A stretch of DNA of 64,000 nucleotides from Paludibacteraceae bacterium. GTDB lineage: Bacteria > Bacteroidota > Bacteroidia > Bacteroidales > Paludibacteraceae. Both the position numbers and the translations under genes were made by a program. Shown piece after piece: positions 1 through 64,000 of the stretch. Position 1 is the stretch's first letter; each line of letters starts with the position of its first letter. A model generated the notes under the pieces. The model searched no databases. It saw nothing but the letters and a program-made list of their open reading frames with translations, and had not been told where the DNA came from. The stretch is taken from assembly GCA_024405875.1 (NCBI GenBank), contig JAKSOA010000006.1:1-64000 (forward strand), read 5' to 3'.

Positions 1-797
1 ATTTTGAATTCTGAAGCGTGCATTTCCGGTTCGTCGGGCAGTTCGTTGGGCTGGTCATCGGCATATCCCCAGTCAAAGCAATAGGAAACATAATAACTGC
101 CTGTGCCGCTTTCATCTACACCGTTATTTGCCATGATAGTGCCTGTAAACGAAATACTATCACCCAACCAAAGAGGGAAGTAATCCTGTTTATGAAAAGT
201 GTTTTTAGGCATATACCCTTTTTCTCCCGTAGAAGAAGACCAAGCAATATAGGTGGTATCGCAGAGAAATTTATATTCATTATTTGGAGTTGCTTGATGA
301 TTGGACGGAGTGCGATAGTAAGTGATGGTATAGTTATGGCGAGTAGTTGGTTTATAGTATTCGCTTCCTGCCAACTCGTACCATGTATCATCGGGCAAAC
401 CGTTGTGGTTGTCATCGCGACTGACCATCACAATACCGGGTTCGCTACTGCCACCTCGTCGTGTTGTCTGATTAGGATTGGCATTCGCATAAAATGAGTT
501 ACCAAGAATCTTAAAATCGTATGCGCCTTCGATATTTAGAATTTCGTGGTCAAACCCAAATACAATATATCCGCCATAACCGCCCAACGAAATCATCTCT
601 TGATTATGATTGGTAATAGCAGAGTCAGCCTTGGCAGCCATAGAAGCAGGCGTATCTTCGGCAGTAGCCTTTGGCATTGTGTTAACAAACTGCCCGGGAG
701 CAGGACAATACTCATACACACGATCAATGTACGGATTAGAACCCCACGCAAAACAAAGGGGCAAAATAGCAAAAACGATGGTAAAATGATGTTTCAT
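1..797 (-). CDS. Secreted surface protein of the B12 uptake operon (partial, 3' end off window)
   Basis: This reading frame begins with an ATG read on the minus strand at 797 and stays open to the window edge (about 265 codons), so the C-terminus is missing. The N-terminus is a signal peptide (MKHHFTIVFAILPLCFAWGS), giving an exported protein. The mature part contains SLGGYGGYIVFGFDH and EPGIVMVSRDDN, a pattern I recall from 'cell surface proteins' encoded beside btuB/btuG in Bacteroides; that association is from memory. It starts 12 bases after the stop of the BtuG-like gene, so it is almost certainly co-transcribed and under the same cobalamin riboswitch. A role as an accessory surface protein in corrinoid capture is inferred from position. 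The exact biochemical role is unknown to me. Confidence 0.75.
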   Translation of the reverse strand, partial: MKHHFTIVFAILPLCFAWGSNPYIDRVYEYCPAPGQFVNTMPKATAEDTPASMAAKADSAITNHNQEMISLGGYGGYIVFGFDHEILNIEGAYDFKILGNSFYANANPNQTTRRGGSSEPGIVMVSRDDNHNGLPDDTWYELAGSEYYKPTTRHNYTITYYRTPSNHQATPNNEYKFLCDTTYIAWSSSTGEKGYMPKNTFHKQDYFPLWLGDSISFTGTIMANNGVDESGTGSYYVSYCFDWGYADDQPNELPDEPEMHASEFK

Positions 798-809
798 ATA
801 TTTGGAACG

Positions 810-1934
810 TTATATTTTTTCGGTTTTAAATCTAAAACAAATATGTGCCGGGATATCACCTGTACGCACAGACCATTTTGCCATACCATCCTGACCAATA
901 CACCATAATACTCCCGGAGAGACATAATTTTTGGCATCGGTTACATAAATATCTTTGGTTATGGGATGTACGGCTATTCCGTATGGTACATCAATTTTGA
1001 CAATTGGGTCTTGAATGAAATTACGTGTTACTATTTCGTGTGTTTTGACATTGACAATCGCGTATGTAACTTCCGTGTCATAGGTTATGTAACTAAATTC
1101 GGTAGCACAAATATAAAGTGAGTCTCCATCAATCCACATATCACTGACAGCAATCATTACAGAATCTATTACTTTATCCGTCTTGGTATCAATACAATAC
1201 AAGCGTGACGGTTGACCATAGTAATCTCCGCGAGATGACACCCAAATTTGTCCATATCGGTCTGCACGCAAACGGTGGAGATTGTTCACCACGTCAATGG
1301 TTTTTCTGCTTTTATTGTCTAAATCAATTACGGAAATGGTATGTTCATAGTTAGGCACCATATATCCACCCGAATTAGCCACATAGAGTTGATTACCTAC
1401 CACCTCCAACTCGTCCGGCTGAAAGCCGACATGGCAGGTATCGACGATTTGGAGAGTGGTAGTATCAAACTTTGCGACATATCCTATTTGCGCCTTTGTG
1501 GCATCAACGACCACCGGACCTGCGTACGAAGTCAGGTATCCGTAACCATCTTTGAAAGCCAGATAACGGCAATTGGGAACTTGTATAGTTCCGATATGTT
1601 TAGTGGTGGCAGCATCCATCACTTCTACCAAGTTGGAACAGTTAATTACCGCATACAGGCGCGAACCATAAATCTTTATGTCGTTACCCACATCCCCTAA
1701 TGACTGTTTTACTTCGGGATTAACCGCTTGGTAGATATTGCGCGTGTAGGTGCCGATGGATAAATCATAATAATCCAACGAAGCTTTGTTAGAGCCCATA
1801 TTGCCTTCGTTCAACAGGTAAAAACCAATTACTTCCGTATGGGTTGTATCACCTATTGACTCCTTTTCCGGCTGTATAAAGATATCCGGTTTACGACATG
1901 CGTTAAATAATAAACTTAACAATAAGTTTACCAT
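810..1934 (-). CDS. btuG: BtuG-like surface lipoprotein, YncE/DUF5074-type beta-propeller
   Basis: Predicted surface lipoprotein that captures cobalamin and works with the adjacent BtuB transporter. I chose the ATG at 1934 because it gives a compact lipoprotein signal (MVNLLLSLLFNAC) with the lipidated Cys at residue 13; an upstream start at 1970 would add 12 residues. The rest shows repeated beta-propeller-like blades, for example YVANSGGYMVPNYEHTISVI and GIAVHPITKDIYVTDAKNY, as in YncE/DUF5074 proteins. The start overlaps the 3' end of btuB by about 30 bases, indicating translational coupling. The BtuG assignment rests on fold type, lipobox and the BtuB/riboswitch context; corrinoid binding itself cannot be seen in sequence. 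Confidence 0.8.
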   Translation of the reverse strand: MVNLLLSLLFNACRKPDIFIQPEKESIGDTTHTEVIGFYLLNEGNMGSNKASLDYYDLSIGTYTRNIYQAVNPEVKQSLGDVGNDIKIYGSRLYAVINCSNLVEVMDAATTKHIGTIQVPNCRYLAFKDGYGYLTSYAGPVVVDATKAQIGYVAKFDTTTLQIVDTCHVGFQPDELEVVGNQLYVANSGGYMVPNYEHTISVIDLDNKSRKTIDVVNNLHRLRADRYGQIWVSSRGDYYGQPSRLYCIDTKTDKVIDSVMIAVSDMWIDGDSLYICATEFSYITYDTEVTYAIVNVKTHEIVTRNFIQDPIVKIDVPYGIAVHPITKDIYVTDAKNYVSPGVLWCIGQDGMAKWSVRTGDIPAHICFRFKTEKI

Positions 1935-3960
1935 TAATACCCGGCATCGGATAGTTGAGGATAATGTCATATTGCTGATTAAAAATGTTATTTATTTCCA
2001 ACGAAGTATCTATATCAAATGATGTATTGACTTTATTCTTGGCAGGGCGTATCTTGAAAAGGTATCCCAAAGCCACATCATGTGTGTACCATGGTTGCTC
2101 ATAGTTGGCAAGTATATTGGCAGAGTTGTGATAACGCTCACCCACATAAATGAAACTATAATTAAAACTTAACCCATTCCATTTTAGGTTAGCAAGAGCC
2201 GAGCAGGAATGCCATGGTATATAGGCGATTTGTCCGCCGTAGGTTATCGGATTGTTGGGATCCGTAAAATCTTGTGCTTTTTGATAGGTATAATTGCCGC
2301 TTACTTTTAGATGTAAGGGAAAAGATGTTGTGGATAACGGGAATGTGAAATCCAAACCTGCATTCACATCTACACCGCGTATTTCCACATATCCTATATT
2401 CATCATCATCCACCTGTATTGAGAATTGCCTTTGGGTATCGCCACTATCTTATTCTTGACCTGATTGAAGTACCCGTCCACTTTCGCATGCAAGCCAATC
2501 TTTGTGCCTTGTGCATCGTGCAGAGTGAACTGCTTTGAGTATTCCAAACTGACATCATACTGCTTTGTCTCTTCGGGTTTAAGTGCTATATTACCGACAT
2601 CCGTATAATATAAGTCATTAAAGGTAGGCATGCGGAAAATCTGCTTATAGAAGGCACGTATAAACCATTGTTCCTTCAATAACGGCTGATAACTCAAGAA
2701 CACCGCCGGAGTAAAACAAGGTTTTTGATTGTTGGTGGTTGATTGATGATTGCTTATTCTATCTTGGACAAAGTTTCCTAATACACTGGCTTGGGCTTGT
2801 ATCCATTTGTAATGAAACGAGGTTGCCGCTGCAACCAAAGCAGTATGACGAATAGGATAAACGAAGTTCGCCATATTAGACGAAAGAGTATTATAGATAT
2901 AATCCCCGCTCAGTGTCAAATTCCACCAATCAAACAGTTCCACCTGATTAGCCCAACTTATGTAAACCTCCTGTTGTAAAAATGTATTGTCAATATACAT
3001 AAGCGTGGTATCCGGATTGAGATAACGCATTTTGTCGTTTGCATACTTAGCAGAGATTTGCATCTCCCATCGCCTGCCTACCCTGTATTGAAAAGCACCC
3101 TGTACAAAAGCATTCCTATCCCATTGTCGTTGCGATGAAGTCCACACATTGCGAATGATTGCGCGGGGGATACCCTTGTTGCTTTGGTAGTAATAACCCT
3201 TGATATGCCACTTGCCTTGGGGAAGATAGCCAAACAGTCCCACCTCCGCACGGAAAGCATTGACATCTCCGTTCTGACGATACCCGGTGGTATCCCACGC
3301 CACACTGCCGTCTGGAAGATTTTTCTTTATAGTAAAAGGATAGCGACCCGTAGCAAAAGTATATTCGGCATTCATACTTAAGCAGACCGTCTCCGACAGT
3401 TTTTGCTCATACAGTACGGACGGGTTGGCAAATCCAAAACTTCCGGCTTTCATACCAACAGTGACATTGTAGTTCTTGCCTTGTTGAAACACGGGTCTTC
3501 GCGTACGAATATATAGGGTTCCGGACGAACCAAAATCCTTAGCAGGTTGTAAGGCTTCAGTTTTATGACCGTTATAGAGTGATATACTTTCGATATTCTC
3601 CAATGAGAACTTACCCAAATCAACAGTACCATTTTGGGCATTCCCCACCTCTATACCATCGTAGAAAACTCCAACATGGTGGCTACCCATCGAACGGATA
3701 TCGACTGTCTTTATGCCGCCTACTCCACCATAGTCTTTGATTTGAACACCTGAAAAATAGCGCATGGCATCGGCTACCGAATGAGCAGATAATCGTTGCA
3801 GGTCGTTACCAGAGAGTGTTTGTGGTGTTATCACCTCATGTGTGGCAGGTCGTGCCACAATGGTTACTTCGCCCAATACGACCGAATCCGCTTCATTCGC
3901 AGCGAACAAAGGGATGCACACAGAGAGTGCCAAAAACAATATGGAGATAAGTCGTTTCAT
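1903..3960 (-). CDS. btuB: TonB-dependent cobalamin receptor BtuB
   Basis: Outer-membrane TonB-dependent transporter of 685 aa. A signal peptide (residues 1-20, ending PLFA) precedes a TonB-box-like stretch (GEVTIVAR). A plug domain follows at roughly residues 45-150 (LSAHSVADAMRYFSGVQIKD, then DIRSMGSHHVGVFYDGIEVG), and then a long 22-strand-type beta-barrel ending in an aromatic-poor KLIVKFII terminus. It is the first gene after the cobalamin riboswitch, which fixes the likely substrate as B12 or another corrinoid rather than iron. The downstream lipoprotein gene overlaps its 3' end. Length is typical for BtuB-type receptors. No frameshift or truncation is seen. Confidence 0.9.
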   Translation of the reverse strand: MKRLISILFLALSVCIPLFAANEADSVVLGEVTIVARPATHEVITPQTLSGNDLQRLSAHSVADAMRYFSGVQIKDYGGVGGIKTVDIRSMGSHHVGVFYDGIEVGNAQNGTVDLGKFSLENIESISLYNGHKTEALQPAKDFGSSGTLYIRTRRPVFQQGKNYNVTVGMKAGSFGFANPSVLYEQKLSETVCLSMNAEYTFATGRYPFTIKKNLPDGSVAWDTTGYRQNGDVNAFRAEVGLFGYLPQGKWHIKGYYYQSNKGIPRAIIRNVWTSSQRQWDRNAFVQGAFQYRVGRRWEMQISAKYANDKMRYLNPDTTLMYIDNTFLQQEVYISWANQVELFDWWNLTLSGDYIYNTLSSNMANFVYPIRHTALVAAATSFHYKWIQAQASVLGNFVQDRISNHQSTTNNQKPCFTPAVFLSYQPLLKEQWFIRAFYKQIFRMPTFNDLYYTDVGNIALKPEETKQYDVSLEYSKQFTLHDAQGTKIGLHAKVDGYFNQVKNKIVAIPKGNSQYRWMMMNIGYVEIRGVDVNAGLDFTFPLSTTSFPLHLKVSGNYTYQKAQDFTDPNNPITYGGQIAYIPWHSCSALANLKWNGLSFNYSFIYVGERYHNSANILANYEQPWYTHDVALGYLFKIRPAKNKVNTSFDIDTSLEINNIFNQQYDIILNYPMPGINGKLIVKFII

Positions 3961-4016
3961 TGTCGTGAGCTCTATTCCGCGAGAGCGTGAATGACAAAGG
4001 CCGTAGCCTTACAATC

Positions 4017-4152
4017 TGTAGGTCTTCTGACTTATCGCTCTTGTTTTCAGCCTTCCCGAGTATGTAACTCAGTGACTATGAGAGAGAAAACTTGATTGCG
4101 AATCACAGCAGCGGGTCTGTGCAGGACTCTCACCTGACTTCCCTGAACGGAT
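4017..4152 (-). promoter_or_regulatory. Cobalamin riboswitch controlling btuB operon
   Basis: Read on the minus strand the segment contains the ordered consensus blocks of the adenosylcobalamin riboswitch: GGGAAGTCAGGTGAGAGTCC, GACCCGCTGCTGTGA, the B12-box region (TAGTCACTGAG), GGGAAGG, and finally AAGTCAGAAGACCTAC. It ends about 57 bases before the btuB ATG and starts a few bases after the promoter at 4161-4193. It is expected to repress the operon when corrinoid is abundant. Confidence 0.93.
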
Positions 4153-4160
4153 TGCGACTG

Positions 4161-4193
4161 CAAAGGTACAACATTTTTTTTGATATATGCAAA
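4161..4193 (-). promoter_or_regulatory. Bacteroidota-type promoter of the btu operon
   Basis: On the minus strand TACCTTTG (4161-4168) fits the TAnnTTTG -7 element, and TTTG at 4190-4193 is a matching -33 element 21 bases away. Predicted start of transcription is near 4154, immediately before the riboswitch. Confidence 0.7.
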
Positions 4194-4535
4194 TAATTTT
4201 TTTTCATAAAAAACTTATTTTCGTCAACACTTACGCAAGGTGTTGCGTTAGTAATTGGTTGAAATAATGAATTAGTGTTTTGATTTATAAGGAGTTACCC
4301 CAAGTCAAAGAAGGTTCAATCTTTGACCATATTTCGGGATAAAAAATTAGACCAATATCTGACCATTAGTTGACCAATAGTTAAACATTTAATGACCATA
4401 ATTATTTAATAACCGTCTTTTCAAATAGACAAAATTGCCCGTATGTAAAGATTTGTGCTTTTATATAATTAATTGATATGTTGCGTTTTATGGCGAGTAA
4501 TCCGTCAACGCTCAGAATCCGTCAACGCCCCTCCA
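4194..4535. other. Intergenic region with helically phased TGACCA(A)T repeats
   Basis: No gene is seen here. AT-rich sequence contains five copies of [T/A]GACCA(A)T, starting at 4324, 4349, 4360, 4371 and 4393; the last four starts are separated by 11, 11 and 22 bases. A short duplication of ATCCGTCAACGC lies at about 4499-4529. The array could be an operator for either flanking unit. Confidence 0.5.
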
Positions 4536-4653
4536 TTTACGTCAGAAATCTGTGAAAGTCACAAAAAAATGACATAAAACTTGCATAATTCAAAAGAAAC
4601 CACTACTTTTACGTCAGAAATCTGTGAAAGTCACAAAAAAATGACATAAAACT
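4536..4653 (+). repeat. Two 46-bp direct repeats, 72-bp period, abutting the ATPase start
   Basis: The identical 46-base sequence starting TTTACGTCAGAAATC and ending ATAAAACT occurs at 4536-4581 and 4608-4653. The second copy is immediately followed by the ATG of the ATPase gene, so the repeat carries its leader. Two copies only, so this is not a CRISPR array. Confidence 0.9.
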
Positions 4654-5907
4654 ATGGTTTTTGAACGAAAATCCTATTTACAGCAACTCATTGATAGCCG
4701 TGGTAACGGTATTGTCAAAATAGTCACCGGCATTCGTCGTTGTGGCAAGTCGTATCTTTTATGCAACTTATTTCATGCATGGTTAATCAAATATGGTGTA
4801 GCAGAAGACCATATCATTCAATTGGGTTTGGACACTAGGAAGAACAAGGCACTCCTTAATCCAGACAAGTTAATAGAGTTTGTAGAAGGTAAAATTGTTA
4901 ATGATGGTGCTATTACCTATGTTATATTAGATGAAATACAATTGGTTGATGATTTTGTGGGAGTAATACTTTCCTTTATGCAGATGCCCAACGTAGATGT
5001 TTATGTATCGGGAAGTAATAGTAAGTTTTTAAGTAGTGAAGTCGCCACCGAGTTTCGTGGCAGAGGTAAAGAAATACGTGTACATCCACTCTCTTTTGCA
5101 GAATATTTTGAAGCCGTTGGTGGCGACAGAGACAAAGCGTTAGATATTTATTATAAATATGGAGGGTTGCCACAGGTTGCACAAATGGATGACGAGCGTG
5201 AGAAACGTGAGTATCTTCTAAACATCTATGAAACAGTATATCTCCGCGATGTGATTGACCGCAATCATCTCCGCAATCCAGAAGGTTTGCGTCAACTGAT
5301 ACAAGTGTTAGCGTCAAATATTAGTTGCAGCAGTAATCCACAGCGTATATCAAAGACATTCAAATCTGAACGTGGATTGACAATAGCACCAAGGACCATT
5401 GATTCCTATTTGCGTTTTTTGCAAGATGCTTTTATTGTGTCTGAAGCACAACGCTACGATGTAAAAGGCAGGAAATATATAGGTTCAGAGAGTAAATATT
5501 TCTTTGAGGATATTGGACTGCGTAATGCTATTTTGAATTTCAGACAAATAGAAGATACTCACATTATGGAGAATGTCATATACAATGAATTGCGTGTCAG
5601 ACGTTACTCGGTAGATGTGGGTATGGTTGAAATTTGGAGAACTAAAGAAGACGGGGATAAAGAACGTATTAAATTAGAAATAGATTTTGTGGTTAATATC
5701 ATTCCTGAAAAGGTCTATATACAATCAGCGTTAACTCTATCATCTATAGAGAAGAAAAATCAGGAGTTACGCTCTCTACTGAATGTTCAAGATAATTTCC
5801 AGAAAATGGTGGTTGTTGCAAATGGTCTTATTTCTGCAGTAAATGAAGAAGGAATACAGATAAAGACCTTATTTGACTTTTTACTAAATCCGGATAGTGT
5901 GATATAA
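4654..5907 (+). CDS. AAA-family ATPase with C-terminal DUF4143 domain
   Basis: A 417-residue P-loop ATPase of the common bacterial AAA_14/DUF4143 type. Walker A is GIRRCGKS (residues 26-33) and Walker B is YVILDEIQLV (D93, E94), followed by the sensor-like VYVSGSNSKFLSSEVATEFRG. The C-terminal half matches DUF4143, with EIDFVVN, where many members carry a degenerate PD-(D/E)XK fold. Family members are widespread in Bacteroidales; their function is poorly defined. It stands alone, convergent with hpt, and its leader lies in a direct repeat. A related ATPase lies at 10287-11588 on the other strand. Family assignment is firm, role unknown. Confidence 0.88.
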   Translation: MVFERKSYLQQLIDSRGNGIVKIVTGIRRCGKSYLLCNLFHAWLIKYGVAEDHIIQLGLDTRKNKALLNPDKLIEFVEGKIVNDGAITYVILDEIQLVDDFVGVILSFMQMPNVDVYVSGSNSKFLSSEVATEFRGRGKEIRVHPLSFAEYFEAVGGDRDKALDIYYKYGGLPQVAQMDDEREKREYLLNIYETVYLRDVIDRNHLRNPEGLRQLIQVLASNISCSSNPQRISKTFKSERGLTIAPRTIDSYLRFLQDAFIVSEAQRYDVKGRKYIGSESKYFFEDIGLRNAILNFRQIEDTHIMENVIYNELRVRRYSVDVGMVEIWRTKEDGDKERIKLEIDFVVNIIPEKVYIQSALTLSSIEKKNQELRSLLNVQDNFQKMVVVANGLISAVNEEGIQIKTLFDFLLNPDSVI

Positions 5908-5977
5908 ATATTGTTAATATTTTCGCACTTGATACTTGACTCTTTACTTGGCTTCAGAAAAAGGTACGGGTATTGAT

Positions 5978-6508
5978 TTATTTCTGGTATATATCTTTCA
6001 GCCCTCGTCCGTAGCCGTCAACATCAAAGCCGTTACCCACTATAAAGCCCTCTGAGATATTGAAGCCTACATAATCTGCCTTAATATCATACTTCACATT
6101 GCCCGGTTTGTTTACAAGTACCGCTATACGGCAACTTGCGGCGCCAAGTTCAAGTGCTATGCGTTTAGCCTCAAACATTGTGTGACCTGAGTCTATAAGG
6201 TCTTCAATTATAATAATATCTTTCCCTTTTACATCAGCGTCAAGGGGAATTGAGAAGTTAAGTTGTTCATTTCTGCTTGTGCCATCGTAGGAACTGCACT
6301 TTATAAAGGATATATAGGCGTCAGAGTCCATCGCCCGCATAAGGTCGGCTGTAAAGATGGCGGCGCCTGAAAGCATACAGACAAACAGGGGCTGCTTGCC
6401 CTCATAGTCAGCCTTAATTTCATCCGCCAACTCCTTCACGCGTTTTTTTATTTGGGAAGCGGATATTATTTTGCGGTAACGCTCCCCGTTAAAGACAACT
6501 GTTTTCAT
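5978..6508 (-). CDS. hpt: Hypoxanthine phosphoribosyltransferase
   Basis: Cytoplasmic purine-salvage enzyme that transfers phosphoribose from PRPP to hypoxanthine (and usually guanine). The 176 aa length is standard. The PRPP-binding loop is IIIIEDLIDSGHTM, with the acidic pair E102/D103. The C-terminal VGFNISEGFIVGNGFDVDGY is the purine-binding segment of bacterial HPRTs. It lies 8 bases downstream of the thioesterase gene on the same strand and is probably co-transcribed with it. A purine permease (33293) and purE (52380) also lie in this window but are not linked. Confidence 0.95.
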   Translation of the reverse strand: MKTVVFNGERYRKIISASQIKKRVKELADEIKADYEGKQPLFVCMLSGAAIFTADLMRAMDSDAYISFIKCSSYDGTSRNEQLNFSIPLDADVKGKDIIIIEDLIDSGHTMFEAKRIALELGAASCRIAVLVNKPGNVKYDIKADYVGFNISEGFIVGNGFDVDGYGRGLKDIYQK

Positions 6509-6516
6509 AATAGCCG

Positions 6517-6930
6517 CTATTCCAAGGTCTCTATGTTTATGGGTATATTTTTTGCGTAATTAACGCCTGTCACCGTGGCTATCAATACGCCTTCCTGATT
6601 GGTGACTTTTATTATACAAAATGGTAATTTGGGGTGGGCGGAGGTTATCTCAGCCGTGGCAGTGAGCGTGTCGCCAAGACGTGCCCCTTTATGGTATGTT
6701 ATGTTGCAACTTATAGCCACATTCAAGTTCCCCGATGAGTTGCAAATGGCGGCCTGTGCAAGGTCAGCGAGGGTGAAGATGGCTCCGCCCTGGCACATTC
6801 CACCTGCGTTCAGGTGGCGTTTCTCCACAGTCATCGTGGCAATGGCTACGCCATTTTTCACGCTGGTGACCTGTATGCCGTTCTCAGCAGCCATTCTGTC
6901 ACCACTATTCAGAAATTCCTCAATTGTCAT
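6517..6930 (-). CDS. PaaI-family hotdog-fold thioesterase
   Basis: A 137-residue single hotdog domain. The signature HLNAGGMCQGGAIFTLADLA (residues 39-58) is the PaaI-type active-site helix region, with the catalytic Asp at about residue 56 and the upstream H/N pair. Such enzymes hydrolyse acyl- or aryl-CoA thioesters; the substrate cannot be told from sequence. It precedes hpt with an 8-base gap and is divergent from the TPM-domain gene at 6992. Cytosolic, no signal sequence. Confidence 0.88.
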   Translation of the reverse strand: MTIEEFLNSGDRMAAENGIQVTSVKNGVAIATMTVEKRHLNAGGMCQGGAIFTLADLAQAAICNSSGNLNVAISCNITYHKGARLGDTLTATAEITSAHPKLPFCIIKVTNQEGVLIATVTGVNYAKNIPINIETLE

Positions 6931-6970
6931 TGTTGTGCTTAACTAATATGCAAAAATACAAAAAAATAAC

Positions 6971-6978
6971 TACTTTTG
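6971..6978 (+). promoter_or_regulatory. Promoter -7 element for TPM-domain gene
   Basis: TACTTTTG matches TAnnTTTG, ending 13 bases before the ATG at 6992. No clear TTTG -33 element is visible. Confidence 0.45.
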
Positions 6979-6991
6979 TAGAGTTGAAAAT

Positions 6992-7714
6992 ATGTTGTTA
7001 ATGAAAAAATTGTTTTTGGTCATATCTCTGCTTCTTGTCGCATCGTGGAGTTTCGCAACTCTGGAACAGATGCCTGGCTCTCATTATGTGCAGGATTATG
7101 CAAAGGTCTTTACTTATGACCAGCGTCAGACATTGGAGAATAAGTTGGCTATGACAGAGGACTCTGCGGCGGTTCAGATTGCTGTGGTATCTGTGAACTA
7201 CATTTCTGACAATACTGATATTGACACATACGCAACTGATATTTTTACGGAGTGGGGTATAGGTGTAAAGGGAACAGATAATGGTTTGCTTATTCTCTTT
7301 TCTGTTGGAGACCGTCAGGTTGTAATGCGTACAGGTTATGGTACGGAGGCGGTGCTGACCGATGCTCTTTGCTCTCAGATAATAAGGCACAAGATATCAC
7401 CTGCGTTTATGGCAAAGGATTATTATAAGGGAATTGATGAGGCGACAGATGATGTCTATTCCATAGTGAAGGGAGAATTTTCTCCAGAGGAACTTGGGTA
7501 TGGAGGCTCTGATGAGGTGAACGGGTTGTATGTGCTGGCGTTCCTGATATTAGTGTTTGTGCTGCCTCTGTTCCTGCCTCCTGGAATGAGGTCGGCATAC
7601 TATTCATTTCTGCTTTCCGCACTGCTCCGCGGTGGCCGTGGCGGTGGCGGTAGCAGTGGAAGAAGCTTTGGTGGTGGCAGCACGGGTGGTGGCGGTGCCA
7701 GAGGAAGTTGGTAG
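6992..7714 (+). CDS. TPM-domain membrane protein (YgcG family)
   Basis: An exported, membrane-anchored protein of 240 aa. A signal peptide (LFLVISLLLVASWSFA) is followed by a TPM domain (about residues 30-160, beginning GSHYVQDYAKVFTYDQRQTL). A transmembrane segment follows (YVLAFLILVFVLPLFLPP), and the protein ends in a Gly/Ser-rich tail. TPM proteins are typically encoded beside LemA, as here, where lemA is convergent only 4 bases away. The pair is thought to act at the envelope, but the function is not settled. The start could instead be the ATG at 7001 (MKKLF), which gives a cleaner signal peptide. Confidence 0.88.
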   Translation: MLLMKKLFLVISLLLVASWSFATLEQMPGSHYVQDYAKVFTYDQRQTLENKLAMTEDSAAVQIAVVSVNYISDNTDIDTYATDIFTEWGIGVKGTDNGLLILFSVGDRQVVMRTGYGTEAVLTDALCSQIIRHKISPAFMAKDYYKGIDEATDDVYSIVKGEFSPEELGYGGSDEVNGLYVLAFLILVFVLPLFLPPGMRSAYYSFLLSALLRGGRGGGGSSGRSFGGGSTGGGGARGSW

Positions 7715-7717
7715 AGT

Positions 7718-8293
7718 TTAGAACTCTACCTTTGGAGCGCTCTTTGCACTCTCGTCCGCCTCAAAATAGGCCTTCTGCTTGAACCCGAACATACTTGCTA
7801 TTATATTCTTAGGGAATACTCTTATCTCAACATTGTACGCTTTAGCCTCATCATTGAAACGCTTACGCTCGGTTGCAATGCGGTTCTCTGTGCCTTCAAG
7901 TTGTGATTGCAGTTGAAGGAAGTTTTCATTAGCTTTCAAATCAGGATAAGCTTCAGCAACAGCCATAAGTCTGCCAAGAGCCTGTGAAAGTTCACCTTGT
8001 GCGGCTTGATACTGAGCAAGTGACTCGGCGTCATTCACATCAACTTTAATCTGAGTTGCGGCTGCACGTGCGCTTATAACACCCTCAAGGGTCTGTTGCT
8101 CGTGAGAAGCGTAACCCTTAACCACGTTTACAAGATTAGGGATAAGGTCTGCACGGCGTTGATACTGGTTCTCAACCTGACTCCACGCAGTATTTACACT
8201 CTCATCAAGTTGCACCATTCCGTTGTATGCGGAGATAGCCCAAATCACAATTACTGCAACCACTGCAATAATAATCCAAGTACTTTTCTTCAT
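7718..8293 (-). CDS. lemA: LemA family protein
   Basis: A 191-residue protein with one N-terminal transmembrane helix (WIIIAVVAVIVIWAI) followed by the helical LemA domain. Family signatures include AYNGMVQLDESVNTAWSQVE, NQYQRRADLIPNLVNVVKGY and IRVFPKNIIASMFGF. The bulk is expected outside the cytoplasmic membrane as a coiled helical bundle. It is convergent with the TPM-domain gene, the usual partner. Function is not established in the family. Confidence 0.95.
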   Translation of the reverse strand: MKKSTWIIIAVVAVIVIWAISAYNGMVQLDESVNTAWSQVENQYQRRADLIPNLVNVVKGYASHEQQTLEGVISARAAATQIKVDVNDAESLAQYQAAQGELSQALGRLMAVAEAYPDLKANENFLQLQSQLEGTENRIATERKRFNDEAKAYNVEIRVFPKNIIASMFGFKQKAYFEADESAKSAPKVEF

Positions 8294-8364
8294 ATAAATA
8301 TATATTTAGTTAAAAATTTAAAATGTAAAGATAGTACTAAGTGAGGTAAAATCAAAATTTTTTG

Positions 8365-8372
8365 TACCTTTA
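8365..8372 (+). promoter_or_regulatory. Promoter -7 element of dsbD
   Basis: TACCTTTA is a one-mismatch TAnnTTTG element. It overlaps the first possible ATG (8372), so that ATG would be at or before the transcription start. This is why the dsbD start is placed at 8390. Confidence 0.5.
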
Positions 8373-8389
8373 TGCCTCACAATAAAAAT

Positions 8390-10276
8390 ATGAGAAAATA
8401 TTTGACAGCCATAACTTTTATGTTGATATCGTTAGCCACGATGTCTCAACTTTCACTTCCGGGAACAGGTGGGATAGGGTTGCTTGAGCAGTCTGAACCA
8501 CAAAACCCTGTAACTTGGAGTACCTCTTTTGGGGTGGAGAATGAAACACCTACGCTAGTTCTGACCGCAAACATTGAAGATGGTTGGCACTTCTATTCTC
8601 AAAATCATAAAGGTACGGCTCTGCCACTTGTAATTAACCTGCAACCGTCAGAATGCTATAAGCCATTGAAAGAAAAGTTTACAGAGACTCCTGCGCCTGA
8701 AGAGCATTATGATGAGTTCTTTAAGGAGACGGAACTCTACCACAGCGGCACAGTAACCTACAAAATGCCTATAAAGGTACTTTGTGACAGTGCTTTTCAA
8801 ATAAGTGCCACCATTGACGGACAAGCCTGCATTGACGGCAAATGTGTGCCGGTTAGTGAAGAGTTAATTGTGCAGTGTCAGGGTGAGATTTTTCGCTACG
8901 CTCAAAATGACGATGATGGGAACGCGTCACCGCATCACCGCATCACCGATTCATCGTTATTGTCATTTTTCTTCCTCGCCTTACTCGGCGGCTTGCTTGG
9001 CATTCTGACCCCCTGCGTGTTCCCTATGATACCAATGACGGTGTCATACTTTATGAAGCACGGTGGCAGAAAACAGGCGCTGTTTTACGGCTTTTCAATA
9101 GTCTTTATATATGTGGTGGTGGGAATAGTGCTCTCTGCCATATTCGGGCAGGGTTTTGCCAACGATATAAGCACACACTGGCTGCCCAATGTGCTGTTCA
9201 CACTAATATTTATAGTGTTTGCCATATCACTTTTAGGCTATTTTGAGATTACGCTGCCAAGCAGTTGGGTGAATGGCTCTGCTAAGAATGAGGAGAGAGC
9301 CGGCTACATTGGCACATTCTTTATGGCGCTGACACTTGTGCTTGTCTCATTCTCCTGTACACTGCCTATAGCAGGTGCTGTAGCGTTAGGTGCGGCAGAC
9401 GGTTCGTGGCTCAAGCCAATAGTGGGAATGCTTGGCTTCTCACTTGCTTTCGCACTGCCGTTTACGCTGTTCGCATTCTTCCCTCAGTGGCTTGACAAAC
9501 TACCAAAATCAGGCGGTTGGATGGGAGCCTTAAAGGTGACTCTTGCCATAGTGGAACTTGCGTTCGCCCTCAAGTTCCTGAGCGTGGCAGACCAAGCGTA
9601 TGATTGGGGCATACTTAATCGTGAACTCTTCATAATAATATGGGTGGCGCTATTCCTTGTCTTAGGTCTCTATTTCATAGGAGTCATACATTTCCCCGTA
9701 GATGACTACAAGGGCAAGCCGGGCAAGGGGCGCATAACAATGGCGGTTTTGAGCTTTGCCATCGTGGTATATCTCATACCTGGAATATGGGGTTCTCCGC
9801 TTAACGCCATATCGGGTTGGCTTCCCCCGATGAAGACTCAGACACTCTTCCTTGGTTCATCAAATACGGATATGCACAAGAACCTTGAGTGGCAGAATAC
9901 CGCCGTTATGGACTACGATGTGGCGCTTGATTCGGCAAAAGTCACAGGCAAGCCCGTGCTTCTTATGTTCACCGGTCACGGTTGTGTGAACTGCCGTAAG
10001 ATGGAGCAACTCTGCCTTGCCGATGACAGCGTAGCCGCAAGGCTGCAAAGAGATTTCATTATCTGCACTCTATATGTGGATGATAAGGTTTCAAAGACCC
10101 CATCGGGGGAGATGCTTGGAGACAAGAACAAGCGGTTGCAGAAAGAGTTGTTCCACCAGAACGCCCAGCCGTGCCACTATGTGCTCTCACCGGACGGCAC
10201 CATACTGAGCGGACCTATGTTCTATGAGACCGAACCATCATCTTACATTAACTTTTTAACTTTATTAGCGGAATAA
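8390..10276 (+). CDS. dsbD: Thiol:disulfide interchange protein DsbD
   Basis: Inner-membrane reductant conveyor that passes electrons from cytosolic thioredoxin to the periplasm. Order: signal peptide; periplasmic DsbD-alpha domain with its Cys pair (QACIDGKCVP); multi-helix membrane core with the two conserved Cys in GILTPCVFPMIP and VSFSCTLPIAG; and a C-terminal thioredoxin-like domain with GHGCVNCRKME (CxxC). All six redox cysteines are present. The start at 8390 was chosen because the upstream ATG lies in the promoter. The linker between the alpha domain and the membrane core (nucleotides about 8880-8955) is odd: it is made of two dispersed intergenic repeat motifs read in frame, giving EIFRYAQNDDDG and ASPHHRITD. 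Confidence 0.93.
   Translation: MRKYLTAITFMLISLATMSQLSLPGTGGIGLLEQSEPQNPVTWSTSFGVENETPTLVLTANIEDGWHFYSQNHKGTALPLVINLQPSECYKPLKEKFTETPAPEEHYDEFFKETELYHSGTVTYKMPIKVLCDSAFQISATIDGQACIDGKCVPVSEELIVQCQGEIFRYAQNDDDGNASPHHRITDSSLLSFFFLALLGGLLGILTPCVFPMIPMTVSYFMKHGGRKQALFYGFSIVFIYVVVGIVLSAIFGQGFANDISTHWLPNVLFTLIFIVFAISLLGYFEITLPSSWVNGSAKNEERAGYIGTFFMALTLVLVSFSCTLPIAGAVALGAADGSWLKPIVGMLGFSLAFALPFTLFAFFPQWLDKLPKSGGWMGALKVTLAIVELAFALKFLSVADQAYDWGILNRELFIIIWVALFLVLGLYFIGVIHFPVDDYKGKPGKGRITMAVLSFAIVVYLIPGIWGSPLNAISGWLPPMKTQTLFLGSSNTDMHKNLEWQNTAVMDYDVALDSAKVTGKPVLLMFTGHGCVNCRKMEQLCLADDSVAARLQRDFIICTLYVDDKVSKTPSGEMLGDKNKRLQKELFHQNAQPCHYVLSPDGTILSGPMFYETEPSSYINFLTLLAE
8880..8955 (+). repeat. Dispersed repeat motifs inserted in the dsbD reading frame
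   Basis: The minus strand of 8886-8914 reads GTCATTTTGAGCGTAGCGAA then AAATCTC, the same family as GTCATACCGAGCGTTAGCGA then GGTATCTC at about 50028-50055. Next to it, 8926-8952 on the minus strand contains tandem GGTGATGC octamers, the unit also found upstream of the S9-like gene at 38978-39017. Reading frame is preserved. Confidence 0.7.
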
Positions 10277-10286
10277 CAATTTGTGC

Positions 10287-11588
10287 TTATATTCCCAACA
10301 TCCACTTGTAGGCAGGTATTATGTGGATGGTTTTTCCATTTACGGTTATACTCTCTTCTGTAGAGTGTGTGATTATGTAAAGGTTATTACAATCCGTTGC
10401 CTTTGCCGCTTCCAATATACCATCTAATTCTCTTTTTCTTGTGTCAGCATCGGAGATGTCCCAACATACTTGTATCAACTCTTTTATAGAGTTTTCACTT
10501 TGGACAACAAAATCGCACTCTTTGTTACCTTGGTAATAGAATATTTTTTCATTTGTCTTGTTTTTCCTTGCTAAATGTAACAATACGGAGTTCTCCAATA
10601 ACTTGCCATTGTCATTGCTTTGGGGCAGTAATACGCATTGTCTCATACCATTATCAATAAAATAGTATTTTGACAGTGTTCTCTGTTCTTCTGATAGGGA
10701 GTGTGTGTATTTAGGTATTTTAATAAACATAAAGCACTCACAAACATAATCAGCCCAATCATATAAATCATCCTTTGTAAGTTTCACGCCAAGAGAACGC
10801 ATATCATTATAAATTGCATTTATTGACGTGGGCTTGGATATGTTATTCATTAGCCGCTTTATAAAATATCTTAACGCTTTGGTGTTTGATATGCTGTGCC
10901 TTTCTGCCAAATCTCTAAGTAGCATTGCGTTATAGTAACCTTGCAATCTCTTTTCCTTTATCTCTTTGGTTTCTGTCAATGCTATTTCAGGAAATGCACC
11001 GTCGCTGTTATATTGTTCCCACAATATTTTTAATTTGGCATTTTGTGATTCCGTAATACATTGCGTATCAAGATTATTAAATGCACAATATTCCTTAAAA
11101 CTCAATGGGAATGTAGTGTATTCCAATCCCCATCCTCTGAGTTCTGTGGCTATTTCACTACTTAATAATTTTGCATTGCTACCACTTATGAATATATGAG
11201 GGCAATAGTTTTTGAATACCCTTATTATAAACAACTCCCAGTTCTTTATATTCTGAATTTCATCAAAGAACATTTGTACATTTTTTAATTCCGTTTCCGG
11301 GTACAACTCCCTGTAGGCGTCCAGCACATCTTCCAAATCAGATACTTGCATATCAAACAAACGCTCATCATCAAATCCTATCCATAATATGAGACTTTTG
11401 TCCAGACCTTTTTGAACCAAGGAGTTTATGACCAATTTCATTTTTGAAGTTTTGCCACAACGTCTGACACCAGGCACTGTTACTATAGAACCGCAGTTTA
11501 TAGGCAGACTGTCTTCTCTTGATATTAAATTAAACGGAATCTCATTTTGTTTGTCAAGAATGATTTTTTTTAGAACTTCTTTGTACAT
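10287..11588 (-). CDS. AAA-family ATPase with DUF4143-type C-terminus
   Basis: P-loop ATPase distantly related to the one at 4654. Walker A is GVRRCGKT and Walker B is VQMFFDEIQNI, followed by IFISGSNAKLLSSEIATELR. The C-terminal part contains NKECDFVVQSENSIKELIQV, a PD-(D/E)XK-like strand pair typical of this family. I take the ATG at 11588 (MYKEVLKK) as start; an upstream ATG at 11612 adds eight basic residues and is also possible. A -7-like TATATTTG lies at 11630-11637 on the minus strand. The gene is convergent with dsbD and stands alone. Biological role unknown; the family is often found near mobile or accessory genes. Confidence 0.85.
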   Translation of the reverse strand: MYKEVLKKIILDKQNEIPFNLISREDSLPINCGSIVTVPGVRRCGKTSKMKLVINSLVQKGLDKSLILWIGFDDERLFDMQVSDLEDVLDAYRELYPETELKNVQMFFDEIQNIKNWELFIIRVFKNYCPHIFISGSNAKLLSSEIATELRGWGLEYTTFPLSFKEYCAFNNLDTQCITESQNAKLKILWEQYNSDGAFPEIALTETKEIKEKRLQGYYNAMLLRDLAERHSISNTKALRYFIKRLMNNISKPTSINAIYNDMRSLGVKLTKDDLYDWADYVCECFMFIKIPKYTHSLSEEQRTLSKYYFIDNGMRQCVLLPQSNDNGKLLENSVLLHLARKNKTNEKIFYYQGNKECDFVVQSENSIKELIQVCWDISDADTRKRELDGILEAAKATDCNNLYIITHSTEESITVNGKTIHIIPAYKWMLGI

Positions 11589-11727
11589 ATCCTTTTTATT
11601 TTTATGGTGCAAATTTTATTATTACGATGCAAATATAGTAATCTTTACTTAAAAAAAGGAAATATTTATATATTTTTTCATTTATTTAAGGAAAAATGAA
11701 TTTTTTTCTGCTCTCGCTACTCATTTA

Positions 11728-11781
11728 AGGCTTCGCCTTGAATTTTCAATTTTCAATTTTCAATTAATTTTTGTATCTTTG
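11728..11781 (+). promoter_or_regulatory. Promoter region of fba
   Basis: TATCTTTG at 11774-11781 fits TAnnTTTG. Upstream lie a small hairpin (AAGGCTTCGCCTT at 11728-11740) and three tandem ATTTTCA-type units. The -33 position holds TTTC, not a perfect TTTG. Confidence 0.5.
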
Positions 11782-11821
11782 TAGTTTGAAAAACAATTCA
11801 CTTTATAATTACAATTAAATT

Positions 11822-12817
11822 ATGGTATCTTACAAAGAATTAGGCCTTGTAAACACTAAAGAGATGTTTAAAGGTGCTATCAACGGAGGTTATGCCATTC
11901 CGGCATTCAACTTCAACAACATGGAACAGATGCAGGCTATTATTCAAGCGTGCGCTGAGGTTAAATCACCTGTTATTCTTCAAGTATCAAGCGGTGCTCG
12001 TAAGTATGCGAACCAGACACTTCTCCGCTATATGGCTCAGGGTGCTGTTGAGTATGCTAAGGAACTTGGTTGGGAGAAACCACAAATCTGCCTTCACCTT
12101 GACCACGGTAACAGCTTTGAACTTTGCAAGAGTTGCGTAGATATGGGCTTCTCTTCAGTTATGATTGACGGTTCAGCACTTCCATACGAGGAGAACATCG
12201 CTCTTACAAAGAAGGTTGTTGAGTACGCTCACGCCCACGATGTAACAGTTGAGGGTGAACTTGGTGTACTTGCAGGTGTTGAGGACGAGGTTTCAGCAGA
12301 GGCAAGCCACTACACACAACCATCTGAGGTTATTGATTTTACAAAACGTACAGGTGTAGATTCACTTGCCATCTCCATAGGTACTTCTCACGGTGCTAAC
12401 AAGTTCACACCGGAGCAGTGCACACGTGATGAGAACGGTATTCTTATACCACCTCCACTACGTTTTGATATTCTTAAGGAGATTGAGAAGCAACTTCCCG
12501 GATTCCCTATCGTACTTCACGGTTCTTCTTCAGTTCCACAAGAGTATGTTAAGATTATCAATGAGAACGGTGGCGCTCTCAAGGATTCTGTAGGTATTCC
12601 TGAGGAGCAACTTCGTCAGGCTTCAAAGTCTGCTGTTTGTAAGATTAATATTGACTCTGACGGTCGTCTTGCTATGACAGCCGCTGTTCGTCAGTTCTTC
12701 AACGCGGAGCCTTCTAAGTTTGACCCACGTCAATATCTTGGTCCTGCTCGTGAGGAGTTGAAGAAACTCTATATGCACAAGTGTGTAGAGGTGTTAGGCT
12801 CAGCAGGCAAAGCATAA
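11822..12817 (+). CDS. fba: Class II fructose-1,6-bisphosphate aldolase
   Basis: Zinc-dependent glycolytic/gluconeogenic aldolase that interconverts fructose-1,6-bisphosphate with DHAP and glyceraldehyde-3-phosphate. The 331 aa length fits the class II enzyme. The metal-binding motif ICLHLDHGNS carries the catalytic Asp94 and zinc ligand His95; further ligands lie in SLAISIGTSHGANKF and PIVLHGSSSVP. The VEGELGVLAGVEDEV loop is also diagnostic. The gene is monocistronic, between its own promoter and a strong terminator at 12968. Its codon usage is richer in C-ending codons than the AT-rich accessory genes, as expected for a highly expressed enzyme. Confidence 0.96.
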   Translation: MVSYKELGLVNTKEMFKGAINGGYAIPAFNFNNMEQMQAIIQACAEVKSPVILQVSSGARKYANQTLLRYMAQGAVEYAKELGWEKPQICLHLDHGNSFELCKSCVDMGFSSVMIDGSALPYEENIALTKKVVEYAHAHDVTVEGELGVLAGVEDEVSAEASHYTQPSEVIDFTKRTGVDSLAISIGTSHGANKFTPEQCTRDENGILIPPPLRFDILKEIEKQLPGFPIVLHGSSSVPQEYVKIINENGGALKDSVGIPEEQLRQASKSAVCKINIDSDGRLAMTAAVRQFFNAEPSKFDPRQYLGPAREELKKLYMHKCVEVLGSAGKA

Positions 12818-12838
12818 ATTCTGTTTCTTGTTGTTTAT

Positions 12839-12895
12839 TTTGGACTTTGTGCTTCGGTCATTTACTACAGTAAACTCCCTCATTCAAAGTCCAAA
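12839..12895. repeat. 57-bp imperfect hairpin downstream of fba
   Basis: TTTGGACTTTG (12839-12849) pairs perfectly with CAAAGTCCAAA (12885-12895). An inner stem TTTAC/GTAAA surrounds the loop. It may be a transcript-end structure or a small dispersed palindromic element. Confidence 0.6.
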
Positions 12896-12967
12896 CTAAT
12901 TCAACAATAAAACAAAATGAATTACTTAGAAAAATTATCTCGTTGAAAATTCAAAAATAACATACAA

Positions 12968-13007
12968 AACTTCCTTCTCAATTTGCTGAGAAGGAAGTTT
13001 TTTTGTT
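12968..13007 (+). terminator. Rho-independent terminator after fba
   Basis: A perfect 13-bp stem, AACTTCCTTCTCA (12968-12980) with TGAGAAGGAAGTT (12987-12999), and a 6-base loop, runs into a long T tract (12998-13007). Confidence 0.9.
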
Positions 13008-13082
13008 TTTTTGTTTGGGGTGAACAACAATTAGAAAAAGATTATAAATTTGTAATTTGAAAGTTGGTGCTTTGTTGTTAAA

Positions 13083-14744
13083 GTGAAAGGGTTGAACTTA
13101 CATAAGCGTTTTTTTCTGTTGCTGCTGACGGTTTTGTTTGGGGCTGTGGCAGATGTGTATGCCTCCTACAGATACTTTTACATAATAAAAGACAGTGAGT
13201 GGTTTGATAATTTGGAGAATACTGAGATTGGGGCGTTAGGACCAAATCCGGGTGGAGAGCACGCAACCGCTCCGTTTATTCCTTTAGCGGAAACTGATTC
13301 TTGCGGAATGTACTATGTAGATGTGCCTGAGTGGGATTGGGCGTTTCTTGTTAAAAAACGTAAAGGCGTAGCCGCTAAAAACTATGATGATGGGAATGCC
13401 ATACTATATAGGGCGGCAGGTTATGATAACAAGAAAATGAATATGCTGTATGAGATTCAAGGGAGAAACGGCACTTCCCGGAGTATTATTTTATACAAGG
13501 ATGTGCAGAAGCCCGCTCCTGAATACATATTTTACCGCATTCCGGGTGATAAGGCTCAAAATGATTTCTTTTTTGATAACACCTATACACAATGGCCTGA
13601 TATTTGGGTATCGCTGGTAAAAGGGTGTGTATCGCCCGATATTGATATCAAGGATTATAATCTAAAAGAGCATAACGCCTTTACCTTTAAGCTTACCAAA
13701 GAGTACCTTTTTGATATTTATGTCCAATATAATGTTTTAGGGTTTGAGAACAGTCCTAATTTCGGTACATTGTCATTCTTTAATTTTGACCCTACAGGCA
13801 GAGAGTTTATAGAGCCTGAGAACGGCGAGGAGGCTGTATTAGGTGTCAAGCAGACTAAATGGCAGGGCACCCACTCCAGGGATATTATTGTTGTTCCTCA
13901 AACAAAGGATGAGAGCGGTAAGTGGACAGCAAAAATAGATACCATAAACTTTACACAATGGAATAATGGTTACAGTTACCTCTTGGAGCCTCCTTATGCT
14001 GATTATGCATACAGACCACGCAAGATGGTAATTACCGCAGACCATTCTCCCCTTATTACAGAAGATGAAGTTATAGTGCACCTGACACTTGAAACCGGAC
14101 CGTTTGGCAAGGACGATAATCCTTTTTATGTGGATTATGATGACCCTTCTATTCCTGAAGACCAAAGGAATGAGGATATCCATTGGCTTAGGACTATGAT
14201 AGATATGAATAAAAAAAGTCCACGCTATCTTGAGAAGGGGTGGTGCTACATTCCCGTTGAGGGTGAGCCTTTATGGTATCATGATTGTGGTAAAACAATC
14301 AGTGCCACTATCAAGAAAGAGGACCTTCCTGTATCTTTTATGGCGGTTCGTATGGCGGATAGGAACGTAAGTTACTATGCTTCATCAAATGTGTTGACAT
14401 TTGACGATTGCTATCCGCAGCAGGTTACACTTGTATCTGACCCTGCAACCGCAGACCAGAAATTATGCGGGGGCGATGTCATGACTGAGGCTGAATATAA
14501 GGCGGTAGGAGACAAAACAGAAAGTATCGGCTGGCAGGTGAAGCCCGCTGGTACATCGTGGATTACTGTAAATAAGTCTGCCGATGCTATGAGTGCCACC
14601 GCTACAGGCACTCCTGATACTATGGGTGACTATACTGTAAAATTCTATGGAGTAAGTACTGATGCAGAGGCTTGTGATTCAGACACCCTCATCCTTAAAG
14701 TCTCTTCAATCCCCTCACCCGATGCACCAAAAATTGATTGGTGA
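13083..14744 (+). CDS. Secreted surface-cluster protein with C-terminal Ig-like module
   Basis: A 553-residue exported protein starting at GTG, with signal peptide FFLLLLTVLFGAVADVYA. I do not recognise residues 30-430. The last 110 residues form an Ig/putative-domain module (QLCGG-like start, GTPDTMGDYTVKFYGV, ACDSDTLILKV) that recurs near the ends of the two large proteins of the cluster. It stops right after SPDAPKIDW, matching the P-x-x-P-x-[IV]-x-[WFY] end seen in four neighbours. No T9SS sorting domain of its own. First of six codirectional genes. A TAAATTTG element lies at 13045-13052. Function unknown; surface or matrix location inferred. Confidence 0.75.
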   Translation: MKGLNLHKRFFLLLLTVLFGAVADVYASYRYFYIIKDSEWFDNLENTEIGALGPNPGGEHATAPFIPLAETDSCGMYYVDVPEWDWAFLVKKRKGVAAKNYDDGNAILYRAAGYDNKKMNMLYEIQGRNGTSRSIILYKDVQKPAPEYIFYRIPGDKAQNDFFFDNTYTQWPDIWVSLVKGCVSPDIDIKDYNLKEHNAFTFKLTKEYLFDIYVQYNVLGFENSPNFGTLSFFNFDPTGREFIEPENGEEAVLGVKQTKWQGTHSRDIIVVPQTKDESGKWTAKIDTINFTQWNNGYSYLLEPPYADYAYRPRKMVITADHSPLITEDEVIVHLTLETGPFGKDDNPFYVDYDDPSIPEDQRNEDIHWLRTMIDMNKKSPRYLEKGWCYIPVEGEPLWYHDCGKTISATIKKEDLPVSFMAVRMADRNVSYYASSNVLTFDDCYPQQVTLVSDPATADQKLCGGDVMTEAEYKAVGDKTESIGWQVKPAGTSWITVNKSADAMSATATGTPDTMGDYTVKFYGVSTDAEACDSDTLILKVSSIPSPDAPKIDW

Positions 14745-14784
14745 TACTAAAATCCACATTTTTTAAGATTTTTTTCAAAAATCG

Positions 14785-14816
14785 TTTGCATTTTTTATTT
14801 GGATTTGCTAAATTTG
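14785..14816 (+). promoter_or_regulatory. Promoter for the 14847-22317 surface cluster
   Basis: TTTG (14785-14788), a 20-base spacer and TAAATTTG (14809-14816) give a near-ideal Bacteroidota promoter. Predicted transcript start is near 14823, which excludes ATGs upstream of it. Confidence 0.75.
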
Positions 14817-14846
14817 TATGCTTACAATGCCGTAATGGGGCATACT

Positions 14847-17633
14847 ATGAATAAATCTATACGCAATACTATATGTAAAGTGTTGAGTGTAACGGTGTTA
14901 CCGCTATGCTCTGTGGCGGTGTACGCTGATAATTGCAGTGGTAAGACTTTGTTCCTTTATACTGGTGGCAGCAGTTTGTGGGAGCAAGGTGGTGCGTGGT
15001 TTCAGTTATACTACTACGGCTCAAGTGGGAATGGTTGGGTTACAATGGAGAGTGTGCCTGATGAGCCTGGTGTTTGGGCGGCTACTGTGCCATCAGGGAA
15101 AAACTATAGTACAGTAATATTCTGCCGTACAGAAGGCGGTAAGCCGTCAAAGGATTGGAATTATGTGTGGAACCAATCTTACGATTTAGCGTTTCAGGAA
15201 TCCAAAAATTACTATTCCATTACAGGCTGGGGTTCAGATAAGAAATGTCCTGGACAATGGAACTCAAACCACGCCTTAATTCAGCAAGGCTCACGCATAT
15301 ACTTTAATAATGCCAAGACCAATTGGGAAAATGTCTATCTTCAGATTGTGTGTAAAAATGCAAATATGAGTGCGGGTGTTGATAGTTATTATCCTAAGGG
15401 TGACTGTGGTGACGCTAATAAGGGGAATGCTTTTTATAAGATGAAAAAGTATTGTGGCTCAATTTACTATCTTGACTTGCCACGCAACGCATATAAGGGT
15501 CTTGTTACATTTGCTGACCAAGATTTACATGAATACAATGATTTGTATGCCTGTAGTTGTGTTTTGCATTATGGCTGGAAAGAAGATTCTCCTTGCATAA
15601 ATCCTACCGTTCGTAATATTGCAGGTACTGTACATGAGTGGTCTGGTGATTTAATGAAAAAACCAGGCGATGGATTGAATGATGACCCAATGAACACGCT
15701 TTCTGTAACTCCAAATCCTGTAAATCCTGTGAAGCGTGATGACTATGTAACGCTAAAAGTTGAGAGTTCACAGACTTGGAAATGGTACTCTTCATCAGAT
15801 GGTAAAACGTGGACAGAATGCACATCGTCAGCATCGGGAACTGGTAAAAACACACTTACAGTAAGACCGGAGCTTTCAACTTACTATCAGGTGCGTGATG
15901 CCGATAATATATGTAACGCAACTTACCGTGTTGAGGTTGATATTGCCTGTAAAGGTAACAGGACCACACTGCTGGATGTTGATTTTGACACAGATGCCTC
16001 TGGTAATTATTTTACAGCAGAGAGTAGCCGCCGTGCCGCCATCAGTAGTAAGGGGGAGTACATAAATACAAATATTTACAGTTATTCAGGTGAAGGTAAG
16101 GAGATATTGGATGGCTTCTACACAATTCTTGCAAATCCAAAGTTTGGTGGCTGTGGAATCCAACAGACAGCCAAAACTTGTGAGGAGACATCTTGTTTGC
16201 AAAATGTAAGAAGCGGGTGTTATGAAAATGAATATTGGTTTCTTGATATAAAAGACCACACACAACCTGCAGGAAAGATTGGTGGAATGCTTATGGCTAA
16301 CTGTAAGGAAAAGGGTGAGGTAATATTCTCATATTCAACAGGAAAACTTTGTTCCAAGAACCTATATATGACATTCTCCGCTTGGTTTGCCAATGCTACA
16401 AGACCTAATAGTGAGGAGAAACCTATTCCAATCAATGCCAAGATATTTATCAGGAATAAAACAAGAACAGAAGATATTGCTCACGTAAACATTGTGAATG
16501 TAAAGCCTGACGGTAAATGGGTTAATGGAAAAACGGCATTCTTCTCAGGTGATAATGATGAACTTATTGTAGAGGTTGTCAACTATGGAGAGTCAGGTAC
16601 GGGTAATGATATTCTTATAGATGACATAAGTTTTACGGCTTGTGTGCCAGAGGTTAAATTTAATCCATATACCACTGTTGATTGTGGCGTTATTACCACT
16701 ATAACGGTTGTTCCTACTGGAATTGATGAGATTTTTCAGACCACACCATACTATTTATGGCAGCGTTATAACTATACAACTGATAAGTGGGAGAATATTC
16801 CAAATGACCCGACTCCAGGTTCTGGCTCATATAAGGGTAGTGGAATAGGTAAGACAAAGTATGAGTTTAACATTCTAAAGGAGGTTGGAGGTAAAGACCC
16901 TCTGTTTCGTGTAATTCTTGCAGGAACTGAAAATGCCGCTAAGGAAGTTGGTGCCGGGTTGCCTCATAATTGCCCCGATTATGCTATGACAGATGAGATT
17001 ATAGTGGATTGCAAATGTTTAGAGCAACACATAACCAAAAGTTCGGGTATTGAAAATCAAAATGTATGTGAGGGTAATGACATAGAAAATGTGGTGTATT
17101 TAGCTACAGGCACTACTAGTGGTGCTGATGTCAAGGATTTGCCAGATGGTTTGACTGCTGCAAAAAGTGGTAAGAATGTTACCATAAGTGGAACTCTGCC
17201 TGTCATAGATAAGGATACCACATATACCATTAAGGTCTTTGCCGTTGATACGCCTGGAATATCTTGTGAATCTGATACTTTGGAACTTAAAATAAACGCA
17301 AAGCAAAAGCCCACGCTTACACTGCTTGAGGGCGAGGGATATGGAAAGGCTAATCAGTCTGTTTGCAAGGAAGATGAGATTGTGGATATATACTATCAGT
17401 GGGGAGGCTCCGCAACAGGAGCATCGGGGAGTCCTGCGAATAGTGGCGTCAAATATGAATCCATAGCAGATAATAAGGAACTTAAAATTTCTGGTACGCC
17501 TGCCTCTACTTACACCTACACTGTAAGTACAACAGGGCAGAACTCTGTCTGTTCACCTGCTAAGTTAAGTGGAACTTTGACGCTTCACCCTACGCCACTT
17601 GAGCCGGGTGTCAAGTATAATGAAATTAAATAA
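14847..17633 (+). CDS. Large secreted modular protein (carbohydrate-binding-like, jelly-roll, Ig modules)
   Basis: About 928 aa. I start at the ATG at 14847 because it follows the promoter and gives a signal peptide (MNKSIRNTICKVLSVTVL...VYA); a longer frame would begin inside the promoter. Modules in order: a Trp-rich N-terminal domain; a starch-binding-like domain (SRIYFNNAKTNWENVYLQIV); an Ig-like domain (WKWYSSSDGKTWTE); a jelly-roll domain (GKEILDGFYTILANP through GNDILIDDISFTAC); a second beta domain; and two Ig-like modules. It ends LHPTPLEPGVKYNEIK, the cluster's shared terminal motif. It shares the jelly-roll and later modules with the 860-aa protein at 19735, so the two are paralogues. 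No sorting domain. Ligand binding is inferred. Confidence 0.8.
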   Translation: MNKSIRNTICKVLSVTVLPLCSVAVYADNCSGKTLFLYTGGSSLWEQGGAWFQLYYYGSSGNGWVTMESVPDEPGVWAATVPSGKNYSTVIFCRTEGGKPSKDWNYVWNQSYDLAFQESKNYYSITGWGSDKKCPGQWNSNHALIQQGSRIYFNNAKTNWENVYLQIVCKNANMSAGVDSYYPKGDCGDANKGNAFYKMKKYCGSIYYLDLPRNAYKGLVTFADQDLHEYNDLYACSCVLHYGWKEDSPCINPTVRNIAGTVHEWSGDLMKKPGDGLNDDPMNTLSVTPNPVNPVKRDDYVTLKVESSQTWKWYSSSDGKTWTECTSSASGTGKNTLTVRPELSTYYQVRDADNICNATYRVEVDIACKGNRTTLLDVDFDTDASGNYFTAESSRRAAISSKGEYINTNIYSYSGEGKEILDGFYTILANPKFGGCGIQQTAKTCEETSCLQNVRSGCYENEYWFLDIKDHTQPAGKIGGMLMANCKEKGEVIFSYSTGKLCSKNLYMTFSAWFANATRPNSEEKPIPINAKIFIRNKTRTEDIAHVNIVNVKPDGKWVNGKTAFFSGDNDELIVEVVNYGESGTGNDILIDDISFTACVPEVKFNPYTTVDCGVITTITVVPTGIDEIFQTTPYYLWQRYNYTTDKWENIPNDPTPGSGSYKGSGIGKTKYEFNILKEVGGKDPLFRVILAGTENAAKEVGAGLPHNCPDYAMTDEIIVDCKCLEQHITKSSGIENQNVCEGNDIENVVYLATGTTSGADVKDLPDGLTAAKSGKNVTISGTLPVIDKDTTYTIKVFAVDTPGISCESDTLELKINAKQKPTLTLLEGEGYGKANQSVCKEDEIVDIYYQWGGSATGASGSPANSGVKYESIADNKELKISGTPASTYTYTVSTTGQNSVCSPAKLSGTLTLHPTPLEPGVKYNEIK

Positions 17634-17653
17634 TTAACATAAATACAAATGCT

Positions 17654-18364
17654 ATGAGAAAGAGAATTTTTACATTGACGGTAATGTTTGTAAGCACTGG
17701 CTTGTTGTTTTCCGCATTCGCTGATGACGGTACTTTGACAACTGAACAGGAAGTGTGTCAATCTACCAAGTATGAGTACACCATTGACTCTCCTGAAAGC
17801 GGGGCAAGTTATGAGTTTAAACTGTTTGGTGGTACAGATGGAACTGATTATGTCAAGACAGATGACACTAACAAGACCACAATTGAGTGGAAGACATCTA
17901 ATCTTACTGGATGGTCACTCAAGTCTCGTGAGACATCGGCCGACGGTTGCGTAGGTCCGTGGAAAGAGACTACAGTAAAGGTTAGTCCTAAACCAAAATA
18001 CACACCTACATCTGCAACACTCTGTTCTGATGATTCACGTACAGAAGCCGCAGATGATACATACAACACTGCTCTTCCTACAAAAGATGACAATAATGTC
18101 ACTTTGGTAAAGTGGGATATTGCTATCAAGGGTGGTTCTCTACCAAGTGGTGTTACCTCTGATGGTGCCACAATTCCTGCCACAGGTGTTACAAGTGCTG
18201 ATTATCTGAAATCTCTTCATTTTGAGAATACTAACACAACCTCTCAGACTGTTGAACTTGAAATAACACCATATTCAGCAAGTTGTGCGGGTGAGAAATA
18301 TACTCAACAAATAATAGTGCTTCCAAAGGTTAATGAGCCTACGGTTAAATTCAAGTCACTTTAA
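17654..18364 (+). CDS. Small secreted Ig/PKD-like protein A
   Basis: 236 aa with a signal peptide (IFTLTVMFVSTGLLFSAFA). The first domain has the PKD/Ig-like pattern YEFKLFGGTDGTDY, TTIEWKTSNLTG, ADGCVGPW and TVKVSP, resembling single repeats of large Bacteroidota adhesins such as SprB. A second, shorter beta domain follows. It ends LPKVNEPTVKFKSL, the cluster's terminal motif. It is paralogous to the next gene (18421) and to the N-terminal domain of the protein at 19130. It lies 20 bases after the 944-frame gene, so is probably in the same operon. Function unknown. Confidence 0.78.
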   Translation: MRKRIFTLTVMFVSTGLLFSAFADDGTLTTEQEVCQSTKYEYTIDSPESGASYEFKLFGGTDGTDYVKTDDTNKTTIEWKTSNLTGWSLKSRETSADGCVGPWKETTVKVSPKPKYTPTSATLCSDDSRTEAADDTYNTALPTKDDNNVTLVKWDIAIKGGSLPSGVTSDGATIPATGVTSADYLKSLHFENTNTTSQTVELEITPYSASCAGEKYTQQIIVLPKVNEPTVKFKSL

Positions 18365-18420
18365 TAAATCATAGAAATCAAATAATAAAATCAATAATAA
18401 CTTTTTAAAAATTAATCATT

Positions 18421-19116
18421 ATGAAAAAGAATGCATTGAGAGCCACTTTAATCGCCATAGTGGCAATGTTTGCAGGCAGCGTTTATGCAGCCGACGCTAC
18501 ACACAGCGCTTGTGTATCAACTTCAGAAAGTCCGTCAATAGGTTCGCCTATAACAGGCTCAACCTACAAGTGGGGAATTGAGGGAGGTACATCAGGTACC
18601 GATTGGACTCTTAGTACTGATGAGGGAACTAGCACAACTATTGAATGGTTGAATGCGGGTACTTTCACACTATGGTCACAGGAGACAAATGAGCATAGTT
18701 GTATTGGTCCTAAAATGGAAATTGAGGTAACTGTAAGTTCTTTTACAACGAATAACCTTTCAAACGGTATCTGTTCCACCTCACAAGCAACAGGTTCCGC
18801 TGTTGATGTTGTTTCAGTCAATTTGCCTACAGAGGCCTCTTGCGGTGGTTCTAAACTATCATCTTCAATAGATAAATGGGTGATAACCAGCATTGATAAT
18901 CTGGATAAGGTAACAGCTGGTGCTGGTAATGCCACAGTAGGTGCCGAACTGACTGATGCCGGTGCTATTGCAAATGACAGTTATACAAATGCCTCAGATA
19001 CAGAGGTTGTTCTTACCTATAACATTACTCCGTATATTGGAGCACTTGCAGGCTCTCCGTTTACAGTAACAGTTACTGTATATCCAGAGGTTAAGAAACC
19101 TACTATTAACTGGTAA
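18421..19116 (+). CDS. Small secreted Ig/PKD-like protein B
   Basis: 231 aa with a signal peptide (ATLIAIVAMFAGSVYA). Its first domain (TYKWGIEGGTSGTDWTL, TTIEWLNAGTFTLWSQE, HSCIGPKMEIEVTV) aligns by eye with protein A. A second beta domain ends TVYPEVKKPTINW at the stop codon. No sorting domain or lipobox, so surface retention would need a partner. It is followed 13 bases later by the T9SS-sorted protein that carries the same domain. I infer a co-secreted structural or adhesive subunit; no enzyme motif is seen. Confidence 0.78.
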   Translation: MKKNALRATLIAIVAMFAGSVYAADATHSACVSTSESPSIGSPITGSTYKWGIEGGTSGTDWTLSTDEGTSTTIEWLNAGTFTLWSQETNEHSCIGPKMEIEVTVSSFTTNNLSNGICSTSQATGSAVDVVSVNLPTEASCGGSKLSSSIDKWVITSIDNLDKVTAGAGNATVGAELTDAGAIANDSYTNASDTEVVLTYNITPYIGALAGSPFTVTVTVYPEVKKPTINW

Positions 19117-19129
19117 ACATAGGCAATAA

Positions 19130-19735
19130 GTGTTTGGCAGGAAGAGATATAATTATATCTCCGCACTGCTGTTAATGCTTGCCATAACAGTGTGTGCTTA
19201 CTCCGCACCTGACGTTCAGTTGGGTGTAGGGGAGGAACACACTTTCCGTTTGGGTACAGGAACCGCTATTGGTGAGAGGCACTACTCTTGGTTTGTAGAT
19301 GGTATTGACCAAGAGGTTGATGCTGATTCCATTACGCTTAGTTGGGATGATGTGGGTCTGTACAGGCTTTCCGCTTCATATAGTGTGAATGGTTGTATGT
19401 CAGAGCCTGCTATTATAGAGATAGAGGTAACTGGTGAGGTTTCCTGCCCCGATATTGACCCGGCAAAATTCTTCACACCTGATGGCGATGGTGTGAATGA
19501 ATTCTGGTGGATTAAGAACATTGAGTGCTATCCTGATGCTAAGATTGAGATATTTGACCGCTACAGCAGAAGACTGGCATTCTTCACAGGAGAAGAGTTT
19601 ATTAATTTAAAGGGTTGGGACGGCTACTATAACGGTCACCCTATGCCTTCTGATGACTATTGGTATTATATCAGAGATGTCATACCATATAAACCTCGTT
19701 CAGGACACTTTATCTTGAAGAGGGGAAACAAGTAG
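19130..19735 (+). CDS. Secreted Ig-like protein with T9SS type B (CHU_C) sorting domain
   Basis: 201 aa starting at GTG, with signal peptide (ALLLMLAITVCAYS). One Ig/PKD-like domain (HYSWFVDGIDQEV, SITLSWDDVGLYRL, NGCMSEPAIIEIEV) is followed by a gliding-motility-associated C-terminal domain. That domain starts at about residue 110 (FFTPDGDGVNEFWWIKN, KIEIFDRYSRRL, GWDGYYNGHPMPSDDYWYYI) and ends GHFILKRGNK. This type B domain directs export through the type IX system. It is the only member of the six-gene cluster with such a domain, so it may anchor the others. Its stop overlaps the next gene's GTG (TAGTG). Confidence 0.88.
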   Translation: MFGRKRYNYISALLLMLAITVCAYSAPDVQLGVGEEHTFRLGTGTAIGERHYSWFVDGIDQEVDADSITLSWDDVGLYRLSASYSVNGCMSEPAIIEIEVTGEVSCPDIDPAKFFTPDGDGVNEFWWIKNIECYPDAKIEIFDRYSRRLAFFTGEEFINLKGWDGYYNGHPMPSDDYWYYIRDVIPYKPRSGHFILKRGNK

Positions 19736-22317
19736 TGAAAAAAAAACATTATATCATTCTGTTAGCGGTAGCATTGGCTATGTGCTTGCATCTGTATGGT
19801 GAAAATAACTTCGCAATTACAGGAGGTGTGGTCAGTGGTACTTCACAATGGAATACCTCACCGCCCTCATCTTGCATTTTTCAGCCCGACGGCACTAACC
19901 GTTGGATACTTGATTTTACGGTTGATGCAAGCAAAAACGGATTCAAATTCCTTAAAAAGGATAACGGACAACCAGACACAGATTGGGGGTGGTCTTCACA
20001 GATGAATAATATACAATCCGGCACCAATATGAATGGTGGCGGCGGGGGCGATATGCAACTGCTTAATTTTAACAATGGTGATGCAGGGCGTATGGTCCTT
20101 GAGTATGATTCCGGTAGTGACAAATATACTATTTCGGCAGTTAAGGCTGGCTTGTATATCTCTGCTTCAGAATCTAATCCTGTAAACAAGGGCTCTACGG
20201 TTACTCTTACGGCAGAGGGGGCTGAGCAAATGTGCAGTTGGGAGTACTCAATTGATAGTGGCACATCGTGGTTGCCTTTCCCTGATACTCCATCGGGCAC
20301 GCTTTCAGAACATATTACTGTAACTGCAACTGAAGATACAAAATACAAAGTGGTTTCCAATGGCAAGGAAGCGTTCTATGAGTTGATAATCAGCAATATG
20401 CGTTTTGCTGTTACTGGTGGTGTTGTTAAAGGCACACCACAGTGGAACACTACACCAAGTGAGGAGTGTATATTTACTGAAGATGGCGCAGGCAGGTGGA
20501 CTCTTGACTTTATTTATGAGCCGTCTGCTTTCAAACTACTGTTCAAGGATGGAGGTCGTGCCGGAGAGGATTGGACGTGGGGTGCGCAACTCAATAATGT
20601 GGATAATGGCACAAATATTTCAGGCTGTTGTGGCGGTGATATGAATATACAGAACTTCAGCAGTGGAGATGCTGTAAGGCTTGTCTTGACAAAAAAAGAT
20701 GACGGACGTTATCTTCTCTCCGCAGAAGCGGGTAACATATTCAAAATTATTCCGTCATTGCCTAACCCGATAGTCCAGGGGGACCCGCTTACATTGACGG
20801 TTGATGGTGCTGACGCTTCGTGTACTTGGGAGTACTCTTATGATGGTGTCAACTGGAGCCCGTTTACTGGGGAAATATCAGGTGACTTGAATGAAATTAT
20901 TGCTCCCACACCTATCGTGGGTACATATTACCGTGCCACAGACGGTGTATCAACTGATATATATCACGTAACAGTGATTATAAAGTGCTCTGGTAACTCC
21001 CAAACCCATTTGGAGGAGAATTTTGGAACACTATCATCTGCAACCGCCCGTAAAAGAGACAGCCACGTTCCAAGCAGTTATGTCTATTCAGCGGAAGGCA
21101 AGGAGGTCCACGATGGCTTCTATTCTGTAATTGCTAATCCTTTACATTGCGGAAGAGGTGATAGAACCACGCCTACTGATTGCCATCAGGAGAGTTGTAT
21201 AGGGGATGTAAGGAGTGACGGGGACTATTGGTATGTTGACAGAACAGACCATACAGGTAATACAAACGGGGGTATGCTTCTACTTAACTGTAACAATAAG
21301 GGAGAGGTTATGTACAGTTATACGCAGACAGGACTCTGTAAGAATATATATATGACATTTAGTGCCTGGTTTGCGAGCGCTTCATCGGGAATACCTATTA
21401 AGACAAGGTTTATGGTTCTTGACAAGAATGGTGATGAAATAGTGTCGGCACGTTTTGACGTAGATGCCATTTCAAAAGATGATGGTTGGAAGCAAGGACA
21501 GACCGCCTTCTTTTCAGGAGACAATGACCAACTTACAGTGCAAATAGTAAATAACGGCTCATCGGGTAGTGGAAATGATATTCTTGTAGATGATATAACG
21601 TTCACTTCTTGTATTCCTAAACTTGAGATAAGACCTGGATTAGATGTTATCTGCGGTGAAAGTTCCCTGCTAACAGTTGAGAGTGAGGGTATAGAACAGA
21701 TTTTCGGGGTTGCCCCATATTATCTATGGCAGATTTTTGATGATAATGCTACGGATCCTAATAATCCTTGGGTTGATGTCCCGGAAGACCCAAAATCTGG
21801 CAGAGAGTCTAAAAACGGAAGCGGGTGGGATAAGGTTGAGTATGATTATAAGACTGTTTATAAAGAGAAAAAGCCACAGTTCCGTGTTATAATGTCGGCA
21901 GACCCTGATGTGGCTCGTCAGGTGGGACACGGCATATTCCCTGTATGTAATGTCTATGCGGAGACTGAGATTGCTGTGGTTGATTGTGGCTGCGCACCAC
22001 AGGTTATAGAGCATAAATCAGGTGAGGAAAGTCAGGTGTTATGCTCTGGTGATTATATGGAAAATGTCTCTTACAGTGCATCAGGGCTTAAGACCACAGG
22101 AATTGGTGTCAAGGATTTGCCTTCTGGAATCACGGCTGATATAAAAGGCACAGACCTTACTGTCAAGGGTGTGGCGCCAGTTGTCTCTGATGATGCTGAG
22201 ATGAGAATAAAGGTATTTGCTATTGGTCAGGAGGGTGTCGCCTGTCCGTCAGACACCCTGAATATTGATTTGTTGATTCATCCTACCCCTGACGCTCCGG
22301 ATATTGTGTTTGATTAA
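19735..22317 (+). CDS. Large secreted modular protein, paralogue of the 14847 gene
   Basis: 860 aa starting at GTG that overlaps the previous stop by one base, so translation is coupled. A signal peptide (IILLAVALAMCLHLYG) precedes two tandem copies of a domain beginning FAITGGVVSGTSQWNT and FAVTGGVVKGTPQWNT (about residues 25-150 and 220-340), SusE/SusF-like in appearance. Each copy is followed by an Ig-like domain (CSWEYSIDSGTSW, CTWEYSYDGVNW). Then come the jelly-roll module shared with the 14847 protein (EGKEVHDGFYSVIANP through GNDILVDDITFTSC), a further beta domain and an Ig-like module. It ends IHPTPDAPDIVFD. Carbohydrate binding is inferred from the SusE/F resemblance only. It is the last gene of the cluster. 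Confidence 0.8.
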   Translation: MKKKHYIILLAVALAMCLHLYGENNFAITGGVVSGTSQWNTSPPSSCIFQPDGTNRWILDFTVDASKNGFKFLKKDNGQPDTDWGWSSQMNNIQSGTNMNGGGGGDMQLLNFNNGDAGRMVLEYDSGSDKYTISAVKAGLYISASESNPVNKGSTVTLTAEGAEQMCSWEYSIDSGTSWLPFPDTPSGTLSEHITVTATEDTKYKVVSNGKEAFYELIISNMRFAVTGGVVKGTPQWNTTPSEECIFTEDGAGRWTLDFIYEPSAFKLLFKDGGRAGEDWTWGAQLNNVDNGTNISGCCGGDMNIQNFSSGDAVRLVLTKKDDGRYLLSAEAGNIFKIIPSLPNPIVQGDPLTLTVDGADASCTWEYSYDGVNWSPFTGEISGDLNEIIAPTPIVGTYYRATDGVSTDIYHVTVIIKCSGNSQTHLEENFGTLSSATARKRDSHVPSSYVYSAEGKEVHDGFYSVIANPLHCGRGDRTTPTDCHQESCIGDVRSDGDYWYVDRTDHTGNTNGGMLLLNCNNKGEVMYSYTQTGLCKNIYMTFSAWFASASSGIPIKTRFMVLDKNGDEIVSARFDVDAISKDDGWKQGQTAFFSGDNDQLTVQIVNNGSSGSGNDILVDDITFTSCIPKLEIRPGLDVICGESSLLTVESEGIEQIFGVAPYYLWQIFDDNATDPNNPWVDVPEDPKSGRESKNGSGWDKVEYDYKTVYKEKKPQFRVIMSADPDVARQVGHGIFPVCNVYAETEIAVVDCGCAPQVIEHKSGEESQVLCSGDYMENVSYSASGLKTTGIGVKDLPSGITADIKGTDLTVKGVAPVVSDDAEMRIKVFAIGQEGVACPSDTLNIDLLIHPTPDAPDIVFD

Positions 22318-22328
22318 CCTGCACTGGG

Positions 22329-23186
22329 TTATAAATAGCTTATCAGTAATTTACTCTTAGAATCTGAACGTAGTTTTCTAATTGCCTTCTCCTTAATCTG
22401 GCGTACACGCTCACGTGTAAGGTCACATTTGTCTCCAATCTCTTCAAGGGTCATCTCCTGGCAACCTATGCCGAAGAAACATTTTATAATCTCCTTCTCT
22501 CTCTCATTAAGAGTGTTGAGTGCACGGTCAATCTCTTTTGACAGAGACTCATTTATTAACTCCTTGTCTGCTACAGGAGAGTCATCATTTGGCAGTACAT
22601 CAAGCAGACTGTTATCCTCACCTTCAACAAAAGGAGCATCTACGGAGATGTGACGCCCTGATGCCTTCAGAGAATCTGAGATTTTGTCAACAGGTATATC
22701 AAGTTCCTCAGAGAGTTCCTCTGGTGACGGACGGCGCTCGTTCTCCTGCTCAAACTTGGCAAGAGCCTTGTTTATTCTGTTTATTGACCCTACTTGGTTA
22801 AGCGGCAGCCTTACAATACGTGATTGCTCTGCAAGTGCTTGCAGAATTGACTGGCGAATCCACCATACTGCGTAAGAGATGAATTTGAAACCACGTGTCT
22901 CATCAAAACGTTCCGCTGCCTTTATTAATCCTAAATTGCCCTCGTTAATAAGGTCTGGAAGGCTTAAACCTTGGTTTTGATACTGTTTGGCAACAGACAC
23001 AACGAATCTGAGATTTGCACGTGTCAATTTCTCAAGAGCAATACGGTCACCCTGTTTGATGCGTTGGGCAAGCTCAACTTCCTCTTCCACACTAATAAGG
23101 TCTTCCCTGCCAATCTCCTGCAAATATTTGTCAAGAGACGCGCTCTCACGGTTTGTAATTGACTTTACAATTTTTAATTGTCTCAT
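22329..23186 (-). CDS. rpoD: Primary RNA polymerase sigma factor (RpoD/SigA)
   Basis: A 285-residue sigma-70 lacking region 1.1, the usual form in Bacteroidota, whose primary sigma recognises TAnnTTTG promoters such as those in this window. Region 1.2 ([20 protein letters not shown]), regions 2.1-2.4 ([52 protein letters not shown]), region 3, and region 4.2 ([20 protein letters not shown]) are all intact. It is divergent from rnpB, and its 3' end meets the end of the surface cluster. Confidence 0.96.
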
Positions 23187-23271
23187 AATTGTATATAAGT
23201 AGGCAAAATATCCTACAAAAGTAATAAAAAATGGTTAATAATAAAAATTTTGAAGCCTTAATTATTTTATA

Positions 23272-23279
23272 TAATTTTG
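23272..23279 (+). promoter_or_regulatory. Promoter -7 element of rnpB
   Basis: TAATTTTG fits TAnnTTTG and lies about 10 bases upstream of the predicted RNase P RNA 5' end. Confidence 0.55.
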
Positions 23280-23289
23280 CAACCCTAAA

Positions 23290-23640
23290 ATTAAAGCAGG
23301 ACGGTCTGTTGCTGGCCGCAAGGCGAGAGGAAAGTCCGGGCAACACAGGGCGATATACTTCTTAACGGGAAGCCATTGGTGACAGTGGGTTAGTGTAACA
23401 GAAAATAACCGCCGATAAGGTAAGGGTGAAAAGGCGAGGTAAGGGCTCACCGCTCCTCTGGTGACAGATGGAGGCTCTACACACTATATGTTGCAAGACC
23501 AAGTATACTGGCGTATGTAGGACTGCCCGTCCGATGTCAGGGGGTAGGTTGCTTGAGGCTATTGGTGACAATAGTCCTAGATAAATAACAGACGCTGCCT
23601 TTTCGGCAGTACAAAACCCGGCTTACAGGCTTGCTTTAAC
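23290..23640 (+). ncRNA. rnpB: RNase P RNA (bacterial type A)
   Basis: Catalytic RNA that matures tRNA 5' ends. It contains the conserved core blocks GAGGAAAGTCCGGGC (P4 5' side and CR-I), GGTAAGGGTGAAAAGGCGAGG, and near the 3' end ACAGACGCTGCC followed by AAAACCCGGCTTACAGGC. The ends pair (AAAGCAGG with CTTGCTTT) as helix P1. Boundaries are approximate by a few bases. Confidence 0.93.
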
Positions 23641-23642
23641 AA

Positions 23643-23680
23643 AAAGGGTGGTTGAGAAATCAACCACCCTTTCTATTATT
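23643..23680. terminator. Bidirectional terminator between rnpB and the lipoprotein gene
   Basis: A perfect 13-bp stem AAAGGGTGGTTGA / TCAACCACCCTTT (23643-23655, 23660-23672) with a GAAA loop. It has T-rich sequence on the 3' side of both strands, so it can serve rnpB and the convergent gene. Confidence 0.88.
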
Positions 23681-24419
23681 TTATAATGAATTTAAGTGTC
23701 CTTGATTTTAGCATTGCCCCGCCAGCGTCGGTGTTTGTCTGAAGCCACGTCTTATCTGAACCCACTGTGGCGAGAGATGTGTCCCAAAGTTGAGCCTTTA
23801 TCACTCCTCCGTCATTGGCTGATGGAGCGTTCATAACTATGAAGTCACCGTATGTAAACCAACTGCCTCCGTTTGTCTCATTCTTAACCCAAGTCTCATT
23901 TTTTAGTGAGTAGTATTCATAAGTACCTGTCTCACTGAATACATAGCGTACTTTATTTATGGAGTCAACGGTTCCGTCAATAACCTGCCACGTACCAAGA
24001 TATTTTGACTTGCTTGTCAGAACCCTGCGGTATTGATTGCTTGTTGATTGCGGAGTGGCGGAGCCGTTTGGTGTGGTGTCATAAGAGAATATCATCATTG
24101 TGTCATTCACAACTTTCAGTGTGTTCGGACGATTCATCTGACCGCCTTTGGCATCGGTGCCGGTAAGTGTGAATGTGTCACCTTCAAACTTCCACTTAAA
24201 ATCACACTCCTTCCAAACAGATTGGTTGTCTGTCTGGCAGTATAATGCTTTCTCTTTATCATTGACTGTGAAGGAGAGACGTTCATCTGTCGCTATTCTC
24301 TGGTCATTAATTCTCTCAAGCACCCAAGTGCCGTTAAGTTTTGACTTGGTGTACTGATTGGTTGCCGTGCAGGCACAGAGCAGTGCAATAACAGGGAGTA
24401 GGTAACAGTATCTTCTCAT
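23676..24419 (-). CDS. Lipoprotein with two lipocalin-like domains
   Basis: 247 aa with a lipoprotein signal (YLLPVIALLCAC, Cys17 lipidated). Two related beta domains follow, each opening with a lipocalin-like Gly-x-Trp strand (LNGTWVLERINDQ, about residue 29; YLGTWQVIDGTVD, about residue 142). This layout matches the lipocalin-like/DUF lipoproteins common in Bacteroidales. A small-molecule or peptide ligand is possible but unseen. The gene starts 3 bases after the aminotransferase stop on the same strand, so they may share a transcript; the terminator at 23643 closes it. Confidence 0.75.
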   Translation of the reverse strand: MRRYCYLLPVIALLCACTATNQYTKSKLNGTWVLERINDQRIATDERLSFTVNDKEKALYCQTDNQSVWKECDFKWKFEGDTFTLTGTDAKGGQMNRPNTLKVVNDTMMIFSYDTTPNGSATPQSTSNQYRRVLTSKSKYLGTWQVIDGTVDSINKVRYVFSETGTYEYYSLKNETWVKNETNGGSWFTYGDFIVMNAPSANDGGVIKAQLWDTSLATVGSDKTWLQTNTDAGGAMLKSRTLKFIIK

Positions 24420-24422
24420 ATC

Positions 24423-25619
24423 TTATTTAAGTGCGGCAAGAGCCTCTTTGATTCTTTGAGCAGCCTTCTGAATATTCTCATCAGAGGTGGCGTATGACAT
24501 TCTTATGTACTCAGGAGCACCGAATGCGGCACCTCCCACGCAAGCCACGTGCCCCTCTGTAAGCAGGTACATAGCCAAATCGGCGGCATTCTTAATAATC
24601 TCTCCTTTAGGAGTCTTTTTGCCAAAATAGGAGTCGCACTTAGGGAACACATAGAACGCTCCTTGTGGTTTGTTAACTTGCAACCCAGGAATTTGATTCA
24701 CAAGGTTGAATATCAGGTTACGGCGGCGTTCAAATGCCTGACGCATCTCCTCAACGCAATCTTGCGGACCTGTGTATGCCGCTTCTGCAGCCTTTTGTGC
24801 TATAGAGCAAGGACCGGAAGTATATTGACCCTGTAGTTTATTGCAGGCTTTGGTAATCCAAAGCGGAGCGGCAATCCAACCAAGACGCCAACCTGTCATA
24901 GCATAACCCTTTGATACTCCGTTCACAATAACAACACGCTCTTTTATCTCAGGGAATTGCGCAATGCTCTGATGCGCGCCTATATAGTTTATGTGTTCAT
25001 AAATCTCATCAGAGATTACATACATATCAGGGTGCTTTGCAATGACTGCCGCAAGAGCCTTGAGTTCATCGTATGTATATACACTGCCGGTAGGGTTTGA
25101 CGGAGAGCAGAGTATGAGAAGTTTTGTCTTTGGTGTTATGGCTGCCTCAAGTTGTGCGGCTGTCATTTTGAAATCCTGTTCAATGCCGGTCTTTACAATA
25201 ACGTTGGTACCGTCGGCAAGTTTGACCATCTCTGCGTAACTAACCCAATACGGGGCTGGAATTATTACTTCATCACCAGCACCAACCAATGACATTACAA
25301 CATTGCAGACAGATTGTTTTGCTCCATTTGAGCAGAGAATCTGCGTCGGTTCATAATCAAGGTTATTCTCATTTTTCAGTTTCGCCACGATAGCCTGACG
25401 TAGCGGCATATAACCGGGAACAGGTGAGTAGAATGAAAAGTTGTTCTCAATAGCCTTCTCTCCTGCCTCTTTTATATGTTTAGGGGTGTAGAAATCAGGT
25501 TCTCCTACACTAAGGTTTACAATGTCAATACCTTGAGCCTTAAGCTCATTGCTCTTCTGAGACATAGCAAGTGTCTCAGACTCTGAAAGTGATGCCAAAC
25601 GTGGTGAAAGTTGACTCAT
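24423..25619 (-). CDS. PLP-dependent aminotransferase, aspartate aminotransferase type
   Basis: Class I/II (fold type I) aminotransferase of 398 aa. N-terminal VNLSVGEPDFYTPKHIKEA, the LCSPSNPTGSVY loop, YVISDEIYEHINY (PLP O3' partners), and GVSKGYAMTGWRLGW with the Schiff-base Lys are all present. This is the aspartate/aromatic (AspC/AatA I-gamma) pattern. I start at 25619 because a -7 element (TAACTTTG, minus strand 25657-25664) puts the transcript start near 25650. Substrate range is inferred from the family. Confidence 0.9.
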   Translation of the reverse strand: MSQLSPRLASLSESETLAMSQKSNELKAQGIDIVNLSVGEPDFYTPKHIKEAGEKAIENNFSFYSPVPGYMPLRQAIVAKLKNENNLDYEPTQILCSNGAKQSVCNVVMSLVGAGDEVIIPAPYWVSYAEMVKLADGTNVIVKTGIEQDFKMTAAQLEAAITPKTKLLILCSPSNPTGSVYTYDELKALAAVIAKHPDMYVISDEIYEHINYIGAHQSIAQFPEIKERVVIVNGVSKGYAMTGWRLGWIAAPLWITKACNKLQGQYTSGPCSIAQKAAEAAYTGPQDCVEEMRQAFERRRNLIFNLVNQIPGLQVNKPQGAFYVFPKCDSYFGKKTPKGEIIKNAADLAMYLLTEGHVACVGGAAFGAPEYIRMSYATSDENIQKAAQRIKEALAALK

Positions 25620-25656
25620 ATCTTCTCTTCTAAATGTTAAAATGCACAAATTGGTG

Positions 25657-25685
25657 CAAAGTTAACTCTTTTTTTGTTACTTTTG
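25657..25685. promoter_or_regulatory. Divergent promoters of aminotransferase and DUF2147 genes
   Basis: Minus-strand TAACTTTG (25657-25664) and plus-strand TACTTTTG (25678-25685) are back-to-back TAnnTTTG elements, 13 bases apart, each 20-40 bases from its start codon. Confidence 0.6.
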
Positions 25686-25704
25686 TCTAATAAAAGAAAA
25701 AGAA

Positions 25705-26139
25705 ATGAACAAATACATAATAGTTGCAATTTTATTCCTCACCCCGATGTCTCTCTATGCGGCGGCAGATGATATTGTAGGGGATTGGATGGAGGACAAG
25801 GGTACAGGTGCCACTAAATTTGAGAGAGTGGGGGAAAATAAGTATAAAGGTGTCTGTTCCTGGCTTAAGGATAACAAGGATAAGGACGGAGGTCCTAAAC
25901 GTGACCGCAAGAATCCTGATAAGAGTATGCGTTCTCAATATATTGTCGGGGCACACGTAATGGATTTGACATACGACCCACAGAAAAAACGCTACAATAT
26001 GGATTGGGCGTATGACCCATCGTGGGGACTTGCCGTTGATAACAGCGGCTATATGACAGTGTCAGGTGACACTATAACCATAAAAGCCGGGTGGGCGTTC
26101 ATAAAGGTCACTAAAAAGTTACGTAGAGTAAAAAAATAG
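25705..26139 (+). CDS. DUF2147 family exported protein
   Basis: 144 aa with a signal peptide (YIIVAILFLTPMSLYAA). The mature part matches DUF2147: DIVGDWMEDKGTGATKFERV, then a repeat of charged residues with Lys/Asp, IVGAHVMDLTYDP and WGLAVDNSGYMTVSGDTI. These are small secreted beta proteins of unknown function. Monocistronic, convergent with hisB. Confidence 0.85.
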   Translation: MNKYIIVAILFLTPMSLYAAADDIVGDWMEDKGTGATKFERVGENKYKGVCSWLKDNKDKDGGPKRDRKNPDKSMRSQYIVGAHVMDLTYDPQKKRYNMDWAYDPSWGLAVDNSGYMTVSGDTITIKAGWAFIKVTKKLRRVKK

Positions 26140-26161
26140 TGTCCACTGTCAATTGTCAACT

Positions 26162-26199
26162 AATTACAAAGTTCCCTTCGTAGAAGGAACTTTGTAATT
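26162..26199. repeat. Hairpin overlapping the hisB stop codon
   Basis: AATTACAAAGTTCC (26162-26175) pairs with GGAACTTTGTAATT (26186-26199), with an inner TTC/GAA continuation. It includes the hisB stop and its last codons. There is no strong T tract, so it is only a possible transcript-end structure for the convergent pair. Confidence 0.6.
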
Positions 26200-27237
26200 G
26201 TAGATGTCTCTCTTTATAGCACATTTCAGCGCTTTTGCAAATGCCTTGAAAACTCCCTCAATCTTATGATGGTCATTATCCCCCTCAGCCTTGATGTTTA
26301 AGTTCATCTTTGCGTTGTCTGACAGAGATTTAAAGAAATGCAGGAACATCTCTGTAGGGGTGTCTCCTATCATATCACGCTTGAAGTTGACATTCCATAC
26401 AAGCCACGGACGTCCGCCAAAATCCATTGATACAGAGCACAGAGAGTCATCCATAGGCAGGCAGAAACCATAACGTTCAATGCCGCGTTTGCTGCCAAGT
26501 GCCTCATATATGGCCTCCCCAAGAGCAATGGCGGTATCCTCCATAGTGTGATGCTCATCAACATTCAAATCTCCCTTTACATTTATGGTAAGGTCAATGC
26601 CTGAGTGCTTGCCAATTTGTTCAAGCATATGGTCAAAGAACCCTAAACCGGTTGATATGAATGTCTTGCCACTGCCGTCAAGATTTAGTGAAATGTTTAT
26701 GTCGGTCTCTTTAGTCTTACGGCATACTGTCGCTCTACGTTCAGAGGCGAATATGCATTCAGCAATCTTATCCCAAGTAGGAAATTCACGAGAGCCTAAA
26801 ATCATTGCCTTGCAACCAAGATTTGCGGCAAGTTGGGCGTCAGTCTCACGGTCTCCTATAACGTATGAGGCGGCAAGGTCATACTCTCCGCTCATATATT
26901 TTTTCAGCATTCCTGTTCCTGGTTTGCGTGTGGGCAGATTGTCGGCAGGACGTGATTTGTCAATAAGAATATCATCAAACACAACGCCTTCACCCTTGAA
27001 TGTCTGTAGCATCTTTGCTTGAACCCTGTCAAAATTCTCCTGCGGATATGACTCCGTTCCCAATCCATCTTGATTGGTTACTATAACAAGTTCAAAATCA
27101 GTGTTCTGACGCAGGAAATACAGATTGCGCAATACTCCTGGTATAAACTCAAGTTCATCAAGGTTATTTACTTGTTCTGTTACGGGTGGCTCAACTATAA
27201 GAGTTCCGTCACGGTCAATGAATAATACTCTCTTCAT
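26164..27237 (-). CDS. hisB: Bifunctional histidinol-phosphatase / imidazoleglycerol-phosphate dehydratase
   Basis: Histidine biosynthesis, steps 6 and 8. The N-terminal HAD phosphatase (about residues 1-165) has [16 protein letters not shown] with catalytic DxD, and the zinc-less [17 protein letters not shown] motif. The C-terminal IGPD domain (about 170-357) has the two metal-binding clusters [17 protein letters not shown] and [18 protein letters not shown] and ends in the conserved PSTKG. I start at 27237 ([10 protein letters not shown]). It is downstream of hisC on the same strand with a repeat-rich gap of about 70 bases, probably part of a his operon fragment. Confidence 0.96.
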
Positions 27238-27264
27238 AATAATCAAATATAATTAAAGGAGAAA

Positions 27265-27330
27265 TGAGAAAGGAGAAATGAGAAATTGTTAATTATTAAT
27301 TATTAATTATTAATTATTAATTATTAATTC
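27265..27330. repeat. Low-complexity repeats between hisB and hisC
   Basis: GGAGAAATGAGAAA units (27259-27286) are followed by about six tandem TTAATTA heptamers (27290-27330). The heptamers extend into hisC and contain its stop codon (27310-27312). Confidence 0.85.
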
Positions 27331-28344
27331 TTCTATCAATCTGTCGTTCTCCTCTTTAGTGCCTATAGTTATTCTAAGGCAGTTTCCGCAAAGAGTGACT
27401 GAATGTCTGTTCCTTACAATAATGCCACGTTCAACCAAACGCTGATATGTTGCGTTGGCGTCACGAACTTTAACCAATACAAAGTTGGCGTCAGAAGGGT
27501 AAACTTTCTCAACTATAGGGAGTTTGCCTATCTCACGCATAACCCTCGGTCTCTCATCAAGGATAGCGGTCACACGGCGGTTCTTCTCATCAACAAGGTT
27601 AATTCGCTCACTTACAAAATTTTGTGTAAGAAGATTTATGTTATACGGATATTTGACTTTGTTGAACAACTCTATAATGTCAGTGGAAGCGAATGCCATT
27701 CCGCAGCGAACCGATGCAAGCCCCCACGCCTTTGAGAATGTCTGGAGTACTATGAGATTTGGCATTGCGGGTAACTCTTCCAACCACGATGGCTGTGATG
27801 AGAAATCAATGTACGCCTCATCAACCACAACAATTCCTTCAAAACCGTCAATTATCCTGCGTATTCTGTCACGTGACAGTGCGTTACCTGTGGGATTGTT
27901 CGGGGAACATAGCCAAATCACCTTAGTATTATCATCAACCGCCTTGAAAATAGCGTCAATATCAATGTCAAAATTTGAGTCAAGGTTCACACGGTGGTAC
28001 TCAACATTGTTTATGTCAGCGGAAACCCCGTACATTCCGTAAGTAGGCTCAATTGCCACCATATTGTCAACGCCCGGCTCGCAGAAAATGCGTATGATAA
28101 GGTCAATAGGCTCATCACTGCCGTTGCCAAGCATTATCTGAGAGGCTGGAACACCTTTGATTTTTGCAATCTTCTCTTTTAGAGCCCACTGACGAGGGTC
28201 TGGGTAGCGGTTATATGGTGCTCCAAACGGATTCTCGTTGGCATCAAGGTAAACGGACGCCTCTCCCTTGAACTCATCACGAGCGCAGGAGTAGGGCTTC
28301 AGAGCCCAAATATTATTACGTACTAAATCTTTTAAAGTTTTCAT
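27310..28344 (-). CDS. hisC: Histidinol-phosphate aminotransferase
   Basis: PLP enzyme of histidine biosynthesis converting imidazole-acetol phosphate to histidinol phosphate. 344 aa. Motifs: YLDANENPFG, LGNGSDEPIDLIIRIFCEPG, LCSPNNPTGNALS, VVVDEAYIDF, and TFSKAWGLASVRCGM with the PLP Lys. Its ATG overlaps the stop of the upstream lipoprotein gene (4 bases). The last residues (LIINN) are encoded by a TTAATTA repeat, so the C-terminus is probably tolerant of change. Confidence 0.95.
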   Translation of the reverse strand: MKTLKDLVRNNIWALKPYSCARDEFKGEASVYLDANENPFGAPYNRYPDPRQWALKEKIAKIKGVPASQIMLGNGSDEPIDLIIRIFCEPGVDNMVAIEPTYGMYGVSADINNVEYHRVNLDSNFDIDIDAIFKAVDDNTKVIWLCSPNNPTGNALSRDRIRRIIDGFEGIVVVDEAYIDFSSQPSWLEELPAMPNLIVLQTFSKAWGLASVRCGMAFASTDIIELFNKVKYPYNINLLTQNFVSERINLVDEKNRRVTAILDERPRVMREIGKLPIVEKVYPSDANFVLVKVRDANATYQRLVERGIIVRNRHSVTLCGNCLRITIGTKEENDRLIEELIINN

Positions 28345-28853
28345 TTCGGTCTCTTCATATCAAGTACCTTGATATAAAACCTGTTAAGTGCCGGGTTGTA
28401 TTCAGGTTTCACATTGGCGGTACTTTTTAGTTCATATTCAATAGAAAGGGTGTTACTTTCTGTTTGCGGGCACTTTTTCACTATTATTCTTGCCGGAATA
28501 ATCTGCAATGCTACTCCGTACCCTATTTTGTCAGAGAAGTAGTATTCCCCCTTACTCTTGTCTGTATTGGATAGGTCACATATCTCCTTTATCTCTTTGT
28601 CTGAGAATGTGGAATCTTTAAGGCATTCACGGTCAATGTTCACCTTCAGATATGTAATTTTATCATAAAACGGTATCAACTCCAATAACACATTTATGGT
28701 GTCATCAATATAGACCTCACCCTTATCAAAAGGTATTCCGCTATTTATGGCTATTCCACCTATGCGTACAACCGGACTTGCCACATTCCCTTCTTTACAG
28801 GCTGTGAGAATAATAGCCACGATTACTGATAATATAAAACAAAACCTCTTCAT
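28341..28853 (-). CDS. Hypothetical lipoprotein upstream of hisC
   Basis: 170 aa with a lipoprotein signal peptide (FCFILSVIVAIILTAC, Cys19). The mature part is beta-rich with no motif I recognise (VVRIGGIAINSGIPFDKGEV). Its stop codon overlaps the hisC start (ATGA), implying translational coupling, yet a link between an envelope lipoprotein and histidine synthesis is not obvious. Function unknown. Confidence 0.75.
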   Translation of the reverse strand: MKRFCFILSVIVAIILTACKEGNVASPVVRIGGIAINSGIPFDKGEVYIDDTINVLLELIPFYDKITYLKVNIDRECLKDSTFSDKEIKEICDLSNTDKSKGEYYFSDKIGYGVALQIIPARIIVKKCPQTESNTLSIEYELKSTANVKPEYNPALNRFYIKVLDMKRPK

Positions 28854-28970
28854 AAATAGCAGTTCATAAAATATTAACTAACAAAGTTAATGATTTTTTG
28901 CCATATTCTATGTATTTTTGCACACCATTATTAACTTTTCTTTTTTAACTTTTAACTTTTAACTTTCAAA

Positions 28971-29633
28971 GTGTTTCCTTCTTCAGTAAAAGCGGTGTTG
29001 TTTGATATGGACGGAGTCATATTTGACTCTATGCCTTACCACGCCCGTGCCTGGAGCGAGGCGTTCAGCAACATAGGCTTGCATTTTACTGAGTATCAGG
29101 TCTATCTGCAAGAGGGTAGTACAAGTTCAATGACTGTTAATCAGGTGTTCAGTGAACAAAAGGGCAGACTTGCCACCGAAGATGAGGTGCACGCCATCTA
29201 TGAGGATAAGTGTCGTATATTCCAACATTGCGGTCCGGCAAAGCCTATGCCATATATGAGAGAGTTGCTTGAACTGCTGAAAAATCGTGGTTACATTATA
29301 GGAATAGTCACAGGCTCAGGACAGAAGAGTCTGCTGGATACTCTAAGTCACCATTATCCCGGAATATTCTCAAAAGAGCGAATGGTTACAGCGTATGACG
29401 TCAGGCAGGGCAAGCCTTTCCCTGAACCATATTTGAAAGGGTTGCAGAAGTGTGGGGTGACCGCCGCTGAGGCTGTTGTTGTGGAAAACGCCCCGATGGG
29501 AGTGCAGGCGGCAAAGGCGGCTGGCATATACACCATAGCGGTTAATACGGGAATACTTGAGAATCAAGTTCTTGAAGACGCTGGTGCCGATGTTGTCTAT
29601 GGCAGCGTTGAGGAACTGTACAAGTCACTGTAG
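28971..29633 (+). CDS. HAD-family phosphatase, beta-phosphoglucomutase-like
   Basis: 220 aa starting at GTG. Motif I FDMDGVIFDSMPYHA (nucleophile Asp12, Asp14), motif II Thr/Ser in IVTGSGQ, motif III Lys in RQGKPFPEPY, and the VVENAPMGVQAAKAAG motif IV region are all present. This is subfamily I (helical cap), the beta-phosphoglucomutase/sugar-phosphatase group. Substrate cannot be assigned. It is convergent with dgt, 1 base apart. Confidence 0.88.
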   Translation: MFPSSVKAVLFDMDGVIFDSMPYHARAWSEAFSNIGLHFTEYQVYLQEGSTSSMTVNQVFSEQKGRLATEDEVHAIYEDKCRIFQHCGPAKPMPYMRELLELLKNRGYIIGIVTGSGQKSLLDTLSHHYPGIFSKERMVTAYDVRQGKPFPEPYLKGLQKCGVTAAEAVVVENAPMGVQAAKAAGIYTIAVNTGILENQVLEDAGADVVYGSVEELYKSL

Positions 29634-29634
29634 G

Positions 29635-30831
29635 TCAGCACTTGAGCAACTCTTCAAATGATTTTTCCGCATACGTGTCTGTCATTCCTGAAATGAAATC
29701 AACAACCGCACGCACATAAAGTTCAGAGGTGTCAAGCCTGCCGTAAATCTTCTTGTTCACCCCGTCTGTTCCATCACAGTATTTAGGCACCCATTCCGCA
29801 AACTCACGTACAAATCTCAAGTTGTCATATTTACGGCTTGCCATAAGACGCACCGTATCTGAGCTGTTGTAGTACTCCATAAACACTCTGAACAGTTCAT
29901 TTATTATAAGTTCGGAATATTTGCGGTAACTCTCAAGCCGAGGGCTCATATATATGTTCCTATAGTTGAACTCTTTTATGCGGCAGAGCAGGGCATAGAC
30001 ATCGGGGCTGAAACAGAGACCTTTTTCAGGAGTGCTGTTAGCGCAGATGTCAAGAATAAGGTTATGGATTATGGAGGGGGTGTTTATTGCCTGATGGTCT
30101 CCGAACCCCTTTGACATTTCTTGAAGTTCCGCCTTTAGGTCGGAGTCAAAATAGCCGAGCATCTCAGCGTCCTCAATGTCTCTTCCAAGATATGCTATCT
30201 TGTCAGAGAGTTTTACAACGCACCCCTCCCACGTAAATGCTTGGTACTGACCAGGTTTCTTAAACTCACTAAGGTCAATGTATTCAGTACGCGGACGCAG
30301 GCTGCTCTCATCAATCTCACCGCAATGTGATATTATGGCGTCACGCACCGCATAGGTAAGGTTAAGGTTCTGCATACGCTCCTGATGGTCCTGCAGCAGT
30401 TCTATGTCATCAACAAAGTGCAGTCCGTTTCTCTCGTGCCAGAACTTCTCACCAAGGTATTTTTCTGTAATGTCACTTAAAACTCGTTCTCCGTGATGTC
30501 CGAATGGGGCGTGCCCCATATCGTGCCCTAATGCCATAGCGTTTACGAGCCCCAGATTCAGCCCTAAGGCATCTGCTATGGTGAAGGCTACTGAGCCTAC
30601 GTGTGTCACGTGCTCCATACGGGTGCATACGTGGTCATTTCCTGCCCCGCCAAAGAATACCTGTGTCTTGTGTTTCAGACGGCGGAACCCGAAACTGTGC
30701 AGTATGCGGGTGTAGTCACGGTCAAACGGGCTGCGTATATCACCGGCAGTGTTATATATAGGCAGTTCACGGCGTATCAGACGCTCATCATCAGTGCGTG
30801 CGGCAAATTTTTCAAATGGTTTCATATTCAT
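29635..30831 (-). CDS. dgt: Deoxyguanosinetriphosphate triphosphohydrolase-like HD protein
   Basis: 398 aa HD-domain nucleotide hydrolase releasing tripolyphosphate from dNTPs. N-terminal DIRSPFDRDYTRILHSFGFR and RRLKHKTQVF are typical of the dGTPase family. HD metal ligands are in RMEHVTHVGSVA and ALGHDMGHAPFGHHGE, and the later Asp in KLSDKIAYLGRDIED. The start could be codon 1 or 3. Some dGTPases act in phage defence, but this one is among housekeeping genes with nothing to suggest that. Confidence 0.9.
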   Translation of the reverse strand: MNMKPFEKFAARTDDERLIRRELPIYNTAGDIRSPFDRDYTRILHSFGFRRLKHKTQVFFGGAGNDHVCTRMEHVTHVGSVAFTIADALGLNLGLVNAMALGHDMGHAPFGHHGERVLSDITEKYLGEKFWHERNGLHFVDDIELLQDHQERMQNLNLTYAVRDAIISHCGEIDESSLRPRTEYIDLSEFKKPGQYQAFTWEGCVVKLSDKIAYLGRDIEDAEMLGYFDSDLKAELQEMSKGFGDHQAINTPSIIHNLILDICANSTPEKGLCFSPDVYALLCRIKEFNYRNIYMSPRLESYRKYSELIINELFRVFMEYYNSSDTVRLMASRKYDNLRFVREFAEWVPKYCDGTDGVNKKIYGRLDTSELYVRAVVDFISGMTDTYAEKSFEELLKC

Positions 30832-30854
30832 AAGGCAAATTTATGAAAAAAAAG

Positions 30855-30862
30855 TAACTTTG
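30855..30862 (+). promoter_or_regulatory. Promoter -7 element of trmN6-like gene
   Basis: TAACTTTG fits TAnnTTTG; it lies 13 bases before the ATG at 30876. Confidence 0.55.
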
Positions 30863-30875
30863 TAAACTTTTAATT

Positions 30876-31595
30876 ATGCCAAACACATTCTTCAGTTTCA
30901 AGCGGTTTACGGTTAATCAGGAGCGCTGCGCTATGAAAGTCGGTACGGATGGCGTGGTTTTAGGCGCCACCGCCTGTTTTGATGGCTGCTCACGGCTTGT
31001 TGATGTTGGAACGGGAACAGGAGTTGTATCTCTGATGCTCAAACAGCGTTACCCGTCCGCTTCCATTACTGCTGTGGAGATTGACCACGATGCCGCCACA
31101 CAGGCATCGGAGAACTTTGTCGCCTCACCTTGGAGTTTTGAGACTGTTTGTGACAGTTGGCAGAACTTTGCCGCTGAGGCTTGTAGGCAGGGATTGAGGT
31201 TTGACGGTGTCTTTTGTAATCCTCCGTACTTCACCGCCTCACTTAAAGCACCCTCCGCAGAGCGTACTCTGGCACGGCATAATGACTCGCTCTCCTTTGC
31301 TGAATTATGTGAAGGTGTGGCTAAAGTGCTTGCTGAGGACGGTAGGTTCTTTGTTATTCTGCCGTCAGATGATATGGACTTTTTTGTTAGTACAGCGTCG
31401 GCTGAGGGTCTCTTTTTACAGAGTGTGCTTTATGTGCATCCCGTTGTTGATAAGCCTCATAAAAGGGTGGTGCTTGGCTTCTCAACGCAGCGTCAAGCCA
31501 TCGTGGAGGAACACCTGTATATAGAAACCGCTCAGCGTAATGTCTATACTGAGCAGTTCATATCACTTGTAAAGGATTTCTACCTGAATCTATAG
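30876..31595 (+). CDS. trmN6: tRNA1(Val) A37 N6-methyltransferase (TrmN6/YfiC-like)
   Basis: 239 aa Rossmann SAM methyltransferase. The SAM loop VDVGTGTGVVSLMLKQR and the N6-adenine catalytic motif FCNPPYF (NPPY) identify the TrmN6/YfiC group. The N-terminal FSFKRFTVNQERCAMKVGTD is also characteristic of that group. It modifies the base next to the anticodon in tRNA-Val. It is convergent with luxS. Confidence 0.9.
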   Translation: MPNTFFSFKRFTVNQERCAMKVGTDGVVLGATACFDGCSRLVDVGTGTGVVSLMLKQRYPSASITAVEIDHDAATQASENFVASPWSFETVCDSWQNFAAEACRQGLRFDGVFCNPPYFTASLKAPSAERTLARHNDSLSFAELCEGVAKVLAEDGRFFVILPSDDMDFFVSTASAEGLFLQSVLYVHPVVDKPHKRVVLGFSTQRQAIVEEHLYIETAQRNVYTEQFISLVKDFYLNL

Positions 31596-31598
31596 CGC

Positions 31599-32072
31599 CT
31601 ATGCGTGAGGATACTCACAGCAGAACTCATTTCTCAGTCTCTCAGCATAGCGTCTTGCCTCAAATTTTGCCATCGGGAGGTCGTGCAACAGATAGTTGCC
31701 GCACGTGGCTGGCGTTGTTCCGGGAACCTCACCGCTATAATCAGCGACATATTGCATCGCCTTAATCATTAATTTGCGAACCTCATCAATAGTGTGCTCC
31801 TTTTGCAGGATAACATACATTCCCGTGTGGCAGCCCATAGGACCCACATATATCACATCATCTTTTATAGAGGGCTCATTACGCATAAAAGTGGCCACAA
31901 GGTGCTCAAGCGTGTGCATTGCCGCCTGTGCTATAGCCGGCTCACGGTTGGGCTTTATCATTCGTATGTCAAACGTGGTGATAAGAATATCGCCCGCCTT
32001 GTCTGTTCTTGAAATGTAGATGCCTGGCATCAGGTTTGTGTGGTCCACTTGAAAACTTGGAATCAGTTTCAT
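31599..32072 (-). CDS. luxS: S-ribosylhomocysteine lyase (LuxS)
   Basis: 157 aa, full length. It cleaves S-ribosylhomocysteine to homocysteine and DPD, the precursor of autoinducer-2, in the activated methyl cycle. Metal ligands His53 and His57 and catalytic Glu56 lie in AAMHTLEHL. Catalytic Cys81 lies in GPMGCHTGMY, and the third metal ligand Cys124 in TPATCGNYLLHD. All residues are intact. It stands alone; no pfs is seen beside it in this window. Confidence 0.96.
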   Translation of the reverse strand: MKLIPSFQVDHTNLMPGIYISRTDKAGDILITTFDIRMIKPNREPAIAQAAMHTLEHLVATFMRNEPSIKDDVIYVGPMGCHTGMYVILQKEHTIDEVRKLMIKAMQYVADYSGEVPGTTPATCGNYLLHDLPMAKFEARRYAERLRNEFCCEYPHA

Positions 32073-32102
32073 CTTTTTTTGTTTTTTGAGGGTGCTAAGT
32101 TA

Positions 32103-33185
32103 CTAATTTTTCATAATATCAGCCACAATGGTTACTTGTGTGTCCGCTGTTACGGGGCATAGTTGTATCGCTCCCGCTGGTATGACATCGTGATTAAGGC
32201 GGAGAATCCGTAGCCAACCCTCGCTTTCAGAGTTCAGGAAGTTGTCAAAGAAATGTCGTGCCACCATACCCATTGTGTGGCGTACGTTAATCTCCACCAC
32301 AGGGTTCAGTCTGTAATCTGTCCCATCTTTATATACCATCATATCCACCCCGATGGCTCCGGTGTAGTCTGTGTACTCTTTTGATATGAACTCTGACAGC
32401 AGTTTTTGTGTGGCGTGCAGTCTCTCTACGGCTATGTGGGCTGCTATTCTACTCTCAATCACTGTGTTAGATGCAAGCAGGTTGCCTGCGTATATGCCTT
32501 TTTCTGTAGTGGTGAATAGTGAGTAACCTTCAAATGTGCATTCGCCCTCTTTTGCTCTGTGAAACTCCATAGCAAAGTCAATAACCTTGTCATAGTATGG
32601 CTCTCCCATAATGTGACCGTTCCGTTTAAGTTCCGCTTTCAGGCGGTTCCGCATACCCTCATCAAGGCTTCTCTCTCCCTTTATAATCCCGATTCCACTT
32701 CCTGAAAGCGGCAGTTTCAGCACCCATCTGCCGTTGCTCTTAATAAACCGCTCTATATCATCTGTTGTAGTAAGTGTCTCAGGCATTGTTGGAAGTTCTG
32801 TAACGCCTTTCTGACGCAAGTGCTCAAACGCGCGGCAGGTCATCTTGCGGTCTGATAGTTCTTTTATGCGAGTAATATCAACCTGTGGTTCTGTTTTAAG
32901 GCGGTAATATACCTCCGCATCTTGTCCCCAAGGCTCAAGTATATCTCCGCCGGTTATGGTTTGCCTCAGTTCTATGTTCCTTAGTCGTGGAAAACGCTCG
33001 CACATTCCGTGCCACCACTCATTGTCAGGCATCGGGGAAATTACTGAATCTCCCTCATCAGCGTACCATACAGGCAGCAAGGCACAGTCCGCCGCAAACT
33101 GTATCGCTGATTTAGGGGCTCTGTACCACGGGCTCCCCTCGCTTAACGCCAAATCGTGTTGTGGATTGAAAATGTGAGTTGTCAT
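32103..33185 (-). CDS. ATP-grasp-like protein of unknown function
   Basis: 360 aa, cytosolic. The middle shows an ATP-grasp-type nucleotide loop (WVLKLPLSGSGIGIIKGERS, Lys then Gly-rich), and near the end is NPVVEINVRHTMG, the E-x-N metal/ATP motif of the fold. The N-terminal NPQHDLALSEGSPWYRAPKS is highly characteristic of this Bacteroidales family but has no known function I can cite. An acid-amine ligase is a reasonable inference. It is upstream of luxS on the same strand with a 30-base gap; a functional link is not shown. Confidence 0.65.
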   Translation of the reverse strand: MTTHIFNPQHDLALSEGSPWYRAPKSAIQFAADCALLPVWYADEGDSVISPMPDNEWWHGMCERFPRLRNIELRQTITGGDILEPWGQDAEVYYRLKTEPQVDITRIKELSDRKMTCRAFEHLRQKGVTELPTMPETLTTTDDIERFIKSNGRWVLKLPLSGSGIGIIKGERSLDEGMRNRLKAELKRNGHIMGEPYYDKVIDFAMEFHRAKEGECTFEGYSLFTTTEKGIYAGNLLASNTVIESRIAAHIAVERLHATQKLLSEFISKEYTDYTGAIGVDMMVYKDGTDYRLNPVVEINVRHTMGMVARHFFDNFLNSESEGWLRILRLNHDVIPAGAIQLCPVTADTQVTIVADIMKN

Positions 33186-33292
33186 TGCGGTGTAAAGTTA
33201 CAAAATAAACGGTATATTTAGTTTCCACAGCGGAATTTGCTAAATTTTATAAAATGCTTTAACTTAGCGTCGCAAATGAAATCAATATTATA

Positions 33293-34585
33293 ATGGAGAC
33301 TTTAAAAAAACTGTTTGGTTTCAATCCTGAGACAATGACCGTCAAAAATGAGGTTATTGCAGGTGTGACATCTTTTTTGGCAATGGCATATATACTTGCC
33401 GTTAATCCTTCAATGTTTTCAGCCATTATGCCTGTTGAATCTGTTTTTACAGCAACTGCGCTTGCGGCAATAGTTGGAACGCTGGTTATGGCGTTCTATG
33501 CCAAAATGCCGTTCGGGCTTGCTCCTGGAATGGGATTAAACGCATTCTTTGTATTTGTTGTATGCCTTACAATGGGGCATACTTGGCAGTTTGCACTTAC
33601 GGCGGTGTTCATTGAAGGTTTGATATTCATTCTACTTACCGTTACAAATCTTAGGAACCTGATAGCAGACTCTATTCCAAGTTCACTGAAAAGAGGTTTG
33701 AGCGTTGGTTTTGGTCTGTTTATAGCATTAATTGGTTTTGAAAACGCACATATAGTTGTAAGCAATCCTTCAACTGTGGTATCGCTGGGCTCCATATCAG
33801 ACCCTAATGTAATAATATGTCTGATAGGGCTTGTGATTACAGGTACTCTTGTATCGCTGAAAATCAAGGGAGGAATGTTGATTGGAATTGTTGCAACCAC
33901 TGTTGTGGCTATACCTTTCGGGCTGGTTCATTATAACGGTGTGGTTTCAATGCCGGGCAGTCTTGAACCTATATTCTGCAAATTTGAGTGGAGTGATATA
34001 TTCTCTATTGATATGTTGATAGTTGTGTTCACATTGTTGTTTATGGATATGTTTGACACGATAGGGACTATAGTCGGGGTGATTACAAAATCAAAACAAA
34101 TTGACCCTAACTGCCCTGATTACCCGATAAAAAAGGCATTTATGGCTGATGCAGTAGCAACAGTGGCAGGTGCTATGTTTGGAACTTGCACCACCACAAC
34201 ATATATTGAGAGTGCGGCAGGCATTGCGGAGGGTGGAAGAAGCGGACTTACGGCGTTTGTAATAGCGGTATGTTTTGGTTTTGCTATGCTGTTTTCCCCT
34301 CTGTTTCTGGCAATCCCAAGTGCTGCTATCGCTCCTGCTCTGATAATTGTAGGTGCGTTTATGATAACTCCTATAAAAGATGTTGACTTGAATGATATGT
34401 CAGAGGCGTTGCCGTTTTTCCTATGCTCAATTTCCATTCCGTTTACATACTCGGTCTCCACAGGACTAGCAATAGGAATGTTATCTTACCTGTTTATTAA
34501 TCTTTGTATAGGCAAATATAAAAAACTGACAATACCTATGTATGTGTTGTCAGCCATTTTGCTTGCAGGTCTTATTTTTGCCTGA
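33293..34585 (+). CDS. NCS2/AzgA-family purine permease
   Basis: 430 aa membrane protein of about 13-14 helices, of the AzgA-like adenine/guanine/hypoxanthine:H+ symporter group. Signatures: EVIAGVTSFLAMAYILAVNP, PFGLAPGMGLNAFFVFVV, LFMDMFDTIGTIVGV and TYIESAAGIAEGGRSGLTA. It would supply nucleobases for hpt. Monocistronic. Confidence 0.92.
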   Translation: METLKKLFGFNPETMTVKNEVIAGVTSFLAMAYILAVNPSMFSAIMPVESVFTATALAAIVGTLVMAFYAKMPFGLAPGMGLNAFFVFVVCLTMGHTWQFALTAVFIEGLIFILLTVTNLRNLIADSIPSSLKRGLSVGFGLFIALIGFENAHIVVSNPSTVVSLGSISDPNVIICLIGLVITGTLVSLKIKGGMLIGIVATTVVAIPFGLVHYNGVVSMPGSLEPIFCKFEWSDIFSIDMLIVVFTLLFMDMFDTIGTIVGVITKSKQIDPNCPDYPIKKAFMADAVATVAGAMFGTCTTTTYIESAAGIAEGGRSGLTAFVIAVCFGFAMLFSPLFLAIPSAAIAPALIIVGAFMITPIKDVDLNDMSEALPFFLCSISIPFTYSVSTGLAIGMLSYLFINLCIGKYKKLTIPMYVLSAILLAGLIFA

Positions 34586-34619
34586 CAGTTGTTTCAACTT
34601 TTGATGCCCTTACACTACT

Positions 34620-34745
34620 ATGGAACAGAATAATTTGAATATTGAGATGTATGACCACTATGAGGTGGAACTCTTGCAACAGTTGATTGCACTATGTAAT
34701 GAGCGTGGATGGTTGAGTGGTAAGTTGCCGTCAAGTGTCAGTTAG
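34620..34745 (+). CDS. Short ORF, 41 aa, unknown
   Basis: ATG to TAG encoding a 41-residue acidic peptide beginning MEQNNLNIEMYDHYEVELLQ. No signal peptide and no family recognised. It lies at the edge of the 34.6-36.9 kb scar region and could be a remnant. Low confidence that it is expressed. Confidence 0.25.
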   Translation: MEQNNLNIEMYDHYEVELLQQLIALCNERGWLSGKLPSSVS

Positions 34746-34786
34746 GGTACAGTATGCAGAAACTACCATAATAAAATACAGTTAGT

Positions 34787-35146
34787 ATGAAAAACAGATT
34801 TATTAAAATCAACTCTATTGCCATAGCAATAATGGGTGTGGTGCATATAATTGCAACCTTTACTCCGCTGATAAACAAAGGTTTGGACGTGCTACCTCAA
34901 GCCAAGCAGAATGCACTTATTTATATGAGCTTAATGTGCGGTATGTTGCTGATTGTATTGGGTAGTTACGTGTTGTGGGCGGAAAACAAAATTGCAGAGT
35001 TCCCAAAACTAAAATCAACCATACAGATGGCATCTATGCTACTTCTTATAGATGGCATTCTGGCAGTGACACTTATGTTCCATAATCCATTTGCCTGGGC
35101 TCTCGGACTTCTATGTGCAGCAGAGTTTCTGCTGACGGTGAAATAA
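34787..35146 (+). CDS. Small four-helix membrane protein
   Basis: 119 aa with four predicted transmembrane segments (about residues 8-27, 43-63, 76-94, 98-116). No function recognised. Its C-terminal end (FAWALGLLCAAEFLLTV) has a diverged second copy just after fic (ALAIGLLCAVEF, 36270-36306). The gene or part of it was therefore duplicated around the fic gene. Confidence 0.7.
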   Translation: MKNRFIKINSIAIAIMGVVHIIATFTPLINKGLDVLPQAKQNALIYMSLMCGMLLIVLGSYVLWAENKIAEFPKLKSTIQMASMLLLIDGILAVTLMFHNPFAWALGLLCAAEFLLTVK

Positions 35147-35169
35147 CGTTCATAAAGGATTGCTAAATA

Positions 35170-35200
35170 TTGCATATATACTGCAAATTTGCTACATTTG
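35170..35200 (+). promoter_or_regulatory. Promoter of fic
   Basis: TTG (35170-35172), 20 bases, then TACATTTG (35193-35200). It rules out starts upstream of about 35206 and supports the ATG at 35227. Confidence 0.65.
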
Positions 35201-35226
35201 TAATTTGTATTATTGGCGATTATAAA

Positions 35227-36282
35227 ATGACGCAAGAGCATAAATATATACTTCAAGATTTGCTTCAACAGCACAGAAAGCTTGGAATCATAGACCAGAT
35301 AGACTATGATAAGTTCTATCTATATAGCATTATCACCCATTCAACAGCTATTGAAGGTTCTACCGTGACAGAGGTGGAAGCAAAATTACTATTCGATGAG
35401 GGTATCACTTCCAGCAAGCGTACTATTGTAGAACAGAACATGAACCTTGATCTTAAGAATGCATACGATTATGGTAGGGTATGGATAAAGAAACATGAAG
35501 ACATAACCATTGATTGGCTTATTCTGCTTGCATCAAAGGTTATGTCACGTACTGGTTCTGAGTATCACTCTGTTGGTGGCGATTTCTCCGCTGCACGTGG
35601 CGAATTACGTAAACTAAATGTAACCGCAGGAATCGAGGGGAAGTCATATATGTCATATTTGAAAATTCCTGTAAAACTACAGGCATTTTGCAACGAACTT
35701 AATAAACGCAGAATGGCAATTGATGCTAAGGATATTGCATCAATTTATGACCTTAGTTTTTGGGCTCACTTTGAATTAGTGACTATTCATCCATGGGCTG
35801 ACGGTAATGGCAGAACCAGCAGATTGTTGATGAACTTAATTCAAATGGAGTATGATGTTTTGCCAACCAAGGTGCTTAAAGAAGATAAAGCAGAATATAT
35901 TCAATCTCTTATTGATGCGCGTGAAGCAGAGGATGTCAATATATTCATCAACTTCATGTCCTCTCTTCATTGCAAGCATTTGAAGACAGATATTGACCAA
36001 TTTACTAATTCGGTGGCAGGGGAAATGGTCGATAAACAAAAGATTATTACCGAATTGGTCGACAAATGGTCGGTAAAACCATTTTTGGCCGATAAATTGG
36101 CGGATATACTTGTGTATTTGGTCAATAAGGATGAGATTACAACAAATACAATAATACAACAATTCGGGTTTACAGCCACGACAGCAAAACGCTATTTGCG
36201 TCAACTGACAAAGTTCGGTTATTTAGAAGCGAAGGGAGCAAATCGTAATCGTTCATACATAATCCGTATGCATTGGCTATAG
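35227..36282 (+). CDS. Fic-domain protein (AMPylase-type)
   Basis: About 351 aa. The Fic active-site loop IHPWADGNGRTSRLL carries catalytic His188 and matches HPFx(D/E)GNGRxxR. An N-terminal inhibitory helix motif STAIEGST with Glu43 fits class II Fic proteins, which hold themselves inactive. The C-terminus has a winged-helix-like segment (TTNTIIQQFGFTATTAKRYL). The protein would transfer AMP (or another nucleotide moiety) to target proteins. The last residues (RMHWL) and stop run into a remnant of the neighbouring membrane-protein gene, so the 3' end appears to have been rebuilt. Flanked by gene fragments on its 3' side. Confidence 0.88.
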   Translation: MTQEHKYILQDLLQQHRKLGIIDQIDYDKFYLYSIITHSTAIEGSTVTEVEAKLLFDEGITSSKRTIVEQNMNLDLKNAYDYGRVWIKKHEDITIDWLILLASKVMSRTGSEYHSVGGDFSAARGELRKLNVTAGIEGKSYMSYLKIPVKLQAFCNELNKRRMAIDAKDIASIYDLSFWAHFELVTIHPWADGNGRTSRLLMNLIQMEYDVLPTKVLKEDKAEYIQSLIDAREAEDVNIFINFMSSLHCKHLKTDIDQFTNSVAGEMVDKQKIITELVDKWSVKPFLADKLADILVYLVNKDEITTNTIIQQFGFTATTAKRYLRQLTKFGYLEAKGANRNRSYIIRMHWL

Positions 36283-36325
36283 GTCTCCTGTGTGCGGTGG
36301 AGTTTATTGAAGAAGGAGAATTAGA
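36270..36325 (+). pseudogene. C-terminal remnant of the small membrane-protein gene
   Basis: The frame beginning GCATTGGCTATAGG encodes ALAIGLLCAVEF, matching AWALGLLCAAEF at the end of the intact gene at 34787. It overlaps the fic stop in another frame. No start is available. Confidence 0.6.
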
Positions 36326-36401
36326 GGAAAAAACAGTTGTTCGGAAATTCCGAACGACTGCGTCTGATTTGAAAACATACAATGTAACATATATTTCGTC
36401 G

Positions 36402-36533
36402 TTATTTCACTTCCTTAAAGTTAGCGCCTTGGACGTTGTCTCCGTTGGAGCCGCCGTTAGAACCGCTTTGAGCACCGCCGTCAGCAGCACCACTTTGGAA
36501 CGGATTGCCAGGGGCACCACCTTGAGCGTTGGT
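36402..36533 (-). pseudogene. Diverged duplicate of the dnaK 3' end
   Basis: Read on the minus strand it encodes NAQGGAPGNPFQSGAADGGA, continuing to NGDNVQGANFKEVK and a TAA stop. This is the disordered DnaK tail, compared with [12 protein letters not shown]-stop in the intact dnaK at 36868. It is clearly diverged and shorter than the intact tail, so it is not a recent duplication. Same orientation as dnaK. Confidence 0.85.
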
Positions 36534-36536
36534 ATC

Positions 36537-36741
36537 TGTTTTACAATGAACGTGTCGTGAAAAGTCAACGCCCCGTTGACCAAATTAGTCAGCAGATTGC
36601 TGACCAATTAGAGATGCTTGGAGAACAGACGTTTTTCCCCGATTTGGTGTTCTATCATATTCCTCAGCACAGATATGTTGTAGAACTGAAGGCTGTTAAA
36701 TTTATCCCTGAGTTTGCCGGCAAGCTCAATTTTGTCTATTA
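36537..36741 (+). pseudogene. Fragment of a DUF1016/YhcG-type nuclease gene
   Basis: The open stretch encodes a 3' piece with FFPDLVFYHIPQHRYVVELK and FIPEFAGKLNF, the PD-(D/E)XK core typical of YhcG/DUF1016 proteins (LLFYH...YVVIELK...F.PE.AGK.NFY). It is truncated right after NFVY. The N-terminal DNA-binding part and the distal end are missing, and the region before the nuclease core looks internally deleted. Confidence 0.7.
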
Positions 36742-36764
36742 GACCCAAAACTTACACAAATGCC

Positions 36765-36791
36765 GAAGGCTTACCATATAGGTAAGCCTTC
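36765..36791. terminator. Hairpin downstream of dnaK
   Basis: A perfect 11-bp stem GAAGGCTTACC / GGTAAGCCTTC (36765-36775, 36781-36791) with an ATATA loop, lying 77 bases beyond the dnaK stop. The T tract is weak on both strands, so the terminator role is moderate. Confidence 0.55.
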
Positions 36792-36867
36792 TTAAGTTAC
36801 TTTTATAGTGCAGTTCAGAAGCATATAACTAACGAGTGCACTTTCTTTTGCTGCTCAAAATATCTTG

Positions 36868-38823
36868 TTACTTCACTTCCTCAAAGTCTGCGTCCTGAAC
36901 GTTGTCTCCGTTTGAGGAACCACCGTTAGAGCCACCTTGAGAACCGCCGTCAGCAGCACCGCTGAATGGACCGTTCGGACCAGTAAATGGGTTGCCTTGC
37001 GCACCTGCACCGCCTTGGGCGTTAGCTGCGTTATACATATCTTGTGAAGCAGCGTGAAGTGCATCTTCCATCTTCTTGATGGCAGTGTTGATAGCGTCAA
37101 TGTTCTGGTTCTTGTGAGCCTCTTTAAGTTCTGAGAGAGCAGACTCAATAGGAGCCTTCTTGTCAGCAGGTATCTTGTCACCAAGTTCCTTCAACTGTTT
37201 TTCAGTCTGGAATATCATAGCGTCTGCCTTGTTGATGGTGTCAGCCTTCTCTTTCTCACGCTTGTCAGACTCTGCGTTAGCCTCCGCCTCTGCCTTCATA
37301 CGCTTTATTTCATCCTCGCTAAGACCTGAAGAAGCCTCAATTCTGATTTTCTGCTCCTTACCTGTAGCCTTATCCTTAGCGGATACATTCAAGATACCGT
37401 TTGCATCAATATCAAATGTAACCTCAATTTGAGGAACTCCACGTGGAGCGGCAGGTATTCCGTCAAGATTGAACATACCAATCTGTTTGTTGTCTCTTGC
37501 CATTGGACGCTCACCTTGTAGTACATTGATTTGTACTGATGGCTGGTTGTCTGATGCTGTAGAGAATACCTCAGATTTCTTAGTAGGTATTGTTGTGTTG
37601 GCGTCAATAAGTTTTGTCATAACGCCACCCATTGTTTCAATACCAAGTGACAGAGGTGTTACATCAAGCAGAAGCACATCCTTGACATCGCCGGTAAGAA
37701 CACCACCTTGAATAGCGGCACCTACAGCCACAACCTCATCGGGGTTAACACCCTTTGAAGGCTCCTTGCCAAAAATCTCCTTAACCTTAGCCTGGATAGC
37801 AGGGATACGAGATGAACCACCTACAAGAATAACCTCATCAATGTCAGAGTTGCTGAGACCAGCGTCACTCATAGCCTTGCGGCAAGGCTCAACTGTAGCC
37901 TGAATGAGTCTGTCAGAGAGTTGCTCAAACTTAGCGCGGCTAAGTGTCTTAACCAAGTGCTTTGGCACACCGTTAACAGGCATAATGTATGGCAGGTTAA
38001 TCTCTGTTGATGTTGAACTTGATAACTCAATCTTAGCCTTCTCCGCAGCCTCTTTCAAACGCTGTAGAGCCATCGGGTCTTTTCTAAGGTCCACACCCTC
38101 ATCAGAGAGGAACTCCTCTGCAAGCCAGTCAATAATAACGTGGTCAAAGTCATCACCACCAAGGTGAGTGTCACCGTTTGTTGACTTAACCTCAAACACA
38201 CCGTCACCAAGTTCAAGAATTGAGATATCAAATGTACCGCCACCAAGGTCAAATACAGCAATCTTCAAATCCTTGTTTGTCTTGTCAAGACCGTATGCAA
38301 GAGCAGCCGCAGTTGGCTCATTTACAATACGCTTGACTGTAAGACCTGCAATCTCACCAGCCTCCTTTGTGGCCTGACGCTGAGCGTCTGAGAAGTAGGC
38401 GGGAACTGTGATTACAGCCTCTTTAACCTCCTGTCCAAGATAATCCTCAGCGGTTTTCTTCATCTTTTGAAGAATCATAGCGGAAATCTCCTGAGGAGTA
38501 TAAAGGCGTCCGTCAATGTTAACACGAGGGGTGTTGTTGTCACCACGGTCAACCTGATAAGGAACGCGGTTAATCTCTTTCTGGGTCTGCTCAAAAGTCT
38601 CACCCATAAAACGCTTGATGGAGAAAATAGTCTTTTTAGGGTTTGTGATAGCCTGACGTTTTGCAGGGTCACCAACTTTACGTTCACCACCATCAATAAA
38701 GGCGACAATGGAAGGAGTTGTGCGCTTGCCTTCACTGTTTGCTATAACTACAGGGTCATTGCCCTCCATAACTGCGACACAAGAGTTTGTTGTGCCTAAG
38801 TCAATACCAATAATTTTACTCAT
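36868..38823 (-). CDS. dnaK: Molecular chaperone DnaK (Hsp70)
   Basis: 651 aa. The ATPase domain begins [19 protein letters not shown] and includes [19 protein letters not shown] and [13 protein letters not shown]. The substrate-binding domain follows ([17 protein letters not shown]), and the protein ends in a Gly/Asn-rich disordered tail with [12 protein letters not shown]. It refolds proteins with DnaJ and GrpE, neither of which is adjacent here. Intact. A second, older copy of the tail lies 335 bases beyond its 3' end. Confidence 0.98.
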
Positions 38824-38942
38824 AACTTTATAAATGTTTTAATTGTTTTACTTTTTTTGTCTTCCCCGATGTCTAATCATCAGGTTCACCGCAATTCAGT
38901 CAATAATTGTGCCAAAACTCAGTTGACAAAGAATACTGACAA

Positions 38943-38975
38943 TTTGGCAAAAGTGCGAATTTTATTGTAACTTTG
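38943..38975 (+). promoter_or_regulatory. Promoter of the S9-like gene
   Basis: TTTG (38943-38946), 21 bases, TAACTTTG (38968-38975). The predicted transcript start is near 38982, inside the tandem octamer repeat. Confidence 0.65.
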
Positions 38976-38977
38976 TC

Positions 38978-39017
38978 GGTGATGTGGTGATGTGGTGATG
39001 CGGTGATTTGGTGATTT
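38978..39017 (+). repeat. Five tandem GGTGATNY octamers
   Basis: GGTGATGT, GGTGATGT, GGTGATGC, GGTGATTT, GGTGATTT in direct succession. They form the 5' leader of the S9-like transcript. The same unit occurs inverted inside dsbD (8926-8952). Confidence 0.9.
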
Positions 39018-39048
39018 GAATTATACTTTATAAGTTATATTATAAATT

Positions 39049-40902
39049 ATGTTATTAGCATTATTAAGCATACTGTTTCCTCTTCCCGATGGTAACTGTG
39101 CCTCATTAAGCAGTGACAGTTCAGCCATAATGGTTGGTGAGTATAAGACTGCTAAACAGGAAACCCTTGTGGAATTCTCTAAGATGAGGGTTAATCCTCT
39201 TGCAAAAGCGTCAGACTTCATATTCTCACCAGACTATACCAGAATATTGCTTAAACCAGCCCCCGCTGATACGGCAAAGAGTCCTTATTACGTATATAAG
39301 ATAGAGAGCAACCGCTGTGACCGCCTGAGTGACAACTTCTCACAGTCTTGTCCGCTCTTCAGCCCCGATGGCAAAAAACTTGCCTATGTACGTGATAATA
39401 ATGTGATTATCAAGCGATTGGAATATAATACAGACATCGTGGTGACAACGGACGGCTCCGCCACAACATTCAATGGTGTGCGTGACCGCAATTTCCGTGA
39501 GGCGTTTGGCATAGAGAGTACAATGTTATGGACGCCCAACTCAGATTACCTGCTTTTCAGCAAAGGAAATCAACTGTTTATGTACAGCATACAATACAAG
39601 TGGACAAAACCTGTTGTAATGCCAGACCACGATGCCGCATACATTACTGCCGTTAAACTTACGCAAGACCCAGAACAGATAGCGGTAATGTATCTTAACA
39701 AGGCTCAGAATGTATTGAGACTCGCAAAAGTCAACATTAACACATTCATTGCAAAAAATGTATATGAATACAAGGAAGATAAGTTTATTCCTCCGTTCGC
39801 AGCCAAGTTTGTTGAGTTTTTAGATGGGACAAACAATTTTGTTGTCGCAAGATGTGAGGATGACAGAAAGCAACTCTACTTATATGGTCCTAACGGCAAT
39901 AAGTTAAAGCAACTTACAAACGGGGAGATAGGCGTTACCAGTGCCTACGGCTATGACGCCGCATCAAAAAGACTCTACTATCAAACATCTGACGGCATTA
40001 ACCGTTATGTATGTTCGGTCTCTGCCGATGGCTCTAAGCCTCAGACCATTACTCCTGATACTGTGTCATCTTTGGCAAGATTCAGCGCGGACTACAAATA
40101 TTTTGAATGCACCGCAAAAACTCTAAACTCACCTACACGAATATCCTTATTTGATGTTAAAGGAGCTAAAATAAGGGATTTGATTACGCTTGATGACGCC
40201 CCTAAATTCCATAGAGAATTGCGTAAAACAGATAATTTGAACTATTACATTGTAAGCCCAAATAGCGGAAGTAATGGTAAATACATAATGTATGTATCTG
40301 ATTTTGAAAGCAATAGAGATGATGCTTTTGAAACAGCGATGTGTGATAACGGCTACTCAGTAGTGGTGGTGAAGACAAGAGGGACAGAGGGGCAGGGAAG
40401 AAATTTTGCACAAGGCAACTATCTGAATATTTTCAAAGCTCCCGCTGCTGACTACATAATGGTGGCGAAAGACATTATAAGCAGGGGAGAGGCGTCAGAG
40501 TTTATAATAGTAGGGGAGAAACTGAACGCAGGAGTGGCGATGTCCGCCATATTGGCAGAGGAAAACCCGTTCAATGCGGCGGTTGTAGTATCTCCTGTAA
40601 CTGATATTAGAGATTATAATCCTATTGTCACTCAGCGTATTATGAAAACTGAGGGGGCTACGGCGGCATACTCTGAGAATAGTGCTGTTGATAATATTTC
40701 CAAATTAAATAAAAAAGTGTTAATTTTACACTCTGAAAATGATGCTGAAATTCCGCTGGAACAGACAAAGAAACTTAGTGAGAAGTTGGTTGAAAGCGGC
40801 ATTCAGTTTGAATCGCAGATTTTCTTTAACAAAGATGGCTCATTTACCAGAGGCATTGCAAACAAATATTTGATTAATAAAATTTTAAACTTCATAAAAT
40901 GA
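39049..40902 (+). CDS. S9 (DPP-IV-like) peptidase homologue lacking the catalytic Ser and His
   Basis: 617 aa, exported (hydrophobic N-terminus LLALLSILFPLP). A beta-propeller-like N-terminal domain (for example FIFSPDYTRILLKPAP, SCPLFSPDGKKLAYVRDN) is followed by an alpha/beta-hydrolase domain recognisable from VVVVKTRGTEGQGRNFAQG, VVVSPVTDIRDYNP and KVLILHSENDAEIPLEQT. At the nucleophile elbow, where S9 enzymes have GWSYGG, the sequence is VGEKLNAG (residues 488-495), so the Ser is absent. At the His position it reads FNKDGSF instead of DxxHG. It is probably an inactive binding or scaffold protein. Its stop overlaps the next gene's ATG by 4 bases. Confidence 0.82.
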   Translation: MLLALLSILFPLPDGNCASLSSDSSAIMVGEYKTAKQETLVEFSKMRVNPLAKASDFIFSPDYTRILLKPAPADTAKSPYYVYKIESNRCDRLSDNFSQSCPLFSPDGKKLAYVRDNNVIIKRLEYNTDIVVTTDGSATTFNGVRDRNFREAFGIESTMLWTPNSDYLLFSKGNQLFMYSIQYKWTKPVVMPDHDAAYITAVKLTQDPEQIAVMYLNKAQNVLRLAKVNINTFIAKNVYEYKEDKFIPPFAAKFVEFLDGTNNFVVARCEDDRKQLYLYGPNGNKLKQLTNGEIGVTSAYGYDAASKRLYYQTSDGINRYVCSVSADGSKPQTITPDTVSSLARFSADYKYFECTAKTLNSPTRISLFDVKGAKIRDLITLDDAPKFHRELRKTDNLNYYIVSPNSGSNGKYIMYVSDFESNRDDAFETAMCDNGYSVVVVKTRGTEGQGRNFAQGNYLNIFKAPAADYIMVAKDIISRGEASEFIIVGEKLNAGVAMSAILAEENPFNAAVVVSPVTDIRDYNPIVTQRIMKTEGATAAYSENSAVDNISKLNKKVLILHSENDAEIPLEQTKKLSEKLVESGIQFESQIFFNKDGSFTRGIANKYLINKILNFIK

Positions 40903-41804
40903 AACCTACTCTTTATGTGATGGCTGCGGGAATGGGCAGCCGCTACGGAGGCTTGAAGCAGATGGACGGGCTTGGTCCGAACGGGGAGACCATAATTGAC
41001 TACTCAATCTATGATGCAATACGAGCCGGTTTTGGCAAGGTGGTATTTGTCATACGTCGTGATTTTGCTGATGACTTCAAAAAAATTGTAGTCTCCAAAT
41101 TCGCTGACAAAATTCCTGTGGAGATAGTTTATCAGGATTTGAACAATTTGCCTGAGGGCTTTACTGTAAACCCTGAGCGAGTTAAGCCGTGGGGTACAAA
41201 CCACGCCGTTCTTATGGGTAAGGATATAGTCAAAGAGCCGTTCGCTGTCATAAACGGAGATGATTTCTATGGAAAAGAGTCATTCCAGGTGCTTGCTGAT
41301 GAACTTGTGAAGATGGAGGGGAGGAAGGGTCAGTACTGTATGGTAGGCTTCCCTGTAAAGAACACTCTTTCAGAGAGCGGCACAGTATCTCGCGGAGTGT
41401 GTCAGAAAGACGCATCGGGGTACCTTACATCAATAGTTGAGCATACAAAGATTGAAGAGCAGGGCGGTGTCATTGTAAATCACAACGATGACGGGACAGA
41501 CACAATTGTGGCTCCTGAGACACCTGTGTCAATGAATATGTGGGGCTTCACACCAGACTATTTTGAATATTCAGAGGAATTCTTCAAAGAGTTCCTTAAG
41601 ACCAATGAGAAGAGCCTGAAAGCGGAGTTTTATATACCTACTATGGTTGACCACCTAATAAACAACGGCAATGCCAAAGTTAAGGTGCTCAATACATCAA
41701 GCAAATGGTTCGGAGTTACATATGCGGCAGACAAACCAAATGTTCTACTCCAAATCAACGCACTGATAGCCAAAGGTATATATCCTAATAAACTGTGGAA
41801 ATAA
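40899..41804 (+). CDS. Sugar-phosphate nucleotidyltransferase family protein
   Basis: 301 aa, cytosolic. The N-terminal LYVMAAGMGSRYGGLKQMDG is the NTP-binding signature loop of nucleotidyltransferases, and FAVINGDDFYG carries the metal-binding Asp pair. The overall length and the KMEGRKGQYCMVGFPVKNTL stretch fit the Bacteroidota 'NTP transferase' group. The sugar and nucleotide are unknown. The overlap with the S9-like gene (ATGA) implies one operon. Confidence 0.85.
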   Translation: MKPTLYVMAAGMGSRYGGLKQMDGLGPNGETIIDYSIYDAIRAGFGKVVFVIRRDFADDFKKIVVSKFADKIPVEIVYQDLNNLPEGFTVNPERVKPWGTNHAVLMGKDIVKEPFAVINGDDFYGKESFQVLADELVKMEGRKGQYCMVGFPVKNTLSESGTVSRGVCQKDASGYLTSIVEHTKIEEQGGVIVNHNDDGTDTIVAPETPVSMNMWGFTPDYFEYSEEFFKEFLKTNEKSLKAEFYIPTMVDHLINNGNAKVKVLNTSSKWFGVTYAADKPNVLLQINALIAKGIYPNKLWK

Positions 41805-41856
41805 CCAGTAACAGTTAACTTTTCTTTTTTCACTTTTCACTTTTAACTATTACAAA

Positions 41857-42297
41857 ATGTCGCCTTACTATTATTGGCTTATAGCCACAGCGTTTTTAGT
41901 GATATTGGAACTTGTGACAGCAGGTTTCGGGGTTATATGTTTTGCCATAGGCACACTTATAGCCGCTATTCTCGCCTATTTTGAACTTGGTCTGGAGTTC
42001 CAGATCTCAGCGTTCATCGTGGGCTCAATATTAGCCCTTGTCTTTATCCGTCCGTTCGCCTTGAAGTGGCTTAACAAGCGTGGCGGGGAGCAGGTGGCTA
42101 CTAACGCCGATGCCATAATAGGTCGTAAGGCGGTTGTTACAGAGACTGTTGATGCGGTCAAAGGAACCGGTTATGTTAGGATTGACGGTGATATGTGGAA
42201 AGCAGTGTCAGCAGACGGCTCTGTCATAGAAGCCGGCACGGAGGTTACAGTAATTTCAAGAGATAGTATAATACTAAAAGTGAAAAAAGAAAAGTGA
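41857..42297 (+). CDS. NfeD family membrane protein
   Basis: 146 aa with two or three N-terminal transmembrane helices (WLIATAFLVILELVTAGFGV, CFAIGTLIAAILAYFEL, FIVGSILALVFI). A C-terminal OB-fold (about residues 85-146, GRKAVVTETVDAVKGTGYV) completes the NfeD form. NfeD proteins partner with SPFH/stomatin proteins; the SPFH gene follows 73 bases later. They are thought to organise membrane microdomains. Confidence 0.92.
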   Translation: MSPYYYWLIATAFLVILELVTAGFGVICFAIGTLIAAILAYFELGLEFQISAFIVGSILALVFIRPFALKWLNKRGGEQVATNADAIIGRKAVVTETVDAVKGTGYVRIDGDMWKAVSADGSVIEAGTEVTVISRDSIILKVKKEK

Positions 42298-42370
42298 AAA
42301 AAGAAAAGTGACGCTTTATTTCTCTTCATAACTATTATTTTTTAACTTTTAACTTTTAACTAATATAATT

Positions 42371-43330
42371 ATGTCAGCAGGAACAATTGTTTTAATAATT
42401 ATCTGCATTTTGGTGGTTATTTATGTATTAAAAGGTATTAAGATTGTGTCTCAGTCAGAGACAATGATTATTGAGCGTTTAGGTCGCTATCATCGCACAC
42501 TTAACGCGGGTATTAACGTAATACTTCCTATTGTTGAGCGTGGTAAGGAGACTGTTACAAGAATGAATAACGGGGCGCTTCGTATGAGTAACAAGATTGA
42601 TTTGCGTGAGCAAGTGTATGACTTTGACAAACAGAGCGTTATTACAAAAGATAACGTTATGACAGAGATAAACGCACTTCTCTATTTTCAGATAGTGGAC
42701 CCAGTTAAGTCAGTCTATGAAATCAAGAATCTGCCAATGGCAATAGAAAAACTTACCCAAACCACACTGCGTAATGTTGTAGGAGAGTTGGAACTTGATG
42801 AGACACTTACTTCAAGAGATACCATTAACTCAAAGTTACGCTCAGTGCTTGATGAAGCCACAAATAAGTGGGGTGTCAAGGTTAATCGTGTTGAACTACA
42901 GGATATTACACCACCGCAAAGCATACGCATAGCAATGGAGAAACAGATGCAGGCGGAGCGTGACCGCCGTGCTGAGATTCTGAAGGCGGAGGGTGAGAAG
43001 CAATCTGCGATATTGAAGTCAGAGGGTGAGAAATCAGCGGAGATTAACGCCGCTGAGGCTGAGAAGCAGGCTCGCATTCTAAAGGCTGAAGGTCAGGCCA
43101 AGGCTCAGGTTCTTCAGGCTGAGGCTGAGGCGGCTGCCATCAAGCAAGTGGCTGATTCTGTAGCGGCTATAAAAGGTGCCGACCCTGTCAACTATCTGCT
43201 CGCCATCAAATATATTGACGGTCTCAAGGAGATGGCATCGGGGAAAGACAACAAAACAGTGTACATCCCGTATGAGGCTACAGGTGTGCTCGGCTCGCTT
43301 GGCAGTCTGAAAGAGATGTTCGCAAAATAA
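42371..43330 (+). CDS. SPFH/Band 7 (stomatin-like, QmcA type) protein
   Basis: 319 aa. An N-terminal membrane helix (TIVLIIICILVVIYVLKGI) is followed by the SPFH domain (IVSQSETMIIERLGRYHRTL, then TLRNVVGELELDETLTSRD). Next is a long Ala/Glu/Lys-rich coiled coil (about residues 200-270, repeats of ILKAEGEKQ) and a conserved C-terminal segment. It oligomerises at the membrane with the NfeD partner encoded upstream. The next gene, a T9SS-sorted protein, begins only 3 bases after its stop, an unusual pairing. Confidence 0.92.
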   Translation: MSAGTIVLIIICILVVIYVLKGIKIVSQSETMIIERLGRYHRTLNAGINVILPIVERGKETVTRMNNGALRMSNKIDLREQVYDFDKQSVITKDNVMTEINALLYFQIVDPVKSVYEIKNLPMAIEKLTQTTLRNVVGELELDETLTSRDTINSKLRSVLDEATNKWGVKVNRVELQDITPPQSIRIAMEKQMQAERDRRAEILKAEGEKQSAILKSEGEKSAEINAAEAEKQARILKAEGQAKAQVLQAEAEAAAIKQVADSVAAIKGADPVNYLLAIKYIDGLKEMASGKDNKTVYIPYEATGVLGSLGSLKEMFAK

Positions 43331-43333
43331 AAG

Positions 43334-44650
43334 ATGCGTCTGAACGGCGTAATAAAAATATTGCTTATCATTTCCTGTATGGTTTTTGCTATGCAGGAAA
43401 TTTTTGCTGTGGAGTGTGAGTCTGAGATTGATTTCAAAATAGAGGTTACTCCCACTGTACGTGAGTCTTATACTGATATGATTTGCTACGGCAATGACTA
43501 TTCAGGACACGGCTTTTTTATTGAGAAGCCTGAGAATGATACCGTATGCTACCGTGAGGAAGATTGTAACCACTACACACTTAACCTTAGGGTGTGCCGT
43601 CCGCAGGAGGAGAACATTTTTGAGTCAATTTGTGAAGGCTCAACCTATACAAAACACGGGTTCAATGTCTCCGAGGGTGGAGTGTACACGCAGAATCTTC
43701 AAACAAAGTGCGGCTGTGACAGTACGCTCACTCTTCACCTCGATGTCATATCAACCGCCACTGTCACGCTTTTTGATGAGTGCTGTACAAATGTCCTATA
43801 TAATGGCAGAGGTTATGAGAACATAGAGGTAAAGAAAGACACTGTTCTTGAATCAAAAATAATAAAGAAAGGTTGTGAGGCTAAGTCACAACTATTCATA
43901 ACCGCGTATGAGCCAGTCTTTACCCAACTACGTGACACGGTGGAGAAAGGCACTCATTATCAAAAGTATAATTTTGACATAATTGCCGTAGATGAGCGCA
44001 CTACCGCTACTCAGACACTTCAAACTATTCACGGCTGTGACAGTATTGTGAATCTTGAACTCTATGTTTACCACGACTATCTGTTTGAACAGAATGATTC
44101 CATCTGTCCAGGAGATTCAGTTCTTTGGCAGAAGGAGTATGTGAAAACAGCGGGTGACCACTATAAGAGGTATAAGAGTGTCTATGATATGGATAGCGTC
44201 TATGTGCTGCATCTCAAGTTCAATCCCGTATATCTAATGTCAGACTCAATCTATATAAACAACGGAGATTCATACACTTGGCACGGACGCACTATTACAA
44301 GTGCCGGACTTTATGTTGACACATTGAAAACGGTGAACGGCTGTGACAGTATTTGTCATTTGAAAGTGAAATGCACGTTTGAACTTGAGTTCCCTGCATA
44401 TTTCTCACCAAATGGTGACGGACTTAATGACACTTGGGTTATTAAAAACCTTGACGGTTATCCTGACTCAACTGTTGAAATTTATGACCGCTATGGTAAG
44501 CGTCTTATATCATATACATACAGGACACAGCCCGATGGCTGGGACGGCATATACAACGGTCATCTGATGCCGTTTGATGACTATTGGTACATTGTACGCC
44601 GTCAGGATAGTGACAAGGTTTATTCGGGACACTTTACACTGAAACGGTAA
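43334..44650 (+). CDS. Secreted repeat protein with T9SS type B (CHU_C) sorting domain
   Basis: 438 aa with a signal peptide (IKILLIISCMVFAMQEIFA). At least four repeats of a module ending in GCDS (or MDSV), such as CEGSTYTKHGFNVSEGGVY...CGCDSTLTLHLDV, GTHYQKYNF...GCDSIVNLELYV and GDSYTWHGR...GCDSICHLKV, make up the surface part. The last 90 residues are the type B sorting domain (FPAYFSPNGDGLNDTWVIKN, VEIYDRYGKRL, GWDGIYNGHLMPFDDYWYIV, GHFTLKR). It is probably a surface adhesin or structural protein exported by the type IX system. It abuts the SPFH gene. Confidence 0.88.
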   Translation: MRLNGVIKILLIISCMVFAMQEIFAVECESEIDFKIEVTPTVRESYTDMICYGNDYSGHGFFIEKPENDTVCYREEDCNHYTLNLRVCRPQEENIFESICEGSTYTKHGFNVSEGGVYTQNLQTKCGCDSTLTLHLDVISTATVTLFDECCTNVLYNGRGYENIEVKKDTVLESKIIKKGCEAKSQLFITAYEPVFTQLRDTVEKGTHYQKYNFDIIAVDERTTATQTLQTIHGCDSIVNLELYVYHDYLFEQNDSICPGDSVLWQKEYVKTAGDHYKRYKSVYDMDSVYVLHLKFNPVYLMSDSIYINNGDSYTWHGRTITSAGLYVDTLKTVNGCDSICHLKVKCTFELEFPAYFSPNGDGLNDTWVIKNLDGYPDSTVEIYDRYGKRLISYTYRTQPDGWDGIYNGHLMPFDDYWYIVRRQDSDKVYSGHFTLKR

Positions 44651-44732
44651 ATAGGCAAATGAGAAATGAGAAATGAGAAATGAGAAAGGAGAAATGAGAA
44701 AGGAGAAATAGGATATATATCGGGATTGTACT

Positions 44733-46964
44733 GTGAAAAGGGTTGCTTATATATTATGTTTATTGATGGTTGCCGCGGCGGCAGTTGCTGACTGCGGTAC
44801 TGCCATTAGTGTGCCGGTAGTCAAAGAGTGCTCATTCAAGCAGTACACACTAACTACAGGTGCCGGTCAAATCACAAAAACAGACTGCGGTTGGACAACT
44901 AAGAAATACAATGATGTATGGCTCAAGGCAGTTATGCCAGAGAGCGGACGCCTTGCAATTGCCACTGAGGGGAATTACCTTAACGGTTTTGTCGCCGTAT
45001 ATACAGGGGAGTGCTCATCACTGCGTACCGTTATCTGTTCAAATAACGGACGTGTGCCTGAGGTGCTTGACATAAACACAATAAAACCAGGTGAGACAGT
45101 TTATGTGAGGGTGGCAATGACATCTGACTCAAAGGTGGGGGTCTGTTTGTATGAACTTGAGAATATAGAGAAACCTGAATGCAAGTCATCTGAGGTTATT
45201 GCGGCAAACCTGTGTCGTGACGCCACTCTTATAAAATCTCCAAGCGGTTATTGTGGCAATACAAGTTCCTCCTATTCCGCTGAAAAGCCTGGCAATCTTC
45301 AGAATGAGTTCTGCGGTTCCATTGAGAATAACTCATGGCTTCAGTTTGTGGCATCAGAGGAGACAGCAAGCCTTAATATCTTCACATATAACTGCCAAAG
45401 AGGCATAGGCATACAGATGCGAATATATGAGACAGAGGATTGCAAGATTTTTATTCCTTACTCAAACTGCTGGAATCCAGCCATAGAGACGAACGGAGTT
45501 GTTACGGCAACCGGTCTCACGCCAGGCAAAAGATACTACCTTATGATAGACGGTTATGCCGGTGATGTGTGTGACTATACTATTTCTGCCGGAGAGGGTG
45601 TTGAGACTGCGGAGGTTATGTATGAGCGTAGTTTTTGTAAAGGCACAGTCTATAAAGATGAATATTTCCCCGAAGGCCTGACAGAGCCGGGCGTGCATAA
45701 GAAAACAATTATGGGGGAAGAGGGTAAGGAGACATTTATTATACTTACGCTTACTGAAATAACCCCTGTACATACCTATTTGTACGGTCATATTTACTCT
45801 TGTGAACGGTACCAGGAGCACGGATTTGACGTGAATACCGCTGGCAAGCATTATCAATATCTTACATCAAAGGCTGGTTGTGACAGCATTGTGGAGTTGG
45901 AACTGACAGTTGAGCCAAGGAAAGAGTATGAACTCTATGCGTCCATTTGTCAGGGCTCAACATACTCATATAACGGATTTTTTGAGTCTAAACCGGGTGA
46001 TTACACCCGTACGGTACCAAGTGTGCAGGGCTGTGACAGCGTTGTAACCCTGCACCTCAGTGTCACCCCGGGACTTGACCTTGCGGTAAGCGGTGAGCGG
46101 AAGATATGTGAAGGAGATGAGACTACCATTTTTGCGTCAGGAGGCGTAAAGTATATATGGAAAGACGCTTCAGGCAATGTCATAGGGGAGGGAGATTCCA
46201 TACACCTTTCACCAAGTGCCACTGCGTCATATAAATTATACTCATCAACTGTGGATGCTTGTCCCGCCACTGTTACAGACTGTCAGGGGAATATCTATCC
46301 TGTGGTCAAAATAGGCAGGCAGTGCTGGACGGCTGAAAATCTCAAGGCTACACGCTATGATACTGAAAGTGAGCGTCCTAATGCGTATATATATGCTATG
46401 ACATCTGATGAGTCAGCAGGACCGTATTATTTCAATCCAAAAAATGAGCATACAGAGTATTCCGGCAATCTTACGCAGGAACAAAGAAACAAGTTAGGCT
46501 TACTCTACACGTGGGCAGCCGCAGTGGGACTGAAGAGTGAGGCGGACGCTCTATCTCAAGTTACAGTGTTCCCTGGAGACCGTCAGGGTATATGTCCTAA
46601 CGGATGGCACGTACCGGATACATTAGAGATAATTACTTTGCTTGAAACTGTATCAGAGATAGAATATTCAGGAACGCATCTGAAGACTAAATCAGGTTGG
46701 TACACTGGGAGCGGTTATGTTGCCGGTATAGATGATTACGGATTCTCTCTTCTGCCTGCCGGGTTCGCCGCCGCTAATCAGGCTTGGTACACAGGTGCCA
46801 ACGGCTCATTCTGGTCTGCTGACCCTTGGACATACAGCAAGGACAAGAGTTATAAGGAGAAGGCTGTTGATGTATTTACATTCTATAGTGAATATACCTG
46901 CTATCTTACGCATAATGAGAAATACTACGGACGGGCGGTAAGATGTGTGAAAAGATTGGAGTGA
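44733..46964 (+). CDS. Secreted protein with GCDS repeats and C-terminal FISUMP domain
   Basis: 743 aa starting at GTG, with signal peptide (VAYILCLLMVAAAAVADC). Two N-terminal beta domains are followed by two GCDS-type repeats (YSCERYQEHGFDV...AGCDSIVELELTV; ICQGSTYSYNGFFE...GCDSVVTLHLSV) like those in the preceding gene. Then come an Ig-like segment and a Fibrobacter succinogenes major paralogous domain (DCQGNIYPVVKIGRQCWTAE, ICPNGWHVPDTLEI, AVRCVKRLE). No T9SS domain is seen at its end. It lies 82 bases after the sorted GCDS-repeat protein and is probably a functional partner. Role unknown, surface location inferred. Confidence 0.85.
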   Translation: MKRVAYILCLLMVAAAAVADCGTAISVPVVKECSFKQYTLTTGAGQITKTDCGWTTKKYNDVWLKAVMPESGRLAIATEGNYLNGFVAVYTGECSSLRTVICSNNGRVPEVLDINTIKPGETVYVRVAMTSDSKVGVCLYELENIEKPECKSSEVIAANLCRDATLIKSPSGYCGNTSSSYSAEKPGNLQNEFCGSIENNSWLQFVASEETASLNIFTYNCQRGIGIQMRIYETEDCKIFIPYSNCWNPAIETNGVVTATGLTPGKRYYLMIDGYAGDVCDYTISAGEGVETAEVMYERSFCKGTVYKDEYFPEGLTEPGVHKKTIMGEEGKETFIILTLTEITPVHTYLYGHIYSCERYQEHGFDVNTAGKHYQYLTSKAGCDSIVELELTVEPRKEYELYASICQGSTYSYNGFFESKPGDYTRTVPSVQGCDSVVTLHLSVTPGLDLAVSGERKICEGDETTIFASGGVKYIWKDASGNVIGEGDSIHLSPSATASYKLYSSTVDACPATVTDCQGNIYPVVKIGRQCWTAENLKATRYDTESERPNAYIYAMTSDESAGPYYFNPKNEHTEYSGNLTQEQRNKLGLLYTWAAAVGLKSEADALSQVTVFPGDRQGICPNGWHVPDTLEIITLLETVSEIEYSGTHLKTKSGWYTGSGYVAGIDDYGFSLLPAGFAAANQAWYTGANGSFWSADPWTYSKDKSYKEKAVDVFTFYSEYTCYLTHNEKYYGRAVRCVKRLE

Positions 46965-46991
46965 ATAGAGTAAAAAGTGAAAAGTGAAAAG

Positions 46992-47085
46992 TTGACTGTT
47001 ACTAGGAACGAGTGCAGAACTAAGTTTACTTAGGTTATGCCGAGTGACGAAGTAACATGGTTAAAACGAAGTTTTAACAAAAGTT
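46992..47085 (+). repeat. 94-bp intergenic repeat, copy 1
   Basis: Nearly identical (about 3 mismatches) to 52914-53007. It begins TTGACTGTTACTAGGAACGA and includes the hairpin GTTAAAAC-GAA-GTTTTAAC. Both copies lie between genes. Confidence 0.9.
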
Positions 47086-47118
47086 GAAAAAATTGAGAAT
47101 TTAAAACGATTTTTTTAT

Positions 47119-47126
47119 TAAATTTG
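47119..47126 (+). promoter_or_regulatory. Promoter -7 element of MFS gene
   Basis: TAAATTTG, with TTG at 47093-47095 as a weak -33 element; it lies 57 bases before the ATG. Confidence 0.5.
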
Positions 47127-47182
47127 TGCGCTCAAGTTTGCATATAACTTAATAACCATAAATAACCTTAAAATCAAATTCT

Positions 47183-48646
47183 ATGTTAGAAGGACAGAAA
47201 AAGATGAGCACGTGGTTCTATGCACTGCTCAGTTTGCCTGCTACTGCAATGGGTTTCGGCCTGTCAGTACAAATCTCTGCTTTAAGTTGGATATTGTCAA
47301 CGAAGTATGGTCTTAGTATCGGTGATATAGGTATAGTATGGGCTGCAGGTCCTATTGCCGGTATCATAGCTCAGCCAATCGTGGGTGCTGTAAGTGATAA
47401 ACTTTGGTTTATGGGAGGCCGTCGCCGCCCTTGGATTATCTTTGGAGGTCTGCTTACTGGTCTTATGCTTTTAGCCCTGCCAAACCTTGAGATAGTACAG
47501 AAGATGCTTGGTATGGAGGGTGCCGCAGGCTTGCTTCCAATTGCTGTTTGCGTGGCTCTTACACTTGACCTGTCCATTAACGTAAGTTTTAACCCTACAC
47601 GTTCACTTGTAGCGGACTGTACCACACAGGAACAGCGCAGTAAGGGTTACACCTGGATGCAGACAGTATCAGGTACCTGCGGTGTGCTCGCTTATCTTAT
47701 AGCGGTGCTTTGGGGTAATGAGACTCTTATATATGTAGGTATGGCAATAGCGGTTCTCTTTACCATTGTGCCTATATTCTTCATTGAGGAACCTCGTGAA
47801 TTAAGTGCTGAGTCATCAGATGACGCAGTAAAGAGTGTTGATACCGCCGCTCCAAAAGGCTCTATAATCAAGGATATGAATAACGCCGTTCTCCCTCTTT
47901 ACGGTTTCCTTGTGTACGGCATCTATGTAATTGTAGCAAAACTCTTTATTCCAGCCGACATAATAGCCTCAATGCCTCATTATTTTGGATTGAACGCAGT
48001 TGAACTTGCTTGTGTTGCAATTGAAATAGTGGCGCTTCTGTTAGTGCTTACCAATACATTTAAGGTAAAGGAAGATATGCACGAGTTCCAGAAGATTTTG
48101 CTTGCACACTCATTTACTTGGTGGGGCGTTCAAACTATGAACGTATATATGTTCTTCTATGTTGCAAATGTAATTTCAGGCATAGATGCAGGTTCCGCTC
48201 AAACAGTAAACTCAATGGCGTTCCTTGTACGTGACCTTATAGGCGCTTTGCTACCTGTTCTTGTACTTAATGTAATTGCCGCCAAGAAGGGTATGGCTCA
48301 CACTCATACAGGGGCAATCCTTGCAATGGCTTTAGGCTATGGTATCATCTACTTCTGCGGAGCAAACATTTACACATTCTTTGTGGCTCTTGTCATAGTT
48401 GGTATTGGTTGGGCGTCACTTGTATCACTGCCGTTCGCTATTATGAGTTCACGTGTTGACCAATCCAAGATGGGACTATATATGGGTATATTCAACCTCT
48501 CTGTAGTTCTTCCGCAGTTGGTTGCCTCATTCAAGATGGGTGAGGTTATTGATGCCGCTGAGGACAAGTCAATAATATTCGCAATCTGCGCTATATGTCT
48601 TCTTATCTCAGGTATCCTTTGGATATTTGTTAAGGAGAAGAAGTAG
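47183..48646 (+). CDS. MFS sugar transporter (SLC45/GPH-like)
   Basis: 487 aa with about 12 membrane helices. AGPIAGIIAQPIVGAVSDKL and GGRRRPWIIFGGLLTGLM match the sucrose/maltoside-type (SLC45, GPH-related) transporters of Bacteroidota. The DCTTQEQRSKGYTWMQTVSG stretch is also typical of that group. It probably moves a di- or oligosaccharide; no glycoside hydrolase is adjacent to specify which. Confidence 0.87.
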   Translation: MLEGQKKMSTWFYALLSLPATAMGFGLSVQISALSWILSTKYGLSIGDIGIVWAAGPIAGIIAQPIVGAVSDKLWFMGGRRRPWIIFGGLLTGLMLLALPNLEIVQKMLGMEGAAGLLPIAVCVALTLDLSINVSFNPTRSLVADCTTQEQRSKGYTWMQTVSGTCGVLAYLIAVLWGNETLIYVGMAIAVLFTIVPIFFIEEPRELSAESSDDAVKSVDTAAPKGSIIKDMNNAVLPLYGFLVYGIYVIVAKLFIPADIIASMPHYFGLNAVELACVAIEIVALLLVLTNTFKVKEDMHEFQKILLAHSFTWWGVQTMNVYMFFYVANVISGIDAGSAQTVNSMAFLVRDLIGALLPVLVLNVIAAKKGMAHTHTGAILAMALGYGIIYFCGANIYTFFVALVIVGIGWASLVSLPFAIMSSRVDQSKMGLYMGIFNLSVVLPQLVASFKMGEVIDAAEDKSIIFAICAICLLISGILWIFVKEKK

Positions 48647-48703
48647 GGACAATTAACAATTAGCAATTAGTAATTAGTAATTAGTAATTAACAGAGGGGA
48701 TTG

Positions 48704-49309
48704 TTAGGGAATAACTGTATCGGAGTTGATGTTGTCTATATAGTTCAACAAACTCTCTCTTCCGATAGTTTTTTCTGAAGATGTTATAAAGATTGGGGGA
48801 AGTGTCTCCCAATCTTCTTTTAATCTCTCCTTGTAATTCTCAATATTTGTGTTGAGAGCGGTTTTTGTAAGTTTGTCGGCTTTGGTGAATACTATTGAGA
48901 ATGGAATGCCGTTCTCTCCAGCCCAGTTTATGAACTCAATGTCAATCTTTTGTGGTTCAAGTCGGCTGTCAATAAGCACAAAGAGGTTTGTGAGAGCCTC
49001 ACGCCCCAGAATATATCCCTCAATCATTGCACGCAACTCATCTCTCTGTTTTTTGCCACGCTGAGCAAAACCGTATCCTGGCAAATCCACAAGATACCAG
49101 GCGTCATTTATCAGAAAATGGTTTATTAGCAGTGTCTTACCAGGTGTGGAACCTGTAAGAGCAAGGCCTTTATGGTCTGTCAGCATATTTATCAGAGATG
49201 ATTTGCCTACATTTGACCTACCTATGAAGGCATATTCAGGTAGTGCTGACTTAGGACAGTCTGAAACCTTTGGGCTACTTTTAATAAATACCGCACTTTT
49301 AATAATCAT
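48704..49309 (-). CDS. engB: Ribosome-biogenesis GTPase EngB (YihA/YsxC)
   Basis: 201 aa TrmE-Era-type GTPase needed for large-subunit assembly. G1 is [13 protein letters not shown]2 region STPGKT, G3 DLPGYGFA, G4 TKAD and G5 in ITSSEK. Length and the [20 protein letters not shown] segment are standard. It is divergent from recR across a palindromic promoter. Confidence 0.95.
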
Positions 49310-49345
49310 AAAACCTTTCTCCTTGACCCTTGTCCCTTTAACCTA

Positions 49346-49383
49346 TTTTTTACTATCTTTGTAACTGCAAAGATAGTAAAAAA
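49346..49383. promoter_or_regulatory. Palindromic divergent promoter of engB and recR
   Basis: A 16-bp perfect inverted repeat (TTTTTTACTATCTTTG at 49346-49361 and its complement at 49368-49383) with a 6-base spacer. Each arm carries a TATCTTTG -7 element on its own strand. The right arm abuts the recR ATG. Confidence 0.7.
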
Positions 49384-49998
49384 ATGCAGTCATATCCTTC
49401 ATACTTGCTTGAAAATGCTGTCAATCAGCTTTCAAAACTGCCTGGAGTAGGGCGTAAGTCGGCGTTGAGGCTTGCCCTCTATCTGCTGCGTCAGGATAAG
49501 GAGCAGGTTAATGACTTCGCCCAGTCAATACTGCTTATGAAGAATGAGGTCAAGTATTGCAAGGTGTGCAAGAATATATCAGACTCTGATGTCTGCCAAA
49601 TATGCTCAGACCCTAAGCGTGACGCCTCAACAGTTTGTGTGGTTGAGACAATCAAGGAGGTTATGCTTGTGGAGGAGACCGAGCAATATCACGGGCTCTA
49701 TCACGTGCTTGGCGGTGTCATAAGCCCGATGGATGGAATAAAACCGTCAGACCTTGAGATAGAGAGTCTTGTGGAGCGTGTGGCGGCTGGTGGCATAAAG
49801 GAGATAGTGTTTGCATTGAGCCCCACTATGGAGGGCGATACAACTGCTTATTACATAGCCCGCAAGCTAAAGGATTTTGACGTTAAGATTACTACCATTG
49901 CACGTGGCATCTCAGTGGGTGATGAGTTGCAATACTCAGATTCCGTGACATTGGGACGCTCAATACTGGACAGAACGGAGTATAGAATTAATAATTAA
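49384..49998 (+). CDS. recR: Recombination mediator RecR
   Basis: 204 aa. An N-terminal helix-hairpin-helix ([20 protein letters not shown]) is followed by a four-Cys zinc motif ([16 protein letters not shown]). A Toprim domain comes next ([26 protein letters not shown]), then a Walker-B-like C-terminal region. It acts with RecO/RecF in loading RecA at gaps. Intact. Confidence 0.96.
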
Positions 49999-50027
49999 CA
50001 ATTAATAATTAATAATTGACAGCCTCG

Positions 50028-50055
50028 TCATACCGAGCGTTAGCGAGGTATCTCA
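50028..50055 (+). repeat. Dispersed GTCATACCGAGCG repeat
   Basis: GTCATACCGAGCGTTAGCGA then GGTATCTC; an inverted, diverged relative lies inside dsbD at 8886-8914. Confidence 0.6.
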
Positions 50056-50077
50056 TAATGTTTAAGAGGAATAAGTT

Positions 50078-50527
50078 ATGAAAGAGATTAATAACAAACT
50101 TTTGGCAATATATTACTGCATTTATGCGGTGTTTGTAGTAGGAATAGTGTGTGCTCATATATTCAATTACAGTTTTCCTAAGTTGTATGGAACAGAAAGG
50201 CTTGTTGCTGAATATATTGAGCTTGGCTTGATGCTGGTTCTTATACCTGTTGCCATCGGGGTATATAACAGTAAGATGAAGAAGCAGGTTGACCTTGCGT
50301 ACTATTTCAAGTGGAACCTGTTCCAAATGCTTATGATTGCATTTACAGGCATCGTGGCAATAGTGGTTTACGCCCTGATTCCCCTGAATGGCAGACTTGA
50401 TGTGACTGAGGATTTGAATCCCACGATGTTCCAAAGCCTGAAGAACCTTTTCCCGATGTTAATAATTTTCATTGCACTTATATTTTGCAAACCAACAAAG
50501 TATAAGATTCAGCACTATTTTTCCTAA
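50078..50527 (+). CDS. Hypothetical four-helix membrane protein
   Basis: 149 aa with four predicted membrane helices (about residues 10-29, 45-62, 83-104, 124-142). No conserved domain recognised. It lies 79 bases after recR, behind a dispersed repeat, and is followed by a HAD-like gene. Function unknown. Confidence 0.65.
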   Translation: MKEINNKLLAIYYCIYAVFVVGIVCAHIFNYSFPKLYGTERLVAEYIELGLMLVLIPVAIGVYNSKMKKQVDLAYYFKWNLFQMLMIAFTGIVAIVVYALIPLNGRLDVTEDLNPTMFQSLKNLFPMLIIFIALIFCKPTKYKIQHYFS

Positions 50528-50575
50528 CATTCCTAACTTTTCTTTTTTCTTTTTTAACTTTTCACTAAAGATAAT

Positions 50576-51013
50576 ATGATAATAGCAGTAGATTTTGACG
50601 GAACCATTGTTACGCACGAATATCCGCGTATAGGCAAGCCTATTCCATTTGCTCTTGAGACCCTGAAAAAGTTGCAATCAGAAGACCATTGCCAGATTAT
50701 CTTGTGGACGTACCGCACGGGAGAACTGCTTGAAGAGGCGGTGGAGTACTGCCACAGTAACGGGCTTGAACTCTATGCCGTTAACAGCAACCACCCTGAG
50801 GAAGAGAGAGATAATGCTGAATATTCACGTAAGATAAACGCTGACATTTACATTGATGACCGCAATCTTGGCGGATTGCCTGACTGGGGTGTCATCTATG
50901 CCATAATCAAAGGGCAGACAAAGCCCTCTTACAATAATGAGTTTCTTTTAGCCAAACCTAAGAAGAATTGGCTTATCCGTTTGGGAGAGCGTTTGCAGAG
51001 CAGTGACTATTAA
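50576..51013 (+). CDS. Small HAD-like hydrolase
   Basis: 145 aa with MIIAVDFDGTIVTHEYPRIG at the N-terminus (catalytic DxD), a Thr in ILWTYRTGELLEEA, and an acidic late motif (DIYIDDRNLGG). This matches the short, capless HAD phosphatases of Bacteroides (BT_0820 type, from memory). Substrate unknown. The stop is directly followed by the glycosyltransferase ATG, so the two are co-transcribed. Confidence 0.85.
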   Translation: MIIAVDFDGTIVTHEYPRIGKPIPFALETLKKLQSEDHCQIILWTYRTGELLEEAVEYCHSNGLELYAVNSNHPEEERDNAEYSRKINADIYIDDRNLGGLPDWGVIYAIIKGQTKPSYNNEFLLAKPKKNWLIRLGERLQSSDY

Positions 51014-51853
51014 ATGCATCGTCTGTCAGTAATAATAGTAAACTACAAGGTCAAGGATTTGCTTCTTGAGTGCCTTGCAAGGGTAAGACGCGCCGCTGAG
51101 GGGCTTGATGTTGAGGTCTTTGTTGTGGATAACGCTTCTTTTGACGGCTCTGCGGAGGCTGTGGCTACCTCCTTCCCCGATGTTAACTATATTCAAAGTG
51201 CTGAGAATGTGGGCTTTGCAAAAGCAAATAACATTGCCATACGCAAGTCAGACTCACAGTATATATTACTGCTTAACCCTGACTTGTTCATAGAAGATGA
51301 CACTTTACGCAGGGTGCTTGCAGAGGCAGATGAATTGGAGAATTTGGGAGCCATCGGGGTTAGAATGATTGATGGTGACGGTAAATTCCTTAAGGAGAGC
51401 AAGCGTAACCGACCTACGCTGTGGCGTTCATTCTGTAAAATCGTGGGGTTGACAAAACTTTTTCCAAACAGTCCGCTGTTTGCGTCATATTATAATGTCC
51501 GTCTTAAAGAGAGTGAGAAGGGTAGGACAGATGTGTTGTGCGGTGCCTTTATGTTATTGAACAGTGCTGTATTAAAGGAGAAGGCTTTGCTTCCTGAGTG
51601 CTACTTTATGTTTGGTGAGGACGTGGATTTGTCTGTTTCAATAGTAGATGCAGGTTTTTATAACTACTACCTGCCAATCACTGTCACCCATCTTAAAGGC
51701 AAGAGTTCAAATCACCGTTCACGTGCATACTATGAAGCCTTTTATGGCTCTATGTCAATTTATGTGGACCGCCATAGCCGGTGCCCACTTGCTAAAGCAC
51801 TTGTGCGTATTGCTGTAAAAGTGATAATAGCAATTAAATTAATTAATAATTAA
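51014..51853 (+). CDS. Family 2 glycosyltransferase
   Basis: 279 aa GT-A glycosyltransferase. HRLSVIIVNYKVKDLLLECL opens the nucleotide-binding fold, VFVVDNASFDGSA and LLLNPDLFIEDD carry the donor/metal-binding Asp residues, and FMFGEDVDLSVSIVDAG is the acceptor-side ED motif. The pattern is rhamnosyltransferase-like. It probably acts in cell-surface polysaccharide or O-antigen synthesis. It begins at the base after the HAD-like gene's stop. Confidence 0.9.
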   Translation: MHRLSVIIVNYKVKDLLLECLARVRRAAEGLDVEVFVVDNASFDGSAEAVATSFPDVNYIQSAENVGFAKANNIAIRKSDSQYILLLNPDLFIEDDTLRRVLAEADELENLGAIGVRMIDGDGKFLKESKRNRPTLWRSFCKIVGLTKLFPNSPLFASYYNVRLKESEKGRTDVLCGAFMLLNSAVLKEKALLPECYFMFGEDVDLSVSIVDAGFYNYYLPITVTHLKGKSSNHRSRAYYEAFYGSMSIYVDRHSRCPLAKALVRIAVKVIIAIKLINN

Positions 51854-51861
51854 TAATTAAT

Positions 51862-52383
51862 ATGTTTTTGCAATCAGATAATATTGTGCTACGAGCATTG
51901 GAACCAGAGGATTTGGATTTTCTCTACACGTTGGAGAATGACGCCTCTCTATGGGGTACTACAAATACGGTTTCTCCGTACTCAAAGTATGAACTGAAGC
52001 AATATATAGCCTCATCACCTCGTGACATATATACGCAAGGACAACTGAAACTGATAATAGAGCGGAAGGTTGATGGTGAGCGTTTAGGTTTGCTTGACCT
52101 CTTTAATTTTGACTATCACAACTCACGTCTTGAGGTTGGAATAATGATAACGGAGCCGTTCCGCCGCTCAGGCTATGCTTTTGAAGCGTTGCAACAGGCA
52201 CGTGAGTATGTTTTTGGATTCCTGCACCTGCATCAGATATATTGCCACATACCGGTAGGCAATACCGCCTCTGAGTCCCTGTTTACAAAAGCGGGCTATA
52301 AAAAAACAGCCACCCTTCCTGGTTGGATTCAATGTGAAACCGGATGGGTGGATGTAATTATAATGATAAGAGTTAATGCTTAA
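51862..52383 (+). CDS. GNAT family N-acetyltransferase
   Basis: 173 aa of the RimJ/RimL-type GNAT group (LRALEPEDLDFLYTLENDAS). The acetyl-CoA loop region is EVGIMITEPFRRSGYAFEAL. The C-terminal TASESLFTKAGYKKTATL is typical of the fold. The acceptor is unknown. It overlaps the convergent purE by 4 bases at the 3' end. Confidence 0.87.
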   Translation: MFLQSDNIVLRALEPEDLDFLYTLENDASLWGTTNTVSPYSKYELKQYIASSPRDIYTQGQLKLIIERKVDGERLGLLDLFNFDYHNSRLEVGIMITEPFRRSGYAFEALQQAREYVFGFLHLHQIYCHIPVGNTASESLFTKAGYKKTATLPGWIQCETGWVDVIIMIRVNA

Positions 52384-52886
52384 TTAGTCTTGTACTCAAA
52401 CTTAACCTCTTTAAGTTCAGCGTTAGCCTTCTCAATCTTCTTTTTAAGATTCTCTTTGAATGCCGCAAACTCCTTCTGCAACTTGTCATCACTTACAGCA
52501 AGAATCTGAACAGCAAGAATGCCGGCGTTCATAGCACCGTTAATACCAACTGTGGCGACAGGTATGCCAGGAGGCATTTGAACAATAGATAGCAGTGAGT
52601 CAAGACCCTCAATTGATGATTTAATAGGTACCCCGATGACAGGGAGCGTTGTCATTGACGCTATTACACCACCAAGATGCGCCGCCATACCAGCCGCCGC
52701 TATTATAACTTTAATGCCACGGCGTTGGGCGTTCTTTGCAAACTCTTCAACAGCCTCCGGAGTGCGGTGTGCTGAGAGAGCGTTCATTTCAAATGGGATT
52801 TTGAAGTCATTCAGCACCTGAGCCGCCTTCTCCATAACCGGAAGGTCACTTGTGCTGCCCATAATGATTGATACTACAGGAATCAT
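52380..52886 (-). CDS. purE: N5-carboxyaminoimidazole ribonucleotide mutase
   Basis: 168 aa class I PurE of de novo purine synthesis. IIMGSTSDLPVMEKA binds the phosphate, SAHRTPEAVEEFA carries the catalytic His, and AAAGMAAHLGGVIASMTTLP completes the active site. Full length with a Lys-rich C-terminal tail. Copy 2 of the 94-bp repeat lies just upstream. Confidence 0.96.
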   Translation of the reverse strand: MIPVVSIIMGSTSDLPVMEKAAQVLNDFKIPFEMNALSAHRTPEAVEEFAKNAQRRGIKVIIAAAGMAAHLGGVIASMTTLPVIGVPIKSSIEGLDSLLSIVQMPPGIPVATVGINGAMNAGILAVQILAVSDDKLQKEFAAFKENLKKKIEKANAELKEVKFEYKTN

Positions 52887-52913
52887 ATTTAGTGAATAGT
52901 TAAAAGTTAAAAA

Positions 52914-53007
52914 TTGACTGTTACTAGGAACGAGTGCAAAACTAAGTTTACTTAAGTTATGCCGAGTGACGACGTAACATGGTTAAAACGAAGTTTTAAC
53001 AAAAGTT
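52914..53007 (+). repeat. 94-bp intergenic repeat, copy 2
   Basis: Same orientation as copy 1 at 46992-47085, differing at about three positions. It lies between purE and the endonuclease/phosphatase gene, which both face left. Confidence 0.9.
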
Positions 53008-53026
53008 AAAAGACTCCAATAGACCA

Positions 53027-54133
53027 TTATCCATTGACTTTAAATTTTAAAGTCAATGGATAATGGTCTGACATTTTCTGGTTATCAAGGTTGAACTCAA
53101 CTGGAACAAGGTCTTTTGATGTGAAAATATAATCAATTCTAAAGTTATAGATACCCTCGTGGAATGTGCTGCCCAAACTGAACGCTGTCATCAGAAGAAA
53201 GGCGTCATTGTGTCCTTCACTCAGCGTACGGTAAGAGTATGAAGACGGAATGTCATTCATATCACCGCAGAGTACAAGTTTGCTGTCAATATCTTTCACC
53301 CTATACTCAAGAGTGTCTGCCTGCATACAACGTTCAAGACTTGCCTTAACCAGTTTGTTGTAAATTTTGTGGAACACTCCGTTAGAGAAATCGGTTACAC
53401 TGTCATTAGGGTTGACTGCATCAGGCACAAGGTCTTTCTCTTGCTGTGTAAGTTGATTTGATTTAAGATAGAAGTTTACTACCGTAAGAGTGTCAGCACC
53501 AACGGCAATCTTTGATTTCAGGGCACCGTGACAAGATGAGTTGAAGTTAATCTTCTCACTCTCCACTATAGGATACTTTGAGAATGTTGCAACGCATTTT
53601 GCCACTCGTATGCTGTTATTCAGCACCTCAACACTGCAGTATGGGTAATCTGGCAGTTTGCTCTTAATGAATTCAAGCGTGTATGTACCTGTAGGGTAGT
53701 AAAGGAACTCTTGAAAACATACCACATCGGGGCTTGCTGAAGAGACATAGTCAAGAATCTTTTCTGCGTTGGCTACACCTTTTGAACCTTCAAACCAGTC
53801 AAACAGGTGAACATTGTAGGTCATAACCGATATGGCGTCAGGGACGTTTTTTGTCTCATACTTAGGAACCAGACTGTAGGTCTTCATCATATTTGGCGCC
53901 GATGCCGCAAGCAGTAGCAACCCTACTATTCCCATACGCCAGAAGCGGTTGCAGAACCAATACACAGAGAGAAACAGGGTGAGAATGAAGAGGGTGGAGA
54001 AGAATAGTGTGAGCGGGCAGAGTATATAGAGTGCTGATATAGGCTGAATGTATGAAATTACATCGGTCATAAGCAGAGCCACCCCCACTATCACACTAAG
54101 AATCCCTAATATTACATTAAAAAATGTTCTCAT
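53027..54133 (-). CDS. Membrane-anchored endonuclease/exonuclease/phosphatase family protein
   Basis: 368 aa. Three N-terminal membrane helices (about residues 5-85) precede an EEP domain with SVMTYNVHLFDWFEG, VVCFQEF, VLCGDMNDIPSSYSY and KMSDHYPLTLKF, so the catalytic Asn, Glu, Asp and His motifs are present. Such Bacteroidales proteins are probably envelope phosphodiesterases. It overlaps the rhomboid gene by 4 bases (ATGA), hence one operon. Confidence 0.88.
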   Translation of the reverse strand: MRTFFNVILGILSVIVGVALLMTDVISYIQPISALYILCPLTLFFSTLFILTLFLSVYWFCNRFWRMGIVGLLLLAASAPNMMKTYSLVPKYETKNVPDAISVMTYNVHLFDWFEGSKGVANAEKILDYVSSASPDVVCFQEFLYYPTGTYTLEFIKSKLPDYPYCSVEVLNNSIRVAKCVATFSKYPIVESEKINFNSSCHGALKSKIAVGADTLTVVNFYLKSNQLTQQEKDLVPDAVNPNDSVTDFSNGVFHKIYNKLVKASLERCMQADTLEYRVKDIDSKLVLCGDMNDIPSSYSYRTLSEGHNDAFLLMTAFSLGSTFHEGIYNFRIDYIFTSKDLVPVEFNLDNQKMSDHYPLTLKFKVNG

Positions 54134-55134
54134 TTGCTCATATTAAAAAGGTCACGCTTTTCATCATCAGTAAGTGCTGAGTAACCTGAACGTTTGATTT
54201 TCTCAAGAATTTCATCAATGCGGGCATTTCTCTTTGCCTTTGCCTCACGGTTATATTGGTTCCATTCGGCATCTGAGGCATTCCGCTGCGGTCTCTTGAC
54301 TTTCATCTGAGTTCTGCTGAAAGCGTCTCTTATCTTGCCCCTTATATTAGAGAACCATTCACTTGTTTTCTGTAAAAGGTTCTCACCGTTGTCATCATTG
54401 CGCCATATAAGAAGCAGTATCAATCCAAAAAGCATACCTCCAAGGTGTGCGTAATGCGCCACTCCGTCGCCCGTGCCGGCGATGCCCATAAATAGCTCAG
54501 CCACAGCGTATATCGCCACAAATATCGGGGCTTTTATTGGAATTGGTATGAAAAGCAGGAATATCTCCGCTTTAGGGAACAGCATTGCAAAGGCTATGAG
54601 CAGACCGAATATGCAGCCGCTGGCGCCAATTGTCACTGGTTTGTTGAGAAGCAACGCTTTAAGTTGAAGCGCCTGACTTACAGGAATATATGTATTTGCA
54701 TCGAGGTTTTGAAGATATGGAGTCAGCAAACTTATGTCTTTAGTGTTTATATATTGGTTAAACGCGTCACTTATCTGGTTTAAACTTATAGCCCACGTAG
54801 CCTCCTGCACAAGTGCCGCTCCAACTCCTGTAACAAAGTAGAAAATAAGGAAACGTTTTGTGCCTAACGCCTCCTCAATGCCTCGTCCGAACATCCATAG
54901 ACCGAACATATTGAAGAATATGTGTGTCAGCCCCGATGTATCGTGGAGAAACATATATGTCAGCAGTTGGATGGGATTGAACGCCTCCGCCTCAAAATAA
55001 TGCAGTCCAAGCAGGTTCACCACATCAATGCCGGCAAACTTAGGCAGAGCGATTGACGCCAGAAAGAATAGACAGTTAATTATAATAATATTCTTAACTG
55101 CTGGCGGCGTTGTTGTATTTATTCCAAATCCCAT
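54130..55134 (-). CDS. Rhomboid family intramembrane serine protease
   Basis: 334 aa with about six helices. The catalytic Ser is in TIGASGCIFGLL (GxSG) and the catalytic His in AHYAHLGGMLFGL. The HDTSGLTHIFFNMFGLWMFG segment holds the oxyanion His/Asn. A cytosolic tail of about 90 basic residues ends in a SHOCT-like helix (RIDEILEKIKRSGYSALTDD). It cleaves transmembrane substrates, unknown here. Coupled with the EEP gene downstream. Confidence 0.93.
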   Translation of the reverse strand: MGFGINTTTPPAVKNIIIINCLFFLASIALPKFAGIDVVNLLGLHYFEAEAFNPIQLLTYMFLHDTSGLTHIFFNMFGLWMFGRGIEEALGTKRFLIFYFVTGVGAALVQEATWAISLNQISDAFNQYINTKDISLLTPYLQNLDANTYIPVSQALQLKALLLNKPVTIGASGCIFGLLIAFAMLFPKAEIFLLFIPIPIKAPIFVAIYAVAELFMGIAGTGDGVAHYAHLGGMLFGLILLLIWRNDDNGENLLQKTSEWFSNIRGKIRDAFSRTQMKVKRPQRNASDAEWNQYNREAKAKRNARIDEILEKIKRSGYSALTDDEKRDLFNMSK

Positions 55135-55240
55135 ATCTCTAACAAACTACAAAGATAATGTTTTTTATGCCAGCAAGGTGACTTTCGCTTAAAAATTGCT
55201 ACATTTACAAGTTGAAACAAAAAAATGTGCTTAGTAGAAT

Positions 55241-56233
55241 ATGAAAACCAGACTTTTTGTAGTTTTTGCCTCACTTCTGATGTGCTTGACAGCCAGTGCT
55301 TTAACAGTTGAGACCATTACTTATGCCGAGCGTGACTCAGCGCTTAAGATGGATGTCTATTTCCCCGATGACACGCTGTCAGAGCATCCGTGCCTTATCT
55401 TTGCTTTTGGCGGCGGATTCAGAAACGGAACCAGAAACAGTTCTGATATAGTAAGTGCTATGAATAACATTGCCAAACGAGGAATTGTTTGTGCCGCAAT
55501 AGATTACAGGCTTGGTCTGAAGAATAAGAGTTTCAAGAACCCAATTGAATCCCTTCCATATCTGGTCACATCTGTGGAGATGGCTACAGAGGATATGCTT
55601 GCCGCAGGAGCGTATATATACACTAACGCGGAGGCACTGAAGGTGGACAAGAACCTTATTATGGCATCGGGGTCAAGTGCGGGAGCAATAATGTCATTGC
55701 AAGCCGATTATTACCTGCACAGCGACAATGAAATGGTGGCTGATTTGCCTTCGGGCTTTAAATTTGCGGGAGTGTTGAGCTTTTCCGGAGCGGTAGCATC
55801 GTTTGGCGACAGGATAAAGTACACCAGCCAGCCGGCACCTACGTTTTTTGTACACGGTACCAAAGATAAACTTGTGCCATACACTCATATGTCAGTGGCT
55901 GGAAAGGGAATGTACGGCTCTGATTATTTGGTAGATGTATTCAAAAAGAACGGCTGGCGTTATGAGATTCTGAGATATGAGAATTTCGGTCACGAGGTCT
56001 CATGGATTGGCATTAAGGAGAATATTCCGGAGATTTTTATGTTCATTGAGCGTTTTGTGCTGAACAAGGGCTCAGAAGCACGCTATGGCGCGTCACTTGA
56101 CATTACACGTAAAGAACCGGGTGTAAAGAAACCTCTGTGGCAAATAGAGGGGCTGAATCTATACAAGAAAGGCGAAAATCCAACCGTTGCAAAGGACTCC
56201 GCTCAAATCAAGCGACTGTATGGCAAATTTTAA
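55241..56233 (+). CDS. Secreted alpha/beta-hydrolase (esterase-like)
   Basis: 330 aa with a signal peptide (LFVVFASLLMCLTASA). The oxyanion loop FAFGGGFRNG, nucleophile elbow ASGSSAGAIMS (GxSxG), Asp in FVHGTKDKLVPY and His in NFGHEVS form a complete catalytic set. It resembles acetyl-xylan or feruloyl esterases of the BD-FAE type in arrangement; substrate not determinable. Monocistronic, followed by a large palindrome. Confidence 0.88.
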   Translation: MKTRLFVVFASLLMCLTASALTVETITYAERDSALKMDVYFPDDTLSEHPCLIFAFGGGFRNGTRNSSDIVSAMNNIAKRGIVCAAIDYRLGLKNKSFKNPIESLPYLVTSVEMATEDMLAAGAYIYTNAEALKVDKNLIMASGSSAGAIMSLQADYYLHSDNEMVADLPSGFKFAGVLSFSGAVASFGDRIKYTSQPAPTFFVHGTKDKLVPYTHMSVAGKGMYGSDYLVDVFKKNGWRYEILRYENFGHEVSWIGIKENIPEIFMFIERFVLNKGSEARYGASLDITRKEPGVKKPLWQIEGLNLYKKGENPTVAKDSAQIKRLYGKF

Positions 56234-56256
56234 ATCACAAGGCTGACTCATCTTAA

Positions 56257-56421
56257 TTGCGGAACATTCCGCCACTGACCAGAACGCCTGAGACCCTTCG
56301 CACAACCACACAAAACATCGGAGGCTCGCGCAACTCGCACTTCGTGCTCAAACACTCGCTCACGCCTCGTTTTGTACGTGGTTCCGCTTCAGGGGGCGTT
56401 ATGTGGCTTCACGTTCCGCAA
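56257..56421. repeat. 165-bp imperfect palindrome
   Basis: The left arm from TTGCGGAAC (56257) and the right arm ending GTTCCGCAA (56421) pair through GCGGAAC, GCCAC, AACGCC and AACCAC(GT)ACAAAAC. The central part has its own small hairpin (GCACTTCGTGC). It is markedly more GC-rich than its surroundings. The rest of the 56234-56641 gap holds nothing else but the promoter below. Confidence 0.65.
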
Positions 56422-56594
56422 AAAAACACTGCATATTAAAGTTATTCAGAAACAACTTACCGCAAAGGCAAATACGGCAATTTTATTGGCTGCTCAAATC
56501 ACTATAGGTGTAAATACTCAAAAAAGTAATAATATACAACATTTATCTTGACAACCAGTAACTCATAAATTTTGTAGAATTATACAACTGATAG

Positions 56595-56624
56595 TTGTAA
56601 TTTAAAAAATATTAATTATCTTTG
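56595..56624 (+). promoter_or_regulatory. Promoter of the XRE regulator
   Basis: TTG (56595-56597), 19 bases, TATCTTTG (56617-56624); 17 bases before the ATG. Confidence 0.65.
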
Positions 56625-56641
56625 CATTTATAAAAGTTAAT

Positions 56642-57010
56642 ATGAAACCGAATACGTTGACATTTTTGGAGGCAAATCAAAGCCAAACATCTTCCAAATG
56701 GATGGATGAGGTTGATAGGAAATGTGAAAACAGGATATGGGTACGTCATTCTCAAAAGATAGCGGTCAGAGTGTTTTTGAAGATGAGGCAGACTGGGTTA
56801 ACTCAGAATGCCTTGGCAGAGAGAATGGGCTGCACTCAGCAATACATATCAAAAATTCTGAAGGGGAAAGAGAATATGTCCCTTGAAATATTATCCAAAT
56901 TGGAATATGCTTTAAATATCAACTTGATAAATGACGAACAGGTGTGTTGCAGTGCGAGTGTAGCAGCGGAGGAGCCGCCTGAATATAAGATAGAAAAAGA
57001 TTATCGTTAA
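56642..57010 (+). CDS. XRE-family helix-turn-helix regulator
   Basis: 122 aa. A 40-residue N-terminal extension is followed by an HTH-XRE domain (about residues 42-100: LTQNALAERMGCTQQYISKI, LKGKENMSLEILSKLEYAL). It sits directly upstream of a DNA methyltransferase gene in the same direction, the position of controller proteins in restriction-modification loci. That role is inferred. No toxin partner is seen. Confidence 0.85.
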   Translation: MKPNTLTFLEANQSQTSSKWMDEVDRKCENRIWVRHSQKIAVRVFLKMRQTGLTQNALAERMGCTQQYISKILKGKENMSLEILSKLEYALNINLINDEQVCCSASVAAEEPPEYKIEKDYR

Positions 57011-57141
57011 TGTTGGCACTTTGTGAAATTTTTGTGGAATTTTGCGTAGGTTTATTGTTTTAATGTGAAATTATTTGTACTTTTATACCTTGTAATTATC
57101 TTGCCTGTGATGTGTGCTGAGGCAAAAGTTTTGTTGTAAGA

Positions 57142-58392
57142 ATGACTAAACGTAATTATACATTTATTGATTTGTTCGCTGGTTGCGGTGGGCTGAGTGA
57201 GGGATTTGTCCAAGCTGGATTTCTGCCTATTGCTCACGTGGAGATGAACAACGAGGCGTGTGAAACCCTGAGAACACGTAGTTGCTATCACTATTGTTGT
57301 AGCCACAATAAAGAAAAATTTTATTTCGACTATCTAAAGGGCTCTATTTCTCGTGATGATTTGTTCAAGAATGTTCCGTCTCGTATTACAAAATCAGTAA
57401 TCAATGCCGAAATATCAGATTCTTCTGTTGATGAGATTTTTAGGCAAATTCATACGCTTGCGGGCAAAAAAAGTATTGATTTAATAATTGGGGGACCTCC
57501 GTGCCAGGCGTATTCACTTTTAGGAAGACACAATAAGAAAATGGAGGATGACCCGCGTACTTTGCTGTATTTGCAGTATGGAAAGTTTCTGAAAGAATTT
57601 AACCCTGCAGGATTTGTTTTTGAAAATGTGCCAGGGCTTCTTAGTGCTAAGAAAGGTGAACATTTTAAAAATCTTCAGATATATTTCAAAAGTTTGGGGT
57701 ATGAGGTACATTATAAAATGCTGACTGCTTCTGACTATGGCGTGCTGCAAGAGCGTCATAGGCTTATTATTGTTGGATGGAAGTCTGATTGTGATTTGGG
57801 ATATCCTAATTTTAAAACACAGACAACCAAAGCAGTGGTAAATGATATTTTGTCAGATTTACCTAAATTAAAAGCTGGCGAATCAAGAGAGATTGCTGAA
57901 TACGAGTCGCCCATTAATCAATATTTGGTGGAGAGTGGAATCAGGTCAGAAAAAGAAAGTTTTGTCACTCAGAATATAACCAGACCAGTCAATGCTAATG
58001 ATGCTCAAATATATGAGTTCGCCATCAAGTTGTGGAACAAAAACAGGTCACGTCTTAAATACACTGATTTACCAGTGGAATTGCGTTCGCAAAAGAATGA
58101 AAGTTCTTTTCTTGATAGGTTTAAGGTTGTAAATGGAGAGGGTAAATCACATACTTTAGTGGCTCATATGTCAAAAGATGGACATTATTACATTCATCCA
58201 GATATTAAATATTGTCGTTCTATTTCCGTGAGAGAGGCCGCAAGGCTTCAATCATTCCCAGATAATTTTTATTTTGAAGGAAGTCGTTCATCTATTTTCA
58301 AACAGATAGGGAACGCAGTGCCACCACTGATGGCTAAATCTATTGCGGAATCAATAAATGAGATGATATGCCTACAGAAAGATGTCAAATAA
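57142..58392 (+). CDS. C5-cytosine DNA methyltransferase 1
   Basis: 416 aa with the ordered m5C methyltransferase motifs: I (DLFAGCGGLSEGF), IV (GGPPCQAYS, catalytic Cys121), VI (FENVPGLL, Glu161), VIII (QERHRLIIVGW), then the variable target-recognition region, IX (RSISVREAARLQSFP) and X (IGNAVPPLMAKSIA). It is therefore expected to be active, transferring methyl groups from SAM to cytosine C5. The recognition site is unknown. It is followed 50 bases later by a GHKL kinase gene rather than a nuclease. Confidence 0.94.
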   Translation: MTKRNYTFIDLFAGCGGLSEGFVQAGFLPIAHVEMNNEACETLRTRSCYHYCCSHNKEKFYFDYLKGSISRDDLFKNVPSRITKSVINAEISDSSVDEIFRQIHTLAGKKSIDLIIGGPPCQAYSLLGRHNKKMEDDPRTLLYLQYGKFLKEFNPAGFVFENVPGLLSAKKGEHFKNLQIYFKSLGYEVHYKMLTASDYGVLQERHRLIIVGWKSDCDLGYPNFKTQTTKAVVNDILSDLPKLKAGESREIAEYESPINQYLVESGIRSEKESFVTQNITRPVNANDAQIYEFAIKLWNKNRSRLKYTDLPVELRSQKNESSFLDRFKVVNGEGKSHTLVAHMSKDGHYYIHPDIKYCRSISVREAARLQSFPDNFYFEGSRSSIFKQIGNAVPPLMAKSIAESINEMICLQKDVK

Positions 58393-58442
58393 AAGCCACT
58401 AGCAGGACGTAGTTTCACTGAAAATTTATTAAAATAATAATT

Positions 58443-60596
58443 ATGAATGAAAACATATTAAGTTGTGGAAGTTTTAATTTTAAACCACGTGCACGTTTGA
58501 TAAAAACTATTGGAGAAGAACTTATTAGTAATGATAATGTCGCAATTACTGAATTGGTGAAAAATAGTTACGATGCAGGTTCTCCTATAGTCGATATTAC
58601 ATTTATAGGGAAAGTTAAAGAAAGAGATAGTGTTGTTAAGAAGACAAGAGTTTCGGATGTAACCAAAGAAAAATACATTGTTTCTGAAGGAGCTTCTATA
58701 GTTGTTTTAGATGAAGGCAGTGGCATGGATTTTGAAATTATACAAAAAGCATGGATGGAGCCTGCTACCAACTATAAAAAAAAGGCAGAAAATAAAAAAA
58801 ATGCAATAAGAAAATTTACAGGAGAAAAGGGCATTGGTCGTTTTGCTGCAGCCAAGTTATCCAAACGACTTGAATTGATTACAAAACAAAAAGAGAAGGA
58901 TGAAATAGTTGTTGAATTTGACTGGAATGATTTTTCAAATGAAGAGAGCTATTTGGAAGATGTGAAAATTGATTGGACTATCAGAAAACCTCAGGAAATA
59001 AAAGACAGCGGTACGATACTTAAATTAGTGGAATTAAATGACGATTGGAATGAATCAAAAATATCTGATTTGCGTGTTGCTTTATCTAGGTTGTTAAATC
59101 CGATTGTTCCTGAAGAGGATTTTCTTATTAGCATAAACCTTCCTGCTGATTTTGAAAAATCTTTGTCTGGGTTAATAGAAAGACCGGATATGCTGAATCG
59201 TCCTAATTATGTAATTAAAGGTAAGGTTTCAAATGAAGGTCGACCTCAAGATGTTGTATTCTATAGCAAGATTAAAAATCAGGAGGAGAAACTTGCATTA
59301 TCAGAAAACTTGTTTGTTGCTAATAATAAGCCTTATTGTGTTGGACCGTTTTCATTTGAGTTTAAAATTTGGGACAGAGACAAAGACAATCTTAATGCAC
59401 TGTCATTGGAAATGGCATCAAAAAGCAATTCCACTGTCAGAAATATTAAAAGAGATTTGGATGATTTATGTGGTATAAGTATATATAGAGATAATGTTCG
59501 TGTTCTTCCATATGGCAATCAAAACAATGATTGGGTTCGATTAGATATACGTCGTGTTAATAATCCTACTTTGAGATTGAGTAACAATCAAATAGTTGGA
59601 TTTGTCTCTATTGGCCTTGATTCTAATCCATTATTGAATGATCAAAGTAATCGTGAAGGCATTGTTGAAAGTCAGGCTTTTGAAGGTCTTAAAGATTGCA
59701 TTAAAATAATATTGAATGAGGTTGAACAACGTAGATATAATGAACGTCCTCGTGAAAAAGATAATAGTAGCTTGTCCTCAAAAAGTCTATTTGATAAATT
59801 TTCTTTAAGTTCACTGACAGAAGCAATCAAAGAAAAATTGCCAGAACAAAAAGAGGTGATTAGTCTTATAACTCAGAAAGATCTTGAAATTCAGGAGGCC
59901 ATATCGAAAGTTCAAGAAATAATTTCAAGATATAGAAGATTGTCGACCTTAGGGCAGCTGATTGATGCAATTCTTCATGATGGCAATGGACTTCTCAACT
60001 TGATTGATTTGAATTCTCGTTTGTTGCTTAAGGAAATTGATAACGAGTATGTAAATAAAAGTGAAGTGAAGGATTTGGTACACTCACTTCAAACAACACG
60101 TTTAGAATTTGCACAATTGTTTAAAAGAATGTCGCCATTTGGTGGGAGAAAAAGAGAATCACCTAAAAAACTGATATTGGAATCTGTAATAAACAATCAA
60201 TTTTATTTGTTCAAGGATGAATTATCTCGATTGAGTATCGATTATGTTGTCCCCAATTCCAAACATGAAATCATTATAGATGAAGCAGATATAGGAATTA
60301 TTTTTATGAATTTGATTCAAAATTCGATATATTGGTTAGGGACGATTTATGGGAAACGCAGAATATATGTTCAGATATATGACGAAGAAGGATTATGTAT
60401 TCTTTTCAGTGATAATGGACCTGGTATTAGAAAGGAAATAGAGCAAAACGTGTTTGATCCGTATTTCAGTACTAAACCTGATGGAATTGGACTAGGATTG
60501 ACAATTGTAGGAGAACTGATTTCTGAATATAACGGAGAGTTTATGTTGGTAAACAATGAAATTTCAACAGGGGCATGTTTTAAAATTAAATTTTAA
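58443..60596 (+). CDS. Soluble histidine kinase with N-terminal Hsp90/MORC-type GHKL ATPase and C-terminal kinase domain
   Basis: 717 aa with no membrane segment. The N-terminal GHKL ATPase has N box ELVKNSYDAG (Asn41, Asp44), G1 VLDEGSGMD (Asp90) and G2 FTGEKGIGRFAAAK (127-132), as in HATPase_c_3/MORC-like proteins. A coiled coil follows. A DHp-like helix pair has candidate phospho-His512 in AILHDGNGLLN. The second GHKL domain is a classical kinase one: N box NLIQNSIYW (Asn627), G1 FSDNGPGI (Asp657), G2 GIGLGLTIV (681 on). So it has two complete ATP sites. It lies 8 bases before a receiver-domain gene and between two DNA methyltransferase genes. I infer a cytosolic sensor in a modification or defence operon. 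Confidence 0.87.
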   Translation: MNENILSCGSFNFKPRARLIKTIGEELISNDNVAITELVKNSYDAGSPIVDITFIGKVKERDSVVKKTRVSDVTKEKYIVSEGASIVVLDEGSGMDFEIIQKAWMEPATNYKKKAENKKNAIRKFTGEKGIGRFAAAKLSKRLELITKQKEKDEIVVEFDWNDFSNEESYLEDVKIDWTIRKPQEIKDSGTILKLVELNDDWNESKISDLRVALSRLLNPIVPEEDFLISINLPADFEKSLSGLIERPDMLNRPNYVIKGKVSNEGRPQDVVFYSKIKNQEEKLALSENLFVANNKPYCVGPFSFEFKIWDRDKDNLNALSLEMASKSNSTVRNIKRDLDDLCGISIYRDNVRVLPYGNQNNDWVRLDIRRVNNPTLRLSNNQIVGFVSIGLDSNPLLNDQSNREGIVESQAFEGLKDCIKIILNEVEQRRYNERPREKDNSSLSSKSLFDKFSLSSLTEAIKEKLPEQKEVISLITQKDLEIQEAISKVQEIISRYRRLSTLGQLIDAILHDGNGLLNLIDLNSRLLLKEIDNEYVNKSEVKDLVHSLQTTRLEFAQLFKRMSPFGGRKRESPKKLILESVINNQFYLFKDELSRLSIDYVVPNSKHEIIIDEADIGIIFMNLIQNSIYWLGTIYGKRRIYVQIYDEEGLCILFSDNGPGIRKEIEQNVFDPYFSTKPDGIGLGLTIVGELISEYNGEFMLVNNEISTGACFKIKF

Positions 60597-60604
60597 TGTA
60601 GAAT

Positions 60605-61702
60605 ATGATGAATAAATTGAAGATATTATATATAGAGGACGACTCAGAGGTTCGTGAAAAACTTGTTAAACTATTGCAAGATGAAGTCATATGTGGTTGT
60701 AAAATTGATATAAAAGGGAGTGGTGATTTTAATACTTCGATGAAGAGTATTTCGAATTATCAAATGCTTATATTAGACATATATGAAGGTAACCCTAAAG
60801 ATTATGGGTCTCCATCGGGGAAAAATGTGCTTGCTGAGATACAAAAGTATTTTTTTATTCCTGTTATTTTCTATTCAGGAAACACATCAAGTGTAACCCA
60901 ATATAAATCTCAAATTGTAGGTGTTGCTACTAAAGGTAACGGGGGAGTTGAAGAATTAAAGTCAGAAATCGAACGTATTACTAAGCATAATTTGCCTTTT
61001 CTTAAGGAAATTGTTCATTCATATATAGAAAAAGAGTTTAAAAAATATTTTTGGGATGTAATCCAAAAAGAGAACAGTAAGTTTACTCCTGATGCTGATG
61101 ACTTCTCTCTAGGATATATGCTATTACGAAACTTTGCAGATTCACTTTCAAAAGAAAATATAAAAAAATTAATAGGGGATGATACTATTCAAAATGAGAA
61201 GGTTCATCCAATGGAATTTTATATATATCCAATTGATTCATCTAAAGAGTATGAAAATGGAGAAATCCTTAAAAATAAAGAAAATGATGATATTTATGTA
61301 ATTCTCACACCTTCTTGTGATTTTGTTGAGCGCTTTAAAAAAGGAGTAAGTGTTGGACGAAATGTTGATAAGGTGTTTATGGTAAACACCAAACTTTTAA
61401 CAGAATGTAATGAGTATAAAAGTTATATAGAACATTCAGGAAAAAACGAAATACAAGAATTGACGAAACTTATAAATTCTGGGAAAAGTGATAGATATTT
61501 TTTCCTTCCTCATGCACCATTTATTGAAAATAGAGTTATTGACTTTCAACTTAATATAAGTGTCGCTTATGATGAATTAAAATCAAAATTTGATAGAATC
61601 GCAAAATTAGATTCTCCATTCGCACAATCAATGACAGCAAGTTTTGTTCGTTATTATAATAGAATAGGTTTTCCTGATATTGATAATAGGCAAAAAAACT
61701 AA
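60605..61702 (+). CDS. Receiver-domain (response-regulator) protein with unknown C-terminal domain
   Basis: 365 aa. The N-terminal receiver domain (about residues 5-125) keeps the acidic pocket (ILYIEDDSE, Glu11-Asp13), the phospho-acceptor (LILDIYEG, Asp58), the Ser switch (FYSGN, Ser91) and the Lys (VATKGN, Lys110). The C-terminal 230 residues are not a known DNA-binding output domain. They contain VILTPSCDFVERFKKG, YFFLPHAPFIENRVIDFQ and DSPFAQSMTASFVRYYNRIG, a pattern I associate with uncharacterised proteins of defence islands (memory only). It is the evident partner of the upstream kinase. Output unknown. Confidence 0.83.
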   Translation: MMNKLKILYIEDDSEVREKLVKLLQDEVICGCKIDIKGSGDFNTSMKSISNYQMLILDIYEGNPKDYGSPSGKNVLAEIQKYFFIPVIFYSGNTSSVTQYKSQIVGVATKGNGGVEELKSEIERITKHNLPFLKEIVHSYIEKEFKKYFWDVIQKENSKFTPDADDFSLGYMLLRNFADSLSKENIKKLIGDDTIQNEKVHPMEFYIYPIDSSKEYENGEILKNKENDDIYVILTPSCDFVERFKKGVSVGRNVDKVFMVNTKLLTECNEYKSYIEHSGKNEIQELTKLINSGKSDRYFFLPHAPFIENRVIDFQLNISVAYDELKSKFDRIAKLDSPFAQSMTASFVRYYNRIGFPDIDNRQKN

Positions 61703-61784
61703 ACCAAATGTGTGATTTATTTTGTGTTTGAATGTGTTGAATATTCAGGAAATGAGATTTTATATACAGGATTTGATATGAAAT

Positions 61785-63083
61785 ATGGCAACGGTTGATA
61801 AAGAAATAAAAGAGCAATCAAAAAAAATAGAAAAAGTAAAAAAGATTGTCAAGAGACGTGCTGAAAATCTTGATTCTAAAGATTTAAAACAGACAGATAT
61901 TTCGGATGGACCTTTATGGAGGGATTTGGATTTTAGCCATCCTGAACGTTGTGTTAGAATAGGAACGTTGTTTAGCGGTATTGGTGCAATTGAGCATGCG
62001 TTTCAAAGATTAAAGCTTAATCATAAAATTGTATTTGCTGGCGACATTGAACCGAAATGCAAACAAAGTTACTTTGCTAATTATGAGATTGACGGGGAAA
62101 ATTGGTTTACAGACATTAGAAATTTTGATGCAAAAAAATATGCTGGCAAAGTAGATTTTGTTGTAGGAGGTGCACCCTGTCAAGCATTTTCTATGGTCGG
62201 TCATCGTTTGGGATTTGAAGATGCAAGAGGAACGTTATTTTATGAATTTGCTAGAGTTGTAAAAGAAACTAAGCCCAAAGTATTCTTGTTTGAAAATGTC
62301 AGAGGGTTGCTTAATCATGATAAACATAGGACATGGCATGTAATGCATGATATTTTTGAAGAATTAGGATACGACGTTAAATTCAGGGTCCTCAATAGTT
62401 GTGATTATGGTATTCCTCAACACAGAGAAAGAGTTTATTGCTTGGGATTTAAGAAAGCAACAGATTTTAAATATCCAGCACCAATTCCCTTAGAATATAA
62501 AATGTATGATTTTCTTGAGGACTATATTGATTCAAAATATTTTTTAAAAGAAAAAGGCATTAAGTTTGTCACGAGTCACAAAAATCGTGAGAAATGTTAT
62601 ACTCAGATTAATGGAGAAATCGCTCTGTGTCAAAAAAGAAATCAAGAATTTAATTGGCACGGTGACTTTGTGTATCATCCTGATTCAGAAATAACGCTAT
62701 CGAATGATGAATTTGATGAATTTATATTTGATGTTAGAGATGTAGAGGAAAAATACTATTTGTCAGAAAAAGTTGCGAAGTATGTGTTAGCTGGTGGAAC
62801 TAAAAATTTTAAAACATCAACAGAAACAGATTTGGATATTGCACGTCCTCTATTGCAATCAATGCATAAAATGCACCGGGCTGGAGTTGATAATTATGTT
62901 ACTCACAAAGGACGTATTCGGAAATTAACACCTCGGGAGTGTCATCGGTTGATGGGTTTTAAAGATTCTTACAAAATTGTTGTAAGTGATACGGCAGCAT
63001 ATCAACAAGCAGGGAATAGTATTGTTGTGGATGTACTTATAGCATTGCTAAAGCAAATGGATATAACTCAATATGGAGAATAA
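61785..63083 (+). CDS. C5-cytosine DNA methyltransferase 2
   Basis: 432 aa. A Lys/Glu-rich N-terminal extension of about 55 residues precedes motif I (IGTLFSGIGAIEHAF), IV (VGGAPCQAFSMVG, catalytic Cys132), VI (LFENVRGLL, Glu170) and VIII (PQHRERVYCLGF). A variable region and motifs IX-X (LTPRECHRLMGF, YQQAGNSIVVDVL) follow. All catalytic motifs are intact. It differs clearly from methyltransferase 1, so the two probably recognise different sites or strands. An unidentified gene starts 3 bases after its stop, the position expected of a cognate nuclease. Confidence 0.94.
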   Translation: MATVDKEIKEQSKKIEKVKKIVKRRAENLDSKDLKQTDISDGPLWRDLDFSHPERCVRIGTLFSGIGAIEHAFQRLKLNHKIVFAGDIEPKCKQSYFANYEIDGENWFTDIRNFDAKKYAGKVDFVVGGAPCQAFSMVGHRLGFEDARGTLFYEFARVVKETKPKVFLFENVRGLLNHDKHRTWHVMHDIFEELGYDVKFRVLNSCDYGIPQHRERVYCLGFKKATDFKYPAPIPLEYKMYDFLEDYIDSKYFLKEKGIKFVTSHKNREKCYTQINGEIALCQKRNQEFNWHGDFVYHPDSEITLSNDEFDEFIFDVRDVEEKYYLSEKVAKYVLAGGTKNFKTSTETDLDIARPLLQSMHKMHRAGVDNYVTHKGRIRKLTPRECHRLMGFKDSYKIVVSDTAAYQQAGNSIVVDVLIALLKQMDITQYGE

Positions 63084-63086
63084 AAT

Positions 63087-64000
63087 ATGGAACAAGTAAT
63101 CACAAGAGAAATGTCATCGTTAGGTTTCACTGAAAAGGTAGGTGATATATTCATAGATTGGGAAACAGTTAAGGACGAATTGTTGGAACCGGACCGGAAA
63201 GCTGGAACAGGGAATGGTACAATTCATGTGTTTTTGGGGAAAGAGGGGTATCGTTTACTTAAAAACTTATATCCGGAATATCTCAATCAGGTTAATGTTA
63301 CTAATGATACAAATTCGAATGCACCTATAATCACGCATGTTTTCTCGAAAGCTAATTTAATAAGCTCCATAGGTCATGTGTGTAATTATTATATACAAAA
63401 AGGTGATACAGAGAAGCTTATAGATTTAGTCGCTAAGGTTGCAGCTAAATTAAACGAGACGTCAGATAAATTTTTTACTTCAAAATCTTTGTTTAAATGG
63501 TCCTTGGGAAGCAATGACTTACGGCCATATTTTAAACAATTTGATGATAAATTTCAAAAAACAATCAGACCGCTATTACTTCCCAACTCAGCCTACAAAA
63601 TCAGTTTGTTCAAGAACAAAAACGGTGAAGTTGCCGCATTTTGGTTAATAGGATTCGAAGGATTAACTACTTTTGAAGCAAATTCTACCATTTCGTATTT
63701 ACATAATGTTCAGGATCAATGTATTTGTCAAGCTAAAAAATTGGCATCTTTTATATTGATGTGTATTGAATATTTTAATGAACTTGATAACTTGAAATCA
63801 ATAGTTCCATATGCTGCGGTGGTTCCTGTTAATAATCCAATTAAGGTTTCAAAAGAGAGTGTTTTTTTGTTGACAGGAATGTTTATTGAAACAGATATAA
63901 ATGAAATAAAACGAAGAAACGAAAATCATCACAGATGGTTTGAAAAAGCTTTTTCTCTTGGCGAGAAAGAGGTTTATTTAAGCACACAATGGAATTCTGA
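63087..64000 (+). CDS. Unidentified protein, partial (3' end off window)
   Basis: Starts at ATG 63087, three bases after the methyltransferase 2 stop, and stays open for 304 codons to the window edge. It begins MEQVITREMSSLGFTEKVGD and contains GNGTIHVFLGKEGYRLLKNL and RPYFKQFDDKFQKTIRPLLL. There is no signal peptide, no P-loop, and no nuclease motif I can identify in the visible part. Position makes a restriction or effector subunit plausible; that is inference only. Confidence 0.7.
   Translation, partial: MEQVITREMSSLGFTEKVGDIFIDWETVKDELLEPDRKAGTGNGTIHVFLGKEGYRLLKNLYPEYLNQVNVTNDTNSNAPIITHVFSKANLISSIGHVCNYYIQKGDTEKLIDLVAKVAAKLNETSDKFFTSKSLFKWSLGSNDLRPYFKQFDDKFQKTIRPLLLPNSAYKISLFKNKNGEVAAFWLIGFEGLTTFEANSTISYLHNVQDQCICQAKKLASFILMCIEYFNELDNLKSIVPYAAVVPVNNPIKVSKESVFLLTGMFIETDINEIKRRNENHHRWFEKAFSLGEKEVYLSTQWNS

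Follow-up and report, generated by a model that had tools for sequence, protein, structure and literature searches.

A 64,000-nucleotide stretch of DNA from a Paludibacteraceae bacterium (the window; contig JAKSOA010000006.1, positions 1 to 64,000) ends in an operon that raises the question of what a cytosolic histidine kinase and its receiver protein might do between two C5 DNA methyltransferases. The original prediction was that this composition forms a modification system with a new logic, in which a phosphorelay senses DNA state or phage entry and would gate an effector. The open reading frames from position 56642 onward were re-read, and the predicted gene order, strand and gaps were all recovered.

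A LlaJI-type operon with a kinase and a receiver

The operon and the genes that follow it on the same contig comprise the following features.

56642..57010, plus strand: XRE/Cro-type HTH regulator, 122 aa (Pfam HTH_3, 43 bits)
57142..58392, plus strand: M1, m5C methyltransferase, 416 aa (Pfam DNA_methylase)
58443..60596, plus strand: HK, soluble histidine kinase, 717 aa (Pfam HATPase_c_3, 63 bits; HATPase_c, 55 bits)
59976..59978, plus strand: codon of HK His512, predicted phospho-acceptor (residue read, alignment)
60605..61702, plus strand: RR, 365 aa, receiver domain (aa ~1-130) and an uncharacterised output domain (motifs, profile)
60776..60778, plus strand: codon of RR Asp58, predicted phospho-acceptor (residue read, alignment)
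61785..63083, plus strand: M2, second m5C methyltransferase, 432 aa (Pfam DNA_methylase)
63087..65138, plus strand: R1, 683 aa, subunit resembling McrB and R1.LlaJI; the window stops within it, at 64000
65187-67505, beyond the window, after R1: R2, McrC/R2.LlaJI-like nuclease
67510-67965, beyond the window, after R2: Vsr, repair enzyme

All six genes from XRE to R1 lie on the plus strand, separated by 131, 50, 8, 82 and 3 bases. The XRE protein, which is probably the controller of the operon, also matched the PADLOC models PDC-M64C (51 bits) and Control_protein (32 bits). The catalytic motifs of both methylases were read directly: FAGCGG, GGPPC, ENVPG, QERHR and GNAV in M1 (226 bits with Pfam DNA_methylase), and FSGIGA, GGAPC, ENVRG, QHRER and GNSI in M2 (274 bits). 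With the kinase and receiver residues described below, they bear out the expectation that the parts look functional. A nuclease had been expected past position 64000, and following the contig completed R1 and then led to R2 and Vsr. The operon lies in a stretch of approximately 15 kb that three relatives of the same genus lack, although they have the two genes that border it.

R1 matched R1.LlaJI of plasmid pNP40 (34% over 290 aa, E 4e-37) and the structures of McrB (E 1.6e-10, 6ut3). R2 matched the R2 protein from a methylase-methylase-R1-R2 operon in Pedobacter (E 2e-75), and a multiple alignment places its D-x-K motif in the same column as the one in R2.LlaJI. R2 had no Pfam match, its best match among solved structures in the PDB reached only E 0.21, and it is too distant from R2.LlaJI for a pairwise BLAST match at E 0.01. 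As set out in excerpts of PMC1459862, LlaJI of Lactococcus consists of two 5mC methylases, R1, and R2 carrying a PD..D/ExK motif. The window operon likewise has m5C methylases and a McrB-like R1 in one orientation, with an R2 that carries a candidate D/ExK motif. R1 is also homologous to McrB of the type IV system McrBC, and gene order and motif point to an R2 of the McrC/R2.LlaJI kind; however, McrBC cuts modified DNA and lacks a methylase, whereas the window operon has methylases, as does LlaJI (PMC1459862, in the same excerpts). At the level of sequence, the operon itself, the conservation of its phosphotransfer residues and the LlaJI type of its restriction subunits are established, the last being probable for R2.

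The window operon differs from LlaJI in its additional genes. By profile, HK and RR are absent from 10.8 kb around LlaJI and from 17.5 kb around the Pedobacter operon; Vsr was not found by profile in the 10.8 kb, and no HTH gene is annotated there. LlaJI-type operons thus occur without the kinase-receiver pair, which is therefore unnecessary for restriction. We infer that M2 is the methylase of the LlaJI-type unit. M1 aligned with the LlaJI methylases at 29% over 162 aa, as against up to 70% with kinase-linked methylases. Because M1 groups with the latter, and because one related locus (L021) holds three methylases, M1 may not be one of the LlaJI methylase pair, the two members of which would together protect a single asymmetric site.

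The kinase-receiver pair and its relatives

HK consists of an N-terminal MORC/MutL-type GHKL ATPase (HATPase_c_3, aa 32-186), a His box at His512 and a C-terminal HATPase_c domain (aa 613-716), and the kinase profile finds histidine kinases of solved structure (E 1.4e-24). His512 is invariant in 85/85 aligned kinases. In alignment A8 (54 kinase rows), all 54 kinases keep the residues of both the N-terminal ATPase (E37, N41, D44, D90, G92, G94, K129, G130) and the C-terminal ATPase (N623, N627, G659, G681, G683, G685), while the G1-box Asp657 is replaced by Asn in seven; a short kinase (L043) was left out of alignment A5. The window kinase has no recognised DNA-binding domain. Among the 59 kinases scanned for EcoRII-N, the DNA-binding domain of an enzyme whose site is CCWGG, two gave strong matches and one a weak match, the strong ones being fusions to HK in continuous ORFs from ATG (L078, E 2.8e-13; L095, E 2.8e-16). 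Since these two relatives are fused to a DNA-binding domain, it is plausible that HK is a DNA sensor, and with it the earlier suggestion of a phosphorelay that senses DNA state.

The receiver has E11-D12, D58, S91 and K110, and its profile matches solved receivers (E 3.5e-11). The two-component residue set is thus complete in the window: the kinase has an ATP site and a predicted phospho-acceptor His, and the receiver has the acidic pocket, Asp, Ser/Thr and Lys. Asp58 and Ser/Thr91 are invariant in 66/66 aligned receivers, position 12 is Asp in 65 and Glu in one, and position 110 is Lys in 54 and Arg in 12. Two sequences were omitted from alignment A6, one that runs off the contig end (L147) and one with a single in-frame stop (L148). 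The output domain carries the motifs LTPxCD, FLP and RxGxPD, and Cys238 is kept in all 66 receivers. The window RR gave no Pfam match at gathering strength, and no known catalytic family was recognised by Pfam in its output domain. Across 395 genomes of the class, the A3 search returned mostly ordinary receivers; among the matches listed, only four were full length or nearly so. Viral contigs scanned with RR and HK singly gave no confirmed match, and no phage match to RR was found.

The pair is no oddity but belongs to a family that is widespread and little studied. A scan of 84,980 species, with one genome per species, returned at least 570 relatives of HK. The best-scoring 80, which are not a random sample, were studied as loci and carry 20 phylum names; several end close to the kinase. 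A receiver lies immediately downstream of the kinase in 76/80 (65 of the short type and 11 of the long type). The distance correlation between HK and RR is 0.75, with P values from 199 shuffles and shared ancestry still included; on this correlation the two proteins are a real co-evolving pair.

A C5 methylase was found within 5 kb of the kinase in 64/80 loci, with varied R-M genes alongside, and in 38 of the 43 loci whose flanks reach 5 kb or more in each direction, with none found in the other five. These are six-frame counts; the ORF-based counts are 60/80 and 36/43. Among the seed kinases, five of six had a methylase nearby. At 0-3 kb there are 58 methylases per 406 flank-kb, and at 5-9 kb the density has dropped to 1 per 384. 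These figures rest on ORF-called genes, a set that missed some genes, three Vsr genes in high-GC loci among them, and they exclude as an edge effect the bin at 9-10 kb, which has 2 methylases on 6 flanks. The 64 loci and the fall beyond 5 kb place the link between HK and methylases above chance. The possibility that the pair normally occurs apart from methylases, which would have told against the original prediction, was thus met by the opposite finding. The HK-methylase distance correlation is weak (0.31, vs 0.75 for HK-RR). Methylases of the M1 type (at least 45% identical) occur at 25/85 kinase loci, one as a partial match. HsdM/HsdR-like neighbours were also recognised, though by eye only.

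The placement of the pair varies. In the window and L021 it lies between a methylase and R1-R2, preceding M2-R1-R2 in the window and two methylases and R1-R2 in L021, whereas in L016 it is directly behind R2; these differences rule out the whole gene set as one fixed system. A segment of 5.7-6.0 kb with 88-95% identity, covering most of Vsr together with methylase, HK and RR, is common to L032 and two other actinobacteria, from three families, and contains no restriction nuclease. Its sequence identity shows the Vsr-methylase-HK-RR segment to be a mobile unit shared between distant bacteria. Because the segment has no restriction nuclease, nuclease gating cannot be the sole role of the pair.

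Vsr (39 loci) or an HhH-GPD protein (eight loci) was found within 5 kb at 47/80 loci and never both at one locus (P 0.003, by a test picked after the data were seen). Vsr stood beside a C5 methylase in 24/66 cases with HK and 6/26 without (P 0.32, not significant), and this control weakens the case for Vsr being specially linked to the pair. That the pair couples modification to mismatch repair, its MutL-like ATPase recruiting or regulating Vsr or a T:G glycosylase where m5C has deaminated, with restriction incidental, accords with these 47 loci and with the joint treatment of MutL and Vsr in the consulted part of PMC2292703, but is very improbable given that control and the weak HK-Vsr distance correlation (0.27 for 27 loci; 0.18 for 21 loci after thinning).

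Relation to described systems

The consulted portion of Bellieny-Rabelo et al. 2021 (PMC8011034) links a pair termed HEF_HK (PF19191) and Response_reg_2 (PF19192) to C5 methylases, Vsr and type II R-M. That pair resembles the window pair in its soluble kinase with HATPase_c_3, His box and HATPase_c, and in its receiver with an unknown C-terminal domain; in the window, a kinase of this architecture is flanked by the genes of a receiver and of a C5 methylase. Neither window protein is a member of these Pfam families, since neither kinase against PF19191 nor receiver against PF19192 gave a match up to E 10. At E 0.01, PF19191 matched 9/54 kinases of the wider family, in which 6/54 rows are PF19192-linked (overlap not given), and PF19192 matched 1/66 receivers of the window branch and 0/11 other related ones. 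The PF19192-linked kinases nevertheless score 309-354 bits with the model of the window family; they form one separate long clade. The output domains of the two branches align (hhalign 83%, E 9e-6, 133 columns) and share CD, FLP and RxG motifs by eye; the receiver halves gave no alignment in the same comparison. These sequence comparisons show the window pair to be homologous to HEF_HK/Response_reg_2, as a sister branch.

The idea that the composition is new as a kind is therefore not supported: the window operon corresponds in kind to the pair published in 2021, although its proteins fall outside both Pfam models. Already known are the methylase association of the sister pair and the LlaJI/McrBC-type restriction subunits. 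New are the sister branch and its breadth, the phosphotransfer residues kept in 66/66 receivers, the nuclease-free mobile segment and the two EcoRII-N fusions.

Comparison with PADLOC gave DrmMII (PDLC02649, 550 bits) as the best model for M1, and at L060 and L072 the kinase gene directly precedes DrmA/DrmB. The window operon, however, has no DrmA or DrmB, which rules out membership of DISARM from the M1 score, and no receiver match turned up at either the L060 or the L072 locus. The R-M operons with paraMORC, as treated in part of Iyer et al. 2008 (PMC2292703), differ in that the paraMORCs described there lack a second HATPase, a His box and a partner receiver.

Detocs, a relay of three proteins that includes a nucleotide-degrading effector, shares the logic of defence by phosphotransfer. 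It is set apart from the window operon by this general description, not by sequence; Pfam and PADLOC 2023, a release that may omit Detocs, detected no nucleotide-degrading domain of the Detocs type in the operon.

Possible roles of the phosphorelay

Taken together, the sequence evidence leans towards a phosphorelay that senses DNA state and is coupled to modification. We tentatively read the operon as a LlaJI-type R-M backbone, with an m5C methylase, McrB-like R1 as motor, McrC-like R2 as nuclease, Vsr for repair and XRE as controller, joined by a portable module, M1-HK-RR, whose relay would sense DNA state and act on the local system; we hold this reading with somewhat less than even confidence.

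A somewhat unlikely alternative is that HK-RR, with XRE, is a transcriptional regulator of the R-M genes. It might, for instance, delay the nuclease once the system has entered a new host, and it would have no direct action on DNA state or on the enzymes. R-M systems need delayed nuclease expression, and the pair lies inside the operon with a gap of only 8 bases between HK and RR. However, neither the window RR nor its 66 relatives contain a Pfam DNA-binding family at E 0.01, the output fold being uncharacterised; the operon already has an XRE controller, and in the actinobacterial segment there is no restriction nuclease whose expression could be delayed.

It is unlikely that methylase, HK and RR, with or without Vsr, form a self-contained epigenetic or defence system in which the RR output domain is the effector and the LlaJI-type setting is co-localisation. 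Such a system would fit the actinobacterial segment, in which Vsr, methylase, HK and RR alone are common, and the LlaJI and Pedobacter operons that lack the pair. Cys238 could be catalytic, and 11/66 receivers gave weak matches to the PADLOC candidate defence family PDC-M60B (best E 1e-5; window RR, E 0.024). Yet no known catalytic family was recognised in the output domain, and the position of the pair between methylase and R1-R2 in the window and L021, and behind R2 in L016, suggests a functional join; moreover, the scan covered a minority of the neighbours at the 80 loci, so that nucleases may have been missed.

If the relay serves to sense DNA state, HK would do so in the cytosol, with the MutL/MORC-like ATPase at its N terminus clamping DNA or a DNA-bound restriction or repair protein. 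On fully modified DNA, HK would be silent or act as a phosphatase, whereas unmodified or damaged target sites, from entering phage DNA or a lagging methylase, would trigger autophosphorylation of His512. The phosphate would then pass to Asp58 of RR, and phosphorylated RR would act on the local system through its conserved output domain, by protein contact, so that restriction is released or methylase activity adjusted. Many different nucleases could be served by one kind of relay.

Histidine kinases are known to respond to small molecules, light and envelope stress; a kinase that reads DNA modification would, if this is true, represent a new input class. If several restriction systems shared one such regulatory layer, this would also help to explain how dangerous nucleases are restrained when modification lags.

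Operon anatomy and insertion site

The window is the first 64,000 bases of contig C35 (95,070 bases in all), which belongs to a genome of 1.85 Mb (78.7% complete). Reading of the ORFs bore out the originally predicted six-gene set, namely an XRE regulator, a C5 methylase (M1), a soluble histidine kinase (HK), a receiver protein (RR), a second C5 methylase (M2) and a sixth gene, here read as R1. All six share a strand, and the gaps between them measure 131, 50, 8, 82 and 3 bases. The operon continues beyond the window:

63087-65138: R1, McrB-like, 683 aa, cut by the window end; motifs GAPGTGKS, IIEEINR and MNTSDQS
65187-67505: putative R2, 772 aa, directly after R1
67510-67965: Vsr (PF03852, 107 bits)

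R1 matched McrB chains of known structure (E 1.6e-10) and, with 34% over 290 aa (E 4e-37), the R1.LlaJI encoded on plasmid pNP40. R2 had no Pfam match at gathering strength, no credible match among solved structures and no BLAST match to R2.LlaJI; it did match (E 2e-75) the R2 from an operon of Pedobacter plasmid pA27BH1 with the gene order methylase-methylase-R1-R2, and in a multiple alignment its D-x-K motif was aligned with that of R2.LlaJI. In the relevant part of its description, LlaJI consists of two 5mC methylases, a McrB-like R1 and an R2 with a PD..D/ExK motif (PMC1459862). Because of the R1 and R2 matches and this published make-up, the operon backbone is read as a LlaJI-type restriction-modification system.

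The insertion site, upstream of ArgS, was compared in five same-genus relatives over 7-18 kb each. The rhomboid gene lies 95-100 bases from the HU-ArgS genes in three of them (G395, G396 and G404), and 15.4 kb from these genes in the window genome, where the interval holds the operon and genes for an esterase, a Schlafen-AlbA-HATPase protein and a Sir2 protein. The remaining two relatives (G397 and G406) have a different arrangement, and operon genes adjoining HU were found in none of the five within the 7-18 kb searched; G396 has a weak methylase match ~10 kb from HU. The G+C content is 0.35 in the operon vs. 0.42 upstream and 0.45 downstream. Of 150 family genomes, two gave an RR match: the window genome itself and one other, where the match was partial and at 28%.

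Behind Vsr, the 15 kb stretch encodes a Schlafen-AlbA, HATPase_c_4 and winged-helix protein (C35:68353-69738) and a Sir2-family protein (C35:69723-70460; both in L005:8353-10460). Schlafen RNases that carry a fused minimal histidine kinase and wHTH figure as auxiliaries of BREX loci in PMC12839542. A third C5 methylase of this genome, lies on another contig (C23:68861-70060; L003), where the flanking 1.5 kb on either side matched none of the HK, RR and Vsr profiles. Beyond the window, on the minus strand (C35:88235-93934; L006:8235-13934), lies a RADAR-like pair, presumably RdrB and RdrA, whose adenosine deaminase matches PDB 8fnw (E 7e-31) and whose ATPase matches 8fnu (E 3.5e-13). The pair points to additional defence genes at this end of the contig.

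The kinase-receiver pair and its published relative

HK carries a His box as well as two domains of the GHKL ATPase type; His512 was invariant in all 85 aligned relatives. Residues E37, N41, D44, D90, G92, G94, K129 and G130 of the N-terminal ATPase and N623, N627, G659, G681, G683 and G685 of the C-terminal ATPase were invariant (54/54), and Asp657 was replaced by Asn in 7 of 54. In RR, Asp58 and Ser/Thr91 were kept in all 66 receivers; position 110 was Lys in 54 and Arg in 12, and position 12 was Asp in 65 and Glu in one. The output domain is marked by Cys238 (66/66) and the motifs LTPxCD, FLP and RxGxPD; it matched no Pfam family among the 66 receivers at E 0.01, all matches at this threshold being receiver models and one stray. 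Weak PADLOC matches among these receivers were to PDC-M60B (11), PDC-M60C (5) and SduA (3), with a best E of 1e-5, and the window RR matched none of the three at E 0.001. The distance correlation for HK and RR was 0.75, both over all 70 loci and over the 45 left by thinning; it was 0.31 for HK and methylase over 63 (thinned, 0.26 over 42) and 0.27 for HK and Vsr over 27 (thinned, 0.18 over 21), all including a contribution of shared ancestry.

Over aa 82-232 of HK (window 58443-60596), the N-terminal ATPase also resembles the BbrUII/HgiDII restriction-enzyme family, scoring 55 bits against NF050001, far under the cut-off of 550, and E 7e-5 against a PADLOC REase_II model.

A soluble kinase and receiver, HEF_HK (PF19191) and Response_reg_2 (PF19192), were described in 2021 in a paper whose relevant passages link them to C5 methylases, Vsr and type II restriction-modification elements and propose their descent from paraMORCs (PMC8011034). 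Neither model matched in the window genome up to E 10. PF19192 matched a single receiver in the window's branch (of 66) and none of 11 longer-type receivers. It exceeded its cut-off in 7 of 395 class genomes; a methylase adjoins the kinase at all seven loci, where one receiver contains a stop and another is cut short by a contig end, and the seven kinases score 309-354 bits against the window-family model. In profile comparisons, short and long receivers were joined at 98.4%, and short receivers and PF19192 proteins at 83% (E 9e-6) along 133 output-domain columns, with no alignment of their receiver halves. In the kinase tree (a short search with SH-aLRT support only), the PF19192-linked kinases form one clade and the window kinase groups with those of loci L021, L016 and L022. 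Given the non-match to both models, the output-domain and kinase homology and the tree, the window pair is, as judged from sequence, a relative of HEF_HK/Response_reg_2 on a separate branch and a non-member by the published models.

Distribution and methylase linkage

A kinase-alignment scan of one genome per species (84,980 species) yielded at least 570 confirmed relatives, of which the best 80 were kept. In the kinase tree, these best 80 bear 20 phylum-level names, of which 19 are bacterial and one is archaeal. The gene directly downstream of the kinase encodes a receiver in 76 of the 80 loci (65 short type, 11 longer type), the exceptions being L031, L043, L060 and L072. In 64 of the same 80, the kinase has a C5 methylase within 5 kb; among the 43 loci with 5 kb or more of sequence on each side, 38 have one. 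As an internal control, methylase density dropped from 58 per 406 flank-kb (0-3 kb) to 1 per 384 (5-9 kb). At 25 of 85 kinase loci there is a methylase with 45% or greater identity to window M1, in one case as a 154-aa partial match. In the reverse check, a kinase of this superfamily was found in three of 29 C5-methylase loci (the top one in each genome, out of a set of 80 from the window's class), two of them PF19192-linked.

At L060:3090-10957 and L072:1343-9254, the kinase gene stands directly 5' of DISARM DrmA/DrmB, and neither locus gave a receiver match; in L060, DrmA and DrmB form a single frame of 1876 aa. RR is also carried by conjugative Campylobacter plasmids (41 Campylobacter records); in the one examined, C. 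coli plasmid pCC20JX12-60K (L014), the HK-RR pair adjoins a C5 methylase that shares 48% identity with window M1. Kinases of the HK family occur on 22 predicted viral contigs of IMG/VR (L205-L226), eight of which also match a receiver and a methylase close to the kinase, within one stretch.

DNA as a candidate input of the relay

EcoRII-N is the site-binding domain of a CCWGG enzyme. Among 59 kinases scanned, two carry a strong match to it at the N-terminus (cut-off 25 bits), one from Opitutales (L078:647-3250; E 2.8e-13, 50 bits) and one from Chitinophagaceae (L095:1692-4274; E 2.8e-16, 60 bits), both with reading frames unbroken from ATG; a third, at L058, has a weak match (E 0.005). The two fusions look independent because their kinases are distant in the tree, where L095 is a long branch of unsure placement. 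They are the strongest hint that DNA is the input of such kinases.

Among the papers listed by text searches of the open-licence literature, none was seen to join such a pair to a LlaJI-type system or to report EcoRII-N kinases. Receiver domains appear in CoCoNuT systems in the pertinent part of a McrBC census, in an arrangement that differs from the window HK-RR (PMC11090510). Because of the anatomy and conservation of the pair, phosphotransfer from HK to RR is very likely, and its coupling to cytosine modification is likely. The relay may act on restriction activity, on methylase activity or on transcription. We favour a reading in which HK and RR would form a relay that senses the state of DNA and acts through protein contact.
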